Shown here: piece after piece, positions 1 through 64,000 of the stretch
Numbering within the stretch: position 1 is the stretch's first letter
Layout of the letters: every line of letters starts with the position of its first letter
Origin: Aequorivita aquimaris
GTDB lineage: Bacteria > Bacteroidota > Bacteroidia > Flavobacteriales > Flavobacteriaceae
NCBI RefSeq assembly: GCF_001573155.1
Contig: NZ_JRWG01000002.1
Location: 310,001 to 374,000, forward strand
Reading direction: 5' to 3'
DNA: 64,000 nucleotides
Notes under the pieces: model-generated
What the model was told of the DNA's origin: nothing
The model's input: only the letters and a program-made list of their open reading frames with translations
Databases searched by the model: none
Translations under genes and position numbers: made by a program

Positions 1-1117
1 GCGTGGGCAAAAAATAAATCACCGAAGGCTCCCCCGGACGGTGATTGCTTCGGCCAGCGCGTTGCAGAAATTTCGCAATACCTTTCGGTCCGCCGATTTG
101 GATTATGGTTTCCACAGGCGCAAAATCTACTCCCAAATCCAGACTTGAAGTTGCAACTACCGCCGTCAGAGATTCGTTGCGGATGGCCTGTTCCACCCAA
201 AGCCGTGTTTCTTTTCCAATGCTGCCGTGGTGCATCGCAATCTCGCCCGCGAATTCGGGATGTTTTTCCAATATTTTCTGAAACCAGATTTCGCACTGCC
301 CGCGGGTATTTGTGAAAATAAGCGTGGTTTTGCTGGCTTTTATGATGGGAACGATTTCTTCCAAAAGATGCAGCCCCAAATGCCCACGCCACGGGAAGGT
401 TTCCATTTTCTTCGGAATGATGGAACGGACTTCGACTTTTGACTTTTGATTGGATTTAATTAAGACTGCATTTTTTCTGAATTCAGAATCCATTCCCAAA
501 AGTACATCCTGCGCTTCCTCCAAATTGCCAATTGTTGCGGAAATTCCCCAAATCCGCAACTCTTTTGAAACTGTTTTTAAACGTGAAAGGGCAAGTTCCA
601 TTTGCACGCCGCGTTTACTTCCCAAAAGTTCGTGCCATTCGTCAACCACAATTGCGGTCAACGTTTTGAACGTTTTATCGTAACCCTTTGAAGCCAATAA
701 AAGCATTAGACTTTCGGGCGTTGTAATCAACAAATCGGGCATTTGGCGTTTCTGTTTTGCGCGCTCGCTCTGCGAAGTATCGCCCGTACGGATCCCAACG
801 GTCAAACCCGTTCCCAAATCGTCCGCAAAACGTTGTGCCGCTTGCTGAATTTCTACGGAAAGTGCTCGCAAAGGTGTAATCCAAATTGCCTTTAATCCTT
901 TTTTATGTTTCGTTTTATAATCGGGGTTTTCCTTTAAATATTGAAGCACAATCGGTACCCAAAGGGCATAGGTTTTTCCGCTTCCGGTTGGGGCATTCAA
1001 CAGACCGTGCTTACCGTTGAGGAAGGCTTTCCACGTTTTTTGTTGGAAGGGAAATGACTTCCAATTTTTTGATTGAAACCAATCCTCGGCGATGGAAATG
1101 AGTTCGGATTGTTTCAT
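1..1117 (-). CDS. Ligase-associated DEXH-box DNA helicase (Lhr-like), C-terminus beyond left edge
   Basis: Superfamily 2 DNA helicase of the ligase-associated DNA damage response group. Reading the minus strand from the ATG at 1117 gives an open frame to the window edge (372 codons). Visible motifs are Walker A APTGSGKT (residues 42-49), the DEXH box VVDEWHELL (DEWH at 159-162), SATIGN (motif III) and QRAGRSNHRPGE (motif VI). Full-length members are around 800 residues, so more than half is missing. The start codon overlaps the stop of the upstream ligase (ATGA at 1114-1117), so the two are probably translationally coupled. Family knowledge: these helicases unwind DNA 3'-5' and work with the neighbouring ligase and nuclease in repair. 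The further partner, a PdeM-like phosphoesterase, would be expected beyond position 1. Confidence 0.93.
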   Translation of the reverse strand, partial: MKQSELISIAEDWFQSKNWKSFPFQQKTWKAFLNGKHGLLNAPTGSGKTYALWVPIVLQYLKENPDYKTKHKKGLKAIWITPLRALSVEIQQAAQRFADDLGTGLTVGIRTGDTSQSERAKQKRQMPDLLITTPESLMLLLASKGYDKTFKTLTAIVVDEWHELLGSKRGVQMELALSRLKTVSKELRIWGISATIGNLEEAQDVLLGMDSEFRKNAVLIKSNQKSKVEVRSIIPKKMETFPWRGHLGLHLLEEIVPIIKASKTTLIFTNTRGQCEIWFQKILEKHPEFAGEIAMHHGSIGKETRLWVEQAIRNESLTAVVATSSLDLGVDFAPVETIIQIGGPKGIAKFLQRAGRSNHRPGEPSVIYFLPT

Positions 1118-2706
1118 TTTGGGATTAGCGCTTTTAAATCATCAAGTGTATTTGCTTCGGCAATCGGCTTATCTTTTCTCCAACGAAGAATCCGTGGAAA
1201 ACGTGTGGCAATCCCACTTTTGTGTCGGCTGCTCTCGGCAATTCCCTCAAAGGCAATTTCAAAAACGTGCTGAGGCGTTACACTGCGTACGGGACCGAAA
1301 CGCTCCAAAGTATTCCGTTTTATCCATGCGTCAACCTGCCGAAATTCTGCATCCGTCAGTCCGGAATAGGCTTTGGCAAAAGTTACCAATTCGCCCTCGT
1401 CCCAAAGCGCAAACGTGTAATCCGTATAGAGATTGGCGCGTCTTCCGTGGCCGCGCATGGCGTAAGTTAATACTGCGTCGATTGTGAAGGGATCTATCTT
1501 CCATTTCCACCAATCGCCTTTTTTTCTGCCCACTAAATAAGGCGAATCCTTTCTCTTTAACATCAAGCCTTCGCTGCGTTTTTCCCGGGAAAGATCGCGC
1601 TCTGCGGCGGCGGCTTCCCAAGTTTCAAAATTCATTGTTTCGCTCAGATAGATTCCTATTTCTTCGGAATTTATCTTTTGAATCAATCCGTCCAAAATTT
1701 TTCTCCGTTCCGAAAATGGTTCTTGCCGAATATCCTCGCCCTGCCATTCCAACAAATCATAGGCATTCAAAATCACGGGCGTTTTCTTTAGCAGTGCTTT
1801 TGAAATATTCTTTCGTCCAATGCGGGTTTGAAGCGTATTAAAATTTTGAATTTCGCCCTCGCCGAAAGGCAAAATTTCCCCATCAATCACAGTTCCGTTG
1901 GGAATTTCCTTTAGAAAATTTTGAAATTCCGGATATTTATCGGTTACCAATTCTTCACCGCGCGACCACACAAAAACCTCATCGTTTCTGATAATTACTT
2001 GACTGCGGATGCCGTCCCATTTATGCTCAAAGCTCCAATCTGAAATGGGCCCCAAATCCTCCTGAAAATTATCCTCCACCGCATACGCCAAATAAAACGG
2101 ATACGGTTTGCTGAGATAATCTTCATCGTTTTGCTCGAGAATTAGCTTTTTATAGGTTGTTTTTTCGGGCGTCCAATCGCCCATTAATTTGTACGCCAAA
2201 ATATCTTCATCTATTCCCGTAGCTTTTGAAAGTGCACGGGTCATCAGTTTTTGGCTTACGCCAATCCTAAAACTCCCGGTCAATATTTTATTGAAAACGA
2301 AGCGTTCAAAATAATTAAGCGCCAACCAATTGTCGTGCAAATATTTCTTTTTTTCCTCTTCGGGAAGGGTTCGGAGTTCAATAATTTCTGAAACAAATTC
2401 TGAAAGTGATTTTTCGGAATGCTCTTCGGAAGTTGGCAAAATCAAAGCAATAGTTTCCGCCAAATCGCCAACAATGTGATAACTTTCCTCAAAAAGCCAC
2501 AGCGGAATCCCGCTGATTTCAGTTGCCCAAAGCCGAAGAAGTGTAGTATTTACGGGACGTTTTGGTCTTCGATGTGAAAGAATTGCGATGGTCCAAAGTT
2601 TATCCGCATCATTCGCATTTTGAAAATACTGAGTAAGCGCAGCAACCTTTTCATTGGTTTTGTTGGTGCTATCGAGCTTTTTTATGAGTTGGGCAAAATC
2701 TTTCAC
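1114..2706 (-). CDS. ATP-dependent DNA ligase (ligase-associated repair cassette)
   Basis: ATP-dependent DNA ligase of 530 residues that seals nicks through an enzyme-adenylate. The adenylation motif is HKWDGIR, with the nucleotide-accepting Lys at residue 229. The N-terminal third is an all-helical DNA-binding domain and the C-terminal part (about 410-530) is an OB-fold domain (motif WWKWKIDPFTIDAVL). The start is GTG at 2706, three bases after the stop of the exonuclease gene; no in-frame ATG gives a better start. The gene sits between an MBL-fold exonuclease and a DEXH helicase, the standard order of this cassette. It is an accessory repair ligase, not the replicative NAD-dependent LigA. 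Confidence 0.95.
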   Translation of the reverse strand: MKDFAQLIKKLDSTNKTNEKVAALTQYFQNANDADKLWTIAILSHRRPKRPVNTTLLRLWATEISGIPLWLFEESYHIVGDLAETIALILPTSEEHSEKSLSEFVSEIIELRTLPEEEKKKYLHDNWLALNYFERFVFNKILTGSFRIGVSQKLMTRALSKATGIDEDILAYKLMGDWTPEKTTYKKLILEQNDEDYLSKPYPFYLAYAVEDNFQEDLGPISDWSFEHKWDGIRSQVIIRNDEVFVWSRGEELVTDKYPEFQNFLKEIPNGTVIDGEILPFGEGEIQNFNTLQTRIGRKNISKALLKKTPVILNAYDLLEWQGEDIRQEPFSERRKILDGLIQKINSEEIGIYLSETMNFETWEAAAAERDLSREKRSEGLMLKRKDSPYLVGRKKGDWWKWKIDPFTIDAVLTYAMRGHGRRANLYTDYTFALWDEGELVTFAKAYSGLTDAEFRQVDAWIKRNTLERFGPVRSVTPQHVFEIAFEGIAESSRHKSGIATRFPRILRWRKDKPIAEANTLDDLKALIPK

Positions 2707-2709
2707 AGC

Positions 2710-3732
2710 TTAATCCTCGTTTTCAATTTTTTTATCAACTTCAGCGCTTTCTTCTTCGTATTGCGTTTTTTCTGTTCTTGCGTCGTAGCCTAATTCTTCC
2801 CTTAAATATTTCGCAAAAATATCCGTATAACCGTGCGTTGCGATTACCTTTTCGCAGCCCGTGGCATCAATTGCCGAAAGCAAACCTTCCCAATCGGCGT
2901 GGTCGCTCAAAACGAAGCCGCGGTCAATTGCGCGTCTTCTTCGCGCGCCACGAAAGGTCATCCAGCCGCTGGCGGAAGCGGTAACGTACGGCACAAAACG
3001 TCTAATCCACGTACTGCCGTGGGCGCTCGGTGGGGCGACGATTATATTTCCCTTTATTTCTTCTTTGGAAGTATCGCGCGTTATTAAAGTAGTTTTGGGT
3101 AGTTTATAATTTTCCCTAACTACTTCCGTCATATTTTCAACGGCGCCGTGGGTGTATATTTTTCCGATGGAAGTGTCCAAATGTTTCAGCAAACGCTGTG
3201 CTTTCCCCAAGCTGTAACCGAAAAGAATTGAGGTTCTGCCTTCACTCTTGTTGGTTGCCCACCATTCGTTTATATCCTTAAAAACTTCCGTTTGCGGCTC
3301 CCATTTAAATGCTGGTAAACCGAAAGTACACTCCGTAATAAACGTGTGGCATTTTACGGGTTCGTAAACCTCAGCTAAGCCATCATCTTCGGTTTTGAAA
3401 TCACCCGTAAAAACCCAGACTTCCCCTTTATATTCCACGCGAACTTGAGAAGAAGCAATAATATGACCCGCGGGATGCAGTGAAAATTTCACTCCATTTA
3501 TAGTAAATGTCTCGTTCCAAGCTTTGCCTGTTACTGAAATTTCGCCCAAACGATGTTTAATTATGGGAACATTATTGGTGTGTGTAATGTATTGTTTATG
3601 TCCCCACCGGCTGTGATCGGCGTGGCCGTGGGTAACGATGCACTTATCTACGGGCCGCCAAGCATCGATATAAACATCGGCTTTTTGGCAGTAAATGCCC
3701 TTCTCGTTAAAGACCAGTAGTGGTTGCTTCAT
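2710..3732 (-). CDS. Ligase-associated DNA damage response exonuclease (MBL/beta-CASP fold)
   Basis: Predicted metal-dependent nuclease of 340 residues with a metallo-beta-lactamase fold. The metal site is THGHADHS (His35, His37, Asp39, His40); further conserved pieces are HPAGHI, VFTGDFK and SDHADWEGL near the C-terminus. It resembles the SNM1/Artemis class. It is the first gene of the exonuclease-ligase-helicase operon, with three bases between its stop and the ligase start. Family members are annotated as putative DNA exonucleases on the strength of this linkage. The C-terminal 20 residues are acidic and variable. ATG at 3732. Confidence 0.93.
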   Translation of the reverse strand: MKQPLLVFNEKGIYCQKADVYIDAWRPVDKCIVTHGHADHSRWGHKQYITHTNNVPIIKHRLGEISVTGKAWNETFTINGVKFSLHPAGHIIASSQVRVEYKGEVWVFTGDFKTEDDGLAEVYEPVKCHTFITECTFGLPAFKWEPQTEVFKDINEWWATNKSEGRTSILFGYSLGKAQRLLKHLDTSIGKIYTHGAVENMTEVVRENYKLPKTTLITRDTSKEEIKGNIIVAPPSAHGSTWIRRFVPYVTASASGWMTFRGARRRRAIDRGFVLSDHADWEGLLSAIDATGCEKVIATHGYTDIFAKYLREELGYDARTEKTQYEEESAEVDKKIENED

Positions 3733-3882
3733 TTATTTCTTTTCAATAGCAGTTTAAAAATAAGGTTTTGGGCTGATTTTTCTTTCCAATTAAGAAAAGT
3801 TTAGGGTGAATGGCCTTTAAAAATTATTGAAAAAACTTGGGCAGATTGCTTCCCATTGCTCGCAATTGTCGTTAACAAGTTT

Positions 3883-3890
3883 TATATTTG
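3883..3890 (+). promoter_or_regulatory. Bacteroidota -7 element (TATATTTG) before the TerB-like gene
   Basis: TATATTTG matches the TAnnTTTG -7 consensus of the Bacteroidota primary sigma factor and lies 20 bases before the ATG at 3911. A -33 TTG at the ideal distance is not obvious; the nearest are at 3856-3858 and 3866-3868. Confidence 0.5.
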
Positions 3891-3910
3891 TAGCTTAAAC
3901 AAACCAAATT

Positions 3911-4336
3911 ATGTCATTTACAGATTTATTCGAAAGCGGGGAACATACCCGAAATTTGGGGCACTTTGCTTCTATAGCAAATATGGCGTCCATAGATGGG
4001 GAATTGAACCCAGAAGAGGAAAAAATGTTGAAGCGTTTTGCGCGCAAATTGGATATTGATGAAGATGAATATACTGCCGTTTTAAAGAATCCGGGGAAAT
4101 ATCCGATAAATCCGCCAAACTCTTCCGAAAGACGATTGGAACGTATGCACGATTTGTTTCAAATTATTTTTGCCGATCACGAGATTGATGACCACGAGCG
4201 TTTCTTGATTGAGAAATACGCCATCGGGCTTGGCTTTACCGCAGAGATTGCACAGGATTTAATAAAAAGATCGATTGCAATCTATAGTGGAGGATTAAGC
4301 TTTGAAGATTATCGATATCTGCTGAATAGAAAATAA
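3911..4336 (+). CDS. TerB-like helical protein
   Basis: Small cytoplasmic protein of 141 residues with the all-helical TerB/DjlA-N type fold. The recognisable part is HFASIANMASIDGELNPEE (residues 19-37) followed by EEKMLKRFARKLDID and a second acidic helix pair around FADHEIDDHERFLIEKYA. TerB domains often carry acidic metal-binding motifs. Despite the family name there is no evidence for tellurite resistance: no other ter gene is nearby. The gene stands alone and is followed by a strong bidirectional terminator shared with the converging fbp gene. The physiological role is unknown. Confidence 0.8.
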   Translation: MSFTDLFESGEHTRNLGHFASIANMASIDGELNPEEEKMLKRFARKLDIDEDEYTAVLKNPGKYPINPPNSSERRLERMHDLFQIIFADHEIDDHERFLIEKYAIGLGFTAEIAQDLIKRSIAIYSGGLSFEDYRYLLNRK

Positions 4337-4376
4337 GAGTCCTAACTCCCGAAAGGGAACTATTTCTCAAACACAA

Positions 4377-4404
4377 AAAAAAGCTCCACAAATGGAGCTT
4401 TTTT
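4377..4404. terminator. Bidirectional rho-independent terminator between TerB-like gene and fbp
   Basis: Perfect stem: six A, GCTCCA, loop CAAA, TGGAGC, six T. It lies between two converging genes and has an A-run on one side and a T-run on the other, so it can serve both strands. Confidence 0.93.
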
Positions 4405-4437
4405 GTTATTTACATTTTTGGAAATTCTCCTCTGAAG

Positions 4438-5442
4438 TTAAGTGGCTTTCATAAATTCCTCCGCCTTTTCGACCATTTTTGTACTTCCGCAGAAAAAAGG
4501 AACTCGCTGGTGCAAGGTGGTGGGTTTAATTTCGAGTATTCTCTCAAAACCGTTACTGGCCTTTCCACCGGCCTGTTCTGCAATCATTGCCATAGGGTTG
4601 CACTCATACAGCAGCCTAAGTTTTCCGTTCGGGTCTTTTGAAGTGTTAGGATAAATATAGATTCCTCCCTTTATCATATTCCGGTGAAAATCGGAAACCA
4701 AAGAACCTATATATCGCGAGGTGTACGGACGGTCATCCTCCTCTTTCTGGCAGTATTTAATGTAATCTTTCACGCCCTGCGGAAAGTGTACGTAATTGCC
4801 TTCGTTTACCGAATAAATTTTTCCATTTTCTGGAAATTTCATATTAGGGTGCGAAAGATAGTAGGTGCCAATAGCAGGATTCAAAGTAAAACCATTAACG
4901 CCGTGGCCCGTGGTGTAAACAATCATTGTGGAAGTGCCGTAAACTATATACCCAGCAGCTACTTGATTTATGCCGGGTTGAAGAAAATCCTCAATGGTTA
5001 CGGGAGTTCCCGAAGGTGTAATTCTTCTGAAAATAGAAAAAATAGTTCCTACGGAAACATTCACGTCTATGTTTGAAGAACCATCTAACGGATCCATCAA
5101 CACCACATATTTATTGTCGTTCTTTTCGTTTCGGCCTTTTATGGTGATAAAATCGTCCTCTTCCTCGCTGGCAATTCCGCAAACAATTTCACGATTAGTG
5201 AGCGTATTTATAAAAACTTCATTTGCAAAAACATCCAACTTTTGTTGATCCTCGCCCTGTATATTGCTGTTTCCCGCGGTTCCCAAAATATCGACCAATC
5301 CGGCTTTGTTAACTTTGTGGTTTACCACTTTTGCCGCCAGACGGATGGAATTGATTAATCGCGAAAGTTCGCCTGAAGAGTATTTGAACTCGCTTTGGTT
5401 TTCAATTATAAACTCGCCGAGGGATTGATTTATTTTTGCCAT
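4438..5442 (-). CDS. fbp: Fructose-1,6-bisphosphatase, class I
   Basis: Hydrolyses fructose 1,6-bisphosphate to fructose 6-phosphate, the committed step of gluconeogenesis. 334 residues, the usual class I length. The metal/substrate site is [11 protein letters not shown] (residues 116-126) with the preceding acidic ASEEED (91-96). The ATG at 5442 (MAKINQSLG) is chosen over an upstream in-frame start at 5616. The extra 58 residues of that longer frame are low-complexity Phe/Asp/Asn, merely the antisense of a GAAATC repeat, and would overlap the divergent GNAT gene. Transcribed divergently from the GNAT gene. Confidence 0.96.
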
Positions 5443-5526
5443 GGGATTGTAGGGGTTCCTGAATTTCACGCAAATATCGGGATTTTTAAGAAATTGAACC
5501 GATATTTGCGCAGGGAAAACCAAACT

Positions 5527-5574
5527 GAAATCGAAATCGAAATCGAAATCGAAGGTGAAGTTGAAATTGAAACG
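5527..5574. repeat. Hexanucleotide tandem repeat (GAAATC-type) between fbp and the GNAT gene
   Basis: Eight successive hexamers beginning GAA: four exact GAAATC copies at 5527-5550, then GAAGGT, GAAGTT, GAAATT and GAAACG. It ends four bases before the GNAT start at 5578 and occupies its 5' leader. The unit length of six keeps any reading frame open. Confidence 0.9.
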
Positions 5575-5577
5575 ATT

Positions 5578-6060
5578 ATGAAAATTAGAGAAGCCGTTAA
5601 AGAAGATATGCCGCAAGTTTTGGAACTCATAAAAGAGCTTGCCGTTTTTGAAAAAGAACCCGATGCGGTTGAAATTTCAGTGGCAGATTTGGAGCGCGAA
5701 GGTTTTGGTAAAAATCCACTGTTTACGTGCTTTGTTGCAGAATCGGAAAATGGAATTGTTGGCGCAGCTTTGATATATTTTCGTTTTTCAACCTGGAAAG
5801 GGCGCACCCTCCATTTGGAAGATTTAATCGTACAGGAATCCGAACGGGGCAAAGGCATTGGCGAAGCGCTTTACAAAGAAGTCATGCAGTTTGCCTATGA
5901 CCGCGGTCTAAAGCGCGTGGCTTGGGATGTTTTGGATTGGAACAAGGGCGCAATTCGTTTTTATGAGCGCAGCGGTGCCGATATTTTAAAGACTTGGCGC
6001 GTAGTACATATGGACGAAAAGGGACTAAAAAATTATATTGAAAAATCAAATGTAAAATAA
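5578..6060 (+). CDS. GNAT family N-acetyltransferase
   Basis: Cytoplasmic acetyl-CoA-dependent N-acetyltransferase of 160 residues, close to the spermidine/diamine acetyltransferase type. The acetyl-CoA loop is RGKGIG (residues 90-95), preceded by the beta strand LEDLIVQ and followed by [14 protein letters not shown] with the usual late-motif Tyr129. The ATG at 5578 gives the normal N-terminus [18 protein letters not shown] longer in-frame start at 5395 would add a Glu/Ile repeat translated from the hexamer tract and is rejected. The substrate cannot be read from sequence. Confidence 0.9.
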
Positions 6061-6065
6061 ATTTG

Positions 6066-6115
6066 ACCACGAATACACGAATAAATTTTTATAATAACAT
6101 TCGTGTATTCGTGGT
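6066..6115. repeat. Intergenic palindrome, CACGAATACACGAAT family, copy 1
   Basis: Perfect 17-bp inverted repeat: left arm ACCACGAATACACGAAT at 6066-6082, right arm its exact complement at 6099-6115, loop 16 bases. It starts just after the GNAT stop and ends 18 bases before the aspartate kinase ATG. A near-identical palindrome lies at 12770-12817 and a decayed one at 53926-53942, which points to a dispersed repeat. It has no T-run, so it is not a typical terminator. Confidence 0.92.
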
Positions 6116-6133
6116 AAGCTTTTTATTTATGAA

Positions 6134-7396
6134 ATGCCTATGAAAATATTCAAATTTGGCGGAGCGTCCACAAAAGATGCCGAAAGCGTTAAAAATGTAG
6201 TTTCCGTTATTGCGCAAACGGGGGAAAAAGATCTGGTAATAATTATTTCCGCGATGGGAAAAACCACCAATGCCTTGGAAGAGGTGGTCCAGGCATACTT
6301 TTCTGAAACGGGCGACGTAAAAAACGCCTTGCATTCCGTATATGATTTTCACTATAAAATTCTCACGGGTCTATTTTCGGCTACCTCGCATCCTGCCTTT
6401 GCTGAATTGGACAAGACCTTTAAAGAACTGAAGCGTTTTTTGGAAACCAATAAATCCAAAAACCATGCTTTTGTTTATGACCAAGTTGTTTCCTTCGGCG
6501 AAATTATTTCTTCAAAAATAGTTTCAGCATATTTTTCCGAAAACGGAATCAAAAATACCTGGCTGGATGTGCGACAGTGCATAAAGACCGATGCCAACTA
6601 TCGCGATGCAAACGTGGCTTGGGAAAAGACGCAAAAGAAAATTTCAGATAAAGTCAGCCCCAAAGGAATAACCGTAACCCAAGGTTTTTTGGGCGCCGAG
6701 GACAGCAATAATTTTACCACCACGCTCGGTCGCGAAGGCAGTGATTACACGGCGGCAATTTTTGCATACTGCCTAAATGCCGAAAATGTTACCATTTGGA
6801 AAGACGTTCCCGGGGTATTGAATGCCGATCCGCGCTATTTTACCCAAACCCAATTGTTGAACCACATAAGCTACCGCGAGGCGATTGAACTTGCATTTTA
6901 CGGTGCTTCGGTAATACACCCAAAAACGCTGCAGCCATTGCAGCGCAAGGAAATTCCACTTTTTGTGAAATCATTTTTAAACCCAACCGCTCCCGGAACC
7001 TGCGTGGGCAAGGGCGTTACGCTCGATCCGCAGACTTCGTGTTTTATTTTGAAAAAGGGTTTGGTGCTCATTTCACTGTCGTCATTGGACTTTTCATTTA
7101 TGATGGAAGACAATATTGGCGACGTTTTTAAATGGCTTCATAAGTATAAAATGAAAGTTGAAATGATCCAAAACTCAGCCATCAGTTTTTCGGTGTGTGT
7201 GAACGACAAATTCAACAATTTGGAGGAATTGCTAGCAAAGCTTCGCGAAAAGTTCAGCGTAAAATGGAACGAAAACGTGACGCTTTACACCATCCGCCAT
7301 TTTAACCCTGCTGAGGTAAAGACACTTGCAGAAAATAAAAACGTGCTTTTAAAGCAGGAAAGTAAGGAGACGGTGCAGTTGGTTATTAAGGAATAG
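6134..7396 (+). CDS. lysC: Aspartate kinase (monofunctional)
   Basis: Phosphorylates aspartate to 4-phospho-L-aspartate, the first step toward lysine/diaminopimelate, threonine and methionine. 420 residues. The nucleotide-binding start KFGGAS is at residues 7-12, and the catalytic segment TTTLGREGSDYTA with KDVPGVLNADPR lies in the middle. The C-terminal region (about 300-410) is a regulatory ACT-like tandem. There is no fused homoserine dehydrogenase. Two ATGs, at 6134 and 6140, are possible starts; the second (MKIFKFGG) is equally good. It lies between the GNAT gene and the OlsF-like gene on the same strand. Confidence 0.93.
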   Translation: MPMKIFKFGGASTKDAESVKNVVSVIAQTGEKDLVIIISAMGKTTNALEEVVQAYFSETGDVKNALHSVYDFHYKILTGLFSATSHPAFAELDKTFKELKRFLETNKSKNHAFVYDQVVSFGEIISSKIVSAYFSENGIKNTWLDVRQCIKTDANYRDANVAWEKTQKKISDKVSPKGITVTQGFLGAEDSNNFTTTLGREGSDYTAAIFAYCLNAENVTIWKDVPGVLNADPRYFTQTQLLNHISYREAIELAFYGASVIHPKTLQPLQRKEIPLFVKSFLNPTAPGTCVGKGVTLDPQTSCFILKKGLVLISLSSLDFSFMMEDNIGDVFKWLHKYKMKVEMIQNSAISFSVCVNDKFNNLEELLAKLREKFSVKWNENVTLYTIRHFNPAEVKTLAENKNVLLKQESKETVQLVIKE

Positions 7397-7412
7397 TATC
7401 GTTTGCATTCGT

Positions 7413-7420
7413 TATATTTG
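7413..7420 (+). promoter_or_regulatory. Bacteroidota -7 element (TATATTTG) before the OlsF-like gene
   Basis: TATATTTG fits TAnnTTTG and lies 26 bases before the ATG at 7447. No well-spaced -33 TTG is visible, so the call rests on the -7 element only. Confidence 0.5.
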
Positions 7421-7446
7421 TTGAACACAAACAACCAAAATATTTC

Positions 7447-9297
7447 ATGGGATTAGTCAATGCTAAGGAAGTTGCAAAAGCAATAAACGTCGATAAATTT
7501 GGCTTTCTGGGCACTTTTATGGGCTGGTCATTGATGAAGGTTTTAAACATTACCACCCTCAACAAAATTTACGACAAAAAAAAGCATTTAAAAGATCTCG
7601 ATTTTATCAATGCACTTATTGAGGAGTTTGAAATCAAGTTTGAAATTCCGGAGGAAGACCTGCGAAGAATACCAAAAACAGGAGCTTTTATAACTATTTC
7701 AAACCACCCATTGGGCGGAATTGACGGAATTCTTCTTTTAAAATTACTGCTGGAGCATCGTCCCGATTTCAAAATTGTTGCCAATTTTCTCTTGCATCGT
7801 ATTGAACCACTGAAACCCTATGTAATGCCCGTAAATCCTTTTGAGGAGAGAAAGGATGTAAAATCGAGTATTATCGGTTTTAAATCTGCGCTGAAACATT
7901 TGCAGGAAGGCCACCCCTTGGGAATTTTCCCCGCAGGGGAAGTTTCAACGTACAGAGACGGAAAATTATTGGTTGACAAGCCTTGGGAAGAAGCCGCGAT
8001 GAAATTGGTAAAAAAAGCCGAAATACCCGTGGTGCCTATCTATTTTCACGCTAAGAACAGCAAGCTTTTCTATCATTTGGCCAAAATGAGCGACACCCTG
8101 CGCACTGCCAAATTGCCTTCGGAACTGCTCACGCAGAAAGAGCGCCTGATAAAAGTTAGGATTGGGAACGCTATTTCTATGGAAGACCAAAAAGAACACG
8201 AGGCACTGCCTGTGTTTACCGAATTTCTTCGGAAGAAGACATATATGCTTTCCAATGCATTTCAAAAGAAAAAGTTATTGGACAACATTCCGAAGACCTT
8301 GAAATTCCCGAAACCGCCGAAGAAAATTGCCGGACCCATTCCGCTAAAAGCGATGGAAGCAGAAATAGAAAAGCTTCGGCAGGACGACAAACGTCTCCTT
8401 ATCAGCAAAAATTATGAGGTTTTTTTGGCGCGTGCCAATACCATTCCCTATATACTTCAAGAAATAGGAAGGCTACGTGAAATCACCTTCCGCGAAGTTG
8501 GCGAGGGTACTAATAACAGCACCGATCTCGATAAGTTTGACAGCTACTACCACCATATGTTTTTGTGGGACAACGATGCCCAGAAAATGGCCGGAGCTTA
8601 CCGGATGGGGCTCGGTTCGGAGATTTTTCCGCGCTTTGGGATCAATGGTTTTTATCTGCAGGATCTGTTTCGTTTCGAGCCCGAACTGTATGAAATGATG
8701 AGCAAATCCATCGAGATGGGCCGTGCTTTCATCATAAAGGAATACCAACAGCGACCCATGCCGCTTTTTCTTCTTTGGAAAGGAATTGTCCACACTACCC
8801 TGCGCTATCCCGAACACCGTTATTTAATTGGCGGTGTGAGCATCAGCAACAAGTTTTCGGAATTCTCAAAAAGTTTGATGATAGAGTTTATGAAATCGAA
8901 TTATTACGATCCGTATGTGGCGCAATACATCAACCCAAAGAAGGAATACAAGGTAAAACTGAAAGATGCTGACAAGGATTTCATATTTGACGAAAGCGAG
9001 GCCGACCTCAATAAATTCGATAAAATAATTGACGAAGTGGAGCCGGGAAGCCTCAGGTTGCCGGTACTTATCAAAAAATATATCAAACAGAATGCAAAGG
9101 TTGTGGCCTTTAACGTAGATCCCCTTTTCAACAATGCGGTGGACGGTTTGATGTACATCCGAATAGCAGACTTGCCCGAAAGTACGGTAAAGCCTGTGAT
9201 GGAGGAATTTCAGGCAGAGCTTGAAAAGAAATATTCAGATAAAAATGGCGATGGTGCCGATACGGAAACTTCAAACGAAAAAGTAAATCCTGATTAA
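7447..9297 (+). CDS. olsF: Two-domain acyltransferase (PlsC-like + GNAT-like), OlsF/GlsF type
   Basis: 616-residue fusion of two acyltransferases. The N-terminal domain (about 60-300) is a PlsC-type O-acyltransferase: catalytic NHPLGGID (residues 86-93) and FPAGEVS (161-167). The C-terminal domain (about 310-570) resembles OlsB/hemolysin-type N-acyltransferases (GAYRMGLGSEIF, then FELGR-like SIEMGRAFI). Established knowledge: OlsF proteins of this architecture in Serratia and Flavobacterium make ornithine lipids by doing both acylations, and separate GlsB/GlsA homologues make glycine lipids in Bacteroides. The likely role is therefore synthesis of an amino-acid-containing membrane lipid. The amino acid (ornithine or glycine) is not readable. 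The last 20 residues are hydrophilic. A DUF5995 gene follows. Confidence 0.87.
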   Translation: MGLVNAKEVAKAINVDKFGFLGTFMGWSLMKVLNITTLNKIYDKKKHLKDLDFINALIEEFEIKFEIPEEDLRRIPKTGAFITISNHPLGGIDGILLLKLLLEHRPDFKIVANFLLHRIEPLKPYVMPVNPFEERKDVKSSIIGFKSALKHLQEGHPLGIFPAGEVSTYRDGKLLVDKPWEEAAMKLVKKAEIPVVPIYFHAKNSKLFYHLAKMSDTLRTAKLPSELLTQKERLIKVRIGNAISMEDQKEHEALPVFTEFLRKKTYMLSNAFQKKKLLDNIPKTLKFPKPPKKIAGPIPLKAMEAEIEKLRQDDKRLLISKNYEVFLARANTIPYILQEIGRLREITFREVGEGTNNSTDLDKFDSYYHHMFLWDNDAQKMAGAYRMGLGSEIFPRFGINGFYLQDLFRFEPELYEMMSKSIEMGRAFIIKEYQQRPMPLFLLWKGIVHTTLRYPEHRYLIGGVSISNKFSEFSKSLMIEFMKSNYYDPYVAQYINPKKEYKVKLKDADKDFIFDESEADLNKFDKIIDEVEPGSLRLPVLIKKYIKQNAKVVAFNVDPLFNNAVDGLMYIRIADLPESTVKPVMEEFQAELEKKYSDKNGDGADTETSNEKVNPD

Positions 9298-9319
9298 TCC
9301 ATTATAAAATTTGTTCGAT

Positions 9320-10075
9320 ATGGCTGCAAAAACTATTGATGAGGTTATAGCGCGATTGGACAACATTATCGAATTGGAATGTGCCAATAGTTCCTGTATG
9401 GCCTATTTCCCCATACTTTACAGAAAAGTTACCGTTCGCATCAAAGAGGGGATTCTCAACAATGAATTCGAAAACAACCCGCGCATGGAAAAGCTGGACG
9501 TGCTCTTCGCGAACAGATATATTGAGGCTTACGAATGTTTAGGCAATAATAAACCTTTTACTAAAAGTTGGAAAAAAGCCTTTGAAGCTGCAAAAAAGGG
9601 AAATTTGTTGATTATGCAGCATCTGCTGTTGGGCATCAATGCGCATATCAATCTGGATTTGGGAATTGCCGTTGCAGAAACCGTGGGCGATGATGGCGAG
9701 TTGATGGATTTTGAGAACGATTTCAATAAAATAAATGCTATTCTCGGTTCAATGATCGCAGATGTGGAAGCCAAGATTATTTCGGTATCGCCCTTGTTCG
9801 GTTTGTTGGATAGGTTTGGAAAAGGTCGTGAGGACAAGCTGGTTAGTTTCAGTATAAATGTAGCACGGGACGGCGCATGGCTTTTCGCCAACCAGTATCA
9901 TTTTTCGCACAACAAAAACGAAGAACTAAAAACCCGTGATACTATAATTGCAACGCTTGCCGACAAATTAATCCATCAAAAAAGCTGGGTTTTAAAATAT
10001 TTGGTAAAAACCATTTATTTCTTTGAAAAGAAAGATGTGCCCCAAATTGTAGCAGTACTTAAGCAGGAGAATTAG
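9320..10075 (+). CDS. DUF5995 family protein
   Basis: 251-residue soluble, mostly helical protein of the DUF5995 type. The conserved part is a segment with GINAHINLDLGIAVAE and a helix rich in hydrophobics near LFGLLDRFG. The ATG at 9320 (MAAKTIDEV) is preferred to a TTG at 9311. The gene begins 22 bases after the OlsF-like stop on the same strand, so it is probably co-transcribed. The His/Asn/Asp in HINLDLG could form a polar site, but no catalytic function is established. Nothing visible indicates secretion. Confidence 0.8.
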   Translation: MAAKTIDEVIARLDNIIELECANSSCMAYFPILYRKVTVRIKEGILNNEFENNPRMEKLDVLFANRYIEAYECLGNNKPFTKSWKKAFEAAKKGNLLIMQHLLLGINAHINLDLGIAVAETVGDDGELMDFENDFNKINAILGSMIADVEAKIISVSPLFGLLDRFGKGREDKLVSFSINVARDGAWLFANQYHFSHNKNEELKTRDTIIATLADKLIHQKSWVLKYLVKTIYFFEKKDVPQIVAVLKQEN

Positions 10076-10125
10076 CTGGCCGGGCTCCAAGGAAAATTCA
10101 AAATCTTCTACAATCACATGAACCC

Positions 10126-10554
10126 TTAATTAGAGTTACAATCAATTTTTGCAACCTCCGTATCTAATCCTGATTCGGGATTGTCTCCCGTTACAATTGC
10201 CTTATCGTCTTTAAGCACGATTGTTATTTGGGCTGTATCTTCCATACCTTCTTGCAGGTATCGGTACGTTGCGTTAATGGTTTTATTTTGAATTGTCCCC
10301 TCCAATGTTCCATTACGCTGGTCTTTTAATGCAGGCAGCCAATTGTAATTGCCCGTTACCGAATCGCCCTTTATTTGCAGGTCAAGGTTTAGCACGTCGA
10401 TATTTTCGGCGCTGTCTGGGAAAGAATATTCATTTCTGAAGCATAACTCCTTGGTCGTAACTTCCACATTTTCTGAAGAAATTTCTTCATTTTTTGGATT
10501 TTTGCAACCTATACAAAGCAACATTGCGGCAATTACGGAAAGGGTGATTCTCAT
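10126..10554 (-). CDS. Putative lipoprotein
   Basis: 142 residues with a lipoprotein signal peptide: MRITLSVIAAMLLCIGC, lipobox LCIGC with Cys17 as the lipidation site. The mature part is a beta-rich domain (GDSVTGNYNWLP, GTLEGTIQNKTINATY), a pattern seen in small periplasmic or outer-membrane lipoproteins that sense or bind ligands. The function is not recognised. The ATG at 10554 is chosen because a longer in-frame start at 10665 would place 37 non-signal residues in front and overlap the upstream VOC gene. Confidence 0.8.
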   Translation of the reverse strand: MRITLSVIAAMLLCIGCKNPKNEEISSENVEVTTKELCFRNEYSFPDSAENIDVLNLDLQIKGDSVTGNYNWLPALKDQRNGTLEGTIQNKTINATYRYLQEGMEDTAQITIVLKDDKAIVTGDNPESGLDTEVAKIDCNSN

Positions 10555-10573
10555 AGCTTTATTTTTTAAAATT

Positions 10574-10990
10574 TTACTTTTCTGAAAAAGCGTTATAGCT
10601 TCCAAAGCCCCAAATATTTCCTTCGGGATCTTTGCAGCTGTAACCGCGGCCGCCATAGTCTTCATCCTTAATGTCCATCACTATTTGGGCACCATTCGCT
10701 TTTGCTTTTTGATAATGTTCATCAACATTCTCGATTATAAAATAAGGCGTTTGGGTATTGTAGCCTTTAAGATTTTTGGGAAGGTTCAGCATTTTACCAA
10801 ATGCGGTGTCGGGATTGAATGGATTTATCATTACCAAAGCCTTGCCCAATATTAGCTGTGCGTGAAATATTTTGCCTTTATCGTCTTTATAAACCCCATG
10901 CTCCTTAAATCCAAACGCTTTTTTCAAAAAAGAAACCGCAGCATCGGCATCGCTATAAATTAAATTGGGGATTGCGCCGTAGTTGCTCAT
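10574..10990 (-). CDS. VOC family protein (PhnB/glyoxalase-like)
   Basis: 138 residues with the vicinal oxygen chelate fold, two beta-alpha-beta-beta-beta modules. Motifs: NLIYSDADAAVSFLKKAFGF at the N-terminus, FHAQLILGKALVMI in the first module, YGGRGYSCKDPEGNIWGFGSY at the end. The DPEGN-W ending is typical of the PhnB/glyoxalase-resistance branch. The substrate is unknown. It lies upstream of a small lipoprotein gene on the same strand with a 19-base gap, so they may share a transcript. Confidence 0.85.
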   Translation of the reverse strand: MSNYGAIPNLIYSDADAAVSFLKKAFGFKEHGVYKDDKGKIFHAQLILGKALVMINPFNPDTAFGKMLNLPKNLKGYNTQTPYFIIENVDEHYQKAKANGAQIVMDIKDEDYGGRGYSCKDPEGNIWGFGSYNAFSEK

Positions 10991-11020
10991 TTATCTTTCC
11001 TTTAATGTGATACGACTAAA

Positions 11021-11048
11021 AGGCCTTTGAAAAAAATTCCAAAGGCCT
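11021..11048. terminator. Hairpin terminator between VOC and TM2 genes
   Basis: Nine-base stem AGGCCTTTG / CAAAGGCCT with a 10-base A/T-rich loop. It lies downstream of the TM2 gene (minus strand), where the T-run is short (TTTTAG). On the plus strand it is followed by a longer T-run at 11050-11057. Confidence 0.75.
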
Positions 11049-11055
11049 ATTTTTT

Positions 11056-11382
11056 TTAAAACCATCCTTTTTTACCTACCTGATAGGTTTGGTGAAATTC
11101 CTCATCACTTTTTGTGAGGTAAATAATTCCTTCTATTAAACCGATGATACTGCCTATTCCACAAGTAACAACCGTAATTATTATTTGAATAATGCCTTCC
11201 TGAGTGTATCCCAAAATAAATTTATGAATTCCAAATCCCCCTAAAACGATACCAAGTATCCCCGCCAAAACTTTCTTGTTTTCTTGATTGTATTGAGGTG
11301 AAGGTTGATTCCAGCTTTCGTTAGCGGTATTTCGTGATTGCTGTTGGGTACTGTCATACCCTTGGTTTTGTTGTTCTTCCAT
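11056..11382 (-). CDS. TM2 domain membrane protein
   Basis: 108 residues. An N-terminal Gln/Asn-rich, low-complexity cytoplasmic stretch (1-35) is followed by a TM2 domain: two hydrophobic helices (VLAGILGIVLGGFGIHKFILG and GIIQIIITVVTCGIGSIIGLIEG, in the 38-90 region) joined by a short turn, with the typical GIHKFYLG-like motif. TM2 proteins are common small inner-membrane proteins of unknown function. It stands alone, with a hairpin terminator just downstream. Confidence 0.88.
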   Translation of the reverse strand: MEEQQNQGYDSTQQQSRNTANESWNQPSPQYNQENKKVLAGILGIVLGGFGIHKFILGYTQEGIIQIIITVVTCGIGSIIGLIEGIIYLTKSDEEFHQTYQVGKKGWF

Positions 11383-11427
11383 AATATTAATTAGTTGATT
11401 TTTAACGTGTTTTAAATGTATAAAAAA

Positions 11428-11814
11428 TTATAGAAATGCACTATCAACAGGTTCCCAAAGTTCAATTTTATTTCCATCGGGATCAAGTATCCAGCCGAAT
11501 TTTCCGTAATCATAGGTCTGCATTTCGCCCACAATTGTTACACCTTCTTCTTTTAAAACTTTCAGTAATTCTTCCAAGTTTTCCACCCGGTAGTTAACCA
11601 TAAATTCTTTTTCGCTTGGCGAAAAGTAGTTGGTGTCTGCATTAAATGGGCTCCATTGCGTTGAGCATTTGTTGCCGTTTTCGTCCTGCCACCAAAAAGT
11701 ACAGCCGTAATTATCGGTGTTCAGTCCCAAATGGTTTTTATACCATTCCTTAGTTTTATCGGGATTTTTGGTCTTAAAAAATATGCCGCCAATGCCCGTG
11801 ACTCTTTTTCTCAT
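11428..11814 (-). CDS. VOC family protein (glyoxalase/bleomycin resistance-like)
   Basis: 128 residues with the vicinal oxygen chelate fold. The N-terminal module starts GIGGIFFKTKNPDKTKEWY and the C-terminal module ends GKFGWILDPDGNKIELWEP, the classical DPDGN-x-ELW signature in which the Glu is a usual metal ligand. It differs from the other VOC protein at 10574-10990, so this is not a recent duplication. Substrate unknown. It is separated by five bases from the upstream hydroxyacid dehydrogenase gene and probably shares its transcript. Confidence 0.87.
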   Translation of the reverse strand: MRKRVTGIGGIFFKTKNPDKTKEWYKNHLGLNTDNYGCTFWWQDENGNKCSTQWSPFNADTNYFSPSEKEFMVNYRVENLEELLKVLKEEGVTIVGEMQTYDYGKFGWILDPDGNKIELWEPVDSAFL

Positions 11815-11819
11815 TTATA

Positions 11820-12761
11820 TTATTTTTTGAAATTATCAATTATTTTTTCCGCAATAACCGTTGCCAACTTTTCTTTGCTTTCCACCGTCCAGCCGGCAAT
11901 GTGCGGACTTAAAATTACATTGTCCATCGCGAACAATTCTTTTAAGGAATTAGGAAGATTATCAGAATCGAAAAGCGTTTCAAAAGATAGTTTTTCAAAT
12001 TCCAAAACATCCAATCCCGCGCCGAGGATTTTTCCAGCTTTTAATGCCGAAACCAAATCGGCCGTGACCACACTTTTACCGCGAGCGGTATTTATGAGCC
12101 AAAACGGTTTTGAAAACGAATTGATAAAACCTGAATTTATCATTTTGTCCGTCAACGGCGTCCACGGGGTGTGGAGGCTCAAAACATCTGCGTTCTGTTG
12201 AAGTTTCTGCAATGAAACCTGTTTTGCGTTTTCATCGCCCACATTTTCTTTTATGTCGAAACAGAGCACTTCGCAATCAAAGCCGCGAAGTTTTTTTGCG
12301 AACGCTTTGCCCATATTGCCGTAACCGATGATTCCAACGGTTTTTCCGTCCAGTTCTATCCCGCGGTTGGCTTCACGGTTCCAAAGGCCATTTTTAACTT
12401 CGCTGTCGGCTTTATTTAGGTTGTTGAATAGCGAAAGAAGCATCCCGAGCGCATGTTCGCCCACGGCGTTTCTATTGCCTTCGGGCGCGGCGATTAATTT
12501 AATCCCCAGTTTTTCGGCATATTCGGTATCGATGCTTTCCAGACCGGCGCCCACTCGGGCAATAAATTTCAGGTTTTTGGCTGCATCGAGAAATTGTTTG
12601 TCAATGTTGAAACGGCTTCGTATCACGATTCCTTCGTAATTGGAAATAATTTCCTCTACTTCAGGTTTTGAAGTTTTGTAGTTTTCATCATTTATAAATC
12701 CTGCTTCGGAAAGTTTTTCCAGCAGAAGCGGATGGTTTTTGTCTAAGTGAAGTATTTTCAT
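11820..12761 (-). CDS. D-isomer-specific 2-hydroxyacid dehydrogenase (phosphoglycerate dehydrogenase-like)
   Basis: NAD(P)-dependent 2-hydroxyacid dehydrogenase of 313 residues. The Rossmann motif is GIIGYGNMGKAFA, the substrate Arg is in NTARGKSVV, the catalytic Glu in GLDVLEFE and the catalytic His in LSPHIAGW, so all three catalytic positions are intact. At this length it lacks the C-terminal ACT domain of full SerA enzymes. It may act on 3-phosphoglycerate or another 2-oxoacid; no serC or serB is adjacent. A palindromic repeat lies directly upstream of its start. Confidence 0.9.
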   Translation of the reverse strand: MKILHLDKNHPLLLEKLSEAGFINDENYKTSKPEVEEIISNYEGIVIRSRFNIDKQFLDAAKNLKFIARVGAGLESIDTEYAEKLGIKLIAAPEGNRNAVGEHALGMLLSLFNNLNKADSEVKNGLWNREANRGIELDGKTVGIIGYGNMGKAFAKKLRGFDCEVLCFDIKENVGDENAKQVSLQKLQQNADVLSLHTPWTPLTDKMINSGFINSFSKPFWLINTARGKSVVTADLVSALKAGKILGAGLDVLEFEKLSFETLFDSDNLPNSLKELFAMDNVILSPHIAGWTVESKEKLATVIAEKIIDNFKK

Positions 12762-12769
12762 ATTTTTCT

Positions 12770-12817
12770 ACCACGAATACACGAATTATTAGGGCTAATA
12801 ATTCGTGTATTTGTGGT
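12770..12817. repeat. Intergenic palindrome, CACGAATACACGAAT family, copy 2
   Basis: 22-bp arms (12770-12791 and 12796-12817) separated by GGGC, with one mismatch. The outer 17 bases of the left arm are identical to the arm at 6066-6082. It lies between the hydroxyacid dehydrogenase start and the cupin stop, both minus strand. Confidence 0.92.
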
Positions 12818-12819
12818 TT

Positions 12820-13185
12820 TTAGATTTTAGGATATTCGGAAAAGGTTTTTTCCGAAGTTACATTCCCAGTGTGTTTTGTGGAAAGTTTTTCAAAAAGAAG
12901 CACGTGTACCTCTTCGCCATTCTGCGTTTTTGGGCAATGTTCCACACCTTTTGGAACCACGATCAGTTCACCTTCGGAAACGATTTCAACTTTATCGCGG
13001 AAGTGCATTTCCAAAGTGCCCTTTTGCACAAAAAACAACTCATCTTCTTCTTCGTGCTTGTGCCATACAAATTCGTCCTTCAACTTCGCCAAAAGCACTT
13101 GCATATTGTCCACAACGGCTATTTGGTGCGGGTGCCAATGTTTTTTAAAGGTTGAAAACTTTTCTTCCAGATTGATAGTCTGCAT
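12820..13185 (-). CDS. Cupin domain protein
   Basis: 121-residue single-domain cupin. Motif 1 is VWHKHEEEDELFFVQKGTLEM, with two His and a Glu as likely metal ligands; motif 2 is VVPKGVEHCPKT with the third His. Small cupins of this kind bind a metal and act as sugar isomerases, dioxygenases or mere binding proteins; the sequence does not choose. It starts two bases after the stop of the upstream lipoprotein gene, so the two are probably co-transcribed. Confidence 0.88.
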   Translation of the reverse strand: MQTINLEEKFSTFKKHWHPHQIAVVDNMQVLLAKLKDEFVWHKHEEEDELFFVQKGTLEMHFRDKVEIVSEGELIVVPKGVEHCPKTQNGEEVHVLLFEKLSTKHTGNVTSEKTFSEYPKI

Positions 13186-13187
13186 AA

Positions 13188-13712
13188 CTATTCATGTTGG
13201 TTTGGATTCGCCTGCGGATAGGGAATCATCTCCTTTTGTGTAAGATCGGAAATTTTGTAATAATTCTTTTTTCCGCCGAACCAATATTCCACCACAGCTT
13301 CACTATCCTCCAATTGAAAAGGATTTTTTTTGGACAGTGTATTTTGCGCTTCCTTCATCGGGTCAGAATCCATCACAACATCGCGTTGAGCCTCATTTTT
13401 AAGATAGCCTACAAATTGATTTGGTTCGTTTACATTGCCTTTTGCCTCTAGTTTATGGTTTCTAAAGTAGATATTTTGCACCACAACATCTTGCTGAATA
13501 TTGCTGAAGTTAATATGTATATTGGTGCCTGAGCCGCCGTCCTTTACGCCTGCAACCCAATTTTGGTAGTATGCTTCGGAAATTTTAAAAGGAGGATTTT
13601 GTTCAAAAGACATTTTTGAATCGTCTGTTTTTGCCCCGCCACAATTGGAAAAGCTGAGTAAAAACAAAGACACAGTTAAAAGTGCTACTATTTTTTTTAA
13701 ATTTTTCATCAT
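13188..13712 (-). CDS. Putative lipoprotein, unknown function
   Basis: 174 residues. A lipoprotein signal (basic MMKNLKK, hydrophobic core, then LLSFSNC with Cys25) is followed by a domain that starts FEQNPPFKISEAYYQNWVAGVKDGGSG. Aromatic and beta-rich segments such as GTNIHINFSN suggest a compact beta sandwich. It resembles flavobacterial lipoproteins of unknown role; I do not recognise a named family. Predicted to be anchored in an envelope membrane. It lies upstream of the cupin gene on the same strand. Confidence 0.78.
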   Translation of the reverse strand: MMKNLKKIVALLTVSLFLLSFSNCGGAKTDDSKMSFEQNPPFKISEAYYQNWVAGVKDGGSGTNIHINFSNIQQDVVVQNIYFRNHKLEAKGNVNEPNQFVGYLKNEAQRDVVMDSDPMKEAQNTLSKKNPFQLEDSEAVVEYWFGGKKNYYKISDLTQKEMIPYPQANPNQHE

Positions 13713-13739
13713 TCATTAAAATTACAAATATTCCACAAC

Positions 13740-13773
13740 AAAAAAGCCTTCCGCAAAACGAAAGGCTTTTTTT
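13740..13773 (-). terminator. Terminator of the atp operon
   Basis: Fourteen-base stem (AAAAAAGCCTTCCG against CGAAAGGCTTTTTT, one mismatch) with a five-base loop, placed 19 bases after the atpG stop. It ends in a T-run on the atp strand. Confidence 0.92.
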
Positions 13774-13791
13774 AATTGAAATTTTTATATG

Positions 13792-14667
13792 CTATCCAGC
13801 CAAAGCTTCAGCACCACCAACAATCTCAAGGATTTCATTGGTAATTGCAGCCTGACGTGCTTTGTTGTATTGTAGTTTCAACGCATCGCGAAGTTCAGTC
13901 GCATTGTCTGTTGCTTTGTGCATAGCCGTCATACGTGCGCCGTGCTCACTCGCAACACTGTCGCGAAGGGCTTTGAACAACTGGGTTTTCAAACTCTTTG
14001 GAATCAACGCCTCAACAATTTCTTCTTTTGAAGGTTCAAAAATGTAGAAAGTTTCACTTGTTTTTGCTTCCTGACCTTCAATTGGCTTTGGAGGCAAAAT
14101 TGGCAAAAACTGTTCTGTCATTACAAGTTGCGTTGCAGCATTTTTGAAATGGTTATATACAACAATAATACGGTCGTATTTCCCTTCGGAAAAAAGAAGC
14201 ATCAATTTTTCGGCGATTTCTGAAGTATTCTCAAAAGAAAGTTCGTCAAAAATAGCGTTGTTGTTTTCAATAACGGTCCCGGATTTTTTCAGAATATCAT
14301 TTCCTTTTTTCCCAAGCGTCATAAAATCCACTTGCTTTCCTGCGTATGTATTGGCAGCTAAGTTACGTGCTTCTTTAATTATATTTGAGTTGAAAGCTCC
14401 TGCCAAACCACGGTTACTGGTAATGGCAACCACCAAGACTTTGTTCACTTCGCGCTGTTCTGAATATTTGCTGCCGGTATCGGCATCAAGCGTGGCACTT
14501 AGGTTTTGCAAAAGTTCGGTAAGTTTTTCAGAATAGGGGCGCATTGCCGTAATAGCATCCTGGGCCTTTTTCAACTTTGCGGCAGAAACCATTTTCATGG
14601 CACTGGTAATCTGCATCGTTGAGCTTACGGTTGATATTCTGTTTCTAATTTCCTTTAAGTTAGCCAT
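13792..14667 (-). CDS. atpG: F1 ATP synthase subunit gamma
   Basis: Central rotor stalk of F1. 291 residues, usual length. The N-terminal coiled-coil helix MANLKEIRNRISTVSSTMQITSAMKMVSAAKLKKA and the C-terminal helix with RMTAMHKATDNA and NKARQAAITNEILEIVGGAEAL are both diagnostic and form the asymmetric shaft. It is the last gene of the operon here. In many bacteria atpD and atpC follow; in this window they do not, and a terminator comes instead. The gap to atpA (80 bases) is filled by an imperfect hairpin. Confidence 0.97.
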   Translation of the reverse strand: MANLKEIRNRISTVSSTMQITSAMKMVSAAKLKKAQDAITAMRPYSEKLTELLQNLSATLDADTGSKYSEQREVNKVLVVAITSNRGLAGAFNSNIIKEARNLAANTYAGKQVDFMTLGKKGNDILKKSGTVIENNNAIFDELSFENTSEIAEKLMLLFSEGKYDRIIVVYNHFKNAATQLVMTEQFLPILPPKPIEGQEAKTSETFYIFEPSKEEIVEALIPKSLKTQLFKALRDSVASEHGARMTAMHKATDNATELRDALKLQYNKARQAAITNEILEIVGGAEALAG

Positions 14668-14684
14668 GTTTTTATATTAAGCTA

Positions 14685-14743
14685 CTCTGTGTTCTCTGTG
14701 TCTTTGTGGTAAAAAAAACCACAGAGGCACAGAGGGCACGGAG
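14685..14743. repeat. Imperfect palindrome between atpA and atpG (CTCTGTG/CACAGAG type)
   Basis: Two 26-base arms, 14685-14710 and about 14717-14743, are complementary at about 21 of 26 positions, and the mismatches are all A/G changes. They enclose a poly-A centre. The arms are themselves built from repeated CTCTGTG/TTTGTGG words. It fills most of the atpA-atpG intercistronic space. Confidence 0.85.
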
Positions 14744-14747
14744 ATTT

Positions 14748-16328
14748 TTACTTCTTATACTTTGCTGAAAGATCTGCTGCAACAGATGTCATTACATCTA
14801 TTGCTTCATCTGTAAGTTTACCCGCTTTAAGATCGTTTAGCGTATCTCTGTGCTTTACGTTCAACATTTCTAGGTAATCTCTTTCAAATTCCTTTACTTT
14901 TTCAACAGGCACGTTACGCATCAGGTTTTTGGAACCTGCATAAATAACTGCAATTTGATCTTCTACCGTGTACGGATCGTTTTCAGATTGTTTCAAAATT
15001 TCTACGTTACGCTTTCCTTTTTCGATTACGTTCAAGGTTGCAGCATCAAGATCGGAACCGAATTTTGCGAAGGCTTCCAACTCACGGAAAGCCGCCTGAT
15101 CCAGTTTCAAGGTACCTGCTACCTTTTTCATCGATTTAATCTGTGCGTTACCACCCACACGCGATACCGAAATACCTACGTTAATAGCTGGACGAACCCC
15201 AGCGTTGAACAAATCTCCATCAAGGAAAATCTGCCCGTCGGTAATCGAAATTACGTTTGTTGGGATGTATGCCGAAACGTCACCCGCCTGTGTTTCAATA
15301 ATAGGAAGAGCGGTCAATGATCCACCACCTTTTACCAGGCCTTTCAATGAATCTGGAAGGTCGTTCATTTCCTTTGCAATATCATCATCGGCAATTACCT
15401 TAGCGGCACGCTCCAACAATCTTGAGTGAAGGAAGAAAACGTCTCCAGGGTATGCCTCACGTCCCGGTGGACGACGAAGCAAAAGCGACACTTCACGGTA
15501 AGCAACTGCTTGTTTTGAAAGGTCATCATAAATAATCAACGCTGGGCGACCAGTGTCGCGGAAATATTCACCAATTGCAGCACCTGCGAAAGGAGCATAC
15601 ACCTGCATTGGCGCAGGATCTGATGCGTTTGCGGCAACGATGGTCGTGTAGGCCAAAGCTCCCTTTTCTTCCAAAACCTGCGCGATATTCGCAACGGTTG
15701 AAGCTTTTTGCCCAATGGCTACATAGATACAATATACAGGCTTTCCTGCATCGTAAAATTCTTTTTGGTTTATAATGGTATCGATACAAACTGTAGATTT
15801 ACCAGTTTGACGGTCACCAATTACAAGCTCACGCTGGCCACGGCCCACGGGAATCATTGCATCGATAGACTTAATACCAGTTTGAAGTGGCTCGGTTACC
15901 GGCTGACGATAAATAACCCCCGGCGCTTTACGCTCCAAAGGCATTTCGTAAGTTTCACCAGTGATAGGACCTTTACCGTCGATAGGCTGGCCCAAGGTGT
16001 TTACCACTCGACCTACAATACCTTCACCTACCTTAAGTGAAGCAATACGCTGGGTACGCTTTACGGTTGAACCTTCCTTAATTTCTTTTGAAGGTCCTAA
16101 AAGTACGATACCTACGTTGTCTTCCTCAAGGTTCAATACAATACCTTCAAGACCACTTTCAAAGGCAACCAATTCGCCGTACTGGGCGTTTGAGAGTCCG
16201 TATGCACGAACAATCCCGTCACCCACGGTCAAAACAGTTCCTACTTCATCTAGGGAAGCGTTTGCTTCAAAACCTGTAAGTTGTTGCTTTAATATTGCTG
16301 ATACTTCAGCTGGTTTTACTTCTGCCAT
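14748..16328 (-). CDS. atpA: F1 ATP synthase subunit alpha
   Basis: Non-catalytic nucleotide-binding subunit of the F1 hexamer, 526 residues. The P-loop GDRQTGKST is at residues 171-179, and the alpha/beta signature [14 protein letters not shown] lies in the later half. The N-terminal beta-barrel ([17 protein letters not shown], 28-45) is intact. ATG at 16328 ([10 protein letters not shown]). A 35-base heptad repeat lies directly upstream, between atpH and atpA. Works with subunit beta, whose gene is elsewhere. Confidence 0.98.
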
Positions 16329-16332
16329 TTTT

Positions 16333-16367
16333 TTAGATATTAGATGTTAGATTTTAGACGTTAGACT
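16333..16367. repeat. Heptanucleotide tandem repeat (TTAGANN x5) between atpH and atpA
   Basis: Five contiguous seven-base units on the plus strand: TTAGATA, TTAGATG, TTAGATT, TTAGACG, TTAGACT. The first five bases are invariant. It lies five bases upstream of the atpA start, in the region expected to hold its ribosome-binding site. Confidence 0.88.
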
Positions 16368-16383
16368 AAACCTAATTTCCTTA

Positions 16384-16920
16384 TTATATTGATTTACTGA
16401 ATTCTCTTTTTAAATTTCCTAATTGGTTTGCGATACTCGCGTTATACTGAATATCGCCCATACGGAGAATAAAACCTCCGATGATATCAGAATCGATTTC
16501 ACTTTTGAGTGTTACCTTATCACTGCCGGTTAATTCCTTCACCTTTGCCAATACTTTTGTTTCTATTTCTGGAGTAAGCGGTACGGCCGTAATTACTGTT
16601 GCGGCTTTTACTCCTTGCTGGTCATTATAAATATCCACATAGCTTTTTGCCACACTGCCCAACAGGGAAGCGCGCTTGTTTGCTATTAAAATATTGATTA
16701 GCGAATGCGTAGCCTCTGACTGCCCGTTGAAGATTTTCAAAAGCGCATCTTTTTTATCGTTGGCTTTAATTACGGGGCTTTGAAGAACGGCCTGCAATTC
16801 GCGGCTGTCTTCAATGGTTTTATAAACAGATTGCATATCGCCAAAAACAACGGCTTCTGTGTTGTTTTCGTTTGCTTTCTGCAAAATTGCTTTCGCGTAT
16901 CGTATCGCTGCTCTGCTCAT
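16384..16920 (-). CDS. atpH: ATP synthase subunit delta (OSCP)
   Basis: Peripheral-stalk subunit that joins F1 alpha to the b dimer. 178 residues, usual length. The N-terminal helical bundle starts SRAAIRYAKAILQKA. The C-terminal domain has KVKELTGSDKVTLKSEID and the conserved GGFILRMGDIQYNASI. It begins seven bases after the atpF stop. OSCP-type sequences are weakly conserved, but length, position and the GG-ILRxGD motif leave little doubt. Confidence 0.96.
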   Translation of the reverse strand: MSRAAIRYAKAILQKANENNTEAVVFGDMQSVYKTIEDSRELQAVLQSPVIKANDKKDALLKIFNGQSEATHSLINILIANKRASLLGSVAKSYVDIYNDQQGVKAATVITAVPLTPEIETKVLAKVKELTGSDKVTLKSEIDSDIIGGFILRMGDIQYNASIANQLGNLKREFSKSI

Positions 16921-16927
16921 TGAATAA

Positions 16928-17419
16928 TTAGTTTAATTTGGCTTCACCCAACATTTCATTTACAAGCTTCATTTGCTTATCGCTGTCAGAAAGTTCGTGC
17001 TTCACAACTTTTTCTGCTATTTCCAAAGAAAGGCTCGCTACCTGTTGTTTCAACTCGGCAATGGCGGCTTTCTTTTCGCTTTCGATAGCGGCTTGTGCCT
17101 GGGCTACCATTTTGTCTGCTTCCAGCTTGGCATCTTCTTTGGCATCAGCAATCATCTTTGCTTTCAGCTCGCGGGCTTCCTTCATCATTGCCTCGCGTTC
17201 TGCGCGGGCCTCCTGAAGCAGTTTTTCATTGTCTGCGTGCATGTTCTGCATTTCAAGCTTGGCCTTTTCGGCGGCTTCCAATGCATCGTTTATAGATGTT
17301 TCACGAGATCTTACGGCGCCCAAAATTGGTTTCCACGCAAATTTTCGCAAAAGAAACAAAAGCAATAAAAATATGATGGTGGTCCAAAATATTAAACTCT
17401 CTGGTGCTACTATATTCAT
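16928..17419 (-). CDS. atpF: ATP synthase F0 subunit b
   Basis: 163 residues: one N-terminal transmembrane helix (about 8-26, LIFWTTIIFLLLLFLLRKF) followed by a long charged coiled coil rich in Ala, Glu and Lys (30-150), the peripheral stalk. The segment AWKPILGAVRSRETSINDALEAAE is the usual b-subunit hinge. Only one b-type gene is present, so a homodimer is expected. A perfect 15-bp stem-loop separates it from atpE. Confidence 0.97.
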   Translation of the reverse strand: MNIVAPESLIFWTTIIFLLLLFLLRKFAWKPILGAVRSRETSINDALEAAEKAKLEMQNMHADNEKLLQEARAEREAMMKEARELKAKMIADAKEDAKLEADKMVAQAQAAIESEKKAAIAELKQQVASLSLEIAEKVVKHELSDSDKQMKLVNEMLGEAKLN

Positions 17420-17455
17420 TTGATGATATTTTTTTTAAAAACTTCTTTGTTTAAA

Positions 17456-17490
17456 ACAACATTTCGTGGCCAACCGCCACGAAATGTTGT
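17456..17490 (-). promoter_or_regulatory. Intercistronic stem-loop between atpE and atpF
   Basis: Perfect 15-bp inverted repeat (ACAACATTTCGTGGC / GCCACGAAATGTTGT) with a five-base loop, between the atpE stop (17501) and the atpF ATG (17419). No T-run follows on the coding strand, so it is unlikely to be a full terminator. More plausibly it is a stabiliser or processing site at the 3' end of the atpE message. Confidence 0.85.
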
Positions 17491-17500
17491 ATTTTAAAAA

Positions 17501-17716
<216 letters not shown>

Positions 17717-17736
17717 TTAAAATAATTAAACAATAA

Positions 17737-18828
17737 TTAATGATGCTCCTCTACTGCCTGACCAATAAACAGGGCCGCAAGCAAGGTAAATACATAGGCT
17801 TGTAGTGCGGCAACCAAAAGTTCCAGCACGCTCATGAAAAGTACGAATGCTATTGACACCGGCGAAATGGCGGCAGTTTCGAAAATAAAAATCAAGCCCA
17901 CAAGGCTCAAAATTATAATATGCCCAGCGGTAATGTTCGCAAATAAACGAACCATAAGTGCAAAGGGTTTTGTAAACATCCCAATAATTTCAATCGGGAT
18001 CATAATAGGGTATAATGCTTTTGGCACATTTGGCGCAAGAATGTGTTTCCAGTAGTATTTGTTTCCACTGAAAATGGTAACTATGAAAACAATAACCGCC
18101 ATCACCAATGTGAAAATAATATTTCCTGTCACGTTTCCGCTAAACGGGAAAAATGGAATAAGGCCGATAAGGTTATTCAACCAAATAAAGAAAAAGATGG
18201 TCAATAACAGCGGCATGTATTTTTGATATTTGTGAGTACCGATATTAGGCACTGCAATCTCGTCACGAACAAAAAGAATAACGGGTTCCAAAAGTCCAGA
18301 AATACCTTTGGGCGCTTTTTTGTTTTTCTTATAAGACCGTGCGGCAAAACCGAATATAAGAATCAAAAGAAGGGACACCAAGATCATAGAAAACACCGTT
18401 TTTGTAATGGAGAAATCCAAAGGTCTGTCCTCATACAGAAAAGGTCGCCCCATAGTACTGGCCGACTCAAATTTCTCCTTATCAAAACGATCGGCATAAA
18501 AAATATGCTCTCTATACTTAACAAACTCTTGTCCGTTGGCCTCTACCACGGTAGTTCCGCTATTGTCGTGATGAAATTCTGAGGAGGGAAAAATAGTAAG
18601 GCCATTTTCTGTCCAAAGGATTACTGGGAGTGCCAAGGTTATGGGGTGTCCGGACCAGTCTGCAATATGAAATTCGTGCGAATCCCATACGTGACTATTA
18701 ATTAATTCCTTCGGGTCAAATTTTCCGTCGCCATCATTTTGGTTTGGGTCCGAGGCGGTACCTTTTAGGGGCATCAATAAAAAGAACATTAATGCTAAGC
18801 TACCGATAAGTGTTTGAGTAAGCCTCAT
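17737..18828 (-). CDS. atpB: ATP synthase F0 subunit a, with long N-terminal extension
   Basis: Proton-channel subunit next to the c ring. 363 residues, about 100 more than the E. coli protein. The conserved membrane part starts near residue 140 and contains the essential Arg in LMVRLFANITAGH (Arg294). The first 25 residues look like a signal sequence (MRLTQTLIGSLALMFFLLMP, then KGTASD), and residues 26-140 form a hydrophilic His/Asp-rich domain that should face the periplasm. Such extended subunits are known in Bacteroidota; the role of the extra domain is not established. A -7 promoter element precedes the gene. Confidence 0.96.
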   Translation of the reverse strand: MRLTQTLIGSLALMFFLLMPLKGTASDPNQNDGDGKFDPKELINSHVWDSHEFHIADWSGHPITLALPVILWTENGLTIFPSSEFHHDNSGTTVVEANGQEFVKYREHIFYADRFDKEKFESASTMGRPFLYEDRPLDFSITKTVFSMILVSLLLILIFGFAARSYKKNKKAPKGISGLLEPVILFVRDEIAVPNIGTHKYQKYMPLLLTIFFFIWLNNLIGLIPFFPFSGNVTGNIIFTLVMAVIVFIVTIFSGNKYYWKHILAPNVPKALYPIMIPIEIIGMFTKPFALMVRLFANITAGHIIILSLVGLIFIFETAAISPVSIAFVLFMSVLELLVAALQAYVFTLLAALFIGQAVEEHH

Positions 18829-18869
18829 ATGTTAATAACTATAAAATATTGTGCTCGTTAAAATTTGTG

Positions 18870-18877
18870 CAAAAGTA
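18870..18877 (-). promoter_or_regulatory. Bacteroidota -7 element upstream of atpB
   Basis: On the minus strand this reads TACTTTTG, matching TAnnTTTG, 41 bases before the atpB ATG and inside the 116-base gap after the DUF6168-like gene. It would give the structural atp genes their own promoter. No clear -33 TTG at the ideal distance. Confidence 0.55.
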
Positions 18878-18944
18878 CAACTTTTAACCATAAAAAAAAG
18901 GGGAGATGTAAATGTTTTATTTTTCTGAAAATTATTGTGTGTCT

Positions 18945-19349
18945 TTAAGCTGCAGATTGCTTCAAAAGCCTTAAGGTGAGCACGATCTCCAAAAAGAGGT
19001 AGATAAAATATGGAATGAAAAAAGAAATGAAATCGGGTATTTTTGAAACATTTTCCATTTTGATGAGTGGAATTAAAAACACCACAGCGGCAACCATCTT
19101 CAGCAAAACAAACCCGAGAAAAGCGTAGCCCACATAATTTGGAGCTTTTTTGCTTATTAGAAAGAGTACGGAAAGAATACTAAGCGCCACTATAAAATGG
19201 AAGAGGTATATTTTCCAGACGGCATAATAAAAAACAAAATTTTCCGAAAGGCTCTCAACCGCCAGTTTATGCACAAAAAAAAGCGGAAGGGTAATAAGAA
19301 TTAATCGCGCGGGAATTTTATAAAATCTATCCAATTTCAAAACTTTCAA
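18945..19349 (-). CDS. DUF6168-like polytopic membrane protein linked to ATP synthase
   Basis: 134 residues with four predicted transmembrane helices (about 14-32, 42-62, 72-96, 104-126) and a basic N-terminus. Size, topology and place, between atpZ and atpB, match the AtpI-like slot of atp operons, so a role in c-ring assembly or ion uptake can be suggested; sequence similarity to AtpI is not obvious. The start is TTG at 19349, overlapping the atpZ stop (TTGA). The ATG six bases upstream is in another frame and soon hits a stop. Confidence 0.78.
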   Translation of the reverse strand: MKVLKLDRFYKIPARLILITLPLFFVHKLAVESLSENFVFYYAVWKIYLFHFIVALSILSVLFLISKKAPNYVGYAFLGFVLLKMVAAVVFLIPLIKMENVSKIPDFISFFIPYFIYLFLEIVLTLRLLKQSAA

Positions 19350-19567
19350 TCATTTTTGTTCATATTCTGAAGTTGTTTGATAACGGCGTAAAGCGCAATA
19401 AAAACACCGAGAAGCGAAAATATGATAGTATAGGCGGAGTATTTATTTGGAAAACTTTCGTCCAATTTTCGGCCAGCATATACCCCAATACCAATGGTTA
19501 CGCCCATCTGTATTGCAATGCCGGAAAAGACGGCCCATTTACGAAGGTTGTTCTTGTTATCCGACAT
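19346..19567 (-). CDS. atpZ: AtpZ/AtpI family protein
   Basis: 73-residue inner-membrane protein with two transmembrane helices (about 10-28 and 41-62) separated by the family motif GRKLDESFPNKYSAYTII. AtpZ/AtpI proteins are encoded at the head of atp operons and are thought to help c-ring assembly or magnesium handling. It follows the bactofilin gene by 25 bases and overlaps the DUF6168-like gene by four. Confidence 0.9.
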   Translation of the reverse strand: MSDNKNNLRKWAVFSGIAIQMGVTIGIGVYAGRKLDESFPNKYSAYTIIFSLLGVFIALYAVIKQLQNMNKND

Positions 19568-19592
19568 TTACAATAAATATTTAGACCGGGTT

Positions 19593-20054
19593 TTAAGATT
19601 CTACTGCATTCCCGACCTTCGACTTTCGGTCATAGGAAGGAGTTTTGGAAGCATCAACGCTGGAATTGAGTTCCGTTTTCGTATTCTTCGGAAGGCCATC
19701 CTGCATTACACAAGAAGCATTCATGGTAGCTCCAGGTTCCACGGCCAGTTTGCCAACGGTTACATCGCCCTCAATTACCGCAGTGGACCTCAAAGAGAGC
19801 GTTCCCGAAACTTGAAGATTGCCCTCAAACCTGCCTTCGATATCGGCATTTTCACAGGTAAGGTTACCTATAATGACGCCTGATTTGCCCAAAACTACTT
19901 TTGATGGGGTTTTTACGGTACCTTCCACCGTGCCGTCAATTCTGAAAAATCCAGTGGAAGATACATCGCCTTTAAGTTTTGTACCTTCATTAATTCTATT
20001 CTGGGCAGAGCCGGGTTCGGCAGCAATGCGCTTTTCTTTTTTGTCTGAAAACAT
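19593..20054 (-). CDS. Bactofilin (polymer-forming cytoskeletal protein)
   Basis: 153 residues. The central part (about 25-125) is a right-handed beta-helix made of short hydrophobic repeats: GTKLKGDVSSTGFFRIDGTVEG, VVLGKSGVIIGNLTCENADIEG, GTLSLRSTAVIEGDVTVGKLAVEPG. The N- and C-terminal tails are polar and disordered, as in other bactofilins. These proteins polymerise without nucleotide and act as scaffolds for cell-envelope machinery. It sits between PorW/SprE and AtpZ. Confidence 0.93.
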   Translation of the reverse strand: MFSDKKEKRIAAEPGSAQNRINEGTKLKGDVSSTGFFRIDGTVEGTVKTPSKVVLGKSGVIIGNLTCENADIEGRFEGNLQVSGTLSLRSTAVIEGDVTVGKLAVEPGATMNASCVMQDGLPKNTKTELNSSVDASKTPSYDRKSKVGNAVES

Positions 20055-20105
20055 AGCAGTGGGTTTAAAAGGTTACTATTCTGTCGTTCGGTTTGTTAGT
20101 AGCGT

Positions 20106-22655
20106 TTATTCGGTTACATCCTGCTGTAAATAATCGTCCAGGTTTTTATGGATTTGAATGATTTTATAATTTGGAGATGAAATTTCAAAGAATGGATGTT
20201 TGATTTTATATTCTTTCTTTTCTTTTAGCACATCACCAAAACCACGAGCGCCCATTTTTGTGTTTAGCCCGTGAACAATCACAAATCTGGTTTGGGGGTC
20301 GTAGTAATCCATAGAAGTTGTCATGTTTGTATAACGGAGATCTTCTATTGCTTTATCAAGTTTTCCCTTTAACTGTTGTGCTCCTTCGGCATCATCTTTA
20401 TTGAACTTGTAAACTAATTTCCAGTTATCGGTTTCTTCTTCCGGTACAAAATCCTTAACGGCCAGGAGAGGCAAGGTGTTGCTGTAAATTTGTTGTGCTT
20501 GTTTTCCTTCTTCGGTACTTGGATAGTTAAGGGAAACAAAATTCAATGCCTTTTTATAGGCTTCAAAACCTTGTTGACGACCGATGGCGGTTGCTTTTAG
20601 TAATTCAAATTTTGGAACAATTTCATTGCCGTTATATATCATCATATATTCATCTGCTTTTTGGATAACTTCGGCATATTTTGCTGCTTCAAACTCCTTA
20701 TACAATTGCTTGTACTTGTACTCAGGGCTGGATTCGTCTGTGGGCAATTGTGAATTTGGGTTGCGGAGAATTTCGGCATAACGCGTGTCGGCATGGTTTG
20801 TCAACACGTCATTTCGGTATTTGTCTGCTGATGAAGGGTTCTCCAAAATTTCGTAAATCTTTACCAAATTGTATTTTGCGGGCACTACCAATCGCTCTTC
20901 GGGATTGTAGGTAAGCAGTTTTTCGAGTCTATTGGCCGCAAGATTGTATTCTTTGAACTTTTCCTTATAAATCAATCCTAATTGATAATACGCAAAGTTT
21001 CTATCCTTTGCCAAACTGTCAATTACCTTTTGTTCAGTAGGGATTTTCGCAATATAGGTCTGTGGTTTGTACAGTTCGTTTTCTGCAATTGGCGTAATGT
21101 TGGCTATCTCATCATCCTTGTCAATCAAAGAGGTTCTTTTACTTGAAAGTCTCCAATTGTCCTCTAGCTTTCTGTCTCCCCATACTTTTCTGAATTCTCC
21201 TTTACCATAAGCAACGGTTGAGGTGTTATAAAAGTAGAAGGTGCTTCCTTTGTTAGGACCCGCGGCAGTTTTTCCTTTTTCGTAAAACTCCTTATTTGCT
21301 ATTTTTTGTTCAACTTTAACCGCTTCCAAAGAATCTTTTACGGCCTGCTCTTTTAGTTTTGTTGTATAATCTGTAAAATAAGCAAGCTGTTCTGCCTCGC
21401 TCATTTTAGTTAATTTCAGGATACTGTCGTTTGTTGTTGCTATGTCTTCATATTTGATAACATCGTCCAGGTTTTCGCGTTTTTTGGTAATGCGTCTCCA
21501 CTGGCGACTTTTAGCCTCAAGAAAAGTAAGCGTACTATCATAATAGGCTCCTGCAGTTTTATATTTTGCATTGTCAAAGTTTATTTCTGCAAGGGTTTGA
21601 TAATTTACTGACTGAAGAATTCTATCCTGTTTAAAAGCTTTGATAGATTTGTTATAATATTTTACTGCAGTTTCTATACTGTCGCTGTTGCGGTAATAAT
21701 CGCCAAACTGGTTGTAGATTTTATCTAAAAACGGGCGGTTTTCACGATTTTTTTCAAGGTCTTGCAACAGTTCTAAAAATGCTAATCGGTCTCCTTTTTC
21801 ATAGTCAAAGTTCTTTCCTTTTTCTAAATAGGCATTGATCAAATAAGCCCTCGAAGTTTTGCGGTTCATATCAATTACCTCATCAAAAGCAATGTTTGCG
21901 CTGTCCTTTTCTCCTAAGCGGTTGTAAATTTGACCCTTTATAAAAGTATATCTTCCTTTTAGTTCTTTATCCTTTACATTTTCAGTAGCAATTTTAATGT
22001 ATTCCAACGCTGGCTGCAACGAATCAAGATTGATAAAAGCCTGCGCCATCATGGCGGCGCCATCTGCGATTTCCTCTTCTTCCAATTCTGCTTGGTCAAA
22101 CATTTTTTGGAGATTCTCTATAGCAAATTCCTCATTTTTTAGGCGAATGTTGGTTTTAGCTTTCCAGACCTTTGCAACATTTATATTGTTACTGGTGGGG
22201 TAGCGATCCAAAATAAAATTGAAGGCATCCAGTGCCGGAATAAAACGGCCGTCGTAGTAACGTGCTTTCCCCAACAACATGTAGGCCTCGTCTATCTGTG
22301 GATTGTATTCCTTGCCATCAATGTACATGGAGTGTTTTTGGATGGCCTTTGCCGCCTTTTCCTCGGCGCGGTTAAAGCCTCCTGCGCCTTCACCTTTGGC
22401 TGCTCCAGGAGCTTTGGTTTCAGCCTCTTTGATTTCAATACGTTCTACGGGTAATATTTCCCAAAAATTATCGCGAAATCCATAGGCAAGTTGTTCTTTG
22501 GCATCCGTAAAAGCCATTTCGCCATTGTATAGCGTATTGTATTCAGTAGTAACCGCGTGAACGTTGCGGTTTAGGAATGTATTTTTTTTGCGTGAACACG
22601 CTGCGAAAAATAAAACAGCGAGAAAAAATAGCGTAATTTTATATGTGCCCTTCAA
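20106..22655 (-). CDS. sprE: PorW/SprE family TPR lipoprotein (type IX secretion and gliding)
   Basis: 849-residue lipoprotein: signal MKGTYKITLFFLAVLFFAAC with the lipobox Cys at 20, followed by SRKKNTFLNRNVHAVTTEYN, a typical N-terminus of SprE/PorW proteins. The rest is helical and contains several tetratricopeptide repeats (about 120-350 and 545-650), e.g. AYMLLGKARYYDGRFIPALDAF. Established: F. johnsoniae SprE and P. gingivalis PorW are needed for type IX secretion, and SprE for gliding. The start is TTG at 22655; an in-frame stop lies five codons upstream. Confidence 0.9.
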   Translation of the reverse strand: MKGTYKITLFFLAVLFFAACSRKKNTFLNRNVHAVTTEYNTLYNGEMAFTDAKEQLAYGFRDNFWEILPVERIEIKEAETKAPGAAKGEGAGGFNRAEEKAAKAIQKHSMYIDGKEYNPQIDEAYMLLGKARYYDGRFIPALDAFNFILDRYPTSNNINVAKVWKAKTNIRLKNEEFAIENLQKMFDQAELEEEEIADGAAMMAQAFINLDSLQPALEYIKIATENVKDKELKGRYTFIKGQIYNRLGEKDSANIAFDEVIDMNRKTSRAYLINAYLEKGKNFDYEKGDRLAFLELLQDLEKNRENRPFLDKIYNQFGDYYRNSDSIETAVKYYNKSIKAFKQDRILQSVNYQTLAEINFDNAKYKTAGAYYDSTLTFLEAKSRQWRRITKKRENLDDVIKYEDIATTNDSILKLTKMSEAEQLAYFTDYTTKLKEQAVKDSLEAVKVEQKIANKEFYEKGKTAAGPNKGSTFYFYNTSTVAYGKGEFRKVWGDRKLEDNWRLSSKRTSLIDKDDEIANITPIAENELYKPQTYIAKIPTEQKVIDSLAKDRNFAYYQLGLIYKEKFKEYNLAANRLEKLLTYNPEERLVVPAKYNLVKIYEILENPSSADKYRNDVLTNHADTRYAEILRNPNSQLPTDESSPEYKYKQLYKEFEAAKYAEVIQKADEYMMIYNGNEIVPKFELLKATAIGRQQGFEAYKKALNFVSLNYPSTEEGKQAQQIYSNTLPLLAVKDFVPEEETDNWKLVYKFNKDDAEGAQQLKGKLDKAIEDLRYTNMTTSMDYYDPQTRFVIVHGLNTKMGARGFGDVLKEKKEYKIKHPFFEISSPNYKIIQIHKNLDDYLQQDVTE

Positions 22656-22800
22656 AACGGTTTCGATTTATATAATATTCAAACTTAAAAGGTTCTATTT
22701 TAGTATGTAGAATCACTAAAGAGCGGTAAAAATACATTTCTTTTTAATATCTGCTTACCCAAACGCCGAAAAAATGCTTCATATTAAGGGCGCTGAAGCT

Positions 22801-22829
22801 TTGTTTCCTTGATTTCCTTTGTACTTTTG
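22801..22829 (+). promoter_or_regulatory. Bacteroidota promoter of the PaaE-like reductase
   Basis: TTG (22801-22803, preceded by T), 18-base spacer, then TACTTTTG (22822-22829). Both elements and the spacing match the Bacteroidota -33/-7 consensus. The gene starts 18 bases downstream at 22848, so the leader is short. Confidence 0.8.
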
Positions 22830-22847
22830 CAGAAAAATTTCACAATT

Positions 22848-23888
22848 ATGGGCGAATTTCATGCGCTTACCGTTTCCGAAGTAAAAAAAGAGACTCCAAA
22901 TTCAGTTTCTATCAGCTTTCAAGTTCCCGATAATCTAAAAAATACCTTTGCATTTAAGGCTGGGCAATATATTACCATAAAACATCAAAAAGACGGCAAG
23001 GAGCTGCGCCGGGCGTATTCCATTTGTAGCTCACCCAAAAGCGGCCTGTTGAAGGTTGCCGTGAAAAAAGTGGAAAAAGGCGCCTTCTCAGAATATGCAA
23101 ACAAAGACCTGAAAGCGGGCGATACGCTGCAAGTGATGCCGCCCACGGGAAAATTTATTTTGGAGCCAAACCTTAAAAATTACGTGGCCTTTGCCGCAGG
23201 AAGCGGGATAACCCCCGTGATTTCGTTGATAAAAAGCACTTTGGAAGAAATGCCACAAAGTTCTTTTTTACTTATTTACGGCAATCAGAATAAAAAGGAA
23301 ACCATGTTTTATGACGAAATTGTTCAGTTGCAGGATAAATTTCCGGAGCGGTTTGATGTTGAATTTGTCTATAGTCGAGAAAAGTGGGACGATGCGCAAT
23401 TTGGAAGAATAGGTCGCTCCCTGGTTAATTTTTACCTGAAAAATAAGTACGGGCAGATAACTTTTGAAGCCTTTTATTTGTGCGGTCCCGAACAGATGAT
23501 TGACGAAGTTTCCGCAACTTTGAAGCACAACGGAATCAATTCAAAACAAATACATCACGAGCTTTTCTCTACTGCCGAAAAAGGGCTTTTGGTTGAAAAA
23601 CACGACGGCAATACCAGCATTACGGTAATTCTAGATGACGAAGAGGAAGTTTTTGAAATGCCGCAAACAAAATCCATTCTCGAAGCTGCTTTGGATGAAG
23701 GTTTAGACCCTCCGTATTCCTGTCAAGGCGGAATTTGCAGTACCTGCATCGCCCGCCTAAAAGAAGGAAAGGCCGAAATGCGCAAAAACCAAATCCTCAC
23801 CGAAGCCGAGATTGCGGATGGTTTGATACTTACTTGCCAAGCGCATCCTACAACTGCGAAAGTTGTTGTGGATTATGATGATGTGTAA
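22848..23888 (+). CDS. PaaE-like FAD/NAD(P) and 2Fe-2S reductase
   Basis: 346-residue electron-transfer protein with three domains: FAD-binding (1-105, RAYS at 55-58), NAD(P)-binding (110-235, FAAGSGITPVISL and YLCGPEQMI) and a C-terminal plant-type 2Fe-2S ferredoxin (about 255-346) with Cys292, Cys297, Cys300 and Cys330. This order is that of phenylacetyl-CoA epoxidase reductase PaaE and related oxygenase reductases. No paaABCD genes are near, so it may serve another oxygenase or desaturase. The ATG at 22848 is preferred to an upstream TTG at 22809, which would lie between the promoter elements. Confidence 0.92.
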   Translation: MGEFHALTVSEVKKETPNSVSISFQVPDNLKNTFAFKAGQYITIKHQKDGKELRRAYSICSSPKSGLLKVAVKKVEKGAFSEYANKDLKAGDTLQVMPPTGKFILEPNLKNYVAFAAGSGITPVISLIKSTLEEMPQSSFLLIYGNQNKKETMFYDEIVQLQDKFPERFDVEFVYSREKWDDAQFGRIGRSLVNFYLKNKYGQITFEAFYLCGPEQMIDEVSATLKHNGINSKQIHHELFSTAEKGLLVEKHDGNTSITVILDDEEEVFEMPQTKSILEAALDEGLDPPYSCQGGICSTCIARLKEGKAEMRKNQILTEAEIADGLILTCQAHPTTAKVVVDYDDV

Positions 23889-24357
23889 AGGTTGAAATTC
23901 CAAATTTTTGAAATTCCAAATTCCAAAAAAATTTGGGCAGGGTTCCTGTGTCGTTTAATAGCTAAGCTGATATTTCATTCAAACCTTCTTCTTCTATAGG
24001 TTCTAAAATAGGTTTTTCAAATGGTTAATCCCTATATTTTGATTTTGAAAAGAACTCAAGGGAGAGGCGAACATATAATGGCACCTGAGAAAAGGCATTT
24101 TACGAAGAATCTTGGGAGTATATATAAGTTATCTATGGGGTTGGGTCGGCATAGAGTCGACATACAGTCAGCATACAGTCGGCATATAGTTATAATGGTG
24201 TGGCTAATATTCCAAAATATCTTCTTGTTCTTTTTTTGGCGGGTAGCCACAGCAGTAAGGTAAAAGAAGAAGTTGGTAGGGTTAAAGACTTGTAAATATA
24301 AATGATTTAGGAGCCGTTGTCAAGTTGAAGACCAAATTAGTTTAGTTAGTGTGGTAA
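23889..24357. other. 469-bp gene-free interval
   Basis: No convincing gene. An 80-codon plus-strand frame (24021-24263) has no family resemblance and is partly made of the tandem repeat at 24144-24187. The left end contains two copies of TGAAATTCCAAAT (23893-23905 and 23909-23921). No tRNA or CRISPR was seen. Confidence 0.7.
24144..24187. repeat. 11-bp tandem repeat, four copies
   Basis: Four contiguous 11-base units: GGTCGGCATAG, AGTCGACATAC, AGTCAGCATAC, AGTCGGCATAT, consensus AGTCRRCATAN. The period is close to one turn of the DNA helix. Confidence 0.85.
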
Positions 24358-25389
24358 CTATATAACCTCTTCCACTTTCGATACCACTGTTTCAGGTGGT
24401 ATCGTATTCATCACTAACTCATAATTGGGAGGATATTTAATGCCGTAAATGGATGTTGGAATTAATGGATATTTTTTTCTGTCAGCCATTAATTGATTGC
24501 TTTCCGGCTGATTAAAAGGGACAAATCCCGCATAAGGGTGCGTGACGCCCCAAAGCGTAACAACCGGCACCCCATACATAGCCGCCAAATGGCCGTTGCC
24601 GCTATCCATGGAAAGCATTAGATCCAGATTTGAAATCAGCGCGAGTTCTTCCTCAAAAGTGAGTTTTCCGGCCACATTGGTAACGTTGGCGAAAGGCTTT
24701 TCAAGTTGTTGAAGTTGCTTTATTTCCTTCTTTCCGCCACCAAAAAGAAATATACGGTATTTGTCGGTTTTATCCAATTCGCGGATTACTTCAGCCATTA
24801 AGCTTAAAGGATACATTTTGCTTTGATGGGCGGCAAAGGGAGCAATGCCGATGAGTTTTTTTGGTTCTACGCCAATCAGGCCATTGAGTTTTGGCGTCAA
24901 CCGTTTTTGGGGCGGGACGGTAAATGTGTTTAAATCTAAAGGAAAACCGAGCTTTTCAAAAACATCTGCATAGCGTTGATGTGTAGTTTTTAATTGTGAA
25001 ATATTTTCGCCTTTGGCAGCAATCAAGGCTTTCTTTTCCGCTCTGCCTTTATCAATAGTTGCGGTTTCAATTCCCTTAAACTTTAAATATTTCGTTATTA
25101 TTTTGGAACGAATTACGTTGTGAAGGTCTGCTACGGCGTCAATTCCCAAATCCTTTGCTTGGTTTGCCAATTTAATCAATCCGAAGCGTTTGTGTTCGCC
25201 ATATACATCAGCTTCCAAAAAATCGAGGTTGGGAATTTCTTCAAAAAAAGGTTTGAAAAATGGGCGGGAAAGCACCGTAATTTTTAGTTCGGGATAGGTT
25301 TGCGCCAAAACGCGAAGTACGGGAACGGTCATTGCCACATCTCCCATGGCGGAGAGGCGGATTACCAGTATGTGGGTGGGTTTTGGCAT
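24358..25389 (-). CDS. Glycosyltransferase family 9 (heptosyltransferase-like)
   Basis: 343-residue GT-B glycosyltransferase of the ADP-heptose:LPS family. N-terminal ILVIRLSAMGDVAMTVPVLR is the hallmark start; the C-terminal nucleotide-sugar site has the GGGKKE, SMDSGNGHLAAMYGVPVVTLWG and HPYAGF segments. It is cytoplasmic, probably acting on a lipid A core sugar. It follows DUF4254 on the same strand, with a perfect palindrome between them. The exact donor and acceptor are unknown. Confidence 0.9.
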   Translation of the reverse strand: MPKPTHILVIRLSAMGDVAMTVPVLRVLAQTYPELKITVLSRPFFKPFFEEIPNLDFLEADVYGEHKRFGLIKLANQAKDLGIDAVADLHNVIRSKIITKYLKFKGIETATIDKGRAEKKALIAAKGENISQLKTTHQRYADVFEKLGFPLDLNTFTVPPQKRLTPKLNGLIGVEPKKLIGIAPFAAHQSKMYPLSLMAEVIRELDKTDKYRIFLFGGGKKEIKQLQQLEKPFANVTNVAGKLTFEEELALISNLDLMLSMDSGNGHLAAMYGVPVVTLWGVTHPYAGFVPFNQPESNQLMADRKKYPLIPTSIYGIKYPPNYELVMNTIPPETVVSKVEEVI

Positions 25390-25400
25390 TTTATTTCTAA

Positions 25401-25433
25401 AAACCTAACAGGTTTTCAAAACCTGTTAGGTTT
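25401..25433. repeat. Perfect palindrome AAACCTAACAGGTTTT between DUF4254 and GT9 genes
   Basis: Two exact 16-bp complementary arms (25401-25416 and 25418-25433) around a single C. It lies in the 53-base gap between the DUF4254 stop and the GT9 start, both minus strand. Such a one-base loop would force a cruciform or a slightly opened hairpin. Confidence 0.92.
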
Positions 25434-25442
25434 AAAATAATA

Positions 25443-26051
25443 TTATTTCTTTCCGCGAAGCACCGGGTTTAGCTCGTCGTCGTTGTACATTTTCATCTGC
25501 TTATAGACTTTCATATACTTTCTGCCGTGGGCAATATCATCCAACAATTGATTGATGGCGGTGCTTAAATCCACGCGTTGCTCCAAAAGCACGTTCAATT
25601 TTGCTTTACAAGCCATTTGGTGCTCTTGGGAAGCATCGGTTCGGGTAGCCTCTTCGTTCATATGATAGATTTTCAGTGCCAAAATTGAAAGCCTGTCAAT
25701 GCCCCACGCGGGACTTTCGGTGTTGATGGTCGCATCGTCCTTCACTTTTACGTCCTTGAATTTTTCAAGGAAATAGCTGTCAATGTATTCCACCATATCG
25801 GTGCGGTCCTGATTGGAAGCGTCTATTTGTCGCTTGAGTTTCAGTGCTGCAACGGGGTCAATATTCGGGTCGCGGATGATGTCTTCATAATGCCATTGCA
25901 CCGTGTCTATCCAGCATTTGCGATACAGCAAATGTTCTAAAAGTTCTGAATCCTTGTCGTACGGATTGCTGAAGGCTTGGTCCACAGTGTTTATCTCGTG
26001 GTACTTATTTATAACTTCTGCGAAGATTTTGTTGGCTTTGTCTGAGAACAT
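25443..26051 (-). CDS. DUF4254 family protein
   Basis: 202-residue soluble, helical protein. Recognisable parts are LLYRKCWIDTVQWHYEDIIRDP (about 47-68), the Asn/Gln-rich IDASNQDRTDMVEYID and AWGIDRLSILALKIYHM. It is typically encoded next to a GT9 gene in Bacteroidota, as here; the linkage hints at LPS or glycan metabolism, but the function is unknown. The C-terminal 25 residues are charged. Confidence 0.87.
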   Translation of the reverse strand: MFSDKANKIFAEVINKYHEINTVDQAFSNPYDKDSELLEHLLYRKCWIDTVQWHYEDIIRDPNIDPVAALKLKRQIDASNQDRTDMVEYIDSYFLEKFKDVKVKDDATINTESPAWGIDRLSILALKIYHMNEEATRTDASQEHQMACKAKLNVLLEQRVDLSTAINQLLDDIAHGRKYMKVYKQMKMYNDDELNPVLRGKK

Positions 26052-26088
26052 TATCTATTGTTTATTGTTATTTTTTATTTGTGTCTTT

Positions 26089-26122
26089 GGCTCCGCTCAG
26101 ACACCGATCATTGAGCGGAGCC
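26089..26122. repeat. Palindromic element GGCTCCGCTCA at the 3' end of the methyltransferase gene
   Basis: Perfect 11-bp arms (26089-26099 and 26112-26122) with a 12-base loop. The methyltransferase stop codon (26108-26110) lies in the loop, so the last residues (HFGSAQ) are encoded by the palindrome. The sequence type (GGCTCCGCTCA...TGAGCGGAGCC) resembles a dispersed element I recall from many flavobacterial genomes (from memory, not checked). Confidence 0.88.
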
Positions 26123-27121
26123 GAAATGCTTTTCTAAAATGTGCAAATACTCAAAAGTTTCGGTGGCTTTGTGGTTTCGGTTTTCGGTTTTATCTGCTTT
26201 AAAACGTTGGTATTTTTTGGTTTTCAACGTGTATTTCCCGAAACGCTCCATTACCCTTTGCACTTCCTTTTGGCCCATCAATCCTTCGTTGTTGTAACTC
26301 AGAAAAATGTATGGAAACTGTGCATTTTCAATCAATTCCTCAAAACTTTTAAGGACTTCCCCGGTCCTGCACCAATCACTTTTATAATAATCGCGCAGGC
26401 CGGTTTTGCCCTTAGGTACAAAGGTATCATATTTTGCGATAGTATTCAGTAAATGATAATTGGCGCCATATTGCCTTGCGTTGTAGGGCGGGTCCAGATA
26501 GAGAATATCGCCTTTAATTTTCTTTATAAGCACATTGCTGTCCTGTTGAAATACTTGATGCGAATTTTCCGTTTGCTGAAAAACAGCGGGTTTTACGACA
26601 AGTTTTTTTGCTGCGGAAGCCTTTATGTGTTTTAAATAAGCGCCATAAACCGAAGCCGTGTTCGCAACCTTATCGGCACTTTCCAAAAGTGAAGCGAGCA
26701 AAAAGAAATACTGGTCTTCCGTGATCTTTGAGGTTTTTTTCCAAGCTTCAATTTGAATCCGAATCGCATCAATTTTCTGTCCGTTATCTAAAGTAAAATA
26801 GTTTCTTCCAGCTTTTCCTCCTTCGGAATAATTTTCAAAAATGAAGCCTTTTTTTCCGCTCAGCGAATTCAATTCATTTATGAATTCTTCGTAATCAAAA
26901 GCAATATGATTACCGATGTAGTTTCGGTTCAGCACATAGCTGTAATATTCCACATCATTGGCTATCACTTGTTTTACGTGTGGTTTAAAGTTTCTGCCTA
27001 CGATTCCAGTTCCTGCAAAAAGGTCGCAAAATGTTTTTTGCGAAAGGTCATTTCCGCAGGTTTCGGTTACCGTTTCAAAAATGAAGGAGGAGAGTTTGTG
27101 TTTGGAGCCTATGTAATTCAT
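26108..27121 (-). CDS. N6-adenine DNA methyltransferase, D12 class
   Basis: 337-residue SAM-dependent methyltransferase of the Dam/D12 class. The SAM-binding motif is FCDLFAGTGIVG (residues 31-42) and the catalytic motif DPPYN (210-214). The order of motifs is the alpha type of Dam, DpnII and FokI enzymes. The N-terminal MNYIGSKHKLSSFI is characteristic of this subgroup. The ATG overlaps the stop of the upstream nuclease-like gene (ATGA at 27118-27121), so the two form a coupled pair, most likely a type II restriction-modification system. The target cannot be predicted from sequence. The stop codon is inside a palindromic repeat. Confidence 0.92.
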   Translation of the reverse strand: MNYIGSKHKLSSFIFETVTETCGNDLSQKTFCDLFAGTGIVGRNFKPHVKQVIANDVEYYSYVLNRNYIGNHIAFDYEEFINELNSLSGKKGFIFENYSEGGKAGRNYFTLDNGQKIDAIRIQIEAWKKTSKITEDQYFFLLASLLESADKVANTASVYGAYLKHIKASAAKKLVVKPAVFQQTENSHQVFQQDSNVLIKKIKGDILYLDPPYNARQYGANYHLLNTIAKYDTFVPKGKTGLRDYYKSDWCRTGEVLKSFEELIENAQFPYIFLSYNNEGLMGQKEVQRVMERFGKYTLKTKKYQRFKADKTENRNHKATETFEYLHILEKHFGSAQ

Positions 27122-27762
27122 TTGGAAACCCAGATAATATCGCTTAAAGTTTGCTGTCCGTCAACAAAAGTAAATGATTGCAACTGTTCCGGCCGGAAAG
27201 TAGCAATATATTTTTGAATAGCATTTTTTAGCAAACCGATTTCAGCCTTCAATTTCCAATGTTCGCCATTTTCAGTATAAACCACAATGAATAGACGGTT
27301 TTTGAAATGGTGCCGCTTTTGGGCGCTTTGATTTTTGTAGAGCCATTCTATCAATTCATTTTTATGATTTTGGGCGTATTCAAAGGTTTTGTTGAAGTGT
27401 TTTGGAAAGACGGAGGTTTTATGGTCAAAGGGAATTCCGAAGAGATAAAAATCCTTTTCGGAATCTTTGGTTTGGGCTACCATTTTTATATTTTCAGTTT
27501 CAGAAAAAATATGTTCCACCGCCACGGCGCTCCAGAAATTGTACCAGCGATTGGCGGCGTAATTGAACAAACTTCGTTTATCGAGTTTATGTTCTGCAAT
27601 TGCCTGCTTCATTCTCAAAATTAACTCCGCCCACTCCTGTGTGCTGTAAATAAAGTTGGTATAGCGGTCCCATTTATCATTTTGCTTTTGGCCCCAACTG
27701 TAATGGTACGGAAGCCTGCGCATTAGTTCTTTTTCAATATTTTCGAGATTCACCGCAATCAT
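27118..27762 (-). CDS. PD-(D/E)XK nuclease-like protein, putative restriction endonuclease
   Basis: 214 residues, not recognised as a named family. The segment DFYLFGIPFDHKTS holds Asp104, Asp113 and Lys115 in a D-x8-D-x-K spacing that fits the PD-(D/E)XK nuclease core, followed by a strand (RLFIVVYT, about 160) and helix as in that fold. An N-terminal helix carries NYAANRWYNFWSAVAVEHIF with Glu83, where a first metal ligand is often found. It overlaps the methyltransferase start by four bases, and its own ATG overlaps the DUF6427 stop by four (ATGA at 27759-27762). A longer start at 27801 would lie inside DUF6427. It could also be a non-restriction partner of an orphan methylase. Confidence 0.7.
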   Translation of the reverse strand: MIAVNLENIEKELMRRLPYHYSWGQKQNDKWDRYTNFIYSTQEWAELILRMKQAIAEHKLDKRSLFNYAANRWYNFWSAVAVEHIFSETENIKMVAQTKDSEKDFYLFGIPFDHKTSVFPKHFNKTFEYAQNHKNELIEWLYKNQSAQKRHHFKNRLFIVVYTENGEHWKLKAEIGLLKNAIQKYIATFRPEQLQSFTFVDGQQTLSDIIWVSK

Positions 27763-28712
27763 AAAAACAGAAATACAAACGGCAAAATCACAACCAACCA
27801 CAGCATGATTTCCTTAAACCAAAATTCGGCCATATCCTTTTCCCGATATTGTTCCTTTTCGGGGCTTTCAATATAATTGGCACTTACTATCGCAACGGGC
27901 GCCATAATAAAAAACAGCTCAGCCCCAGTCTTTTCAGGAGCTCCCAGTGCTATGAACAGAGTGGTAAAACTTACATACAGCAGCAAAAGGTGGTTGGGTC
28001 TTTCCTTTAACGACAACTTCGAGATTCTTAAAATTCGATATACAGCGGTCCAAATATAAAATGCGAGTATAATGGTGACGGGAACCAAAATGGCAGCCGA
28101 ATTATAGGCTGAAAAGTCAAAACCAACCTCATCCTTCCAGTTCAAAAACCAGGAAAACGTATCGGTTGCAAGCATTTGGTACGCTGTATTTATGACAAAA
28201 ACCGCCAAAAATCCCGTGATGGGAACCAGCATTTGTTTATAGGTAGAATTGGGCTTCTGCACGATGGCAATCCACAGTGGAACGAAGAGTAATAGACTCC
28301 AAAAATAAAACAGGGAAGCCAGGGTAATCCAAATGCTGGCGTCGAGAATTTTTTTTTCTGAATTCTTATCGCTTCGCAAACTCATCAAGCGGCGCAAAGC
28401 CAACAAAAGGAAGGCGTTTGCCAATATTATTTTATGCTGAAGAAATATTACCGGCAACATGGTAAGAAAACAGGTGAAGAAAAATATGGCGTAGGTATTG
28501 TTTTGGGTGAGATGGTTTTTTCTGATTATAAAATCCAACAGCAACATAATCAGCACGCTGAAAATGACGAAAGCAGAATGGGTAAGCAAGAGGGAAGGCG
28601 TGATAAATATTTCGCTGTGCGATATTGCACCCAATAAATAACCTGCAATTATAAAAACACCGAGAATTAAATAGTTAATGGGGTTAGATTTTCCAAAAAA
28701 GCTTGTCAGCAT
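27759..28712 (-). CDS. DUF6427 family polytopic membrane protein
   Basis: 317 residues with around nine predicted transmembrane helices spread over the whole length (e.g. MLTSFFGKSNPINYLILGVF at the start, a C-terminal LWLVVILPFVFLFL). Seen in Bacteroidota next to purD and DUF6341. Possible role in lipid or glycan handling is unproven. It is the upstream gene of the nuclease/methyltransferase pair, with a four-base overlap. Divergent from the DUF6341 gene. Confidence 0.85.
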   Translation of the reverse strand: MLTSFFGKSNPINYLILGVFIIAGYLLGAISHSEIFITPSLLLTHSAFVIFSVLIMLLLDFIIRKNHLTQNNTYAIFFFTCFLTMLPVIFLQHKIILANAFLLLALRRLMSLRSDKNSEKKILDASIWITLASLFYFWSLLLFVPLWIAIVQKPNSTYKQMLVPITGFLAVFVINTAYQMLATDTFSWFLNWKDEVGFDFSAYNSAAILVPVTIILAFYIWTAVYRILRISKLSLKERPNHLLLLYVSFTTLFIALGAPEKTGAELFFIMAPVAIVSANYIESPEKEQYREKDMAEFWFKEIMLWLVVILPFVFLFL

Positions 28713-28734
28713 ACGGGGTATTTTTATATTTTTG
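28703..28734 (+). promoter_or_regulatory. Bacteroidota promoter of the DUF6341 gene
   Basis: TTG at 28703-28705, a 21-base spacer, then TATTTTTG (28727-28734) matching TAnnTTTG. The ATG is at 28754, 19 bases downstream. The -33 element overlaps the first codons of the divergent DUF6427 gene. Confidence 0.65.
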
Positions 28735-28753
28735 CCTTCTAAAGATTAAAGAT

Positions 28754-28981
28754 ATGACTTGGAAAGGTTTTTGGGAAGGAATAGCTTCCCTTTTTGAAGA
28801 TTTTCTTTTTATTCCCTACGATGCCTTGATGAAGCTTGAGCTTGACAGCTGGTGGCTTGCCAATATTTTTTCGTGGATATTTTTGTTGATTGGTGCGGCA
28901 GCCTTCATATATTGGCTAGGTAAACTTCGAGACTATAACGAAAATACTGAGGTTACCTACACGTACGACGAAAATCCGTAA
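28754..28981 (+). CDS. DUF6341 family small membrane protein
   Basis: 75 residues: an aromatic N-terminus (MTWKGFWEGIASLFEDFLFIPYDALMKLEL), one transmembrane helix at about 33-57 (WWLANIFSWIFLLIGAAAFIYWLG) and a short acidic tail. This is a conserved flavobacterial small protein found beside purD and DUF6427. An upstream start at 28703 is rejected, because a promoter lies between it and the ATG. Function unknown. Confidence 0.85.
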   Translation: MTWKGFWEGIASLFEDFLFIPYDALMKLELDSWWLANIFSWIFLLIGAAAFIYWLGKLRDYNENTEVTYTYDENP

Positions 28982-28986
28982 TTTAA

Positions 28987-30261
28987 TTATAGGTCAAAAC
29001 CTATATCACTACGATATTGCATCCTGTCAAAAGATAGTTTTTCTATATTTTGATAGGATTTTTTTAGCGCCTTTCTGAAATCATCATCCAAGGAAGTTAT
29101 AGCCAAAACACGGCCGCCATTGGTAAGAATTTTATCGTTTTTTTCAAGCTTTGTGCCCGCGTGAAATACAATGGAGCCTTCCACATTTTCCAAACCTGAA
29201 ATTTCCTTTCCTTTTTCGTAAGCTTCGGGATAGCCTCCGGAAACCAGCATGACGGTAGTTGCGGCCCGAGCGTCAATTTCAATATTGAAATTGCCCAAGT
29301 TTTGACAGTAGGTAGCTTCCAACAAATCAACCAAATCGGTTTTAATGCGCGGTAAAACAACCTCCGTCTCGGGGTCTCCCATCCGCACGTTGTATTCTAT
29401 CACGTAGGGTTCGTTATCCACTTTTATTAAACCTATAAAAACAAAGCCTTTATAATCTATTTTTTCTTCGGAAAGACCGTCCACGGTTGGTTTCACGATT
29501 CGGTCCTCAATTTTTTTCATCAAAACTCCATCTGCAAATGGTACTGGGGAAATGGCGCCCATTCCACCAGTATTCAAGCCCGTATCACCTTCGCCGATGC
29601 GTTTATAGTCTTTTGCCGTGGGAAGGATTTTGTAATTTTTTCCATCGGTAAGTACAAAAACGCTCAACTCAATTCCGTCCAAAAATTCCTCGATTACCAC
29701 TTTGGAACTCGCTTCGCCGAACTTGCTGTGCGTAAGCATGTTTTCGAGCTCCTGTTTGGCTTCGCTTAAATCCTTTAAAATCAAAACTCCTTTTCCAGCG
29801 GCCAATCCGTCTGCTTTTAAAACATAGGGTGGATTCAAATTTTCCAAAAATGCTTTTCCAGCTTCCAGTGATTCCACAGTAAAACTCTCATAGGCTGCCG
29901 TGGGGATGTTGTGCTGCATCATAAATTCCTTAGCGCGCTGTTTACTGCCTTCCAGCAAAGCGCCGCGTTTAGAAGGACCTATAAGCATTACATTTTGCAA
30001 TTCCGAAGTTTCAGTAAAATAATCAGCAATGCCGTGTACCAAGGGGTCTTCGGGACCAACAATAACCATTTCAATATTATTTTCAACAACGCATTTTTTC
30101 ACCGCCCCAAAATCGGTTACCTTTAAATCCACATTTGTTGCAATGGAAGCAGTTCCGGCATTTCCGGGCGCTACAAAAAGTTTTTCGCAGCGGTTGCTTT
30201 CTGAAATTTTATATGCAAAAGTATGTTCGCGGCCACCGGAACCAAGGATGAGAATATTCAT
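28987..30261 (-). CDS. purD: Phosphoribosylamine-glycine ligase (GAR synthetase)
   Basis: Second step of de novo purine synthesis: joins glycine to phosphoribosylamine with ATP. 424 residues, standard length. N-terminal MNILILGSGGREH, ATP-grasp motifs PYVLKADGLAAGKGVLIL, GTGLNTGGMGAISPVP-like DTGLNTGGMGAISPVP and EYNVRMGDPETEVVLPR. The ATG at 30261 is used; an earlier start at 30288 adds nine non-conserved residues. It converges with DUF6341, six bases apart, with no terminator between. Confidence 0.96.
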   Translation of the reverse strand: MNILILGSGGREHTFAYKISESNRCEKLFVAPGNAGTASIATNVDLKVTDFGAVKKCVVENNIEMVIVGPEDPLVHGIADYFTETSELQNVMLIGPSKRGALLEGSKQRAKEFMMQHNIPTAAYESFTVESLEAGKAFLENLNPPYVLKADGLAAGKGVLILKDLSEAKQELENMLTHSKFGEASSKVVIEEFLDGIELSVFVLTDGKNYKILPTAKDYKRIGEGDTGLNTGGMGAISPVPFADGVLMKKIEDRIVKPTVDGLSEEKIDYKGFVFIGLIKVDNEPYVIEYNVRMGDPETEVVLPRIKTDLVDLLEATYCQNLGNFNIEIDARAATTVMLVSGGYPEAYEKGKEISGLENVEGSIVFHAGTKLEKNDKILTNGGRVLAITSLDDDFRKALKKSYQNIEKLSFDRMQYRSDIGFDL

Positions 30262-30380
30262 AATTGAGATGTTTTGTTTCGGTGTCAAAAATAATTGTTT
30301 GTACCTTGAACCGCTAATTTATTTGAAGCGAATTTGACTTTGCGAATTTTTAGGTTTCAACTTAAATTGAAAAACATCTT

Positions 30381-31691
30381 TTGAGACTATTCGATATTTC
30401 CCTTTTTCTGAAACGTTTCCCTATTAAAAGGGCCAAGGAAGAATTGCTTCAAATTTCCAAAATAAATGAAACAGACTACGAAGCATTTTTGAAAGCGAAA
30501 AGGGCTGAAATTGCAACCTATCATTTAAAAAATAACTCTTTTTATCGCCAGAAAGTGAAGGGCGATTTTTCAACTTGGGAATCGCTGCCTATTTTGAAAA
30601 AAGCAGATTATCAAATTCCGCTGAAGGAGCGACTTTCAAAGGGTTTTTCGGAAAAAAATGTTTACACAAACAAAACCTCGGGCTCCAGTGGCAATCCCAT
30701 CCGTTTTGCGAAGGACAAGTACAGCCACGCCATTACGTGGGCTTACCACATGGAGCGGTTTGGGTGGTACGGCATAGATTTCAACAGTTCGTTGCAGGCG
30801 CGTTATTACGGAATTCCTTTGGATACCGTTGAAAATAAAACGGTGCGGATGAAGGACTTTTTGGCCAAACGGCATCGGTTTTCAATAAATGACCTTTCGG
30901 AAAAGGCTCTCGATGAAATGTTGAAAGTCTATAAACAAAAACCTTTTGAGTACATTAACGGCTATACCAGTAGCATTGTGCTCTTTGCGAAATATTTGAA
31001 GGAAAAGAACACAATCTTAAAAAATGTCTGTCCAACGCTGAAGGTGTGTATCGTTACATCCGAAATGCTTTTTGAGGTTGATAAAATTTTGCTTGAAAAC
31101 CAGTTGGGCGTTCCAATTGTGAATGAGTACGGCTGCTCGGAAGCCGGAGTAATTGCCTTTACCAACCCTTACGGCGAATGGGAAGTGGATTCCAAAACAC
31201 TTTTTGTGGAGATATTGGACGAAGCCGATAAGCCGTTGCCATTGGGCGAAGAAGGACGCATTGTGATAACTTCGCTGCACAACAAAGCGCATCCGTTTAT
31301 CCGTTATGAAATTGGCGATTACGGTTCACTGAGCGAAAAAAGCACTTTTAAAAAGCCAATTCTTAAAAAACTGACCGGAAGAACAAATGATTTCGCAATC
31401 CTGCCAAGCGGAAAAAAAGCTGCTGGAATGACTTTTTATGTGATTACCAAAAAAATAATGGAGGAAAGCGGGAATATTCAGGAGTTTAAAGTAATTCAAA
31501 CAAAGATTGATACTTTTGAAATAAACTATGTGAGCAAAGAAAAGTTAACCGAAGAAAAGAAGCAATCCATAGCACAAACAGTTACGCAGTTTTTAGAACC
31601 GGGATTAACTTTTAGCTTCCAAAGAAAAGAACAGTTGGACAGAACTGCAAGTGGTAAATTGAAACAGTTTGTTTCGTTGGTTGAACGTTAA
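30381..31691 (+). CDS. Phenylacetate-CoA ligase family (CapK-like) adenylating enzyme
   Basis: 436 residues with the ANL acyl-adenylate fold: phosphate-binding loop TSGSSGNPIRF (about 100-110), NEYGCSEAG (A5-like) and C-terminal GRTNDFAILPSGKK. These CapK-type proteins occur in polysaccharide loci and are thought to activate a carboxylate for transfer to sugar or lipid; true phenylacetate degradation is unlikely, as no paa cluster is present. The start is TTG at 30381 (MRLFDISLFLKRFPIKRAKEEL, family-like); the next in-frame ATG is far too late. First gene of the plus-strand part of the polysaccharide locus. Confidence 0.85.
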   Translation: MRLFDISLFLKRFPIKRAKEELLQISKINETDYEAFLKAKRAEIATYHLKNNSFYRQKVKGDFSTWESLPILKKADYQIPLKERLSKGFSEKNVYTNKTSGSSGNPIRFAKDKYSHAITWAYHMERFGWYGIDFNSSLQARYYGIPLDTVENKTVRMKDFLAKRHRFSINDLSEKALDEMLKVYKQKPFEYINGYTSSIVLFAKYLKEKNTILKNVCPTLKVCIVTSEMLFEVDKILLENQLGVPIVNEYGCSEAGVIAFTNPYGEWEVDSKTLFVEILDEADKPLPLGEEGRIVITSLHNKAHPFIRYEIGDYGSLSEKSTFKKPILKKLTGRTNDFAILPSGKKAAGMTFYVITKKIMEESGNIQEFKVIQTKIDTFEINYVSKEKLTEEKKQSIAQTVTQFLEPGLTFSFQRKEQLDRTASGKLKQFVSLVER

Positions 31692-31701
31692 AATATTAAA
31701 T

Positions 31702-32796
31702 ATGAAAATTACTATTGTTGCAGGCGCAAGACCCAATTTTATGAAAATCTCTCCAATTATCCGCGCAATAGAAAATCTAAGTACTTCGAATAAACCTATA
31801 AGCTACAGATTAATACATACTGGGCAACATTATGATCCTAATTTAAGCGACACCTTTTTTGAGGAATTACAAATACCGCATCCTCATAAAAATTTCAATA
31901 TAAAAAGTGGTTCACAAGCCGAACAAACTGCGGGTATTATGATAGCTTTTGAAAAAGAGTTGGTAGAAAATAGACCTGACTTTGTAATGGTTGTAGGAGA
32001 TGTAACCTCTACAATGTCTTGTGCAATTGCCGCTAAAAAAGCGAATATTTCTTTAATTCATATTGAAGCTGGAATTCGAAGTGGCGATATAACAATGCCC
32101 GAAGAAATAAATAGAATGGTAACCGATAGTATTACGGATTATTTTTTCACTACATCGGAAATTGCAAATCAAAATTTAATAAGATCCGGCCATTTAAAAG
32201 AGAATATTTTTTTCGTGGGAAATGTAATGATCGACACCCTGTTGCAAAATATAAATCGAATTAAAAAACCAGCTTTTTGGGACGATTTAAATTTAGCGCC
32301 AAAAAAATATTATTTGCTAACACTCCACCGACCCTCAAATGTGGATGAAGCCGGTTCATTTATTGAATTATTGAACGATATATCGGCACATGCCGGTGAT
32401 GTGCCTATTGTTTTTCCAGTACATCCGCGAACACAACAAATTTTGCAGGAAACGAGAAATGAATTTCCAAATTACCATTTCGTTAAACCGCAAGGGTATT
32501 TAAATTTCATCTACTTATTGAAAAATTCCAACGCTATTTTAACCGATTCTGGAGGTATAACCGAAGAGGCCTCTATTTTGAATATTCCGTGCATAACTTT
32601 TAGAAATTCAACAGAGCGACCAGAAACCTGCAGTTTGGGGACTAATATGCTGGTAGGAAATGATAAGATTAAAATTTCCGAAGCATTTCAAAAACTCAAA
32701 AATTTGAAGTGGCCAAACAGCAAAACTATTCCATTATGGGATGGAATGGCATCAGATAGGATTATTTCCATCTTATTAAAAATTCATTATGCGTAA
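31702..32796 (+). CDS. wecB: UDP-N-acetylglucosamine 2-epimerase (non-hydrolysing)
   Basis: Interconverts UDP-GlcNAc and UDP-ManNAc. 364 residues, usual length, GT-B-like fold. Motifs: VAGARPNFMKISPI (N-terminus), HTGQHYDPNLSDTFF, IEAGIRSGDITMPEEINRM, LTLHRPSNVD and TDSGGITEEASILNIPCITFRNSTERPE. ATG at 31702; the earlier start at 31669 would overlap the CapK-like gene. It overlaps the next GT4 gene by eight bases. The product could feed a ManNAc-containing repeat unit. Confidence 0.95.
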   Translation: MKITIVAGARPNFMKISPIIRAIENLSTSNKPISYRLIHTGQHYDPNLSDTFFEELQIPHPHKNFNIKSGSQAEQTAGIMIAFEKELVENRPDFVMVVGDVTSTMSCAIAAKKANISLIHIEAGIRSGDITMPEEINRMVTDSITDYFFTTSEIANQNLIRSGHLKENIFFVGNVMIDTLLQNINRIKKPAFWDDLNLAPKKYYLLTLHRPSNVDEAGSFIELLNDISAHAGDVPIVFPVHPRTQQILQETRNEFPNYHFVKPQGYLNFIYLLKNSNAILTDSGGITEEASILNIPCITFRNSTERPETCSLGTNMLVGNDKIKISEAFQKLKNLKWPNSKTIPLWDGMASDRIISILLKIHYA

Positions 32797-33949
32797 TGAA
32801 ATTTTACTCATAACCAACTATTTTCCTCCTGAAAAGGGTGCAGCGTCCAATAGGATGTCCAGCCTTGCAGAGGCATTGGGAAACGATGGTTTCGAGGTTA
32901 CAGTTGTGTGTCCCTTGCCAAATTATCCAACTGGTAACGTTTTTCAGGAATACAGAGGTAAAATCTTTACAACGGAAAACACCTCCTTCGGAAAAATAAA
33001 ACGATTGTGGATTTGGCCCAGCAATTCTGCCAACAAATTTGTGAGGTTGCTCTCTATGATTTCTTTTTCGCTCAGCTTGATTTTATTCTTTATTTTTTCA
33101 AAAACCCCTAAAAAAATATTTATCCAATATTCCCCGGTATTTGTGGGATTTACCGCGGTTTGTTTGGGGAAATTGTTTTCCAAAAAAATAATCCTGAATG
33201 TTTCAGACCTTTGGCCTTTGGCTGGTTTGGAAATGGGGCTTTTAGAAAAAGGAGCTTATTATTCCCTTTTGCAAAAGATGGAAAAGTTCTGTTACAAAAA
33301 TGCCAATATAATTGTTGGTCAATCAGAAGAGATTCTTCAGCATATTTCAAGTTATGTAGGTAAGCCTACTTTTATATATCGAAATGTTCCAAAATTCGAT
33401 CCTCCGCTAATCAAAAAAATAGAGTCTTCCAATGAAATTAAAATCGTTTATGCAGGTTTATTGGGAGTTGCGCAGGGAATTTTTGAAATATGCCAACGAA
33501 TCTCTTTTTCCGAAAATGTGAGCCTGCATATTTATGGTGCAGGGCCCGAAACGGAAAAAATTCTAAAGTTAAAGAAAGAGAATATTCACTTTTACGGTGA
33601 ATTGGGCAGAGATGAACTGCACAGGGAATTGCAAAATTATGACATTGCATTTATTCCTTTAATAAAACGAATTTACGGTTCCGTGCCCTCAAAAATATTT
33701 GAATATACACGCTTGGGGTTACCTGTTCTTTATGCAGCGGGTGGAGAAGGCGGGGAAATCGTAAAAAAGGAATCTTTGGGCTGGGTTGTTCCAGTAAATA
33801 ATTTGAAGGCGTTGCAGGATTTTATAAATACCGTTTCCGTAACGGACTTAAAACTTTTTCCGAAAGAGGATGTCCAACGGAATTCGGTTTCTGCTTTTGA
33901 TTTCCACAAACAGTTTGAGCGCTTTACTACTTCAATTGAAAATATTTAA
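32789..33949 (+). CDS. Glycosyltransferase family 4 (WbuB-like)
   Basis: 386-residue GT-B glycosyltransferase. N-terminal acceptor part (LLITNYFPPEKGAASNRMSSLAEAL; LPNYPTGNVF) and C-terminal donor part with VYAGLLGVAQG, FYGELGRDELHRELQNYDIAFIPL and PSKIFEYTRLGLPVLYAAGGEG, where EYTRLGLP carries the donor-binding Glu region. The set resembles WbuB amino-sugar transferases. One hydrophobic stretch (about 85-115) suggests membrane association. It overlaps wecB and converges on the phosphotransferase gene with a four-base overlap. Confidence 0.9.
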   Translation: MRNEILLITNYFPPEKGAASNRMSSLAEALGNDGFEVTVVCPLPNYPTGNVFQEYRGKIFTTENTSFGKIKRLWIWPSNSANKFVRLLSMISFSLSLILFFIFSKTPKKIFIQYSPVFVGFTAVCLGKLFSKKIILNVSDLWPLAGLEMGLLEKGAYYSLLQKMEKFCYKNANIIVGQSEEILQHISSYVGKPTFIYRNVPKFDPPLIKKIESSNEIKIVYAGLLGVAQGIFEICQRISFSENVSLHIYGAGPETEKILKLKKENIHFYGELGRDELHRELQNYDIAFIPLIKRIYGSVPSKIFEYTRLGLPVLYAAGGEGGEIVKKESLGWVVPVNNLKALQDFINTVSVTDLKLFPKEDVQRNSVSAFDFHKQFERFTTSIENI

Positions 33950-35298
33950 TAGGCTTTTTCCTCTCCACGAAGTGCGTTGTAGATGGTTTGGAATACAATT
34001 TTAATATCAAGGAAGAGGCTCCAGTTTTCGAGATAAAAAATATCATATTTAACCCTGTTAATAATATGGTTGTCATCTTCAACCTCGCCTCTAAAACCGC
34101 TGACTTGCGCCAATCCCGTAATCCCTGGTTTGATAAAATGGCGAACCATAAATTTATCGATGCGCTCAGCGTACATATGTGTATGGCTCACCATATGCGG
34201 CCTTGGGCCTACAACAGACATTTCGCCTTTTAGCACGTTAATAAACTGTGGCAGTTCATCAATACTCGTTTTTCTAATGATTTTTCCTACCCGTGTTACG
34301 CGTTCATCCCCTTTTCTTATTTGTTCCAGATGCGCCATTGGATTTGGTCTCATGGAGCGGAATTTATAGCAATAAAACTCCTTATAATCTAGCCCGTTTC
34401 TTTTTTGTTTGAAGAATACAGGCCCTTTTGATTCTAATTTAATTAACAATCCAAGAATTGGCGTAAGCCAAGATAAAAGACCTACAATAACAAAGAGCGA
34501 AAGCATTATATCAAAACTTCGTTTTAAGAACTTATTAAAAGGCTCATCCATAGGAATTTTTCGCATTGAAAGTATGGGAAGTACTCCGTAGTATGTAAAG
34601 TCCAGTTTTTTACTATATATTTCCTTATTATCTGGAAGAAATTTTAAGACCTTGAGGTTGTTGTCAACAAAATCAATAAGCTTTAATAAATCTTTGTTAT
34701 TGATTTCGGCCACGGAAGAGTATACCTCATCTATTTCTTCTTTCAGAATATAGTCCATACATTCTTCTATGGTAACTTTATTAGGGCCTTTTAAATCAAA
34801 GGTTTTATAAAGTTTATAGCCATAAACCGGATTAGTAGTAAAAAATTTTCGTAGCTGATCTGTTTTTTGGTTTAGACCTAAAATTACTACTCTGCGCACA
34901 TTGCCCCCTAAATGTAAGCGGTATCTTTTAAGAAGAAAATAAATCCCCAGTTTTACAATAGTAATGCATAATATTACTAGAAGTATGTATTTAAAAATTG
35001 TGGATGCAGCTGTTGTCAATTCATTATAAAAACCGAAAAATGAAAAAACAATCAAAAGAAAAACAATGCTCTGCTTGCCTATTAGTGATATTATTTTTGA
35101 TAAGTGCGTAAAACGATAAATCTCATAAAATCCTGAACGTAAAGAGAGTATCAGCCAAGCAATGGTTAAAAAAACAACATAATTAAAATAGGGAAAGGGT
35201 TGGTTGAAAAATTCAAAAGCAAAAAAATGGATAAAGAAGAGATCTATTCCGTATGAAATAGGCCTAAGAAATCCTGAATATCTTCCACTTCTAAACAT
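33946..35298 (-). CDS. Polyprenyl glycosylphosphotransferase (initiating, WcaJ/WbaP-like)
   Basis: 450-residue membrane protein that transfers a sugar-1-phosphate to undecaprenyl phosphate, the first step of repeat-unit assembly. Four N-terminal transmembrane helices (about 12-115) and a CoA-binding-like domain (130-220) are followed by the catalytic domain from about 265: LKRSFDIMLSLFVIV, SKGPVFFKQKRNGLDYKEF, KFRSM and RKTSIDELPQFINVLKGEMSVVGPRP. The Asp-Glu pair of SIDELPQ is the catalytic site in this family. It converges with the GT4 gene. Confidence 0.94.
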   Translation of the reverse strand: MFRSGRYSGFLRPISYGIDLFFIHFFAFEFFNQPFPYFNYVVFLTIAWLILSLRSGFYEIYRFTHLSKIISLIGKQSIVFLLIVFSFFGFYNELTTAASTIFKYILLVILCITIVKLGIYFLLKRYRLHLGGNVRRVVILGLNQKTDQLRKFFTTNPVYGYKLYKTFDLKGPNKVTIEECMDYILKEEIDEVYSSVAEINNKDLLKLIDFVDNNLKVLKFLPDNKEIYSKKLDFTYYGVLPILSMRKIPMDEPFNKFLKRSFDIMLSLFVIVGLLSWLTPILGLLIKLESKGPVFFKQKRNGLDYKEFYCYKFRSMRPNPMAHLEQIRKGDERVTRVGKIIRKTSIDELPQFINVLKGEMSVVGPRPHMVSHTHMYAERIDKFMVRHFIKPGITGLAQVSGFRGEVEDDNHIINRVKYDIFYLENWSLFLDIKIVFQTIYNALRGEEKAY

Positions 35299-35305
35299 TT
35301 AATTA

Positions 35306-36292
35306 TCACCTATTATGCTTTGAAAAGTCTTTGTGTTCACTTTTAAAAAGTTCTTCTTTTGAAAGATTTTTAAAATACTCAAATGTTTTCTTCATTCCTT
35401 CTTCCCTGGAAATTTTAGGTTCCCATCCCAATATTTCTTTGGCTTTTGTAATATCTGGTTCTCGTTGCATGGGATCGTCCTGCGGCAGGGGCTTAAAAAC
35501 AATCTTTTGTTCGGTTCCAGTTAATTTTACAATTTCTTTTGCAAAATCAAGAATGGTAATTTCCTCTGGGTTGCCTATATTTACTGGAAGCGTATAATCG
35601 CTTAATAACAAGCGGTATAATCCTTCCACTTCATCATCTACATAACAGAAGGAACGTGTTTGCATACCATCTCCAAAAACTGTGAGATCCTCTCCACGTA
35701 AAGCTTGTCCAATAAATGCCGGTATAACACGCCCGTCATTAAGGCGCATGCGTGGCCCATATGTATTAAAAATTCGGGCTATCCGGGTTTCTACTCCATG
35801 AAATCTATGATACGCCATGGTAATAGATTCCTGAAAACGTTTTGCTTCGTCATAAACCCCACGAGGACCAATAGTATTTACGTTTCCATAATACTCTTCT
35901 GTTTGTGGATGTATAAGTGGGTCTCCGTAGACTTCAGAGGTGGAGGCAATAAGTATTCTTGCATTTTTTTCCCTTGCCAATCCAAGAAGGTTGTGTGTTC
36001 CCAACGAACCTACCTTTAAAGTTTGGATGGGTATTTTTAAATAATCTATTGGACTTGCTGGGGAAGCAAAATGAAGAATGTAATCAACCTTGCCTGGGAT
36101 GTGTACAAATTTTGTAACATCATGGTGGTAGAATTCAAACTCCGGTAATTTAAAAAGATGCTGTATATTTTTTAAATCTCCGGTAATTAGGTTATCCATT
36201 GCGATAACCTCATAATCCTCAGAAATAAATTTATCGCAAAGGTGAGAGCCCAAAAAGCCAGCCCCGCCTGTGATTAATACACGTTTTTTCAT
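35306..36292 (-). CDS. UDP-glucuronate decarboxylase (UDP-xylose synthase), SDR family
   Basis: Converts UDP-glucuronate to UDP-xylose. 328 residues, extended SDR fold: [11 protein letters not shown] (8-18), the substrate motif [22 protein letters not shown] and the catalytic Tyr/Lys of [11 protein letters not shown]; then [11 protein letters not shown] and [13 protein letters not shown]. The spacing and SPASPxDY motif are typical of Uxs. It lies directly downstream of ugd (same strand), which makes its substrate, so UDP-Glc to UDP-Xyl is coded by neighbours. Confidence 0.94.
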
Positions 36293-36374
36293 CCTTAAAA
36301 AATATTTGAAAAATAGGAAGATGTAATGCCTAAACTTTCATCTTCGTTAAATTTATAATTGTCTAAAAGGCATT

Positions 36375-37688
36375 TCATAAATTAGTTGCTTTTCTTCCGA
36401 TAGAAATATAGGTGAACCCTTCTGCTTCAATCTCATTTACATTGTATAAGTTTCTTCCATCGAAAATTATAGGCTGTTTTAAAAGCTGATTCAGTTTTGA
36501 AAAGTTTGGGGTTCTAAAAATGCTCCATTCGGTACAGATTAAAAGTGCGTCAGCATTTTCCAATGCAGCATACATAGATTCGGAATAATTCAACTTATTT
36601 CCAAAGCGCTTTTCAATATTTGGCATGGCTTCGGGATCAAAAACCTGAAGTTTTGCCCCCTTTGCAAGTAAGGCTTCCATCATATCAATGGAAGGCGCTT
36701 CGCGAATATCATCTGTTTCAGGTTTAAATGCCAATCCCCAAATGGCAATGTTTTTTCCTTTCAAGTCATTTTTGAAATAACTCTCAATTTTTGGAAGCAA
36801 GATGGTTTTTTGGGCCGAATTAATTTCTATTACTGAATTTAAAATCTTGAAATCATAGTCTACGTCTTTTCCAGCTTTTTGAAGTGCCTTAACATCTTTA
36901 GGGAAGCAAGAGCCCCCATAGCCGATTCCGGGGAAGAGGAAACGCTTGCCAATACGGCTGTCGGTTCCCATACCGGCGCGAACCATATCGACATCGGCAC
37001 CCACTTTTTCGCAATAATTGGCGATTTCGTTCATAAAGGTAATTTTGGTGGCCAAAAATGAATTTGCCGCATATTTTGTAAGCTCTGCAGATTTTTCGTC
37101 CATTATAATTATAGGGTTTCCAGAACGTACAAAGGGACTGTAAAGCTTTTTCATTAGTGCGGTCGCTCTTTCACTACTGGAGCCCACAACAATGCGTTCG
37201 GGCTTTAAAAAATCATCCACAGCAAAACCCTCGCGCAGGAATTCTGGGTTGGAAACAACGTCAAATTCACAGGAAGCATTTTTAGCAATTACACTGTGAA
37301 CTTTTTCGGCAGTGCCCACAGGGACCGTGCTTTTATCTACGATTACTTTATATTCCTTTATTTTTTTTCCAATTTCTTCGGAAACGTTCAAAACATAGGA
37401 AAGATCTGCCGAACCGTCTTCATCTTCCGGCGTTGGCAATGCCAGAAATATAATATCGCCATGGTCCAATCCTTCTTCCAGCGAAGTTGTAAATTTTAGG
37501 CGGTTTGCTTTAATGTTTCGTTCAAAAAGTACGTCGAGATGGGGCTCATAAATGGGCACGATGCCATTGCGCATTTTTTCAACTTTCGCTTTGTCTATAT
37601 CTACACAAATTACTTCATTGCCTGTTTCCGCCAAACAAGTTCCTGTTACAAGGCCTACATAACCCGTTCCTATTACTGAAATTTTCAT
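36375..37688 (-). CDS. ugd: UDP-glucose 6-dehydrogenase
   Basis: Oxidises UDP-glucose to UDP-glucuronate in two NAD-dependent steps. 437 residues. N-terminal Rossmann GTGYVGLVTGTCLAE (7-21), KSTVPVGT, the substrate loop YGGSCFPKDVKAL with the catalytic Cys, and WGLAFKPETDDIREAPS. It precedes the UDP-xylose synthase gene by 82 bases on the same strand. A -7 promoter element lies upstream at 37742-37749. Confidence 0.96.
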   Translation of the reverse strand: MKISVIGTGYVGLVTGTCLAETGNEVICVDIDKAKVEKMRNGIVPIYEPHLDVLFERNIKANRLKFTTSLEEGLDHGDIIFLALPTPEDEDGSADLSYVLNVSEEIGKKIKEYKVIVDKSTVPVGTAEKVHSVIAKNASCEFDVVSNPEFLREGFAVDDFLKPERIVVGSSSERATALMKKLYSPFVRSGNPIIIMDEKSAELTKYAANSFLATKITFMNEIANYCEKVGADVDMVRAGMGTDSRIGKRFLFPGIGYGGSCFPKDVKALQKAGKDVDYDFKILNSVIEINSAQKTILLPKIESYFKNDLKGKNIAIWGLAFKPETDDIREAPSIDMMEALLAKGAKLQVFDPEAMPNIEKRFGNKLNYSESMYAALENADALLICTEWSIFRTPNFSKLNQLLKQPIIFDGRNLYNVNEIEAEGFTYISIGRKATNL

Positions 37689-37741
37689 TTATCCTTTACT
37701 CTCTTTTAACTACCCATACAGGTGTTTTTATTAATAATTCG

Positions 37742-37749
37742 CAAAAGTA
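37742..37749 (-). promoter_or_regulatory. Bacteroidota -7 element before ugd
   Basis: Minus strand TACTTTTG (TAnnTTTG), 54 bases before the ugd ATG and just after the polymerase-like gene stop at 37766. No clear -33 TTG at 18-21 bases. Confidence 0.55.
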
Positions 37750-37765
37750 CAATTTGCAAACCTTT

Positions 37766-38989
37766 TTATACCTTTTTTATAGTGTTGTTTTCTGACGATT
37801 TGCCACTTGTAATCAATACAATTAATATAAAGCCAACATAATAAGCCCCTATTTGCCTATGAAATACATTTTCTACCATAGAGTACATTATAAGGATTGC
37901 CAGCAATGCCGTGGGCAGAAATTGTTTTCTGTTAATAAAAAAACTTGCGAAAATAAATGTTAGAAAAATCAATAGCGCTATAAAACCTGCGCCTAAATAA
38001 AAATCCAAAAATTGGTTATGTGTATTGTACCTTTCTGCAACAAATCTATTTCTTTTTGTTGGGTCTGACAGTTGGTTACTATAACAGGTTACAAGTTCAT
38101 CTTTTGTTTTGTCGAATCCTAGCCCTGTAAGTATAAAACCTTTTTGTTCAATAATATTTTGTGCGCATTGCCATACTATCGATCGCAATTCATAGGTCAA
38201 TGAGTTTTCAATAAAGGCCGGCGCATTTTTGTGTTTTTCTCTTGGGTTATGCTGAAAGCCCTTTTCAGATTTAAGAAGAAGGAATAATCCTATAATTGCT
38301 GCAGCTGTGGTAAGTACAATAGCAATCTTCCAAATTTTCCGTTGCCCATAAAATTGCTTTAGTGCCAACAACACCAAAAGACATATAATGGCTATCTTTG
38401 AGTTTATCAACACTATGAAGAGCAAGTTCACAAAAATATTGACCAAGTAATAATTGTTGTTGGGGTGATATTTTTTTTTAATTTCCTGAAAGGAAATTAA
38501 AATGCTGAAAGTGCTAAGTAGACCTAAGTACAGCCTATCTATCAACAGCGACTCTACTACTTGCGGAGAATCACCCAAAGCAAAATTTCCGGTAGCATCA
38601 GTAATTAAAACAAAATTATATACCGAAAAAACAATGGCGGCGAGCGAGGTAAATATTATAGCTCTGTTAATCTTTTTTACGTCTGCCACTGGAATATAAA
38701 GAATGGCAAGCCCTGCGGCTATCATCACTTTTTTGATGATGTTGAAATCCTCTGGCAATCTTCCGCTAATAAATGAATCGATACAGAGATAGGCTAATAG
38801 GCCCACAAAAAGTATTAAGGGAAGTGATTTCAGTTTCTTGAAATCTTCTTTTTTTACAACAAACGGAAAGGCAAGTACCAGAATTGCCACGAGAATGTTG
38901 GGCAATGCTCGAATATAATTATCAAAAGGAATAATGAGGTAAAGCAGCAAAAATGCGTAAGGGTATATGGCGGACAGCAGTATCCTCAT
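37766..38989 (-). CDS. O-antigen ligase/polymerase family membrane protein (Wzy/WaaL-like)
   Basis: 407 residues, about 10-12 transmembrane helices. A large hydrophilic loop near residues 255-325 contains LRSIVWQCAQNIIEQKGFILTGLG and ERYNTHNQFLDFYLGAGFIALLIF, the His-Asn-Gln motif and Gly-rich end of the O-antigen ligase family (Wzy_C). Such proteins polymerise repeat units or ligate glycans to lipid A core or protein. A second protein of the same family is encoded at 43488-44720. Confidence 0.86.
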   Translation of the reverse strand: MRILLSAIYPYAFLLLYLIIPFDNYIRALPNILVAILVLAFPFVVKKEDFKKLKSLPLILFVGLLAYLCIDSFISGRLPEDFNIIKKVMIAAGLAILYIPVADVKKINRAIIFTSLAAIVFSVYNFVLITDATGNFALGDSPQVVESLLIDRLYLGLLSTFSILISFQEIKKKYHPNNNYYLVNIFVNLLFIVLINSKIAIICLLVLLALKQFYGQRKIWKIAIVLTTAAAIIGLFLLLKSEKGFQHNPREKHKNAPAFIENSLTYELRSIVWQCAQNIIEQKGFILTGLGFDKTKDELVTCYSNQLSDPTKRNRFVAERYNTHNQFLDFYLGAGFIALLIFLTFIFASFFINRKQFLPTALLAILIMYSMVENVFHRQIGAYYVGFILIVLITSGKSSENNTIKKV

Positions 38990-39086
38990 TATTTTAAGTT
39001 CTGATTTCTAAATATTAGGGGAAGATAAAAAACTATCCATTAATAAACTTGCCCCTTAGCTATTTAGTTTTTAAAAAATCGATAGC

Positions 39087-40220
39087 TCAAGACTTTTTCT
39101 CCGTCTCTGTTTTATATATGCTTTCCAGGGTGTGAATTGTATTTCTAATGTTGAAGTACTCATTAAAAAGTTTTAGTGAGTTTTCTTCAAATAGCTCACG
39201 TTTATTGTCGTCCTCCAGCAATTCTAAAATTGCCTTTGAAAACTGGCTGCTGTTTTCTTCTTTAATAACAAATCCATTTTTGTTTTCAACAATTAAATCA
39301 CGATTCCCATCTGCGTCAGAAACCACACAAGCCTTTCCAAGGGCTAGTGCTTCAATAACAGAATATGGCAAACCTTCATATCTCGCTGTGGATATATATA
39401 TTTTTGAATTCTTGATTATGTTGAAAATATCTTCACGCTTGGTCCACTCCAATAATGTAATGTTTGAATCTAAATTATATTTTGAAATGAGTGATTTTAC
39501 TTGTTCTAAATTTGGAGCATGATAACCCACGCCCATTAACACCAAGTGTATATTTGGTTTTTTTTCTTTAAGCTCTCGTAAAACCTCGATCATCAATTCA
39601 ATGTTTTTTTGAAAGGACGGCCTTCCTACCGAACAGATATATTCATCTGGCCACGTTTTTTCAATGCTTAAATTTGGAATTTCAGTTATTGCATTTATGC
39701 AATTATTGAAGAGCAATACTCTTTCTTTATTATAGCCCACTTCATTTAAAGCTCTGTTTTTTTCAGAATTGGAAGACGCCAGAATTTTATTATTCCATCT
39801 TGAAAGAAACTTTTCCAGACCCAAAAAAACATTTTTTTTGAGTTTACTTTCAGCACTTAGAAAAGAATATGCTTGTGGAGTGTGTAATACGGGTATATTG
39901 TTCATCTTTCCCACAATTTTGCCAATAACGCCACCTTTTGCACTGTGTGCATGGATTAAAGCTGGAGCTTCGCTTTTTATAATTTTATTTGCCGTTGCTA
40001 TTGCCTTATAATCCTTAACCGGTTTTATATCCCGAATTATGGAAATGGGGTAATTCTTTACAGGAATGCTTTTATCGTTAAGAAATGGTTCATTGTTATC
40101 GGAATCACCATGGATAACGATGGAATCAAACTTTTCTGAATCTATGTTGGCCAATATCAATCGTAACGAAACATCTACACCACCTACTGCATGGAGAATA
40201 TGAATTATTTTAGTTTTCAA
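39087..40220 (-). CDS. Glycosyltransferase family 4/1
   Basis: 377-residue GT-B glycosyltransferase. N-terminal LKTKIIHILHAVGGVDVSLRLI, HAHSAKGGVIGKIVG (acceptor side), and CSVGRPSFQKNIELMIEVL, STARYEGLPYSVIEALALGKACVVSDADGN in the donor domain, where YEGLPYSVIEA contains the donor-sugar Glu. The start is put at the TTG 40220: a -7 element TACTTTTG lies just upstream, inside the longer open frame to 40334, so the first 38 residues of that frame cannot be part of a message from this promoter. Last gene transcribed before the ugd side. Confidence 0.87.
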   Translation of the reverse strand: MKTKIIHILHAVGGVDVSLRLILANIDSEKFDSIVIHGDSDNNEPFLNDKSIPVKNYPISIIRDIKPVKDYKAIATANKIIKSEAPALIHAHSAKGGVIGKIVGKMNNIPVLHTPQAYSFLSAESKLKKNVFLGLEKFLSRWNNKILASSNSEKNRALNEVGYNKERVLLFNNCINAITEIPNLSIEKTWPDEYICSVGRPSFQKNIELMIEVLRELKEKKPNIHLVLMGVGYHAPNLEQVKSLISKYNLDSNITLLEWTKREDIFNIIKNSKIYISTARYEGLPYSVIEALALGKACVVSDADGNRDLIVENKNGFVIKEENSSQFSKAILELLEDDNKRELFEENSLKLFNEYFNIRNTIHTLESIYKTETEKKS

Positions 40221-40254
40221 AATGTATAGATGTTTAAAATTTAGAATAATGCCG

Positions 40255-40262
40255 CAAAAGTA
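40255..40262 (-). promoter_or_regulatory. Bacteroidota -7 element before the GT gene at 39087-40220
   Basis: Minus strand TACTTTTG, 34 bases before the TTG start at 40220. It decides that start against the longer in-frame ATG at 40334. Confidence 0.55.
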
Positions 40263-40353
40263 AAAAAACAAACTTAAAATATTGAGATGGTGATTTTTTA
40301 AATTCTTGATAAATGTGAAGCGAAAATTAACCATAATTAATCTCCCAATTCAT

Positions 40354-42057
40354 TCAATTAAATTTCGGGAAATGTTTGTATATAAATCGTTCCACGGGAA
40401 TTTCAATAATAATGTCGGGATTTATCTTATCTACCATAGCTTGGTTATAGGAATCACGCAGATATATAACTTCATTAAAATGAAGCGAGAAGAAACCTAC
40501 AATGTTATCACTAAAAGAATCTCCAAAAAATAAGACTCTTTGTTTATTATCGATATTCTCGTTTAGAGTATGTATTGCTAAGCGAGGAAGGTCTTCAACT
40601 TCAAGTCTTTTAAAAGTATCTTCTTTATTCAATACCTCGAATAATGGTCTGCTTTCATCATAACCGTATATTTTTTCAGTTCCCATTAGTTTGGTTAGGT
40701 CACCGAATGTTTGATTAGTGTATCTTATAGAAAAGTCATTTTTGGATAATGGCTGTATTCCTAAATCTTGATAGTACTCAAAAAATGATTTATAGGTTTC
40801 ATAAGCACCTTCGTTATTCCAGTGAGTGTCAAGTTTCAAATAGAGCAAGGAGTTTTTCTTGGCATTTAAAAGTTGTTCTGTAGGATCAAAAAAATCAAAA
40901 TTCTTTTTGGCAAGAGCGACTTTTAGTTGTGTTGCCAATGAGATGGTATCCTTAATCTGTATTTTCATGGCCTTAGGCAGATATTCGTAATATATCGTTT
41001 CCTTATTGGGGAAAAAACCAAAATAATATTTTATGCCTTTGTTAAACAATGCCTCTTTCCGCTCGGTAAAAGTTTTTACTACCATCCCCAAACGATCGGG
41101 TGGGAGAAGATTTCTCTTTGAATAACTCACATAACTCTCCTGTGTATTATTGAAAAGAAATTTATTTTTTCCAAAAAGAACTTTATCAGGAAATGGTGAT
41201 GCGCGAAATATATTGGTTTTTAGCGATGTATGCATGCTGATTAAAGCATCCCTAAAAATAAAATTATCATTATAGTATTCCTCATATTCAGAAAAAAATT
41301 CTTTTGAAAATCGATATTCTGGTTTTTCCTTCAATTTTCTATTTTCAATTTTTGAAATGGATTCTTTTTTTTTAAAAGGGTTTAAAACAAGTGGGGTAAA
41401 AAGTATAAAGACAAAAACACCTATTAAAGATATCCTGGCAATCGTTCTTTTAGAATAATTAAAAGTAAAATTGAATATTAGATAATAGAGAAATACGCAA
41501 AAGATAAAAACAATTGCTATAGCAAATATATTAGACAGAAAATTTCTATTAACTGAAAGAAGTTTATCAATTTCTTCAAAGCTACCAGTATAAATTAAAA
41601 ATGGATCATATTTTCCATTTATAGGGCTCGTTAAAAATTTTTGATTTTCAAATTTAACGTTTTCATTAGTGGTGAATAAGGATTGTATATTCTTATAAAT
41701 ATCAACTTTATTATTTGAGGCCTGAAAAGTAATAGAGGAGATATAAATAGGTTTTTGATTGTGATTACTACTTATGTCTAGGCGCAATCCACTAAGTTTC
41801 TCATCTGATAAAGGAAGTGTAAATTTAATCTCTTGTTCGTTCGTATTGCCAATTATCTTATAATTAATAGATCTATTTTCTGTGAAGGTGGAGTCTTTAC
41901 CAAAAGTATAAAACAACTGAACTCTATCAGAGAAAGAATATTGAGCTTTTATTAAAATGCTAAGAGGGGTAGCCTTTTTTTCCAATATAGTCCAAATGGT
42001 ATAGGCTCCTATATATAAAAATATAAGGAAGAATACTATTTTTATTAATTTTTTCAT
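40354..42057 (-). CDS. AlgX/AlgJ-like SGNH O-acetyltransferase partner protein
   Basis: 567 residues: N-terminal transmembrane helix (about 5-24), an extracytoplasmic beta-rich domain, a second transmembrane region (about 173-235, two helices) and an SGNH-like domain (about 260-567). Key motifs are LDTHWNNEGAY (Asp-His pair as in AlgX/AlgJ) and LFFGDSFSDN (catalytic Ser block). It is the normal partner of an MBOAT O-acetyltransferase, and one is encoded directly upstream. Function by analogy: moves acetyl groups onto an exported polysaccharide. ATG at 42057; a TTG six bases upstream is less likely. Confidence 0.85.
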   Translation of the reverse strand: MKKLIKIVFFLIFLYIGAYTIWTILEKKATPLSILIKAQYSFSDRVQLFYTFGKDSTFTENRSINYKIIGNTNEQEIKFTLPLSDEKLSGLRLDISSNHNQKPIYISSITFQASNNKVDIYKNIQSLFTTNENVKFENQKFLTSPINGKYDPFLIYTGSFEEIDKLLSVNRNFLSNIFAIAIVFIFCVFLYYLIFNFTFNYSKRTIARISLIGVFVFILFTPLVLNPFKKKESISKIENRKLKEKPEYRFSKEFFSEYEEYYNDNFIFRDALISMHTSLKTNIFRASPFPDKVLFGKNKFLFNNTQESYVSYSKRNLLPPDRLGMVVKTFTERKEALFNKGIKYYFGFFPNKETIYYEYLPKAMKIQIKDTISLATQLKVALAKKNFDFFDPTEQLLNAKKNSLLYLKLDTHWNNEGAYETYKSFFEYYQDLGIQPLSKNDFSIRYTNQTFGDLTKLMGTEKIYGYDESRPLFEVLNKEDTFKRLEVEDLPRLAIHTLNENIDNKQRVLFFGDSFSDNIVGFFSLHFNEVIYLRDSYNQAMVDKINPDIIIEIPVERFIYKHFPKFN

Positions 42058-42169
42058 CGTCAATTCTAAAATCTAAAATATATAAAAGGATTATAATTGG
42101 ACTGAAGCAATTCAAAGATGGTATAAACAAACAAGCCTATATGTATTAAATATGTCAAAATATGGCTAT

Positions 42170-43487
42170 TTAAAAAATTCCATTTAAAACCCATTTTTTT
42201 ATTCGTTCACGAACTGGCATAGAAAAAAGAATTCCTAAAAAGATTATAAGTAATGTGTAGTAGTTAAGATATACTAAGACATAATTATCAACACCTGAAG
42301 AAAAATCAAACAGATGTCCAATAAATTGAATAGCATATTCTAAAGTATCAGATCTGAATAAAACCCATCCAATTAATACTACAAGCAATAAGTATAGGTG
42401 ATTTAAAAACCTTAAATATACGGGCAACTGTATTTTAAAACTTCTTTCTATTAATAAAAAACTCCCATGAAATAAGCCCCAAACAACAAAACTCCAACTA
42501 GCCCCATGCCATAAACCAGTTATAAAAAATACAATTATTAAATTTATGTAAGTTCTCAATTTAGAACCTCTACTTCCTCCTAGTGGAATATACAAATAAT
42601 CACGGAACCAAGTGGATAAAGATATATGCCAACGTCTCCAAAATTCCTTTACAGATGTTGATTTATAGGGATGCATGAAATTTTCTTTTATATTGAATCC
42701 AAACATTCTGCCCAACCCAATGGCCATATCAGAATAACCTGAAAAGTCAAAATAAATTTGAAGAGAATAACATATTATCGCTACCCACGATACTGATGTC
42801 CCTAAGTCTGCAGCTGGAATTGCAAAAGCTTTATCAGCAATCAATCCCACGTTGTTTGCAATAATTACCTTTTTGGCAAGGCCACGGATAAATTTTAAAA
42901 TACCTTCTGAAAAGTCTTCACGATCAACTGTCCTACTCTTTATTTCTTTATAAATATCTTCATAGCGAACAATTGGGCCTGCTATCAATTGTGGAAAAAG
43001 TGAAATGTAAAGCCCTAGATCCAAAAGGTTTTTCTGAGCTGGCACCGTCTTACGGTAAACATCCACTAAATATGAAATGCTTTGAAATGTAAAAAAAGAT
43101 ATTCCTATGGGAAGTAAAATTGTATCTTCAGAAATAGAAAATTCAAAGTCTAGAGAATGTAAATTATTTAAAATGAATGTAAAATACTTATAGTAAATTA
43201 AAATGCTCAGATTGATTGCAATACCAATTAAAAGCATTACCCCCCCCCCCCCATTTTTTTCTAAAATGATTATTTAAGGGAAATTCTGTATTTATTAAAA
43301 GTCCAAAAACATAATTTAAACAAATCGAAAAAATCATTATTACAACCATGTCCCCCTCTCCCCAAGCATAAAAAACGAGACTGGCGACAAGAAGGAAGAT
43401 ATTGCGTAATTTATTTTGCAACAAAAAATAAATGCCTAAAACCAAAGGAAGAAAGGCAAAAAGAAATATTAATGAATTAAATAGCAT
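42170..43487 (-). CDS. MBOAT polysaccharide O-acetyltransferase (AlgI-like), frameshifted at a poly-G tract
   Basis: Polytopic AlgI-type acyltransferase passing acetyl groups across the membrane. Two overlapping frames code it: 43188-43487 (N-terminal MLFNSLIFLFAFLPLVLGIY, then the shift) and 42170-43237 (in frame from Met at 43237). The break is exactly at 13 consecutive G (43240-43252). With 12 G the reading becomes KKWGGGVMLLIGIAINL and gives one protein of 438 residues. The rest is intact: WRRWHISLSTWFRDYLYIPLG and TGLWHGASW, whose His (about 287 and 327 in the restored protein) correspond to the conserved MBOAT pair. The start directly follows the stop of the upstream O-antigen ligase-like gene (TAA-ATG). 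It pairs with the AlgX-like gene downstream. Off state or sequencing error in the tract. Confidence 0.9.
43240..43252 (-). repeat. Homopolymer of 13 G (coding strand) inside the MBOAT gene
   Basis: Thirteen C on the plus strand, uninterrupted. It lies at codons 79-83 of the MBOAT frame. Frame logic: the protein is in frame with 12 (or 9, 15) G and out of frame with 13 or 14. It is by far the longest G/C homopolymer in the window. Confidence 0.95.
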
Positions 43488-44720
43488 TTAGGAATTGGTT
43501 TTATTTTTTATCTGACGTATTGTAGAATCATAGGCTTCCAAAGAAATAAAAAAACAAAAATAAAACACCCCTTGTTGTAATTCTAAATAGCTTTCTGTAA
43601 TCATCGAAATTAGCATCACTACAGTTATTAGAAATGCTGACAGGTTTTTTGCCTTTACTGATTTCAGGAATAGATATAGGAACACAAAAAATAACCATAA
43701 GCCTCCTATGATACCATATTGCAATATGCTAGACAGAAACTGATTGTGCGAGTGATAATTGGGTGGAATATCATAACCCTTTGTTTGATTGACAGCAGCT
43801 AGAGGTCTTTTTTCAACTCCGGCACCCTGTCCTAAAATTGGTCGTTCTGCAATCAATTCTATGCTGGAAGACCAAATCTTTTCACGTAATCCCATTTTAT
43901 GGTATTTCGCACCGATTTCCGATACCTGATTTTCCGTATTAAAACCTATTTTGTCGAGTGTATCATAAAACTTATCGTTGGCATACCGGCTCTGACTCAC
44001 TAATAGCAAAGATGTAAAAACCGTTGAAGCAACAATTACAAGCGTTTTCCAGTTCAATAATGATTTAATGTTGAAAAAGAAATAGATTGTAACTATCAAC
44101 AGGTAAATGAAGAGTCCGAGACGAACACTGAAAAGAACAATGATTACTAAAAAAAGGATTGCCGTAAGAAGTTTTAAATTCTTCTTAAAATCCCCAAATA
44201 AAAGAAGAATTAGTGCCGTATTCAAATACATTGCATCCTCGGGCATGTACTTATGATACATGGAGTCTTGAACAAAATTATACCAGTGGCTTATGTCATA
44301 ATTTACTATGTAATTATAGCCTAAATTCAAGAGAGAAAAAACAGAAAAAGCGATCATTGCAAAAACAAAAATCTTTTTTCCAAGTTTCAGCAATTTTTCA
44401 GTAGGATTAAGAAGTAGAAACATTATGGGAATTAATACAAAAGCTAAAAGCTTTGAGAGCTTTTTTAAACTCTCTGGAAAATCCTGACTATATAAAAGAC
44501 TTATTACAGCAATAATATAATAGGCCATTAAAAGCCATAATCCTTTTTTCTCTTTAAATATTTTAAAAAACTCTTTTTGGGAATTAAAAAGAAGTGCTAA
44601 AAATATAGTAATGACCAACATGATTGACCCAAAAATATCCTCAAAGGGAAGAACGGCAATAAATCCAAGGAAGCTATATCCAGCAATATTGTCTTTAGAT
44701 ATTCTGAAGCTGTTCATCAT
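43488..44720 (-). CDS. O-antigen ligase family membrane protein (Wzy/WaaL-like), second copy
   Basis: 410 residues with about 11 transmembrane helices. The large loop near 260-350 has LREKIWSSSIELIAERPILGQGAGVE and YHSHNQFLSSILQYGIIGG, the family's His-Asn-Gln site. It differs from the 37766-38989 protein, so the two likely have different jobs (polymerase and ligase). Its stop codon is immediately followed by the MBOAT ATG; its start overlaps the upstream membrane protein gene by 26 bases. Confidence 0.87.
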   Translation of the reverse strand: MMNSFRISKDNIAGYSFLGFIAVLPFEDIFGSIMLVITIFLALLFNSQKEFFKIFKEKKGLWLLMAYYIIAVISLLYSQDFPESLKKLSKLLAFVLIPIMFLLLNPTEKLLKLGKKIFVFAMIAFSVFSLLNLGYNYIVNYDISHWYNFVQDSMYHKYMPEDAMYLNTALILLLFGDFKKNLKLLTAILFLVIIVLFSVRLGLFIYLLIVTIYFFFNIKSLLNWKTLVIVASTVFTSLLLVSQSRYANDKFYDTLDKIGFNTENQVSEIGAKYHKMGLREKIWSSSIELIAERPILGQGAGVEKRPLAAVNQTKGYDIPPNYHSHNQFLSSILQYGIIGGLWLFFVFLYLFLKSVKAKNLSAFLITVVMLISMITESYLELQQGVFYFCFFISLEAYDSTIRQIKNKTNS

Positions 44721-45975
44721 ATTTCTTTTTTCTTAGATAAACATACATACCATATAAAAAGAGAAAGAAGATGGTAAAATATAATTTATAAAAATAACCC
44801 ATTACAAACGCATAAATTGTCCAGTTAAATAATTGATAAGCGATAATGGAAAGAACCATTGCTCCCTTAACCATTAGTTCTTTTAACATCCAACCCAAAA
44901 GTGCAAGAAATACTATCGTTAGGAACGTATGAAATACTAATCCAATAGATAATGGAAAGATTTTAAATAGAATTCCCGGATAGGCATTGGTAAAATTATA
45001 GCCGCCTTCTTCATTGGCGCTAATAACCATTTTTCGGTCTTTTGCAAAATCATCCATCATAACCCGCATACCGTACAAAAGATCAGCAGGATTGAAGGAT
45101 TTGGGCGCTTCATTTTTTACCACATATCTGTCTGTAGCTCCCCAAAACAAGTGTCCTTGGAGGCCGAATATTCTATACAACATTGCTTCATTGGGATCAT
45201 ATATTTTTATGTTGGCAAATGGATTGGTCTCTTCATATTTATTATATGTAATCGTGTACATAATTGATACTAGAATACCCCCTACGATAAACAATGGCAC
45301 TAGAGCACGTTTTATATAAACTTTTAGGTTATTCCTATAATAGAAAACCAATGGCAATAAGAATGAATAGGAACCCTGCAGTATAGGCGAAAACTTTTGG
45401 CCAATCATAAAGTTATATCCAAAAAAAACAAAGAGCATAAATACAGAAAACTTCTTGAATTTAGGGAATAGCAAACCAATGGCAAAGGGAACAAACATAG
45501 CTGTATTTCCAAAAAGACTATTTAAAAATGGAAACCGGGATGTGGACCAAAAAGTAAATCGAGTAACCGAAGAGTCCAAGATCGGCAAGGGCGATAAGAC
45601 TGCATTTATCAGAAGTAAAGTTAGCGGTAGAACTATCATTGCTAGTACTACAATAAGTTCAACATTTCTACCTTTATAACTAAATTGGAATACAGGCAGC
45701 CTTTTTTCATTAAAGGACTTAAAGGCCATCGCTATAATGACGAAAGTCAATATAAAATAGAGCACACACAGAATGGTAGCTCCTGTGAAGAAACTAAACC
45801 TTCCTTGCTCATTAATGTAAATTCCCTGCTCAATATAAATAAGTGACGGGATAACACTAAAAGCCTGAAAAAACACAAGCCCATATAAAAAAGATAGCAG
45901 AAAGCTCTTCTTGACATAATAATATGTGAAAAGCACAAATAGCAAGGCAAACAGGAGGTTGATAAAAAGTCCCAT
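44695..45975 (-). CDS. Polytopic membrane protein, Wzy-like (oligosaccharide repeat-unit polymerase candidate)
   Basis: 426 residues with roughly 11 predicted transmembrane helices and a large hydrophilic loop at about 245-335 (NKYEETNPFANIKIYDPNE; AKDRKMVISANEEGGYNF). No strong motif of a named family could be recognised. Topology, size, position in the locus and the Gly/Arg-containing periplasmic loop fit the poorly conserved Wzy polymerases. It overlaps the next gene by 26 bases. Extremely variable between strains in such loci. Confidence 0.7.
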   Translation of the reverse strand: MGLFINLLFALLFVLFTYYYVKKSFLLSFLYGLVFFQAFSVIPSLIYIEQGIYINEQGRFSFFTGATILCVLYFILTFVIIAMAFKSFNEKRLPVFQFSYKGRNVELIVVLAMIVLPLTLLLINAVLSPLPILDSSVTRFTFWSTSRFPFLNSLFGNTAMFVPFAIGLLFPKFKKFSVFMLFVFFGYNFMIGQKFSPILQGSYSFLLPLVFYYRNNLKVYIKRALVPLFIVGGILVSIMYTITYNKYEETNPFANIKIYDPNEAMLYRIFGLQGHLFWGATDRYVVKNEAPKSFNPADLLYGMRVMMDDFAKDRKMVISANEEGGYNFTNAYPGILFKIFPLSIGLVFHTFLTIVFLALLGWMLKELMVKGAMVLSIIAYQLFNWTIYAFVMGYFYKLYFTIFFLFLYGMYVYLRKKKYDEQLQNI

Positions 45976-45977
45976 GG

Positions 45978-47003
45978 TTATAACTTGTCTTTATTTAAAA
46001 ACTGAAACCCCAAACTCTTAAAAAGTGGAACCAATTCGTCATTTTTTAACGGGTTTACCAGAAACAATACTTTATTTTTTTTTGGGTCTTCAATTTTTGA
46101 ATATATGTTAATAAGTGTACTAGAATCAAATCCTGCAACGTATCGCGAATGCAACTCTTCAAAGTATAAAGTTTCGGATGTCTTTTCAGACTTTAAAAAA
46201 ACGAATTTCTTTTCTGAAAAAACAGTCTCAAAGAACGCTTCAGATAATTGCCTGCCATTTCTATGAGGCTTATAATATACAGTCTCTATCTCTTTATAAA
46301 AAGGCTGTCTTTTCAATTGCTCTAAAAATTGTTTAAGGGCATTTTCAAAAAAACTCTGTCCAAGCAGCGTCCCGTAAGATTCTTGCCCGATAATATAAAG
46401 TGAATTTTTAAACCCGGATAAAGATATCTTGTCCACAGGAAGCTGCTTTGCATTTTTATTTATAAAAGCGTGTTTTGGCAGCGTTAAAAACTGAGAAATT
46501 ACATGTTCATATTCAGCTCCAGAGGAATGGCCCCTATATTTTTTAAATGGAATGCCGTGGAGTTGAGAAATGTTTTGTTTTAAAAGAAATTTTAATTTTG
46601 AAATATTATTTAAAGAATGATCATAATAATTTAATGTGCCATCCTCCACTACAACAGCTTTTGTATTCTTTCCAAAGCTCAAAAACAGATAATTCGTTAA
46701 AACGTCCTCTATATAGGAAACATATAAAATAATAGGTTCGTTTTTCAAAGAAGATATATGTCCGATCATCTTCTTATAGGAACGTATTTTAGAGTTAATT
46801 GCAGCAACTTGATTAAAAGCAGAATCTGCATTATTATTGAAGGATTGTTCGGCCATTATAACCCTATCCCATTTGAAGGAATCATAAATTAAGCCAGATC
46901 CAGCCAAAAGTATTCGCTCGCCCTCTCCTACCATACCGTTATCAATAAGGTTTTCAAAATTTTGAACATGGTGTTGACCAAGGGCCACGAATAAATTCTT
47001 CAT
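45978..47003 (-). CDS. Sialyltransferase-like glycosyltransferase (GT-B)
   Basis: 341 residues, soluble. It shows features of bacterial sialyl/polysialyltransferase families: an acidic VVEDGTLNYYDHSL (D/E-D-G motif, about 118-131), YYKPHRNGRQ (about 245, in place of the HP motif) and AGFDSSTLINIYSKI (Ser-Ser/Thr motif, about 292-306). These are the three elements of GT52/GT38/GT80-like folds. With a CMP-nonulosonate cassette nearby, a role in adding that sugar is likely. Assignment to a numbered family is not secure. It is preceded by the flippase gene (three bases). Confidence 0.6.
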   Translation of the reverse strand: MKNLFVALGQHHVQNFENLIDNGMVGEGERILLAGSGLIYDSFKWDRVIMAEQSFNNNADSAFNQVAAINSKIRSYKKMIGHISSLKNEPIILYVSYIEDVLTNYLFLSFGKNTKAVVVEDGTLNYYDHSLNNISKLKFLLKQNISQLHGIPFKKYRGHSSGAEYEHVISQFLTLPKHAFINKNAKQLPVDKISLSGFKNSLYIIGQESYGTLLGQSFFENALKQFLEQLKRQPFYKEIETVYYKPHRNGRQLSEAFFETVFSEKKFVFLKSEKTSETLYFEELHSRYVAGFDSSTLINIYSKIEDPKKNKVLFLVNPLKNDELVPLFKSLGFQFLNKDKL

Positions 47004-47006
47004 TTT

Positions 47007-48239
47007 CTATATTTTCTTTTTAACAGCGCGTTTCCTTAGTACAAAGATTGTAATTCCTGTGATTAAAAATGCTATTCCAGCACCTATAATCCCAAACAAA
47101 TAACTGAATAGAAAGGTGGATATCACATTAATAACACTGGAAATTAATACAATTTGCAATAATTTTTTCTCTTGGTGCTTAATATATAAATAGGAATGAT
47201 ATATAAGAGAAACATTCATTAAAAATGTTGCTGCGTTCAGCAATATTATCAACGGCCAATATTGTGCAAAGGAATCTTTTCCTTGCCACAACAGTATAGG
47301 ATATATTAAAATAATTACAGCCAAAAATGCTACTGCCGAATGGCGAATAAGCAAATTCTTAAACCGCAATAGCTTTGACTCAAAAGTATGATTAGTTGAG
47401 CTTTCTATTAAATCGGGTAACTCATAAGAAACCACAACCGTGCTTATATAAATTCCTATGACCATGGAAATATTTGAATAAAATGAAAAAATACCCGCTG
47501 AAGCTTCGTCCAAGACTCCTTCCACGATGTATCGGTTAGAATACTCTATAACTTTTAGTGCAAGGGTTGCGGTATAAAAAATTAAGCTCACCTTTAATCC
47601 GGTTGTTAACCAGTGTTTTTTAAATCTAATCTTGGCAATATGGTTCCTTATAGATTGATTGAACCAAAGTAGGGTTACCAAAAGAATTGCGCCGTTAAAC
47701 AAAAGCCAGGTAAAGAGTATATATTCTAGAGAGATTGTTTTTTTCAAGATTACAATTTGAAATAATACCCAGATTGTCCAGCCAGCCACTCTCAGGAACA
47801 AAAACCAGTTAGCCACCAAAACTTTCTTAAAGGCCAATAGTAAGCGATATATTTCTTGATTTAAATGTTCTGAAATACCAATAAAAATTATGAGTGTTGT
47901 GTATTGGGCAAGATAATCTACTTGATCAAAAATCAAATATCCTACAATGATAAAAGCAACATAAATAATCCCATAAAATATAAATGAGGTCGCAACCTTT
48001 GAGGCTCTATCATTGGGTTTGAGTAATATATCGCGAATAGCATAATTGTAAAAATCAAATCCTAGTACAAATATGGCGATGGTTACGGTAGTTGATAATA
48101 GTGAGTAGACGCCATAGACAGATTCATCAAAATATTTTGACAAGTAAGTGAATATCAAAAATTTGGATCCCATTGCGGACATCCTAAGGAAAAGAGACCC
48201 AGCCTTATTTAATGGCAATTTTGACAAAGTAACCTGCAT
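47007..48239 (-). CDS. wzx: Oligosaccharide flippase (Wzx-like, MOP superfamily)
   Basis: 410 residues with 12-14 transmembrane helices; N-terminal KAGSLFLRMSAMGSKFLIFTYLSKYFDESVYGVYSLL is typical of polysaccharide-transport MATE-like flippases. Charged residues within helices (e.g. Arg and Lys in the first half) are expected for lipid-linked oligosaccharide export. It would move repeat units from the inner to the outer face of the cytoplasmic membrane. The last 10 residues are basic. Confidence 0.88.
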   Translation of the reverse strand: MQVTLSKLPLNKAGSLFLRMSAMGSKFLIFTYLSKYFDESVYGVYSLLSTTVTIAIFVLGFDFYNYAIRDILLKPNDRASKVATSFIFYGIIYVAFIIVGYLIFDQVDYLAQYTTLIIFIGISEHLNQEIYRLLLAFKKVLVANWFLFLRVAGWTIWVLFQIVILKKTISLEYILFTWLLFNGAILLVTLLWFNQSIRNHIAKIRFKKHWLTTGLKVSLIFYTATLALKVIEYSNRYIVEGVLDEASAGIFSFYSNISMVIGIYISTVVVSYELPDLIESSTNHTFESKLLRFKNLLIRHSAVAFLAVIILIYPILLWQGKDSFAQYWPLIILLNAATFLMNVSLIYHSYLYIKHQEKKLLQIVLISSVINVISTFLFSYLFGIIGAGIAFLITGITIFVLRKRAVKKKI

Positions 48240-48306
48240 TAAATACTGCTTTTTTGAGTTTTATAACCGCCTTCTATAATCTTTGGATAAATGTACCTTC
48301 CAAGAA

Positions 48307-49872
<1,566 letters not shown>

Positions 49873-49876
<4 letters not shown>

Positions 49877-50628
49877 TTAACGTTTTTTAAAGTTTCGTGC
49901 CTCATTATATTTAACCATTGTGGATTCTCTTTCACCAAATTTGAAATTTCAAGCGCAGAAAAATTAATCTTGTTGGAAACTATTGTGGCATAAATTTCTT
50001 TCAAAAGGTCAAAATCCGCTTTCGTATCAACAGTAAGTCTTAGATCAGCATTCTCTTCAATTTCTTTATTAATCCTCTCAAAATGAATATTAAAGTCCTT
50101 CGGGTGTGAGTAAATATAATTGGTAACATGTTCATTGAAAATGGCTTCACTTGTAGATATGGCCACCTTTTTAAGTGCTTTAAGCGTCACTACCTCTGTC
50201 CAAAACCCAAAACCGGTTTTTATAGTAGGGGTATAATTATGTTTCGCATAACACCAATAGTCAAAGCTATCATTAATTTGGGCTATCTTATTGTCCAAGG
50301 CATTTAAGTCAAGAAAAGGATTGTCTGCGCATATTCTAACAATGTTATCTAGCCTGTAATATGTTGCGGCATCAATAAAGCGTCTCAACACATTTTCTTC
50401 ACTTCCGATATAATAATTATATCCATACTTATTCCCAATCTCAATTAACCTTTTGTCAGACTCATTAGGAGTCGTGGCAATAATCACCGGAATATTTATG
50501 GGACTTTCTTTAAGCCGTTGCAAAATAATTTCAAATATTCCTTTATTCTCATAAAAAGGCAAAAGCATTTTGTTAGGTAGCCTGGTGGACCCTGTTCTCG
50601 CTTGAATTATTATTCCTGATTTTGTCAT
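49873..50628 (-). CDS. SpsF/acylneuraminate cytidylyltransferase-like nucleotidyltransferase
   Basis: 251-residue GT-A type nucleotidyltransferase. N-terminal GIIIQARTGSTRLPNKML holds the CTP-binding loop (Arg-Leu-Pro-Lys/Asn); middle VRICADNPFLDLNALDNKI and C-terminal LRLTVDTKADFDLLKEIY. It resembles SpsF and CMP-sugar synthetases and precedes the NeuB-like gene, so it probably makes the CMP-nonulosonate. ATG at 50628 (MTKSGIII); an upstream start at 50652 would overlap the Wzz-like gene. Confidence 0.85.
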
Positions 50629-50638
50629 TGATCTGCAA

Positions 50639-51604
50639 CTACTCTTTGGCAACGCGCTTTAAACCCAAATAAATAAATCGTAAGAAAAAGATTAATGAAA
50701 ATAAAAAGAATAAAAGAATTGGGATCTTGATAATATTCTTAAGATTTGCAAATCCGCTTTCTAAAATATTATAATTTATGCTCACCGGTTTAATAATGGC
50801 AACCTCATCTTTGCTTTTTTTAAGCAATTCTAATTTGTCTTTTAACAATACATCCTTGTAACGGAAAATACTATAAAAATCGTTATTGAAACTTGCATAG
50901 ACTGGGGGATTAGGATTTATTGATGATGATGTTGAAGTTATTGCTTTTATTACAGAGTCAGCTTGATCTAGCATCTTATCGGTTTCTGATAATCTTTGAG
51001 AAGTATTCTGAATATAGATTTCTTGATATTCATTAAGATGTTCATTCTCATTAAAAAATCCTAACAATTTTTCAATCAAAAGCTTTGAATCTTTCCCCTT
51101 AATGTACACCCTCAGTTTTTGATATTTGTATTGCTTGCTTGTTGTCATATCTTCCACAAACTCCTTCATATCTTGATTTTCAAAAAGTATTCTGAAAACA
51201 TCGATATTTTCTCTTGATTTCGTGGTAAAATTATAAATATCAACAATAGGTTCAATTTCTATTTTCCTTATGGCTTGATAATGGTCTCCAAATATTGCCT
51301 TCAAATACAGAGAGTCTCCCGATTGGATTTTAAAGTTTAGCTCTTCTGATTTGTCATATAGATATTCTACACTTTCAAAATTTGGAATTACAATCAATCT
51401 GTTCTCATAAACCTTCACGGAATTTCTATCAAGAAAATATCCTAAAATAACTCCAATGACAATTAATCCAATGATCAGGAAAAGATATTTTCTAATAAAA
51501 ATTAAAACTTGAAAGAGTAACTTCACTAAACTTTTGAAAATACTCCCAATGGAATTAAAAAGATACCCCAAATCAACCTCTTCCGATGAATTTTGCTGTG
51601 CCAT
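50639..51604 (-). CDS. Wzz/chain-length determinant-like membrane protein
   Basis: 321 residues with two transmembrane helices (about 37-58 and 291-313) and a large periplasmic domain between them containing coiled-coil-forming helices (YQEIYIQNTSQRLSETDKML). This is the topology of polysaccharide co-polymerases (Wzz-type). No C-terminal kinase domain (Walker A) is present, so this is not a Wzc. It would set chain length. It follows rfbD and precedes the cytidylyltransferase. Confidence 0.85.
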   Translation of the reverse strand: MAQQNSSEEVDLGYLFNSIGSIFKSLVKLLFQVLIFIRKYLFLIIGLIVIGVILGYFLDRNSVKVYENRLIVIPNFESVEYLYDKSEELNFKIQSGDSLYLKAIFGDHYQAIRKIEIEPIVDIYNFTTKSRENIDVFRILFENQDMKEFVEDMTTSKQYKYQKLRVYIKGKDSKLLIEKLLGFFNENEHLNEYQEIYIQNTSQRLSETDKMLDQADSVIKAITSTSSSINPNPPVYASFNNDFYSIFRYKDVLLKDKLELLKKSKDEVAIIKPVSINYNILESGFANLKNIIKIPILLFFLFSLIFFLRFIYLGLKRVAKE

Positions 51605-51615
51605 ATAAACTAATA

Positions 51616-52479
51616 TTATAAATTAATGACTGTCTTTTTTATTACAGATTCCAGGCTTTCCTGCCAATCTATCTGCTTAATATTTAAATTGTTCAATGCC
51701 TTTGCGTTATCCAGAACGCTATACTCGGGCCGTGCGGCAAAAGTACGGTAATGGTTTGTTTTTGCAAGATTTGCATCTTTTAATTTTTCGCTTTGCTTAA
51801 GTATCTCCTCGGCAAAGCCGAACCAAGTGGTTTCACCGCCATTGCTGTAATGGTAAACGCCATATTCTTTGGAATCTTGTGCAATTATTTGCAACAGAGC
51901 TTTCGCCAAATCATTCGCATTTGTGGGCGTTCCCGTTTGTTCGGTGGTAATAGTGAGCGGTTTTCCCGCTTCGGCATGTTTTAAGATAGTTTTTAAGAAA
52001 TTATGCCCGTATTGCGAATAAAGCCACGAAGTCCTTAAAATAAAGTGTTTTTCAGTAATTTTCTGGATGTAATGCTCTCCCTTTAGCTTGGAAGCCCCGT
52101 AAACATTGATGGGGTTTGTAGGGTCGGTTTCCAAATATGGGGTTTTCTTTTTACCATCAAAAACATAATCTGTAGAAACGTGCAGCAAAACAACATCATT
52201 CTCATTACAAGTTGAAGCCAAATTTTTCACGGCTTCCGCATTTATTGCAAATGCTTTTTCCTCTTCACTTTCGGCTTGCTCAACCTTTGTGTAGGCAGCG
52301 GTATTTATACAATGTGAGAAATTATTCTTTCTGAAATATTCTGCTACCGAACCAGCCTTTTCAATATCCAGTTCTTCTTTTGAAACAAAGACAAACTCAA
52401 GGTCGGGATAACCGGCTGCTGCATCTTTTATGCACTTCCCCAATTGTCCGTTTGCGCCTGTTACCAGTATTTTTTTCAT
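51616..52479 (-). CDS. rfbD: dTDP-4-dehydrorhamnose reductase
   Basis: Last step of dTDP-L-rhamnose synthesis, NAD(P)H-dependent. 287 residues, SDR fold with GANGQLGKCIK (8-18), HVSTDYVFDGKKKTPYLE and the catalytic Tyr/Lys in YGASKLKGE. The ATG overlaps the stop of rfbC by four bases. All four rhamnose genes are in the window in the order rfbB, rfbA, rfbC, rfbD along the transcript. Confidence 0.95.
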   Translation of the reverse strand: MKKILVTGANGQLGKCIKDAAAGYPDLEFVFVSKEELDIEKAGSVAEYFRKNNFSHCINTAAYTKVEQAESEEEKAFAINAEAVKNLASTCNENDVVLLHVSTDYVFDGKKKTPYLETDPTNPINVYGASKLKGEHYIQKITEKHFILRTSWLYSQYGHNFLKTILKHAEAGKPLTITTEQTGTPTNANDLAKALLQIIAQDSKEYGVYHYSNGGETTWFGFAEEILKQSEKLKDANLAKTNHYRTFAARPEYSVLDNAKALNNLNIKQIDWQESLESVIKKTVINL

Positions 52480-53021
52480 GAAACCGCTTCCTCAAAACCG
52501 GGAAGTTCCAAATCTTTTGCTGAAATAATAAATTCTTCCTTTGGAAGATACCAATCCAAGGCTAAGGTTGCGTCATTATAGATGATTCCGCTTTCTGAGG
52601 CTTTATCGTAATAATTATCACATTTATATGAAAAAATGGATTGTTCCGAAAGCGTAATAAAACCGTGCGCAAACCCACGGGGAACGAAGAGTTGCAGGTG
52701 CTCCACATCGTCCAAAACAACGGAAAATGATTTTCCGAAAGTCGCTGAATCTTTCCGAATATCCACAACAATGTCCAAAACCTTTCCTTTTACAACGCGA
52801 ACCAACTTGGCCTGGGCCATTTCACCCCTTTGAAAATGGAGCCCTCGCAAAACGCCTTTTGACGAAACCGATTGATTATCCTGCACAAAATCAACATTGA
52901 GTCCAGTAGTTTTTTCAAAAACCTTTTGGTTATAAGTTTCATAGAAAAGCCCGCGCTCGTCCCGAAAAACGTTCGGTTTCAGAATAAAGCAATCATTTAA
53001 TGGTGTTTTCTGTAGTTCCAA
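52476..53021 (-). CDS. rfbC: dTDP-4-dehydrorhamnose 3,5-epimerase
   Basis: Third step of dTDP-rhamnose synthesis. 181 residues, cupin-like fold. Motifs: RDERGLFYETYNQ, QDNQSVSSKGVLRGLHFQRG with the catalytic His, FVPRGFAHGFITLS and KCDNYYDKASE. The start is TTG at 53021, two bases after the rfbA stop, giving the expected N-terminus; no in-frame ATG precedes the conserved part. Confidence 0.95.
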   Translation of the reverse strand: MELQKTPLNDCFILKPNVFRDERGLFYETYNQKVFEKTTGLNVDFVQDNQSVSSKGVLRGLHFQRGEMAQAKLVRVVKGKVLDIVVDIRKDSATFGKSFSVVLDDVEHLQLFVPRGFAHGFITLSEQSIFSYKCDNYYDKASESGIIYNDATLALDWYLPKEEFIISAKDLELPGFEEAVS

Positions 53022-53023
53022 AT

Positions 53024-53881
53024 CTAATCCAGTTGAAGTAAATGTTTTCCGTAGCCGCTTTTCAGTAAAGGTTCGGCTAACGCCACTAATTGTTCTTTTG
53101 AAATATAACCCATTTCATACGCAGCTTCCTCGATGGCGCCAATTTTTAGGCCCTGTCTTTCCTCAATAACCTCAACAAATTGGGCAGCCTGCATCAAAGA
53201 AGCGAAAGTTCCTGTATCCAGCCAAGCGGTACCTTTGTCCAGTATGCTGACACTCAGTTTTCCCTTTTTTAAATATTCGTTGTTTACATCGGTTATTTCC
53301 AGTTCGCCACGGGCGCTGGGTTTTATGTTTGCCGCAATTTCCACAACGCTATTGTCGTAAAAATAGATTCCGGGAACTGCATAATTTGATTTTGGATTTT
53401 TGGGTTTTTCCTCAATGGAAAGCGCTTTTCCGCTTTTATCAAACTCCACAACGCCATATCTTTCGGGGTCTAAAACGTGGTACGCATAAATCACGCCGCC
53501 GTCGGGATTGTTGTTTGATTGCAACAATTCCTTTAAGCCAGAACCGTAAAAAATATTGTCGCCAAGTATCAATGCCACTTTATCATTTCCTATGAAATCC
53601 TTTCCAATAATGAACGCCTCTGCAAGGCCATTAGGGTTTGCTTGTTCTGCATATTGAAAATTGCAGCCCAGCTTTTTGCCATCGCCCAAAAGTTGTTTGA
53701 AAAGCGGCAAATCCTGCGGGGTGGAAATAATCAAAATATCGCGAATGCCCGCATACATAAGTGTTGACAGCGGATAATAAATCATCGGCTTATCATAAAC
53801 CGGCATTAATTGCTTGCTCACGGCCAAAGTAATTGGGTGCAAACGTGTGCCCGAACCTCCTGCTAAAATTATTCCTTTCAT
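53024..53881 (-). CDS. rfbA: Glucose-1-phosphate thymidylyltransferase
   Basis: First step of dTDP-rhamnose synthesis: dTTP + glucose 1-phosphate. 285 residues. N-terminal [25 protein letters not shown] is the nucleotide-binding signature; further [25 protein letters not shown] and [17 protein letters not shown] at 53881; a start at 53920 adds 13 non-conserved residues. A decayed copy of the CACGAAT repeat precedes it. Confidence 0.96.
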
Positions 53882-53925
53882 TCTGTGTTTATTTTGCCCC
53901 GATTTTACGAATAATCGCAAAAAAT

Positions 53926-53942
53926 ATTCGTGTATCCGTGGT
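53926..53942. repeat. Decayed CACGAATACACGAAT-family half-site, copy 3
   Basis: ATTCGTGTATCCGTGGT differs at one base from the right arm at 6099-6115. Its left partner upstream (TTACGAATAATCGC) has lost most pairing. It lies in the rfbB-rfbA intergenic space. Confidence 0.75.
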
Positions 53943-53947
53943 TTAAA

Positions 53948-54958
53948 TTACAATCTATCTCGGTTCTTTAAATACCAAGCAATCGTTTTCTGAATTCCCG
54001 TTTCAAAATTTTCCTTCGCCTTCCAGCCCAGCTCGTTTTCTATTTTTGAAGCGTCAATGGCGTATCTAAAATCGTGGCCGGGACGGTCTTTTACAAACGT
54101 TATTTGTTTTTTATACGAAGTATTCTTCGGCTGCATTTCATCCAGCAATTCACAGATAACATTCGCAATATATAGGTTTTCGCGTTCGTTGCGGCCGCCA
54201 ATGTTGTAGGTTTCGCCAAGCTTTCCGTTTTCCAAAGCCAAATAAATGCCGCTGCAATGGTCCATCACATAAAGCCAATCGCGCACGTTTTTTCCGTCGC
54301 CGTAAATGGGGATTGGTTCCCCGGAAATTGCCTTGCGAATAATGGTTGGAATCAGTTTTTCCTTGTGTTGGTTCGGCCCATAATTATTGGAACAATTTGT
54401 GGTTACAACCGGTAAACCGTAGGTGTGAAAAAAACTGCGCACAATAAAATCTGATGAAGCCTTTGAAGCACTGTACGGACTATTCGGCGCATAAGGTGTT
54501 TCTTCCGTAAAAAGTCCCGTTTCACCTAGAGTACCGTAAACCTCATCTGTGGAAATATGCAGAAATCGGGCATTTTTGAATTCATCTTTAAAATCATTCG
54601 GACCGTTCATCCATGTTTTGTAGGCGCTTTGAAGTAAATTAAAAGTACCTACAATATTTGTCTGAATAAATTCCGAAGGTCCCGAAATGGAATTGTCCAC
54701 GTGGCTTTCCGCAGCAAAGTGGACTACTTTTTGAAACTGATGTTCGGCAAATAAATTTTGAACCAATTCAGCATCGCAAATATCTCCTTTTACGAAGGTG
54801 ATTTTATCTGAAACTGCTTCCAAATTCTTCAAATTTCCGGCATAGGTTAGCTTGTCCAGCACGAAAATTTCGTTTTCTGAATTTTTAAGGGCGTATTCCA
54901 CATAATTGGAACCTATAAACCCTGCGCCTCCGGTAATCAGTACTTTATCGTTTTTCAA
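53948..54958 (-). CDS. rfbB: dTDP-glucose 4,6-dehydratase
   Basis: Second step of dTDP-rhamnose synthesis. 336 residues, extended SDR: GGAGFIGSNYVEYAL (9-23), HFAAESHVDNSISGP, STDEVYG and the catalytic YSASKASSDFIVR; then NCSNNYGPNQHKEKLIP. The start is TTG at 54958, two bases after the DUF6909 stop; no suitable ATG upstream. First of the rhamnose genes in the transcript. Confidence 0.96.
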   Translation of the reverse strand: MKNDKVLITGGAGFIGSNYVEYALKNSENEIFVLDKLTYAGNLKNLEAVSDKITFVKGDICDAELVQNLFAEHQFQKVVHFAAESHVDNSISGPSEFIQTNIVGTFNLLQSAYKTWMNGPNDFKDEFKNARFLHISTDEVYGTLGETGLFTEETPYAPNSPYSASKASSDFIVRSFFHTYGLPVVTTNCSNNYGPNQHKEKLIPTIIRKAISGEPIPIYGDGKNVRDWLYVMDHCSGIYLALENGKLGETYNIGGRNERENLYIANVICELLDEMQPKNTSYKKQITFVKDRPGHDFRYAIDASKIENELGWKAKENFETGIQKTIAWYLKNRDRL

Positions 54959-54960
54959 AA

Positions 54961-56661
54961 TTAATTTTTAGAAGTGTCTAAAATCTGTTTTAACATCTTT
55001 TCGGTAATCAAATAGGTCGGTTTTACCCCTGTGGTGCCCAAGCCGCCCGAAGCCAAAGTGCTTCCGGTTTCCAATGGATTATCCGAAGCGTAATAAGCGT
55101 AGCGCACCTTCACTTTTGGGCTAATGCTGCGCCTAATTTTGGAAGCCGCCTGAATCGCTTTTTGATAATGCGCGCCTTCCATTTCCAGCCCAATCACATT
55201 CCACGTGGAATTGTGAAAAAACTTAAGCACATCCCTATTTTGGAGCGAAGTTCCCAAAACCGAAATCATGGTTCCCGTATAAACCTTTACATCATCATCC
55301 TTAAAGAGCGATTTGTCTATTTGGTTCTTGAACGGATAATTGTCGGCAGTGCCCTCAAAAACGTGGGCGGACGGAATCATGATATCGCCCTTTCCACCTT
55401 CCAAAATTCCTGCCTTTCCCATGATGGAAACAGACACGACGTTTAAAAAATGGCGGTTTTTATTGCTGTCCACAAACGGTTTTAGCAGCTCATCCATCGT
55501 TTCGTAGGCCTGCTCGCCAAAGGCGTAATCCATCACGATAATCACAGGTTTTTTTGAATCGTCAAGTTCCGTCAAGCCTTCTGTGTAAGGGCTTTCCTTT
55601 ATTTGGGCGGTATCTATAATCTGAATATCGATATTTGTCCCACTTTGGTCTTCAAGAAAAATCATCCCTTCTGCCAAAGCCGTTTTCGTAACTTTTTCAC
55701 GCAGTTTTATGTTCGCAGGGCTACTCAAGGCCTCAAAAACTTCCAAGGATTTCTTTTTTGAAAATTCTGCCGCAAGTGCCTTCGGACCGTATAGACTGTT
55801 CATCACACTGTGCATATTGGCACTGATGATGTGCAGCGGTCGCTCCAACAAACCATTGTTTTGAAGGGTCTGTTTAATGTGAAACGCCCACAATTCACCG
55901 TGGATGTGATGGCCCAAACGCTCCCGCAGCACGGGGCTGAAAGTAATTATGCGTTTGTTATCCGCAATAACCTCGTCTATGGCAAGTTTGCCCAAATAGT
56001 AAATGATGTTAAAGAAACGGTTTTCGTTCTTTTCACTTGCAAAAAAGGGATATACGCTTTTTACTTCCTCAAAGGTTCTTCCCAGGAAATTTGCAGTGTG
56101 CGTAAGCGCCACTTCTTTTTCTTCCTGTGAAAGTTTGCCTTTTTTTAGAACTGCCTGTTCTAGTTTTTTCCAATCGCGGATTACATCGCCCTTTTCGTTT
56201 ATGAGCACTTGCTTCATAATCTTGTGCGACTCAATAAAAAGAAACGTTAAGTGCGTAAGTATATCATAGATTTCCGAACGGCCGCGGGTAATTTCAATAT
56301 TCATCTGTTCCGAATCTATCCGGTAACAATTTCGGCGGCGTTTCAGCGGAATTATGGGCTCGAAATGCGAATTTTTATAGCCTTCATCACTCGTTAAATT
56401 GATGAACCTGCATTCCTCTATTCCGTAAGGCAAGCGGTCCATAACATATAATAGGCCTTGCAATTCAATCTTGTCTTCCTTTATGGAGCCATAAATCTCG
56501 GGGCGAAGGGTTAAAAGGGATTCCCGCAGTGTTTCTCCCGAAACGCCCATAGGTTTGTAAAACCCACGGTTAAAGAGATGGCGCATAGTGATGTAAAGTC
56601 GTTCAATGGCCTGCGTGCTCTCCTGGGCACGTGTTCTGGTATGTGATTTCAATTTATTCAT
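54961..56661 (-). CDS. DUF6909 family protein (nucleosidase/phosphorylase-like C-terminus)
   Basis: 566 residues, no signal peptide. The N-terminal half is helical and contains HTRTRAQESTQAIERLYITMRHLFNRG; the C-terminal third has VIIVMDYAFGEQAYETMD, VSIMGKAGILEGGKGDIMIP and NVIGLEMEGAHYQKAI, the last two resembling the purine-nucleoside phosphorylase/AMP nucleosidase superfamily (GDIMIPSAHV; EMEGA). Whether it cleaves a nucleotide is unproven. ATG at 56661; a GTG at 56679 is possible but would overlap the GH3 stop. It lies between GH3 and rfbB. Confidence 0.78.
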   Translation of the reverse strand: MNKLKSHTRTRAQESTQAIERLYITMRHLFNRGFYKPMGVSGETLRESLLTLRPEIYGSIKEDKIELQGLLYVMDRLPYGIEECRFINLTSDEGYKNSHFEPIIPLKRRRNCYRIDSEQMNIEITRGRSEIYDILTHLTFLFIESHKIMKQVLINEKGDVIRDWKKLEQAVLKKGKLSQEEKEVALTHTANFLGRTFEEVKSVYPFFASEKNENRFFNIIYYLGKLAIDEVIADNKRIITFSPVLRERLGHHIHGELWAFHIKQTLQNNGLLERPLHIISANMHSVMNSLYGPKALAAEFSKKKSLEVFEALSSPANIKLREKVTKTALAEGMIFLEDQSGTNIDIQIIDTAQIKESPYTEGLTELDDSKKPVIIVMDYAFGEQAYETMDELLKPFVDSNKNRHFLNVVSVSIMGKAGILEGGKGDIMIPSAHVFEGTADNYPFKNQIDKSLFKDDDVKVYTGTMISVLGTSLQNRDVLKFFHNSTWNVIGLEMEGAHYQKAIQAASKIRRSISPKVKVRYAYYASDNPLETGSTLASGGLGTTGVKPTYLITEKMLKQILDTSKN

Positions 56662-56678
56662 TGGGTGCAAAGATAACA

Positions 56679-58181
56679 CTAATTTTGAGGCTGTATTTGA
56701 AGTAATGCATCTGCAATTTTACGGTCGTTGGAAAGGCGTGGTACCTTGTTTTGGCCGCCGAGCTTGCCTTCAGATTTCATAAATTCTTGGAAACTGTCCT
56801 TTTTAAGTGAAGAAATTTTTAAGGGTTGAAGCACTTTCCCTTCAATTAAATCGAAATAATAGGAATTTTGCCGTTGCATTTCGGCATCCAAAAACTCAGC
56901 GACCTTTTGAAGGTCATCGGGAGCATTTTCAAATTCTACAAGCCATTCGTGGTACGGCAGTTTTTCTTCGGAAGGCGTTATCTGGGGCGCCACGGTGAAT
57001 TCGGTAATGGAAAAATTAAATTTTGAAATGGCTTTGTTCATCGCCTCTTCCACCTCTTTTCCAATCACGTGCTCGCCAAAGGCCGAAATGAAATGCTTTA
57101 TCCTTCCCGAAACAATTACGCGATACGGTTTTGTTGAAGTGAATTGGACAGTATCGCCCAAATTATAGGCCCAAAGCCCCGCGTTTGTTGAAATTATCAT
57201 CACGTAATTAATGCCTATTTCCACTTCGCCAATGGTCAATCGTTTTGGATTTTCGTCAAAAAAACTACTTGCTTCCACAAATTCATAAAAAATTCCCGAA
57301 TTCAAAAGCAGCAACATTCCTTTTTCCTTTTGGCTGTCCTGAAAGGCGAAAAAGCCCTCGCTGGCCGGAAACAGCTCGATGCTGTCCACTTTTCTTCCTA
57401 TTAAATTTTCAAATTTGGCGCGATAGGGCTCATAGTTTACGCCACCGTAAATAAACAGGTTGAAGTTTTTGAAAAGGTCGCCAACCTTCTTCCCGGTATT
57501 TTGTTGAAGTCTTTCAAAATACATCTGCACCCACGACGGAATGCCGCTGATGACGGTCATATCCTCACTTTTGGTTTCCTCGACAATAGCGTCCACTTTG
57601 GTCTCCCAATTCTCGATGCAGTTGGTTTCCCAGCTCGGTAAACGGTTTTTTTGAAGATAGGCGGGCACGTAATGTGCTACGATACCCGACAGCCGACCCA
57701 ATTTAATGCCGTTCTTTTCCTGCATTTCGGGGCTTCCCTGCAGAAAAATCATTTTGCCGTCCACAAAATCTGCGTTTCCGGTTTCGTTAATGTAGCAAAG
57801 AATTGCGTTGCGCGCAGCCTCAATATGGTGGGGCATGGATTCCTTGGTAAGCGGAATGTATTTGGCGCCCGAAGTAGTTCCGGAAGTTTTGGCAAAATAG
57901 AGCGGCTTGCCGGGCCACAATATGTTTTCTTCCCCTGAAACCACACGTTCTACATAAGGTTTCAATGCTTCGTAATCGCGAATGGGGACTTTCGCCGCAA
58001 AATCTTCAAATGAAGATATGTTTTTAAAATCGTGGTCTTTTCCGAAAGCAGTATTCTTTGCTTCTAAAATTAATTTTTCAAAAACCTTTTGTTGTGTTTC
58101 AACGGGATTTTTGGCCCATTTTTGAATTCGGAGCGCGACAATTTTTGAGAATATTTTAGCTGAAACGGATTTTAGGGACAT
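56679..58181 (-). CDS. GH3 family acyl-adenylating protein
   Basis: 500 residues of the GH3 family, which in plants conjugates amino acids to auxin or jasmonate via acyl-adenylates. Adenylation loop FAKTSGTTSGAKYIPLT (about 108-124), LFPASEGFFAFQD, INYVMIISTNAGLWAYNLGDTVQF and VSGRIKHFISAFGEHV. Bacterial substrates are unknown. It follows the M23 peptidase gene by six bases and precedes DUF6909, so it is part of one transcript. Confidence 0.9.
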   Translation of the reverse strand: MSLKSVSAKIFSKIVALRIQKWAKNPVETQQKVFEKLILEAKNTAFGKDHDFKNISSFEDFAAKVPIRDYEALKPYVERVVSGEENILWPGKPLYFAKTSGTTSGAKYIPLTKESMPHHIEAARNAILCYINETGNADFVDGKMIFLQGSPEMQEKNGIKLGRLSGIVAHYVPAYLQKNRLPSWETNCIENWETKVDAIVEETKSEDMTVISGIPSWVQMYFERLQQNTGKKVGDLFKNFNLFIYGGVNYEPYRAKFENLIGRKVDSIELFPASEGFFAFQDSQKEKGMLLLLNSGIFYEFVEASSFFDENPKRLTIGEVEIGINYVMIISTNAGLWAYNLGDTVQFTSTKPYRVIVSGRIKHFISAFGEHVIGKEVEEAMNKAISKFNFSITEFTVAPQITPSEEKLPYHEWLVEFENAPDDLQKVAEFLDAEMQRQNSYYFDLIEGKVLQPLKISSLKKDSFQEFMKSEGKLGGQNKVPRLSNDRKIADALLQIQPQN

Positions 58182-58187
58182 AGGCTA

Positions 58188-59051
58188 TCAATCAAAATCG
58201 ATGAAACTTGTTGGGTTTATTGGAAAGCCATCGCGCCAAAGTTCAAAATGTAAATGCGGGCCCGTGGTGAGCTCGCCCGTATTGCCAACGGTACCAATTA
58301 CTTCGCCGGCTTTCACAATTTCGCCCTGTTCCTTGGTAAGCATTGCGTTGTGTTTATATACCGAAATGAGATTATTGTCGTGCTTCAAAATAATTACATA
58401 TCCCGTAGCGACCGTCCATTCGGCGAAAATGACAGTACCATCCGCAACGGCCTTAACGGGTGAATTTTTTGCCGTTACCACATCTACCGCATAGTGTTTG
58501 GCCTTTGAATCATAGCCTTCGGTAATGGTTCCCTTTACAGGTGCAAAAAGTGTATATTGTGGCACTTGACGGGCAGTAAGGGGGTTATACTTGTCTTCCT
58601 TTGCAACGGTCTCGCGCAGGAGTGAATCTTTGCGGGAAGTGCGTATTAAAACCGAAGGATCCGTTTTTGCCACTTCAATGAGGGAATCCTTGTTGAAATT
58701 AACCGTTTTTACGTCGCCTGTGAGCACTTTTTTGATAGACGCGAGGTATTGCTCATTTACATCGAGAATCTGCTGCAGCGAGTCTGTTTTGTAAGTCAAT
58801 TGCGTAGCGCGTTTTTTAAGCGCGGTGGAAGAATAGCCCGGAATATATTCACGAAGGGGCGTAAAAGCAATGATTACCGTGGTTGCCAAAATAAGAAACA
58901 ATGCGAAAAGCGTGCTAAAAACGAATACGTTCAGCCTATTCAGTTTAAAGGAAAAGCGCTCCTCAAAGGTTTCCTCGTTCAGGATTACCAGTCGATATTT
59001 GTGCAAAAGCTTCCTTCTGAACTTTTTGGCTCTTTTTTCTTTTTGGGTCAT
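58188..59051 (-). CDS. M23 family peptidase (membrane-anchored, LytM domain)
   Basis: 287 residues. A short cytoplasmic start with basic residues, one transmembrane helix (about 41-65), a coiled-coil region (75-125) and a C-terminal LytM domain: KHYAVDVVTAKNSPVKAVADGTV (His and Asp metal ligands), and GNTGELTTGPHLHFELWRDG (His-x-His). All ligands are present, so a functional endopeptidase acting on peptidoglycan cross-bridges is likely. ATG at 59051 (MTQKEKR), a TTG at 59060 is an alternative. Confidence 0.92.
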   Translation of the reverse strand: MTQKEKRAKKFRRKLLHKYRLVILNEETFEERFSFKLNRLNVFVFSTLFALFLILATTVIIAFTPLREYIPGYSSTALKKRATQLTYKTDSLQQILDVNEQYLASIKKVLTGDVKTVNFNKDSLIEVAKTDPSVLIRTSRKDSLLRETVAKEDKYNPLTARQVPQYTLFAPVKGTITEGYDSKAKHYAVDVVTAKNSPVKAVADGTVIFAEWTVATGYVIILKHDNNLISVYKHNAMLTKEQGEIVKAGEVIGTVGNTGELTTGPHLHFELWRDGFPINPTSFIDFD

Positions 59052-59070
59052 AAACTGCAATTGCTTTTTA

Positions 59071-59078
59071 CAAATATA
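59071..59078 (-). promoter_or_regulatory. Bacteroidota -7 element before the M23 peptidase operon
   Basis: Minus strand TATATTTG, 20 bases before the ATG at 59051. Divergent from the tatA promoter at 59121-59149. A matching -33 TTG is not evident. Confidence 0.55.
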
Positions 59079-59120
59079 AAATAAACTGAAGCCCTACACG
59101 CTAAAGTTAGTGTCAAAACG

Positions 59121-59149
59121 TTGTATCTAAACATTTCTTGTTACCTTTG
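59121..59149 (+). promoter_or_regulatory. Bacteroidota promoter of tatA
   Basis: TTG (59121-59123), 18-base spacer, TACCTTTG (59142-59149): full match to the Bacteroidota consensus. The ATG is at 59171, 22 bases downstream. Confidence 0.82.
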
Positions 59150-59170
59150 CGTAATTAAATTTTTAAAATC

Positions 59171-59362
59171 ATGAGTGCATTGTTTATTCCTTTAGGTGTT
59201 ATTGGTCCTTGGCAGATTGTATTGATTGTTGTGATCGTGTTATTACTTTTCGGGGGAAAGAAGATTCCAGAACTTATGCGCGGTCTGGGTAGCGGACTTA
59301 AGGAATTTAAGGATGCTTCCAAAGAAGAACCTGCAGACAAGAAGATAGACGATAACAAATAA
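59171..59362 (+). CDS. tatA: Twin-arginine translocase subunit TatA/TatE
   Basis: 63 residues: one transmembrane helix (about 11-28, [18 protein letters not shown]), the [20 protein letters not shown] amphipathic helix and a short acidic/basic tail. It is the pore-forming subunit for export of folded proteins. tatC is not adjacent, which is common in Bacteroidota. Strong promoter upstream and bidirectional terminator downstream make it a single-gene unit. Confidence 0.93.
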
Positions 59363-59379
59363 TATTTTTTTACACCCAT

Positions 59380-59421
59380 AAAAAAAGAGCCTTTCAGTTT
59401 AAAATTGAAAGGCTCTTTTTT
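59380..59421. terminator. Bidirectional terminator between tatA and DUF4837
   Basis: Sixteen-base stem AAAAAAGAGCCTTTCA / TGAAAGGCTCTTTTTT with a nine-base loop, between two converging genes. Confidence 0.93.
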
Positions 59422-59438
59422 ATTGCTTTATTCGAAAT

Positions 59439-60416
59439 TTACTCAATTTTGGCCGACTTCAATATTGATTCTAGCTCAAACTGAAGATCTCTTTTAGAAA
59501 CTGCAGGGGCGTAAGTGAAGCCTTCAAGTATTAAATAACGGTTATTTTTTTCATCACGTACAGCATAATTTACAAAGGGTCCACCCATCCAATCGTCCTT
59601 TACTTCCCAAGTGCCTTTGGTTTCATACGCAAATTTTCCGTCTATTTTTGTAGTGAAAAGGTACGGAGCATAGGCATCTTCGGTAACAAATTGGCCATCG
59701 TCCTCCACGGGTAGCAGCTTGCTGCCCACTGAATCACGGATTTTAATGATGTCGCCCACGGCAGTGCTGTCGTTATCAATCATTGAAAGAGGGACTTGAT
59801 ATACCAAAATGTTTGTTGTTCCATCCTTTAAATCTTTCCGCATCCAGAAAAAACTGTCGGTTGCCTTTGCAATTCTATAAGCGCTTGGAATTTGCATAGT
59901 TACGCCCATAGCTTTTTTAAGCGAATCGGTCTTCATTAACGAAATAGCGGTTCTGCGCTGTCTTTCCTTTATTTCGGAAGCTTGGAACTTTTCTATTATC
60001 TGGGGGGCATTTTTATTGATCAGTTCTACTAATTTCTCTTCGGAAGTTGCTTTTATGATAGCTCCCGCCTGAGGTTTTGCATATTCATCTGTCGTGATGG
60101 ATACTTTGTCTTCATCACTCAAAACCACATATAAAAAAAGCCTGTTACTACGGGCAAACCCCGTAAAAGATTCAGGCGACATTTGATTCATGGAAAAAAG
60201 CGGTTCGTCTTGGGGAAGACCATCGGTAGGAGCTGCAAAGTTATTGCGGATAGCTTCACCTACAATGCCATTCCAAAGATCGTTTGGCGTGATAATCTGA
60301 AGGGCATTTATGTTGCCAACCGAGTTGGGAACTAGTGATTTGTCCTTTTTACCGCCACTGTTGCAAGAAGAGAAAGCAACAATTAGCGCTAACAATGCGA
60401 TATTAATTATTTTCAT
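59439..60416 (-). CDS. DUF4837 family lipoprotein
   Basis: 325 residues. Signal MKIINIALLALIVAFSSC (lipobox Cys18) followed by a polar linker and the DUF4837 domain. It contains several beta strands and the segment DDWMGGPFVNYAVRDEKNNRYLILEGFTYAPA near the end, typical of the family. Anchored in an envelope membrane; function unknown. It follows the MltD-like gene by 19 bases on the same strand, so peptidoglycan-related activity is a possible guess from context. Confidence 0.87.
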   Translation of the reverse strand: MKIINIALLALIVAFSSCNSGGKKDKSLVPNSVGNINALQIITPNDLWNGIVGEAIRNNFAAPTDGLPQDEPLFSMNQMSPESFTGFARSNRLFLYVVLSDEDKVSITTDEYAKPQAGAIIKATSEEKLVELINKNAPQIIEKFQASEIKERQRRTAISLMKTDSLKKAMGVTMQIPSAYRIAKATDSFFWMRKDLKDGTTNILVYQVPLSMIDNDSTAVGDIIKIRDSVGSKLLPVEDDGQFVTEDAYAPYLFTTKIDGKFAYETKGTWEVKDDWMGGPFVNYAVRDEKNNRYLILEGFTYAPAVSKRDLQFELESILKSAKIE

Positions 60417-60435
60417 GTAAAGGATGTTTTAGGAA

Positions 60436-62004
60436 CTATCCTTTATATATTTTAAGTTTAGTTCCGGGCTTTATGTTATTGCCACTAATATCGTTCCATT
60501 TTTTGATATTTTGAACCGAAACTCCGGGAAATTTTTGCGAAATGCTCCATAATGAGTCTCCATTGCGCACGGTGTATGTTTTTTCCGAAGAGACACTCTG
60601 AGATTGTGCCGGTGCATTGCTGGCAATATCCTGAGCGCTCTTTTTAGGATAAATTATCAAATTCTGTCCCGCCTTTAGTGTATTACCGCGCATTCCATTC
60701 CAGCTTTTAATCTGGCTAACGCCCACTCCATATCTCTCAGCAATTCTACCCAAATAATCACCCCTTTTTACACGGTAGCGTATTTTTTCTGGTTGCTCAT
60801 AGAGTTCGGGCATTGGCTTTTCGGCATCTTCCTGTTCATTCTGTGCAAAGGCGTAGATGGCATCTTCGTTGGTCACGAAAGTACCTACGGCAGTCAATGG
60901 AAGACGAAGCATGTAATTTTCATCTTTTACCACAGGGATAATTCCCAACTTATAGGAAGGATTCAAAAATTCCAATTCTTCTTTGTCAAGATTGGTAAGT
61001 TTAGCTACTTGATCTAACGTAATTTGCTGTTTCACCCTAATGGTATCGGTTGCAATATAAGGGATTCTCGGTGGACGTTTTTGAAAACCGTGCTCCTGTG
61101 CATATTCAAAAATGTACATAGTGGCCAAAAATGCGGGAACATATCCAGCGGTTTCACGTGGAAGATAGTTGCGAAGATTCCAGTAGTTTGTCTTTCCACC
61201 TGAACGGCGAATAGCCTTTGAAACATTTCCTGGACCGGAATTATAGGCGGCGAGTGCCAAATCCCAATCGTTGAAGCTTGCGTTTAGGCTCTTTAAATAT
61301 TTGCAGGCGGCTTCAGTGGCCATAATAGGGTCAGATCTTTCATCAACATAAGAGCTTACATCAAGTCCAAACATTTTACCGGTTGGGTACATAAATTGCC
61401 AAAGTCCCGTTGCGCCAACCCTTGACTGTGCCCGTGGATTCAAGGCAGATTCCACAATAGCCAGATATTTTAATTCCAAAGGTAAATTATGTCGATCCAG
61501 CTCCTGTTCAAACATAGGAAAGTAATATTCACTTAGCCCCATAAGCCGCTCCAAACTTCCGCGACGATTCTTTAGATAATGCTTGATAACACTTTCCAGG
61601 GAAGGATTGTACTCTACTTTAAATGGGGTGCGTGCATCTAGGTCTTTTAAGCGTTGTTTCAGAACCTCGGTGGGTAATTCGTCATAATCCACCATATCGT
61701 ACTCCTGATTCACGACACTGTTATAGATATCTTCAAAAAGATCTGATTTATACAACTCCTTTAGCCATAGACTGTCCTTTTTACGGGCTAGCGCCATATC
61801 CTTTAAATCGAATATAGTACTGTCTTTAAGGGAAGTAGCCACTACTGTGGAAGGCAATTCTTCAGCAATTTTTGAGACTTTAATAGAATCGATTACCTGA
61901 ACTTTTTTCGTGTTCAACTTTTTGCTGTTCTTTTTACCCTGTTGGGCAAAACTTATACTGCAGGCCAGCAACAGCACAAGGGGAAAGATTTTGTTTAGTT
62001 TCAT
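60436..62004 (-). CDS. MltD-like lytic transglycosylase with two LysM domains
   Basis: 522 residues: signal peptide (1-20), SLT domain (about 160-310) with catalytic Glu185 in LAIVESALNPRAQS and GLWQFM at 200-205, NSGPGN at about 257; then two LysM repeats (about 409-452, RVKRGDYLGRIAERYGV; about 476-520, TVRNGDSLWSISQKF). Cleaves peptidoglycan glycan strands with 1,6-anhydro ends; the LysM domains bind the sugar backbone. Co-transcribed with the DUF4837 lipoprotein. Confidence 0.95.
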   Translation of the reverse strand: MKLNKIFPLVLLLACSISFAQQGKKNSKKLNTKKVQVIDSIKVSKIAEELPSTVVATSLKDSTIFDLKDMALARKKDSLWLKELYKSDLFEDIYNSVVNQEYDMVDYDELPTEVLKQRLKDLDARTPFKVEYNPSLESVIKHYLKNRRGSLERLMGLSEYYFPMFEQELDRHNLPLELKYLAIVESALNPRAQSRVGATGLWQFMYPTGKMFGLDVSSYVDERSDPIMATEAACKYLKSLNASFNDWDLALAAYNSGPGNVSKAIRRSGGKTNYWNLRNYLPRETAGYVPAFLATMYIFEYAQEHGFQKRPPRIPYIATDTIRVKQQITLDQVAKLTNLDKEELEFLNPSYKLGIIPVVKDENYMLRLPLTAVGTFVTNEDAIYAFAQNEQEDAEKPMPELYEQPEKIRYRVKRGDYLGRIAERYGVGVSQIKSWNGMRGNTLKAGQNLIIYPKKSAQDIASNAPAQSQSVSSEKTYTVRNGDSLWSISQKFPGVSVQNIKKWNDISGNNIKPGTKLKIYKG

Positions 62005-62190
62005 CAGCTTTTAATTGCGTTTGGGGGATTATAACAAACTCGCTTGATTAATACCTTTTCAAGGGTTAATTTATTTGAATTCCTAAAAAAATGTAACGCC
62101 TTTTTAAATAAAAAATTTTATCAAAAATAATGATTTCGCGAAATTACACAAATTTCACGCTCAAAATGCTTATTTCGTGATATTTAACTT

Positions 62191-63378
62191 TTATTGCAAT
62201 AGCGCCTTGATACCAGGCAAGGTTTTTCCTTCAAGCATTTCCAGCATTGCGCCCCCTCCTGTAGATACGTAACTCACCTTATCTGCGAGGTTAAATTTTT
62301 GGACTGCCGCCACAGAATCACCGCCCCCGACTAGTGAAAAAGCTCCATTTTGAGTTGCCTTGGCTATAGTATTGCCCAAGATTTTGGTGCCTTCGGCAAA
62401 CTTCTCCATTTCAAAGACGCCCACAGGACCATTCCACAGAATAGTTTTGGAATTGATAAGTACCTCTGCAAAATTTTCATTCGTCATGGGCCCCACATCC
62501 AGCCCCATCCAGCCTTCCGGAATTTCATCTATAGCTGAAATTTTTGTATCGGCGGTCTCGGAAAAACTGTCGGCAATTACAGCGTCAACGGGCAAATGTA
62601 CCGAAACTTGCTTCTTCTTTGCTTCTTCCAAAATTTCCAAGGCAAGTTCCTGTTTATCATCTTCAACCAGAGAACTGCCTATTTTACCACCTTGGGCCTT
62701 TATAAATGTAAAAGCCATTCCACCACCGATAATCAAGTGGTCAATTTTATCGAGTATGTTTTCTATAATCGTGATTTTCGAGGAAACCTTCGCGCCTCCA
62801 ATAATAGCGGTAACCGGTTTTTCATTGGTTTCCAGCACTTTATTCACGTTTTCAATTTCCGAAGCAAGCAAAAGGCCGAAGCATTTGTTTTCAGGGAAAA
62901 ATTCAGCAATAATCGCTGTTGAAGCGTGGGCACGATGTGCAGTTCCAAAAGCGTCATTTACATATATATCTCCAAGTTTTGAGAGTTTTTCAGCAAACGC
63001 AGAGTCTCCTTTGGTTTCTTCTTCATAATAGCGCAGATTTTCCAGTAATAAAATTTCGCCAGATTTTAAATCGGCTACGGCGTTTTCTACCTTTTCCCCT
63101 ATACAATCATCTACAAATTTTACCTGTACTCCGAGAATGTTTGACAGTGGTTTCACAATATGTTGCAGGGAGAATTCCGATTCCCTATTTTTTGGCCTAC
63201 CAAGATGGGACATTAGTATACAACTACCGCCATCCTCAAGAATTTTGAGGATAGTAGGTTTTGCGGCGACCATTCGGGTGTCATCGGTTACGTTAAAGTC
63301 TTCATCGAGCGGCACGTTAAAATCCACACGAATCAAAGCCCTTTTGCTTTTAAAATTAATATCGTTAACTGTTTTCAT
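62191..63378 (-). CDS. pgk: Phosphoglycerate kinase
   Basis: Glycolytic/gluconeogenic kinase, 395 residues, standard length. [14 protein letters not shown] (17-30), [35 protein letters not shown] and the C-terminal [12 protein letters not shown] with [21 protein letters not shown] -7 element lies 19 bases before the ATG. Divergent from holB. Confidence 0.97.
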
Positions 63379-63396
63379 TCTTCAAAATTTTATCTG

Positions 63397-63404
63397 CAAA
63401 TATA
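63397..63404 (-). promoter_or_regulatory. Bacteroidota -7 element of pgk
   Basis: Minus strand TATATTTG, matching TAnnTTTG, 19 bases before the pgk ATG at 63378. No -33 TTG at the ideal distance. Confidence 0.55.
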
Positions 63405-63528
63405 GTTTTTTTGATGTTCCCCGCACGGCGGAATCTCGGGGTTAAATATAATTTTCAAAGGTTTGACAAGTAAATATGGAATATAAAATTTGCGCTTCAA
63501 GGAACTGTAAAATTGCTTAGATTTGCGA

Positions 63529-64000
63529 ATGGATTTTTCAGAAGTAATTGGTCACAAGCATATAAAATCTCACCTTGTAAAAACTGTTGAAAACGGCCGA
63601 ATCCCGCACGCACAGCTGTTTTCGGGCGTTAATGGCAGCGGTTTATTACCAATGGCAATAGCTTATGCGTCAGAGGTACTCAGTAGCCAATACGAAAAGG
63701 GCAGTGCCGAATATATTTCCTGCAGAAACAAGGTTTCAAAATTGATGCATCCGGATCTTCATTTTGTGTATCCTGTAAACACGAGTGATATCGCGAAAAA
63801 AAATGCTATTTCAGACAATTATGCTGAAGGTTGGCGCAATTTTGTTTTAAATAACCCGTACGCCTCTCTTTTTGAATGGCTACAGAGTCTGGGACTCGAG
63901 AAAAAACAAGGCAATATCAGCAAATATGAGGCTGAAAACATTTCAAAAAAACTATCATTAAAAGCTTTTGAGGGAGGTTATAAAGTGATGATTATCTGGA
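63529..64000 (+). CDS. holB: DNA polymerase III subunit delta' (partial, right edge)
   Basis: 157 codons from the ATG at 63529 to the window end. N-terminal MDFSEVIGHKHIKSHLVKTV and GRIPHAQLFSGVNGSGLLPMAIAYA correspond to the start of clamp-loader delta' proteins (VIGQ...L...R.PHA.LF.G..G.GK). The P-loop position reads GVNGSGL, lacking the Lys, as expected for the non-ATPase delta' of Bacteroidota. The HPDLHFVYPVN segment is also family-typical. C-terminus beyond 64000. Confidence 0.87.
   Translation, partial: MDFSEVIGHKHIKSHLVKTVENGRIPHAQLFSGVNGSGLLPMAIAYASEVLSSQYEKGSAEYISCRNKVSKLMHPDLHFVYPVNTSDIAKKNAISDNYAEGWRNFVLNNPYASLFEWLQSLGLEKKQGNISKYEAENISKKLSLKAFEGGYKVMIIW

Follow-up and report, generated by a model that had tools for sequence, protein, structure and literature searches.

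NlaIII, FatI, and CviAII make up the CATG group of Type IIP restriction enzymes with 4-bp palindromic sites, FatI being an enzyme of Flavobacterium aquatile with the site CATG. Restriction-modification (R-M) systems are usually regarded as mobile and short-lived. For orthodox Type II systems, which consist of a separate nuclease and methyltransferase (MTase), site avoidance is reported in about 50% of 1,774 cases (PMC4687349), so that avoidance is not obligatory for Type II systems, and the same paper describes traces of site avoidance left behind by lost R-M systems. Here, we analyzed a stretch of 64,000 nucleotides from Aequorivita aquimaris (the window), in which the gene of a putative restriction endonuclease adjoins that of a D12-class adenine MTase. 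According to our analysis, the pair is likely to be an orthodox, old, CATG-specific Type II R-M system, a reading that draws on the observed structure of the genes, the conservation of their motifs, their co-occurrence, their shared locus, and the depletion of CATG in carriers. Among the best-ranked matches in the open-licence literature, no paper dealt with CATG methylation in Flavobacteriaceae or with this locus.

The two genes occupy the middle of a four-gene row, outside of which lie PurD and a family-9 glycosyltransferase (Table 1). Both open reading frames, both ATGA overlaps, and the residues D, D, and K at positions 104, 113, and 115 of the nuclease are all present where an earlier note, made from the sequence alone, had placed them, and its assignment of the MTase to the D12 class was borne out by the PF02086 match. 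The length of 214 amino acids (aa) is counted from an ATG codon, while the mechanical list of open reading frames begins 13 codons upstream, at a GTG. Among 54 syntenic loci, the overlap of the nuclease and MTase genes is exactly ATGA in 39 and TTGA, likewise of 4 bases, in 1, and it is broken by inserts in 14. This exact overlap recurs, and 25 of the 28 Aequorivita genomes have the nuclease gene complete, which argues that its reading frame is not due to chance. Since the nuclease is read first and the start of the MTase overlaps its stop, the two are probably translated together; such an order would be risky on entry into a naive host and would fit residence, not mobility.

Table 1 Features of the window and of related loci discussed in the text
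Feature	Position	Strand	Basis or remark
DUF6427 gene	27759-28712	-	PF19992 1.2e-9 and synteny; left boundary of the shared locus
Putative CATG-specific restriction endonuclease, 214 aa	27118-27762	-	Divergent PD-(D/E)XK motif D104-x8-D113-x-K115
D12-class N6-adenine DNA methyltransferase, 337 aa	26108-27121	-	PF02086 6.9e-52; PADLOC MTase_II 3.8e-140; DPPY at residues 210-213
DUF4254 gene	25443-26051	-	PF14063 8.7e-66 and synteny; right boundary of the shared locus
ATGA overlap, nuclease/MTase	27118-27121	-	Conserved; insert site in relatives
ATGA overlap, DUF6427/nuclease	27759-27762	-	Exactly ATGA
Interval of the window lacking CATG	25349-27803		2.45 kb, both R-M genes
Loci with inserts at the nuclease/MTase junction			L030, L031, L033, L045, L047, L051, L052, L088, L090, L106, L107, L112-L114
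Epilithonimonas L119, genes between nuclease and MTase	6718-9385		Not at the shared locus
A. echinoideorum L052, insert	5592-8220
G121, contig C4, repeated nuclease end	771294-774127
L315 (IMGVR_UViG_3300018080_007253), nuclease and MTase	3396-4996		Classed as viral
L150, nuclease homologue	5929-6540		IMG/VR
L151, nuclease homologue	5938-6585		IMG/VR
Priestia megaterium pFDU301A, nuclease homologue (L070)	7917-8636		240 aa, motif intact

A scan of bacterial and archaeal genomes gave 292 pattern matches, among them 162 relatives, and 79 loci were kept. The triad D...(D/E)-x-K that is expected of a PD-(D/E)XK nuclease is conserved in this family: D104, D113, and K115 are invariant in 26/26 full-length copies from the genus (25 genomes, one counted twice) and, together with F105, P120, N155, R156, and F158, in 69/69 aligned sequences as well as in all 14 members of a set picked for divergence, which reaches down to 25% identity; the three sets overlap, the window being a row in each and seven loci being common to the sets of 69 and 14. 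The residues singled out by the earlier note thus hold across the aligned homologues. Its remark that it recognized no named restriction family for the 214-residue protein agrees with our searches, as no significant match was found in Pfam, NCBIfam, PADLOC, or the sequences of the PDB. With the window nuclease as the query, Pfam and PADLOC gave no match at an E value of ≤1, NCBIfam gave one match only (0.11), and the PDB sequences gave 16 matches at an E value of ≤10 (best 0.063, sensor kinases), none of them significant; the profile of the 69-sequence alignment gave no match at an E value of ≤10. Pfam searched with the 14 divergent sequences matched six families at an E value of ≤0.1, by one member each, among them a poxvirus polymerase domain (0.0014, the best), RE_MjaI (0.046), and CdiA_C (0.061), and PADLOC searched with the 69 aligned sequences matched Unk_02 (1.1e-4) and Cas6f (0.0091), again by one member each.

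The structure prediction that the earlier note had called for, carried out with AlphaFold2 on the 69-sequence alignment, returned a confident model of the window nuclease (pLDDT 92.6, pTM 0.89) that is compatible with a nuclease fold. It has a mixed helix/strand core with a long helix (residues 62 to 88) and a hairpin of strands 105 to 107 and 110 to 118 bearing the motif, downstream of which follow helices 127 to 132 and 134 to 143 and then strand 156 to 162, adjoining N155/R156. Foldseek found no match in the PDB at an E value of ≤0.001, the best values being 0.04 for the whole model and 0.38 for the core. The weak matches of the whole model include EcoO109I, CdiA-CT, BstEII, Card1, Can2, 3ndh, and Cfr10I among unrelated proteins; judged by their titles, about 15 of the 50 matches listed are presumably PD-(D/E)XK enzymes, and glycogen phosphorylases, TRiC, and other unrelated proteins make up much of the remainder. 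With VIA-align, the whole model reached a Z score of ≤4.5 (best for PNPase, which takes the top rows). A model of the core only (residues 55 to 214, pLDDT 89.2) gave fold matches that are no clearer, namely, CdiA-CT, McrC, a homing endonuclease, a VRR-NUC domain, and influenza PA, with a Z score of ≤3.8 (best for CdiA-CT), many of the rows being entries of one protein, influenza PA. We take EcoO109I, 3ndh, Bse634I, CdiA-CT, Card1, McrC, and the other nucleases among the listed matches to belong to the PD-(D/E)XK fold class. The invariant motif and a confident model whose weak matches include many nucleases support, rather than prove, the fit to PD-(D/E)XK proposed in the earlier note, and the 214-aa protein is accordingly deemed a putative divergent member of this class.

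Within Aequorivita, the nuclease was matched in 26 of 28 genomes, in 25 of them at full length, and the MTase was matched in the same 26. In one of these genomes (G011), the nuclease is reduced to residues 171 to 214 and the MTase is kept; this lineage lost the nuclease and retained the MTase, the order in which an R-M system can be lost without harm. Two genomes (G015 and G023) have neither gene and show about 320 bp between DUF6427 and DUF4254; their position within the genus, next to L048 (support 0.93), makes a loss of the pair probable. When we surveyed the DUF6427-DUF4254 intervals of other genomes, as the earlier note had proposed, the pair was found there in many genera of Flavobacteriaceae, several of them marine, the same row of DUF6427, nuclease, MTase, and DUF4254 being present in Mesonia, Salegentibacter, Patiriisocius, Ulvibacter, Planktosalinus, Marinirhabdus, Halomarinibacterium, Haloflavibacter, Leeuwenhoekiella, and Dokdonia, and it was absent in four others, where the interval measures about 60 to 140 bp (three genera) and 725 bp (one genus). 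Epilithonimonas and Chryseobacterium have the pair at another site, and in Lutibacter, DUF4254 follows the pair in two of four loci. The distribution of the nuclease in the family is patchy, with matches in 29 of 397 evenly drawn genomes and 20 of 237 genera, the matches in two of the 29 genomes being weak (E values of 4e-8 and 2e-6).

In trees of the nuclease, the MTase, and the flanking genes (FastTree; 47 of the 54 syntenic loci), 16 of the 44 flank splits are shared with each of the nuclease and MTase trees, and the groups above the species level common to the trees include the Ulvibacter pair and Marinirhabdus with UBA1903. Of the 27 flank splits with a support of ≥0.9, supported splits of the nuclease tree contradict 10 and those of the MTase tree contradict 12, for which reason strict vertical inheritance was rejected as the whole account. 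The nuclease tree places A. echinoideorum (L052) outside Aequorivita, and A. todarodis (L031) has a nuclease 92% identical to that of the window and a DUF6427 protein 74% identical. The shared groups, taken with the conflicts between trees, point to residence with homologous exchange. The suggestion of the earlier note that the system is long settled is supported by the locus shared among many genera and by the avoidance of CATG described below; the possible host regulation that it also raised found no support.

The inserts that break the overlap of the two genes measure 215 to 2,994 bp; elsewhere in the row, more than 200 bp were found before the nuclease in 1 of 51 loci and after the MTase in 3 of 52. 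The 14 inserts are not independent events, as L030, L031, and L033 group together, and so do L112 to L114, L106 with L107, and L088 with L090. Several of the inserts at the junction hold toxin-antitoxin genes, and one holds a second R-M system. Pfam identified UPF0175 with DUF3368 in L030, DUF6364 with a PIN domain in L047, and DUF433 with DUF5615 in L051. In the Epilithonimonas locus L119, a C5-cytosine methylase and a MutH/Sau3AI-like nuclease are located between the nuclease and the MTase, and the insert of A. echinoideorum L052 reads like that of L119, the copy on which Pfam was run. The inserts of the remaining loci showed no clear gene. The first 49 nt of the MTase gene are repeated upstream of the insert in L030, L031, and L033 (90 to 94% identical to those of the window), so that the insert left both genes whole. 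In G121, the MTase is immediately preceded by a repeated C-terminal fragment of the nuclease (residues 183 to 213), which follows the intact nuclease at a distance of about 1.1 kb and points to an insertion by which the nuclease end was duplicated.

CATG has the lowest mean observed/expected ratio among the 4- to 7-bp palindromes tested in four Aequorivita carriers (0.44; range, 0.30 to 0.52), and CTAG, GATC, CCGG, and TCGA are also low. The window contains 74 CATG compared with 203.6 in dinucleotide shuffles, and CTAG is as low as CATG (0.475 versus 0.477). The interval that spans both R-M genes is free of CATG, where about 2.8 would be expected at the density of the window, possibly by chance. 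The three genomes lacking an intact pair (G011, G015, and G023) are as poor in CATG as the carriers (0.38 to 0.45). In view of the place of G015 and G023 beside L048 within the genus, we read this scarcity as the trace of a lost system; it counts against a simple rule of presence and absence and fits the traces of lost systems described in PMC4687349.

Outside Aequorivita, the CATG observed/expected ratio has a median of 0.41 to 0.42 (range, 0.24 to 0.58) in 10 carriers from 8 genera and of 0.85 (0.57 to 1.02) in 11 non-carriers, the lowest non-carrier being G032 (0.57). The carriers, 10 of 26 in other genera, were picked for long contigs with known coordinates, not randomly; 14 non-carriers were fetched, of which G077 (2,500 bp) and G079 (1,016 bp) were dropped as too short, and G037, from another family (CATG 0.97), was excluded from the P value. 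We used 40 kb per carrier and 20 to 40 kb per non-carrier. Among 1,208 motifs, CATG is the best separator of carriers and non-carriers, with a P value of 1.7e-4 that is uncorrected and ignores phylogeny and that amounts to 0.2 when multiplied by the 1,208 motifs; no other four-base palindrome has a P value of <0.04. Kinship with Aequorivita does not explain the split, since non-carriers close to it are high (G080, PurD 79% identical, CATG 0.86; G034, 75%, 0.95) and the more distant carriers G211, G154, G120, and G335 (PurD 66 to 72%) are low (0.36 to 0.50). Nine pooled carrier loci, eight from Epilithonimonas, Chryseobacterium, or Weeksellaceae and the other from Flavobacteriaceae bacterium PS02293, hold 41 CATG where 244 would be expected, a ratio lower than that of any other among 16 palindromes (GGCC follows at 0.37), and the Lutibacter loci hold 69 of 116 expected, the second lowest palindrome. 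The nuclease-bearing Gracilibacteria locus L128 shows no CATG depletion (41/39), and in the Anaerolineae nuclease loci, four other palindromes are lower than CATG.

The site avoidance expected of an orthodox Type II system is thus seen for CATG, a site deduced from the same data, and CATG is probably the target. That several palindromes are depleted in Aequorivita, CATG also in members without the pair, and that the carrier test ignores phylogeny would suit a real Type II R-M system with another target, the scarcity of CATG resulting from shared ancestry or from a different system. We consider this unlikely, because the split tracks carriage of the pair and not closeness to Aequorivita, because the depletion recurs in the Epilithonimonas and Chryseobacterium loci, and because CATG is totally absent from the sampled part of a Priestia replicon described below.

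The DPPY motif of the MTase is invariant in 9/9 sequences, and separate, adjacent nuclease and MTase genes with an intact MTase motif are features expected of an orthodox Type II system. Among 22 genomes outside the genus, an MTase like that of the window is present in 10/10 nuclease carriers and 0/12 non-carriers, the two genes lying about 31 kb apart in G154. Plasmids and viral-classed contigs also carry relatives of the MTase. Homologues of the nuclease with a longer chain directly adjoin other MTases: the neighbor is a PF01555 protein in L057, the second nuclease copy of A. echinoideorum G026, as well as in L152, an IMG/VR record, and a divergent PF02086 protein in L147 to L149; such pairing with different MTases is as expected of restriction enzymes. 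The genome of L135 has a 62.5% identical MTase on another contig (L158). No recognizable MTase was detected near other relatives, e.g., L117, L128, L131, L136, and L139 to L144, and a D12 MTase was not found in 5 of 18 genomes searched, all five being, judged by their titles, metagenome-assembled genomes (MAGs). These relatives and the nuclease's want of a family model or significant fold match could be taken to mean that the MTase is a solitary host methylase and that the 214-aa protein is not a restriction enzyme and has some other role. This we regard as very improbable in view of the invariant motif of catalytic type, the pairing with different MTases, and the avoidance of CATG, a behavior reported in PMC4687349 for Type II systems whose nuclease and MTase are separate.

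L142, L144, and L146 (Thermoflexales, Anaerolineae, and Chloroflexi MAGs) each carry a nuclease homologue with no MTase close by, at a seemingly conserved site flanked by a class-V aminotransferase and a mannosyltransferase-like gene; the Pfam search covered both neighbors in L142 and the downstream one in L144. The genomes of L142 and L144 yielded no D12 MTase. In the viral-classed L315, a nuclease (47%) lies beside an MTase (55%), and the pair may therefore also travel. The nuclease homologues of L150 and L151 contain 7 and 8 in-frame TGA codons, respectively, in the stretches read, possibly with TGA as a sense codon; no D12 MTase was found in these records, and CATG, GATC, CCGG, and GGCC are all at zero in about 12.5 kb.

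The sole match of the nuclease in the plasmid collection is located on the circular replicon pFDU301A of Priestia megaterium (NZ_CP045273.1; 1,081,311 bp). A search of this record found no MTase like that of the window; a Dam-like PF02086 protein is encoded about 350 kb from the nuclease homologue, and a marginal PF01555 match (26.6 bits) lies about 500 kb from it. The 650,000 bp sampled contain not one CATG versus 1,514 expected, the next rarest tetranucleotide being CGCG with 178 occurrences, and two sister plasmids of the same strain have 168/172 and 165/187 CATG in 50-kb stretches. The zero count is the sharpest single support for CATG as the target, and it suggests that the carrier protects itself by having no sites. 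pFDU301A encodes its own beta and beta' subunits of RNA polymerase as well as DNA polymerase III alpha and an NAD ligase, and it has PHROG matches; no PF03237 terminase was found in the record, no tRNA in 250 kb, and no rRNA match in 100 kb, and the replicon may be a plasmid or a giant phage. We find it plausible, without favoring it, that the family is a CATG-specific lineage with two modes, acting as a long-resident R-M system in Bacteroidota and, without a cognate methylase, in the Priestia megabase replicon (possibly also in phages), where the erasure of CATG would protect the replicon and the enzyme would destroy only foreign or host DNA. The second possible MTase of pFDU301A makes this two-mode reading slightly less likely.

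From the patterns described, we infer cleavage and methylation by an orthodox Type II system, and with them the cut position, the modified base, and CATG as the target. The D12 MTase would methylate adenine, presumably the A of CATG on both strands, and so protect the sites of the host, and the 214-aa protein, a metal-dependent PD-(D/E)XK nuclease as judged from its motif and model, would cut unmethylated CATG in incoming DNA. The system would have been resident for a long time, inherited for the most part together with its locus but also exchanged through homologous recombination and at times lost, as the nuclease was in G011 and both genes probably were in G015 and G023, and its long residence would leave CATG scarce in the chromosome. 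A pair that has stayed at a single housekeeping locus across several genera, and whose probable site has worn away from their genomes and even from those of relatives that later lost the pair, offers a natural experiment on the time over which a chromosome is shaped by restriction, and the proposed CATG target makes a nuclease family without a model directly testable. The absence of CATG from the sampled 650 kb of pFDU301A points to self-protection by site erasure instead of methylation. Beyond the earlier note, our analysis adds the probable target, the argument for age, the patchy distribution at a shared locus, and an unusual relative without this methylase.

Since the proposed target is the same and the source of FatI is a flavobacterium, the nuclease could be a FatI homologue and, apart from its distribution, already known; we regard this as possible though somewhat doubtful, and it would be compatible with an old CATG-specific system. 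The MTase resembles the D12-class enzymes of PF02086, matching profile positions 1 to 241 of 253 with the motif DPPY, and nothing notable differs. The nuclease is like the PD-(D/E)XK superfamily in that its model bears D-x8-D-x-K on a beta hairpin, with a long helix before it and further helices and a strand behind it, and differs from it in having no significant structural match by Foldseek or VIA. With the Type IIP systems of the NlaIII, FatI, and CviAII type, the pair shares side-by-side genes for a nuclease and an adenine MTase and the avoidance in its hosts of the presumed CATG site. It differs from them in that its nuclease has neither a significant family model nor a significant PDB sequence match and in that the pair is found at one chromosomal locus across genera.
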